Below are positions 1 through 6,076 of a stretch of 6,076 nucleotides of DNA, one piece after another (within the stretch, counting starts at the first letter, position 1; each line of letters starts with the position of its first letter). The stretch is taken from the NCBI GenBank assembly GCA_031406795.1, contig JANOHV010000209.1, forward strand, positions 1-6,076, written 5' to 3'. The stretch is from DATDCY01 sp031406795 [NCBI: Candidatus Rokuibacteriota bacterium]. Lineage in GTDB: Bacteria; JAUVQV01. A program made the translations under genes and the position numbers. The notes under the pieces are model-generated. The model was not told where the DNA came from and searched no databases. It saw only the letters and a list, made by a program, of their open reading frames with translations.

Positions 1-443
1 CCCTGCGCCCGCTGCACGGCGGTGGTCAGGGAGCTGAGCGAGCCGGCTTCCACGCTGATGAAATCCATGTACTTGACGAAGCCCGAATACAGCACGTTGC
101 GGCCGTAGGCGGCCTTGATGATCACCGCGGAGTCGGGCACCGCGGACAACATCAGCGGACCGTCCATGCGGCTGCGGTGGTTGACGACGTAGACCGCCGG
201 CCCCGCGGAACGGGCCCGCTCCAGACCCGAGAGCTCGCGGACGCGGTAGACCCCGAGAAAGGGCAGGTAGACACGGGAGAGAAAATAGACATACCACCGG
301 AAGATGCCGTGGATGAACCGGTGCCGCAGCCCCGGAAAAGGCGCCAGCACGAAGTAGACCGGCACCACGATTACGGTGAAGATCACGTGGCCCGAGAAGT
401 AGAACAGGTAGCCGATGAAGGCGGCCAGGGGCGTAAGGCTCAT
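1..443 (-). CDS. PlsC-like lysophospholipid/1-acylglycerol-phosphate-type acyltransferase, N-terminal part (3' end beyond window)
   Basis: Reading the minus strand from ATG at 443 gives 147 open codons running off the window edge. Residues about 9-34 are strongly hydrophobic (FIGYLFYFSGHVIFTVIVVP), a likely membrane anchor, and a second aromatic-rich stretch covers about 43-64. The sequence VVNHRSRMDGP contains the HX4D catalytic motif of the glycerolipid acyltransferase superfamily at His89 and Asp94. Family members transfer an acyl chain from ACP or CoA to a lysolipid or other hydroxyl acceptor at the inner membrane. The downstream FPEG-type motif would lie outside the window, so the acceptor cannot be judged. 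The region after HX4D is divergent: it reads DFISVEAGS where an IxxDR-like segment is usual. The frame stays open upstream of 443 and a GTG lies directly before the ATG, but ATG443 gives a natural start before the membrane segment. The Shine-Dalgarno match is weak. Divergent orientation next to KS, ACP and radical SAM genes suggests it attaches the pathway product to a lipid (inference). Confidence 0.85.
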   Translation of the reverse strand, partial: MSLTPLAAFIGYLFYFSGHVIFTVIVVPVYFVLAPFPGLRHRFIHGIFRWYVYFLSRVYLPFLGVYRVRELSGLERARSAGPAVYVVNHRSRMDGPLMLSAVPDSAVIIKAAYGRNVLYSGFVKYMDFISVEAGSLSSLTTAVQRAQ

Positions 444-452
444 CACCGGTTG

Positions 453-481
453 AGTTTCCCGCCGCTGGCGGCGAAAGTCAA
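453..481 (-). promoter_or_regulatory. Weak candidate promoter for the acyltransferase gene
   Basis: On the minus strand TTGACT (481-476) matches the sigma70 -35 consensus at five of six positions. Seventeen bases later comes GAAACT (458-453), which matches the -10 consensus at only three positions. If real, transcription would begin almost at the ATG at 443, giving a nearly leaderless message. The evidence is thin. Confidence 0.2.
460..473. repeat. Short perfect inverted repeat in the divergent intergenic region
   Basis: CGCCGC and GCGGCG form six-base arms separated by TG. It lies between the start of the acyltransferase gene and the extended -10 element of the rightward gene, so it could be an operator. 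Such a short GC palindrome is easily expected by chance at this base composition. Confidence 0.25.
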
Positions 482-487
482 CATCGG

Positions 488-496
488 TGCTATGAT
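488..496 (+). promoter_or_regulatory. Extended -10 promoter candidate for the first radical SAM gene
   Basis: TGC followed by TATGAT fits the extended -10 form (TGn plus a five-of-six match to TATAAT). No -35 hexamer stands at 17 bases upstream, which the extended -10 class can tolerate. Transcription would start near 503, leaving a leader of about 34 bases that contains the purine-rich ribosome binding site before ATG537. Position and class are inferred from sequence only. Confidence 0.42.
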
Positions 497-525
497 CGGC
501 CCCGGTGGTAGAGCTCCGCGCGGCT

Positions 526-535
526 GGGGAAAAGG
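526..535 (+). promoter_or_regulatory. Ribosome binding site deciding the start of radical SAM protein 1
   Basis: GGGGAAAAGG lies just before ATG537, with the GGGGA core six bases from the start codon. The same reading frame is open far upstream (to 177, and through an ATG at 492), but only ATG537 has this purine-rich site and begins the protein with MKIYFI, the usual first beta strand of a B12-binding domain. Confidence 0.6.
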
Positions 536-536
536 C

Positions 537-1826
537 ATGAAGATCTATTTCATCTGGGCCGGCTGGGAAAAACTGTACAAGCTCAACTACAACATCCCGC
601 CGTTGGGCATCCTGCGGGTCGCCGGCGAGACGCCGCCCGCGATTCCGATCTCCTTCACCGACGAAACGGTCTCCGCCATCGATTTCGACGCCGATGCGGA
701 TGTCGTCGCATTATCCTTCCTGACGCCGGCCGCCGGTCGGGCGTATGAAATCGCCGCGCAGTTCCGGCAACGGGGAAAATACGTCGTGTTCGGCGGCACG
801 CACGCCACGATCATGCCGCAGCAGTGCGCCGAACACGCCGACACGGTCTTCATCGGGGAAGCGGAGGGCCTGTGGACCCGGTTCCTGGCCGATTATGCGG
901 CGGGAACGCCGCAGAAGACCTATTGCCACGCTCAGTTCCCCCGGCTCGACAACCTGGCGCCGGTACCCCGACACCTGCTGAAGACGCACATCTACCCCTA
1001 CGAGAGCCCTTTTCCCGTCGGGATCGAATCGGTGGAACTGTCGCGGGGCTGCACCTCCCGGTGCGCCTACTGCACGGTGCCGATCACGCAGGGGCCGCTC
1101 TTCCGCAACCGGCCGCTGGCGGAGATCACCGCGGAGTTCGCCTCCATCGCGCCTACCGGCGGCATCATCTTCTTCACGGACAACAATCTGCTCGGCAACA
1201 AGGCGTTCACGCGCGGCGCGCTGGAGGCGCTGATCCCCTTCGAGAAGGACTGGATCGGGTTGCTGGCCCCGGAGGAAACCGCGGCGGATCCGGAGACGCT
1301 CGACCTGATGGTGCGCAGCGGGTTGTGCGGCATCTACGGCACGGTCAAGGCCATCACCGGCCGCGAGACCCAACAGGAGTTGGAGACCCGGAGCGCCTCG
1401 CTGAAGCGGCTGATGGACCTGGGGATCGTCGTAATCGCCACCTTCGCGCTGGGCTGGGACGACCACGACGAGTCGGTTTTCGACCGGACTCTGGAATTCT
1501 GCCGTCGATCCGGGTTGCAGGTGCCCGAATTCATCATCAACACACCCTTCCCCGGTTCCCGGCTGTTCAAAAAGTACACAGCGGAGAACCGGGTCCTGAC
1601 GCTGGATTGGGGGAAGTACAACGGGAACTACGCGGTCTTCCGGCCGGCGAAGATGTCCCCTGAACGGCTCGAGGCCGGCTACCACCACTGCTATGACCAG
1701 TTCTACCGGGAAGTCGACCGCGACAAGGCCCTGTTCGAGGGGTTTCGCGGTCGCGTCATGAAAGCATTCATCCGGGCCGGTCGAAATACGGCCGCCAGGA
1801 ATCCCCCGCGACGTTCCCGCGCCTGA
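537..1826 (+). CDS. B12-binding domain radical SAM protein (stand-alone, 429 aa)
   Basis: Residues about 1-135 look like a cobalamin-binding Rossmann domain of the kind found in B12 radical SAM enzymes: an MKIYFI first strand, the PPLGILRVAG segment, a GG pair at 86-87 followed by THAT, and GEAEG at 107-111. The radical SAM core follows, with the cluster motif CTSRCAYC supplying Cys172, Cys176 and Cys179 for the [4Fe-4S] cluster that cleaves S-adenosylmethionine. Later blocks include FFTDNN, NTPFPGSRLF and a C-terminal YNGNYAVFRP segment. Members of this superfamily methylate unactivated carbons or form and rearrange rings, usually without oxygen; the actual reaction here cannot be read from sequence. 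It is a paralogue of the first third of the next gene, with the same domain order and near-identical block spacing. It is slightly less GC-biased than that neighbour and ends in a basic tail (PPRRSRA). The gene is divergent from the acyltransferase and co-oriented with the fusion gene 110 bp downstream. ATG537 was chosen because the longer frame would overlap the acyltransferase gene. Confidence 0.9.
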   Translation: MKIYFIWAGWEKLYKLNYNIPPLGILRVAGETPPAIPISFTDETVSAIDFDADADVVALSFLTPAAGRAYEIAAQFRQRGKYVVFGGTHATIMPQQCAEHADTVFIGEAEGLWTRFLADYAAGTPQKTYCHAQFPRLDNLAPVPRHLLKTHIYPYESPFPVGIESVELSRGCTSRCAYCTVPITQGPLFRNRPLAEITAEFASIAPTGGIIFFTDNNLLGNKAFTRGALEALIPFEKDWIGLLAPEETAADPETLDLMVRSGLCGIYGTVKAITGRETQQELETRSASLKRLMDLGIVVIATFALGWDDHDESVFDRTLEFCRRSGLQVPEFIINTPFPGSRLFKKYTAENRVLTLDWGKYNGNYAVFRPAKMSPERLEAGYHHCYDQFYREVDRDKALFEGFRGRVMKAFIRAGRNTAARNPPRRSRA

Positions 1827-1827
1827 C

Positions 1828-1857
1828 CCGGTGCTGCTTGACACCGGCGAACCGGTG
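1828..1857. repeat. Alternating CCGGTG / CACCGG / CCGGTG repeats over a -35 box
   Basis: CCGGTG (1828-1833), CACCGG (1842-1847) and CCGGTG (1852-1857) are three copies of one hexamer, the middle one inverted. The last two form a perfect stem of six pairs around a CGAA loop, and the first two flank an 8-base gap. TTGACA (1838-1843) lies within the set. It begins two bases after the stop codon of the upstream gene, so it could be an operator for the fusion gene or a small hairpin at the end of the upstream message. No T-run follows, so it is not a classic intrinsic terminator. Confidence 0.4.
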
Positions 1858-1866
1858 AGGTATTCA
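1838..1866 (+). promoter_or_regulatory. Sigma70-like promoter candidate for the radical SAM-KS-CLF gene
   Basis: An exact TTGACA is followed after exactly 17 bases by TATTCA, which matches only the first three positions of the -10 consensus. Transcription would start near 1873, leaving a leader of about 64 bases. The spacer contains the CACCGG-CGAA-CCGGTG inverted repeat, which would allow repression. The gene may equally be read through from the upstream gene, since no terminator is evident. Confidence 0.35.
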
Positions 1867-1921
1867 GTGTCGCTTCCTCCAGCCCCGCGGGCCGATACGG
1901 GCGCCGCGCCGCCGGAGGGCA

Positions 1922-1927
1922 TATACT
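1922..1927 (+). promoter_or_regulatory. Alternative -10 box placing the transcript start at the ATG
   Basis: TATACT matches the -10 consensus at five of six positions, ten bases before ATG1937, with no -35 hexamer 17 bases upstream. If used, the transcript would be almost leaderless. This fits the lack of a Shine-Dalgarno sequence close to ATG1937: the nearest, GGAGGG at 1914-1919, is 17 bases away. Confidence 0.2.
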
Positions 1928-1936
1928 GAAACCGCG

Positions 1937-4900
1937 ATGAAAGTCACCTTCGTTTATCCGAGATTCGAGAAGTTCCTCTCCGGCCTCCCGGAGCTGGATT
2001 CCGGCCTGGTCGACTACTTCCTCGGGAACTTCACCACCCCGCCGTCGCTCGGCATCCCGATCCTGGCCGCGCTGACCCCGGCCGATATCGAGGTCGAGTT
2101 CGTCGACGACAACGGCGGCATGCCGCTCGACTACGACGCCCCCACCGATCTGGTGGCGATCAACTGCTTCACCCCGCAGGCGACCCGGGCGTTCGAGATC
2201 GCCGACGGTTTCCGGGCCCGCGGACGCCAGGTCATCATGGGCGGCTTCTTCCCGTCGTTCATGGCGGAGGAGTGCCTGAAGCACGCCGACTCGGTCAACA
2301 TCGGCGAGGGGGAGCCGACCTGGCCGCTGATCCTGGAGGACGCCCGGCGCGGGATGCTCAAGCCGAAGTACCACGGCGGCCACAGCTTCGACCTCGCGAA
2401 GATGCCCATTCCCCGCCGGGAGGTCTTCTACGGCGTGGAGACCTACGACTGGGACGAGGACCTGGTGCAGGTCACCCGGGGGTGCTCCTACGGCTGCCAC
2501 ATGTGCGCGATCCCGGCGCACATGGGCAACCGGATCCGCTTCCGCCCGATCGAGAAGGTCGTCGAGGAGATCCGGGGCCTCAAGCACGAGAACGTCTACC
2601 TCGCCGACGACTCCCTGTTCTTCCCGCAGCGCCGCACGCGCGAGTACGCCGAGGCCCTCTTCCGGGCGCTCGAGCCGCTGGGAAAGAAGTATTTCGTCTC
2701 CTCGACGATGGCGCTGAACGTCGACCCGGCGTTCCTCGACCTGGCCGTCAAGGCCGGCATGCGCAACTTCTACTGCACGATGAACGTCGACCCGGTGTCG
2801 ATCAAGGCCCTCCAGGGCGAGGAGCGCGAGCGCCGCCTGCTGGCCGACCTGGTCCGGGCCATCGAGGACCGGGGGGCGCGCTTCTTCGCCTCCTGCGCCA
2901 TCGGCCGCGACTGGGACGGCCCGAACATCGGCGAACGCGTGCTGGAGCTCTTCGACGCCGCCGGCATCCGCACCGCCGAGTTCTTCCTCTTCACCCCGTA
3001 CCCGGGGACGCCGCTCTGGGACCGCCTCGAGCGCCAGGGGCGGATCATCGACCGCACCTGGTCCCACTACAACGGCGCCCATGTCGTCACCCGCCCGCTG
3101 GCGATGACCCCCGAGCAGTTGCGCGAGGAGTTTCTGCTCGTCTGGCGGGAGTTCTTCAAGCGACAGAAGGAGCGGCACGCCACGCACCTGGAGCCGGCGA
3201 CCTGGAAGGAGGGCCGGCAAGTGGTCGGCAAGCCGCTGCGGCAGCAGGGGGTCGAGAACCAGGCGGTGATCACGGGGATCGGCCTGCTGAGCCCGATCGG
3301 CAACGACCCGGAGACCGTCACCGAATCGCTGCGCACCGGCCGCCACGGCATCGTGCCGATCACCCGGTTCGACGCCAGCTTCTTCCGCTCCAACCTGGTC
3401 GGCGAGGTGCCCCTCGACCCGACGCTCGGGCTGGACGACCCCGAACTGGCGCAGTTCGACGATCCGTACCTGCGCTTCGCCGTCGTGACCGCCCGGCGGG
3501 CCCTGCGCGACGCCGGAGTGGCGACCGACCCGCGGGCGCCGCGTTCGGACATCGCGATGGTGCTCGGCACCTGCAACGGCGGCCTGCGTTCCGGCGAGGC
3601 GGAGTACGCCTGGAAACACGGCAAGAGCGGGACGGCCTTCGACGAGCGGATGAACCTTCAGGCCCAGTTCTACGGGTTCGGCAAGGCCATGGCCAACGCG
3701 CTCGGACTCGGCGCCGAAGCCTGGGTCGTGACGACCGCCTGCTCTTCCACGACGGCCGCGCTCGGTCTGGCGCAGCTGCTGATTAACCGGGGCCACTTCA
3801 ACACCGTCCTGGTGGGCGGCGCCGACGTGCTCTGCGTGGCCAACATGGCCGGCTTCGACGCCCTCAAGGCCACCTCCCCGGGGCGCATGGCCCCCTTCTC
3901 CCAGCCCTGCGGGATCAACATCGGCGAGGCGGCCTGCTTCTGGGTGATCGAGAACATGGAGCAGGCGCTGCTGCGCAAGGCGCGCCTCATCGGCCGTCTG
4001 GCCGGCCACGCCACCACCGCCGACGCCTACCACCCGACCAGCCCGGACCCGCGCGGCGGTGGCGTCTACCGGACCCTGCGCGACGCGCTGGCCGACTCCG
4101 GGCTGCCGCTCGAGCAGATCGGCGCGATCAACGCCCACGGCAGCGGGACCGAGGCCAACGACCGGGCCGAGTCCAAGGGAATCCAGAAGTTCCTCGGCGA
4201 ACACTGCGTGCCGGTGGTCTCGACCAAGTCCTTCTTCGGGCACTGCATGGGCGCCACCGGCATCCTCGAAACCACCTGTCAGCTGCTGGCCATGAACGCC
4301 GGCTTCATCCCGCCCACGCTGAACTTCGGCGAGGCCCGCCCGGGATGCACGCTCGACTACGTGCCGAACGAGGCGCGCCCGGCCGACTACCCGGCCTTCG
4401 TGTCGGCCAACTACGCCTTCGGCGGCAACAACGCCGCCGTCGTGGTGACCCGTTGGGACCACCCGACGCCCCCCCGGCCGCGACGCTGCGGCCGGGTGGT
4501 CATCACCGGTCTCGGGACGGTCACCGCGGCCGGGATCGGAACGGCCCGCCTGCTCGAGGCGCTGCGGGAGGGCCGCACCGGCGTGGCGCCGGTGACGCGG
4601 TTCCCGCTGCCGGCGCAGATCCGCTCGCGCATGGCGGGGATGGTCGAGCCGTTCCGCGAAGCCGCCGTCGACCGCCGCCTGGATTTCTCGTCGCTCAACG
4701 ACATCAGCCGCTACGCGGTGTCCGCGGCGAAGCTCGCCCTCGACGACGCCCGCCTGCGCGTCGGCCAGGCCAACGCCGATCGGGTCGGCGTGACGATGGG
4801 GGTCTGCAACGGCACCGCGGAGACGGCCCACATGGACAGCGTCTTCGGCAGCGACACCTGCACCGGGCAGGTCAGCAGCTTCTCCAACATCGTGCCCAAC

Positions 4901-5692
4901 TCCACGGCCGGCTGGGTCTCGGCGTCGCTCCAGCTCCGCGGGGTGAATTGCACGCTGGCCGCCGGCCCGCACGCCGGGCTCCAGAGCCTGGCCTACGCCT
5001 ACGAGGCGCTCGCCGAGGAGCGAGCGCTTGCCGTCGTGGCCGCGGCGTCCGACGAGATCTACCCCCAGACTTACTACAACTACGACACCATGGATTTTCT
5101 CTATCAGGGGGCGAAGGAGGAGGAGTTCCGGATCAGACCGGAGGAGAGCAAGCGCAAGGTCCTCGGCGAGGGTGCCGCGGCGCTCGTGCTGGAGGCCGCG
5201 GCGGCGGCGCTGGAGCGGGGCGCGCCGATACTCGCCGAGGTCCTGGGCCAGGGGATGACCATGGACACCGGGGGCTTTCTGGAGCCGAACCTCGACCCGG
5301 AAGGGCTCTGCCGGGCCATCGAACTGGCTCTGGACCGGGCCGCGGCCACGCCCGACCAGGTCGACCTGCTGGTCTGGGCGCCCCAGGGGAACCGTCAGGA
5401 CATCAAGGTGCTGGAGGCCTGCCGGAAGGTCTTCGGCGACCGGTTTGCCGACCTGCCGCTTGCCGGAGCCACAGCCGCCACCGGCTTCATCGAGTCGGCT
5501 TCGATCCTGGTCAGCCTTGCCGCGACCCTCCAGGCGCTCAAGGAGGGAACGAACCTCTGGCCGGCCAAGACGGGCCTCACAGAGCTTGATGGCCGGCAAC
5601 TCAAGGCCGCCCCCCGGCTGATCATGGCAGTAGCGAGCAGCGACGTCGGTTACAACTTCTCGGTGGTGCTCCGCAACGGCTGGGCGGGGTAG
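1937..5692 (+). CDS. Trifunctional-type fusion: B12-binding radical SAM - ketosynthase - chain-length-factor-like protein (1251 aa)
   Basis: Three modules lie in one uninterrupted frame. Module one (residues about 1-430) is a B12-binding radical SAM enzyme: GG at 102-103, GEGE at 123-126, and the cluster motif CSYGCHMC giving Cys183, Cys187 and Cys190. Module two (about 442-845) is a FabF-type ketosynthase that condenses an acyl chain with malonyl-ACP. It is intact: TTACSST with Cys602, HGSGTE with His734, STKSFFGH with Lys764 and His769, and a terminal AFGGNN loop. A Pro/Arg-rich linker follows. Module three (about 853-1251) has the same fold (VVITGLGTVT start, VLGEGAAALVLE) but the nucleophile region reads AAGPHAGL with Pro1011 at the Cys position, WAPQGN replaces the HG motif, and the Lys/His motif is missing, as in the chain-length factors that pair with type II ketosynthases. 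The covalent combination is unusual. ATG1937 is chosen because it begins MKVTFVYP, a proper first strand; its own ribosome site is poor. The product and the radical SAM substrate are unknown. Confidence 0.9.
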   Translation: MKVTFVYPRFEKFLSGLPELDSGLVDYFLGNFTTPPSLGIPILAALTPADIEVEFVDDNGGMPLDYDAPTDLVAINCFTPQATRAFEIADGFRARGRQVIMGGFFPSFMAEECLKHADSVNIGEGEPTWPLILEDARRGMLKPKYHGGHSFDLAKMPIPRREVFYGVETYDWDEDLVQVTRGCSYGCHMCAIPAHMGNRIRFRPIEKVVEEIRGLKHENVYLADDSLFFPQRRTREYAEALFRALEPLGKKYFVSSTMALNVDPAFLDLAVKAGMRNFYCTMNVDPVSIKALQGEERERRLLADLVRAIEDRGARFFASCAIGRDWDGPNIGERVLELFDAAGIRTAEFFLFTPYPGTPLWDRLERQGRIIDRTWSHYNGAHVVTRPLAMTPEQLREEFLLVWREFFKRQKERHATHLEPATWKEGRQVVGKPLRQQGVENQAVITGIGLLSPIGNDPETVTESLRTGRHGIVPITRFDASFFRSNLVGEVPLDPTLGLDDPELAQFDDPYLRFAVVTARRALRDAGVATDPRAPRSDIAMVLGTCNGGLRSGEAEYAWKHGKSGTAFDERMNLQAQFYGFGKAMANALGLGAEAWVVTTACSSTTAALGLAQLLINRGHFNTVLVGGADVLCVANMAGFDALKATSPGRMAPFSQPCGINIGEAACFWVIENMEQALLRKARLIGRLAGHATTADAYHPTSPDPRGGGVYRTLRDALADSGLPLEQIGAINAHGSGTEANDRAESKGIQKFLGEHCVPVVSTKSFFGHCMGATGILETTCQLLAMNAGFIPPTLNFGEARPGCTLDYVPNEARPADYPAFVSANYAFGGNNAAVVVTRWDHPTPPRPRRCGRVVITGLGTVTAAGIGTARLLEALREGRTGVAPVTRFPLPAQIRSRMAGMVEPFREAAVDRRLDFSSLNDISRYAVSAAKLALDDARLRVGQANADRVGVTMGVCNGTAETAHMDSVFGSDTCTGQVSSFSNIVPNSTAGWVSASLQLRGVNCTLAAGPHAGLQSLAYAYEALAEERALAVVAAASDEIYPQTYYNYDTMDFLYQGAKEEEFRIRPEESKRKVLGEGAAALVLEAAAAALERGAPILAEVLGQGMTMDTGGFLEPNLDPEGLCRAIELALDRAAATPDQVDLLVWAPQGNRQDIKVLEACRKVFGDRFADLPLAGATAATGFIESASILVSLAATLQALKEGTNLWPAKTGLTELDGRQLKAAPRLIMAVASSDVGYNFSVVLRNGWAG
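3206..3223 (+). promoter_or_regulatory. Internal ribosome binding site and in-frame GTG at the radical SAM/KS boundary
   Basis: AAGGAGG (3206-3212) stands eight bases before GTG (3221-3223), which is in frame as Val429 of the fusion protein. The codon falls 13 residues before the first strand of the ketosynthase (QAVITGIG, from residue 442) and where the radical SAM module should end, judging by the 429-residue length of its paralogue upstream. This is a better ribosome site than the one at the annotated start. It could produce a separate KS-CLF protein of about 823 residues, or be a relic of two once-separate genes. Confidence 0.5.
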
Positions 5693-5737
5693 CGTCACCT
5701 TTCCCCTCCTCTTCCTGGTTTGCGTCAAAGAATCGAA

Positions 5738-5758
5738 TCAGATCCGTTGATAATCTGA
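5738..5758. repeat. Inverted repeat enclosing the -35 box of the ACP promoter
   Basis: TCAGAT (5738-5743) and ATCTGA (5753-5758) are perfect inverted arms with nine bases between them, and the -35 hexamer TTGATA fills the right part of that gap. The placement suggests a regulator binding site. A transcription terminator for the upstream gene is less likely, because the stem is AT-rich and no T-run follows. Confidence 0.4.
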
Positions 5759-5775
5759 CGAATATCGGTCATAAT
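5747..5775 (+). promoter_or_regulatory. Sigma70-type promoter for the acyl carrier protein gene
   Basis: TTGATA (5747-5752) and CATAAT (5770-5775) each match consensus at five of six positions and are separated by exactly 17 bases. They lie in the most AT-rich stretch of the window, immediately after the fusion gene. Transcription would begin near 5782 and give a leader of about 59 bases before ATG5841. This is the best promoter in the window and implies that the ACP gene can be expressed independently of the genes upstream. Confidence 0.6.
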
Positions 5776-5783
5776 TTACCGAT
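5764..5783. repeat. Inverted repeat overlapping the -10 box of the ACP promoter
   Basis: ATCGGT (5764-5769) and ACCGAT (5778-5783) are perfect inverted arms eight bases apart. The -10 hexamer CATAAT occupies the first six bases of the gap, and the right arm reaches the predicted transcription start. This is the geometry of a repressor operator that blocks RNA polymerase. No regulator gene is visible in the window. Confidence 0.45.
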
Positions 5784-5840
5784 TACGGGAAACAACATGA
5801 CGCTTCGCGGATAACGGCACGAGAGGAAATCACGGGGACC

Positions 5841-6076
5841 ATGGGGAACGAAGATTTTCAGGGGCTCATCGATCGCCGGGCGGCGATCATCAATACGCTC
5901 AAACCGGAGCTGATCAAGCGGTTCAACCTGCCCTACACTCCGGAAGATCTCCACGAGGATGTCTCGCTGCTCGGCTCCGGGCTCGGGCTCGACTCCCTGG
6001 ACGCGCTGGAGATCGTGCTGTGCGTCGAGAGCTGCTTCAAGGTCAAGGTGCCCGACAACAGCATGTCGATCCTGCG
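5841..6076 (+). CDS. Acyl carrier protein, N-terminal 78 residues (3' end beyond window)
   Basis: The frame from ATG5841 encodes a small, acidic, helix-rich protein open to the window edge. LGSGLGLDSLDALEIV is the classic carrier protein motif, with Ser52 (codon 5994-5996) as the phosphopantetheine attachment site, followed by the expected helix II and the VKVPDNSMS region. Typical acyl carrier proteins have about 75-95 residues, and the serine at 52 means a somewhat long N-terminus, so only a short C-terminal part is probably missing. It would carry the growing acyl chain as a thioester for the KS-CLF modules encoded upstream and possibly present it to the radical SAM enzymes and the acyltransferase (inference from context). 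GAGAGGA (5821-5827) is 13 bases from the ATG and GGGGA (5834-5838) only two bases away, so the ribosome site is imperfect, but the start is well supported by the carrier protein fold. It has its own promoter. Confidence 0.9.
   Translation, partial: MGNEDFQGLIDRRAAIINTLKPELIKRFNLPYTPEDLHEDVSLLGSGLGLDSLDALEIVLCVESCFKVKVPDNSMSIL

What the first reader, a model, noticed from the sequence alone, without database searches (positions are those of the whole stretch)
1937..5692. Covalent fusion of a B12 radical SAM enzyme with a ketosynthase and a chain-length-factor-like domain
One open frame joins a complete B12-binding radical SAM enzyme (Cys183/187/190) to an intact ketosynthase (Cys602/His734/His769) and a second, inactive ketosynthase fold. 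Type II KS and CLF are normally separate proteins, and I know of no well-characterised enzyme with this three-part arrangement. The fusion implies radical chemistry coupled to chain elongation, perhaps acting on an ACP-bound intermediate held by the KS-CLF pair. The domain content is seen in the sequence; novelty and coupling are inference.
Basis: partly seen in the sequence, partly recalled or inferred. Interest (0 to 1): 0.82.

Follow-up and report, generated by a model that had tools for sequence, protein, structure and literature searches.

The report
Radical SAM enzyme fused to ketosynthase-CLF
A real, conserved bacterial protein joins a radical enzyme to a fat-chain-building enzyme and its inactive partner in one chain, in gene clusters resembling those for aryl polyene pigments and ladderane lipids, so radical chemistry may act on the chain while it is being built.

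Summary
Window 1937-5692 (+) is one open 1251-codon frame: radical SAM enzyme with an N-terminal B12-type domain, intact ketosynthase (C602/H734/H769), and an inactive ketosynthase fold (CLF). It is no assembly artefact: I found 24 fused relatives (21 complete, 53-69% identical) in Verrucomicrobiota and Fibrobacterota. The Fe-S cysteines are conserved in 25 of 25 copies. The 25 fused radical SAM domains form one clade (100/100), which points to one fusion event; in genome G737 a related radical SAM gene and a ketosynthase gene lie unfused, 12 bases apart. The KS-CLF half alone is not new: it models like the fused PfaC KS-CLF didomain, and KS-CLF genes without the radical SAM part exist. Three paper searches found nothing on the three-part protein, in a partial library. 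Neighbours (ACP, FabG, FabD, FabZ, acyltransferase; in G713 also ammonia lyase, ligase, MMPL exporter) point to a reducing type II polyketide/fatty-acid pathway making a polyene-type lipid. Most likely the KS-CLF elongates an ACP-bound chain and the radical SAM domain modifies that chain (inferred). Which reaction, and whether cobalamin is used, is undecided. New variant of a known kind.

The parts
1937..3226 (+). Radical SAM module, aa 1-430: B12-type Rossmann domain (about aa 1-140) plus radical SAM barrel with C183/C187/C190
   Evidence: Pfam; conservation; AlphaFold2 pLDDT 91.3, pTM 0.89; matches AprD4, MgmA, CysS, OxsB, TsrM over nearly its whole length
3227..4474 (+). Linker and ketosynthase, about aa 431-846, with C602, H734, K764, H769
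4475..5692 (+). Chain-length-factor-like inactive ketosynthase, about aa 847-1251; catalytic Cys replaced by Pro1011 (next residue His1012)
   Evidence: KS-CLF packing within one chain predicted like PfaC 6riw
5841..6076 (+). Acyl carrier protein with LDSLDALE phosphopantetheine site, cut by the window end (codons to 6074)
   Evidence: PF00550; 75% identical to the ACP after the fusion in G004, itself PF00550; sequence
534..1826 (+). Second, separate B12-type radical SAM gene, 430 aa, with GGTHAT motif; outside the fused clade
3..446 (-). PlsC-like acyltransferase, cut by the window start
   Evidence: PF01553; 37% identical to the acyltransferase near the G004 fusion

Best explanation
The protein is a chain-elongating KS-CLF enzyme of a reducing, type II fatty-acid/polyketide pathway that carries its own radical SAM tailoring domain. 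Shown: one conserved reading frame, intact radical SAM and ketosynthase catalytic residues, an inactive CLF, one clade of fused radical SAM domains, and an ACP as next gene in 12 of 17 loci that could be judged. Predicted: KS and CLF fold back on each other in one chain as in PfaC. Inferred: the neighbouring ACP delivers the growing chain to Cys602; KS-CLF condenses it with malonyl-ACP; FabG and FabZ homologues reduce and dehydrate, giving a polyene-type chain; and the N-terminal domain makes a 5'-deoxyadenosyl radical that changes that ACP-bound chain during or just after elongation. Most likely change: formation of a new carbon-carbon bond (methylation or ring closure, about equal), less likely a radical dehydration or desaturation. 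The product probably ends in an aryl-polyene-like or ladderane-like membrane lipid.
For: One frame in window and 21 complete relatives. Catalytic residues conserved. One clade of 25 fused radical SAM domains. Model of aa 52-1251: pLDDT 86.5, pTM 0.86, best PDB match PfaC KS-CLF over 934 alignment columns. ACP follows in 12 of the 17 loci with enough flank, a GCV_T-like gene in 11, FabG in 11, FabD in 7, PlsC in 7, FabZ-type in 6 (reference genes confirmed by Pfam). G713 locus: AMP ligase, glycosyltransferase-acyltransferase, aromatic amino-acid lyase, MMPL exporter, KS, FabG, fusion, ACP, GCV_T, FabG, FMN reductase, FabA-type dehydratase, PlsC. G004 contig carries, 17-33 kb from the fusion, an aromatic amino-acid lyase, a TIGR04072 'ladderane' radical SAM (418.9 bits, cut-off 360) and a FlxY-like ligase (467 bits, under its 520 cut-off). 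Precedent for radical SAM acting with iterative elongation: polycyclopropanating PKS with stand-alone HemN-like cyclopropanase (passages of PMC13389473).
Against: No experiment. Orthologous KS-CLF didomains in G326 and G348 lack the radical SAM domain; G348 had no radical SAM match at 1e-8 and G326 only a distant one (28%), so elongation itself need not depend on it. ACP was not found next to the fusion in 5 of 17 loci (G002, G005, G312, G436, G728). Cobalamin use unproven. On the KS-CLF half of the tree the fused copies are not recovered as one clade, though one clade is not rejected (p-AU 0.356). The substrate and product are not visible in sequence.
Confidence: 0.6

Rival explanations
1. 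Fusion for convenience: the radical SAM domain acts independently on the finished lipid or on another pathway intermediate, and the fusion only fixes stoichiometry and location. No coupling to elongation.
For: In related clusters the radical SAM gene and ketosynthase are separate and presumably work unfused (G737, 12 bases between the genes; G003 and G004, a more distant radical SAM directly before a ketosynthase; G712, G739, G738, in one cluster). Another member of the wider radical SAM family is fused to a CrtI-like desaturase instead (G005).
Against: The three-part frame is intact in all 22 complete copies (window included) across two phyla, with a conserved linker of about 20 residues, and the model places the domains with fair overall confidence (pTM 0.86).
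Confidence: 0.25
2. Cobalamin-free radical dehydratase or desaturase: the B12-type domain no longer binds cobalamin and the enzyme removes water or hydrogen from the chain, as AprD4 does from a diol.
For: AprD4 (titled a 1,2-diol dehydratase in the PDB; that it works without cobalamin is recalled, not from a call) is the closest structure, Z 31.3 against 26.3 for MgmA, 25.1 CysS, 23.0 OxsB. B12-binding Pfam score is below its cut-off. The GGxH motif of 13 of 13 unfused relatives is GGxF in 25 of 25 fused copies.
Against: MgmA, a cobalamin methylase (recalled), also seems to lack that His (0.9-bit alignment), so the motif does not decide. A FabZ-type dehydratase gene is already near the fusion in 6 of 17 loci.
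Confidence: 0.2
3. A ladderane-type synthase: the protein helps build concatenated cyclobutanes on an ACP-bound chain.
For: The gene kinds listed for anammox and Desulfotalea clusters (radical SAM, phytoene-desaturase-like, divergent FabF, CoA ligase, glycosyltransferase; PMC2649909 abstract and section 9) recur in genomes with the fusion; TIGR04072 passes its cut-off in 11 of 167 genomes, 10 of which are among the 17 with the fusion; a Cariaco Basin study reports antiSMASH 'ladderane' clusters in Fibrobacterota and Verrucomicrobiota with unknown function (passages of PMC9902471).
Against: The fused protein itself scores 45.9 bits against TIGR04072 (cut-off 360). In the four genomes whose TIGR04072 locus I fetched (of 11), my 28 reference proteins detected no ketosynthase or ACP beside it, though a CrtI/amine-oxidase-type gene lies 3 kb away in G738. 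The same Cariaco passages say ladderane lipids are known only from anammox Planctomycetota. The most complete cluster looks aryl-polyene-like.
Confidence: 0.08
4. Artefact: mis-assembly or frameshift fuses separate genes.
For: None found.
Against: 21 complete relatives from separate genomes have the same frame; codon-position G+C is steady across the junctions.
Confidence: 0.01

Closest known systems
PfaC KS-CLF didomain of PUFA synthases (6riw)
   Same: Active KS followed by inactive CLF in one chain, predicted to pack alike
   Different: No radical SAM domain in the matched entry; PfaC belongs to a multidomain PUFA synthase (passages of PMC12895367)
Aryl polyene / flexirubin type clusters
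   Same: Aromatic amino-acid lyase, ligase, KS, KR, DH, ACP, acyltransferases and MMPL exporter around the fusion in G713, and several of these kinds on the G004 contig; the comparison to published clusters is recalled
   Different: KS and CLF are separate proteins there and no radical SAM domain is part of them (recalled)
Anammox ladderane and Desulfotalea FASII clusters
   Same: Radical SAM with B12 domain, divergent ketosynthases, phytoene-desaturase-like enzymes and CoA ligase (PMC2649909, abstract and section 9); these kinds occur in several of the genomes searched here
   Different: No radical SAM-KS-CLF fusion is mentioned in the sections read; the fused protein is outside TIGR04072
Polycyclopropanating iterative PKS with radical SAM cyclopropanase (jawsamycin type)
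   Same: Radical SAM enzyme working with an iterative elongating ketosynthase
   Different: Cyclopropanase is a stand-alone HemN-like enzyme with a Cx7CxxC motif, not fused (passages of PMC13389473)
AprD4, MgmA, CysS, OxsB, TsrM (B12-type radical SAM structures)
   Same: Same two-domain fold over nearly the whole module, Z 22.8-31.3
   Different: 13-19% identity; none of these matched chains is a ketosynthase fusion

Membership tests
Radical SAM superfamily | CxxxCxxC cluster motif | tested here: met
   C183/C187/C190 in 25 of 25 fused copies; Pfam above cut-off
Cobalamin-dependent radical SAM enzymes | Cobalamin-binding Rossmann domain before the barrel | tested here: inconclusive
   Fold aligns over nearly the full length with MgmA, CysS, OxsB, TsrM but best with AprD4; Pfam B12-binding 26.3 bits, below 32.1; GGxH motif changed to GGxF
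Cobalamin-dependent radical SAM enzymes | Binding and use of cobalamin | not testable with these tools
   Needs purified protein
TIGR04072 ladderane-type B12 radical SAM | Score over curated cut-off 360 bits | tested here: not met
   45.9 bits for the fused protein
KS-CLF condensing enzymes | KS with Cys-His-His | tested here: met
   C602 in 27 of 27 rows; H734 and H769 in 26 of 26 rows that reach them
KS-CLF condensing enzymes | Partner fold without the catalytic residues | tested here: met
   No Cys at the active-site column in any of the 26 rows that reach it, and neither His motif kept in the rows shown that reach them
KS-CLF condensing enzymes | KS and CLF pack as a pseudo-dimer | tested here: inconclusive
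   Prediction only: pTM 0.86 and best match PfaC 6riw (TM 0.68 by target length, 0.53 by query, rmsd 5.7)
Type II (ACP-dependent) pathway | Discrete ACP with phosphopantetheine serine encoded nearby | tested here: met
   Window 5841-6074, PF00550 25.0 bits over cut-off 20.8, LDSL motif
Aryl polyene / flexirubin cluster | Aromatic amino-acid lyase, ligase, KR, DH, KS/CLF, acyltransferase, MMPL exporter together (list recalled) | tested here: inconclusive
   Seen around the fusion in G713 and, by similarity, in part in G725; the 6 kb window itself shows only acyltransferase and ACP

The most novel reading that the evidence does not exclude
This is the first elongating ketosynthase with a built-in radical SAM domain: each growing chain is altered by radical chemistry (ring closure or C-methylation) while held by the KS-CLF and its ACP, giving a carbocyclic or branched aryl-polyene-like membrane lipid unknown so far, and a fused relative of the ladderane machinery.
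Probability: 0.25. Interest if true: 0.88.

Novelty: new variant of a known kind. Interest (0 to 1): 0.63.

Why it matters
How radical SAM enzymes act on ACP-bound chains in ladderane and related pathways is open: passages seen here call the ladderane pathway and its ring-forming enzymes unknown (PMC9821293; PMC9902471). A natural single-chain fusion with a defined ACP and operon turns 'which radical SAM works with which ketosynthase' into a testable question with one protein, and names sets of mostly uncultured bacteria with unexplained 'ladderane' or aryl-polyene-like clusters in which to look for the product.

Tried and rejected
Artefact was rejected by 21 complete relatives. A viral-contig scan found nothing. 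A tblastn of plasmids gave 916 records, none covering 80% of the query; the 30 listed matched only the KS and KS-KS part. The long antisense ORF (1703-5728, minus) lies antisense to a frame with strong third-position G+C bias; not tested further. In the ketosynthase tree three rows labelled FabF (L025, L026, L030) look like wrong-frame ORFs, and only 12 fused copies and two KS-KS didomains could be split for it; I use it only for the remark on the second KS-KS gene. The tree was rebuilt on the whole KS-CLF didomain, where the place of the unfused orthologs G326 and G348 is unresolved (fused copies not one clade in the free tree; one clade not rejected, p-AU 0.356), so the order of fusion and possible loss is unsettled on that half. 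The radical SAM tree carries a long-branch warning for the unfused rows. The His-to-Phe change in the GGxH motif was considered as proof of lost cobalamin binding and rejected as proof, because MgmA seems to lack the His too (very weak alignment). Distribution outside Verrucomicrobiota and Fibrobacterota was not searched with whole genomes; the genome-contig scan uses exact 8-residue patterns and finds close relatives only, and only 1 to 4 candidates per genome were scored, so counts are lower bounds. Further paper searches gave nothing on this architecture: one search listed seven papers on cluster surveys and five papers, none opened. Model coordinates are not exposed, so the distance between radical SAM and KS active sites was not measured.
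Full report
What is there. Window 1937-5692 (+) is a single 1251-codon frame beginning with ATG. Pfam finds Radical_SAM at aa 178-280 above its cut-off, a sub-threshold B12-binding hit at aa 66-128, and two ketoacyl-synthase modules. Codon-position G+C shows the same frame from start to end, with third positions at 0.96 (radical SAM), 0.95 (KS) and 0.91 (CLF). Around it lie a second, separate B12-type radical SAM gene (534-1826 +), a PlsC-like acyltransferase (3-446 -) and an acyl carrier protein (5841 to the window end +).

It is real and conserved. No host genome is held. A pattern scan of one genome per species found six loci encoding relatives. Four from Verrucomicrobia (L001-L004) and one from a Chitinivibrionales genome (L005; phylum Fibrobacterota) match end to end at 63-69% identity; L006 is cut by its contig end. 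Whole-genome searches gave the fusion in 2 of 387 genomes of the phylum of G004 (G004, G312), 5 of 320 of the order of G001 (G001-G004, G436) and 17 of 167 of the phylum of G005. In all, 24 relatives are in hand, 21 complete and 3 cut by contig ends (G006, G312, G730). The 21 complete ones are 53-69% identical to the window protein in one alignment, 1244-1271 aa long, without internal stops. The cluster cysteines are conserved in 25 of 25 copies and the KS triad in every copy that reaches it.

Origin. In a tree of 38 radical SAM domains the 25 fused ones form one clade (100/100), with all 13 unfused ones outside; the window sits with six of the seven other Verrucomicrobiota copies (97/97), G312 being unplaced. 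The program warns of long branches among the unfused rows. Unfused neighbours of the same kind exist: in G737 a radical SAM gene (L094 8342-9709) is followed, 12 bases after its stop, by a ketosynthase gene (9725-10960), together 35% identical over query 1-839. G003, G004 and G002 carry another, more distant radical SAM gene directly before a ketosynthase. KS-CLF didomain genes without a radical SAM domain occur in G326 (48% identical) and G348 (45%); G348 had no radical SAM match at 1e-8 and G326 only a distant 28% one. On the KS-CLF half the order of events is unresolved. A second KS-KS didomain gene follows the fusion directly in 12 loci (L001, L002, L005, G436, G738, G744, G739, G746, G724, G723, G729, G726).

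The CLF. The position of the catalytic Cys is Pro in 16 and His in 8 of the 24 fused copies that reach it; the G326 ortholog has His and the G348 ortholog Gln there. The His motifs are replaced by conserved WAPQGN-like and TGYIESAS-like stretches. It therefore should not condense by the usual mechanism. The model of aa 52-1251 has mean pLDDT 86.5 and pTM 0.86, and its best PDB match is the fused KS-CLF of PfaC, 6riw (934 alignment columns, E 1.2e-43, TM 0.68 by target length). A paper on PUFA synthases says the PfaC-KS-CLF didomain performs the final chain elongation (passages of PMC12895367). So covalent KS-CLF is known; what is new is the radical SAM part in front of it.

The radical SAM module. 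Modelled alone it is confident (pLDDT 91.3, pTM 0.89) and has the whole two-domain B12-type fold: AprD4 Z 31.3, MgmA 26.3, CysS 25.1, OxsB 23.0, TsrM 22.8. By sequence the radical SAM families listed (best 25 of 36 families for the whole protein) are far below cut-off: TIGR04013 66 bits, TIGR04072 46, HpnR 41.5, BchE 33. Whether cobalamin is bound is open: AprD4 is, from recall, cobalamin-independent; the Pfam B12 score is sub-threshold; and the GGxH motif seen in 13 of 13 unfused relatives is GGxF in 25 of 25 fused copies. But MgmA, a cobalamin methylase (recalled), also seems to lack the His in a very weak (0.9-bit) alignment, so this motif does not decide.

Neighbourhood. I counted only the 17 fused loci with enough sequence fetched downstream of the fusion (and of the second KS-KS gene where present); eight copies (G003, G006, G723, G724, G729, G730, G742, G746) were left out because the contig ends or too little was fetched. 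An ACP follows in 12 of 17 (window, G001, G004, G738, G744, G739, G741, G734, G725, G713, G726, G722) and a GCV_T-like gene in 11 of these 12, the window ending before it; neither was detected in G002, G005, G312, G436 and G728. Of the same 17, FabG-type genes were found in 11, FabD-type in 7, PlsC-type in 7 and FabZ-type in 6; the reference genes used were confirmed by Pfam. The G713 locus, scanned gene by gene, contains AMP ligase, glycosyltransferase plus lipid A acyltransferase domains, aromatic amino-acid lyase, MMPL exporter, ketosynthase, the fusion, GCV_T-like protein, FMN reductase with SCP2, FabA-type dehydratase and PlsC; one ORF that I had taken for a LolA-like carrier by eye gave no Pfam hit. 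ACP and two FabG genes there are by similarity. This resembles aryl polyene and flexirubin clusters (recalled). G725 shows lyase, MMPL, KS and FabG beside the fusion by similarity. In G312 the fusion is followed by a FlxY-like ligase (37%) and an MMPL gene (42%). The G004 contig adds, 17-33 kb from the fusion, an aromatic amino-acid lyase, a TIGR04072 member over its cut-off (418.9 bits) and a FlxY-like ligase (467 bits, cut-off 520).

Link to ladderane-type clusters. TIGR04072 passes its cut-off in 11 of 167 genomes of the phylum of G005 and in 0 of 14 control genomes; 10 of these 11 are among the 17 genomes with the fusion (Fisher p 5.8e-11, not corrected for kinship). In the four of the 11 whose TIGR04072 loci I fetched, my 28 reference proteins detected no ketosynthase or ACP beside it; an amine-oxidase/CrtI-type gene lies 3 kb away in G738. 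Rattray et al. 2009 (PMC2649909; abstract and section 9 read) list radical SAM, phytoene-desaturase-like, divergent FabF and phenylacetyl-CoA ligase genes in anammox and Desulfotalea clusters, and a Cariaco Basin paper (PMC9902471; passages read) reports 'ladderane' clusters in Fibrobacterota and Verrucomicrobiota with unknown function. The protein here is not a TIGR04072 member, so I do not file it as a ladderane enzyme.

Mechanism. I hold it most likely (0.6) that the KS-CLF part elongates an ACP-bound chain in a reducing type II pathway and the radical SAM part modifies that same chain. The choice between methylation, ring closure and dehydration/desaturation cannot be made from sequence. 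A chemical precedent for a radical SAM enzyme working with an iterative elongating synthase is the stand-alone cyclopropanase of polycyclopropanating PKS (passages of PMC13389473). A 2026 preprint on BchE (passages of PMC13142503) notes that the few known non-methylating cobalamin radical SAM enzymes all form rings or rearrange, and that such enzymes are proposed for ladderane rings; it also says that methylation is the predominant reaction of the class.

Literature. Searches for radical SAM + chain length factor + cobalamin + fusion, radical SAM + aryl polyene + cobalamin and radical SAM + ketosynthase + B12-binding + fused returned no paper; the library is open-licence PMC only.

Noticed in passing
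L051:1126-3888 (-), genome G005: A second fusion in the wider radical SAM family: a CrtI-like phytoene-desaturase-type protein joined to a B12-type radical SAM domain (921 aa), next to another CrtI-like gene, a lipid A acyltransferase-like gene, ACP and ketosynthase. Radical SAM matches in similarly long frames (927-968 aa) occur in G742, G744 and G728, not inspected.
   Followed up: partly
L001:7789-10395, L002:7623-9932, L005:6037-8364 and nine other loci: A second KS-KS didomain gene directly downstream of the fusion, in 12 loci; in the two placed the first half groups beside the fused KS (99/98) and the second beside the fused CLF (83/59, weak), as if the didomain was duplicated as a unit.
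   Followed up: partly
L053:10690-11793, L101:13932-15035: A glycine-cleavage T-protein-like (GCV_T) gene follows the ACP in 11 fused loci, and a GCV_T-type gene next to an ACP also occurs on the contigs of the unfused KS-CLF genes in G326 and G348; its role in a lipid cluster is unexplained.
   Followed up: no
window aa 102-107 (nt 2240-2257): GGxH motif of the B12-type domain is GGxF in all 25 fused copies and GGxH in all 13 unfused relatives compared, including the window's own upstream radical SAM.
   Followed up: partly
L101:15800-16891 (-): FMN reductase/flavodoxin-like domain joined to an SCP2 sterol-carrier-type domain near the fusion in G713; the same two-domain gene is near the fusion in L090 (G739), L099 (G725) and L003 (G003). 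Possible electron donor.
   Followed up: partly
L055:5150-8308: On the G004 contig an MMPL exporter-type protein is followed in the same 1053-aa frame by a SAM methyltransferase domain.
   Followed up: no
window 534-1826: A separate B12-type radical SAM gene directly upstream of the fusion; the tblastn showed no separate counterpart beside the fusion in the relatives' loci searched.
   Followed up: partly
L117:8919-13552 and L118:7978-10779: TIGR04072 members in G739 and G741 sit beside another B12-type radical SAM-like gene; no ketosynthase or ACP was detected nearby with the reference proteins.
   Followed up: no
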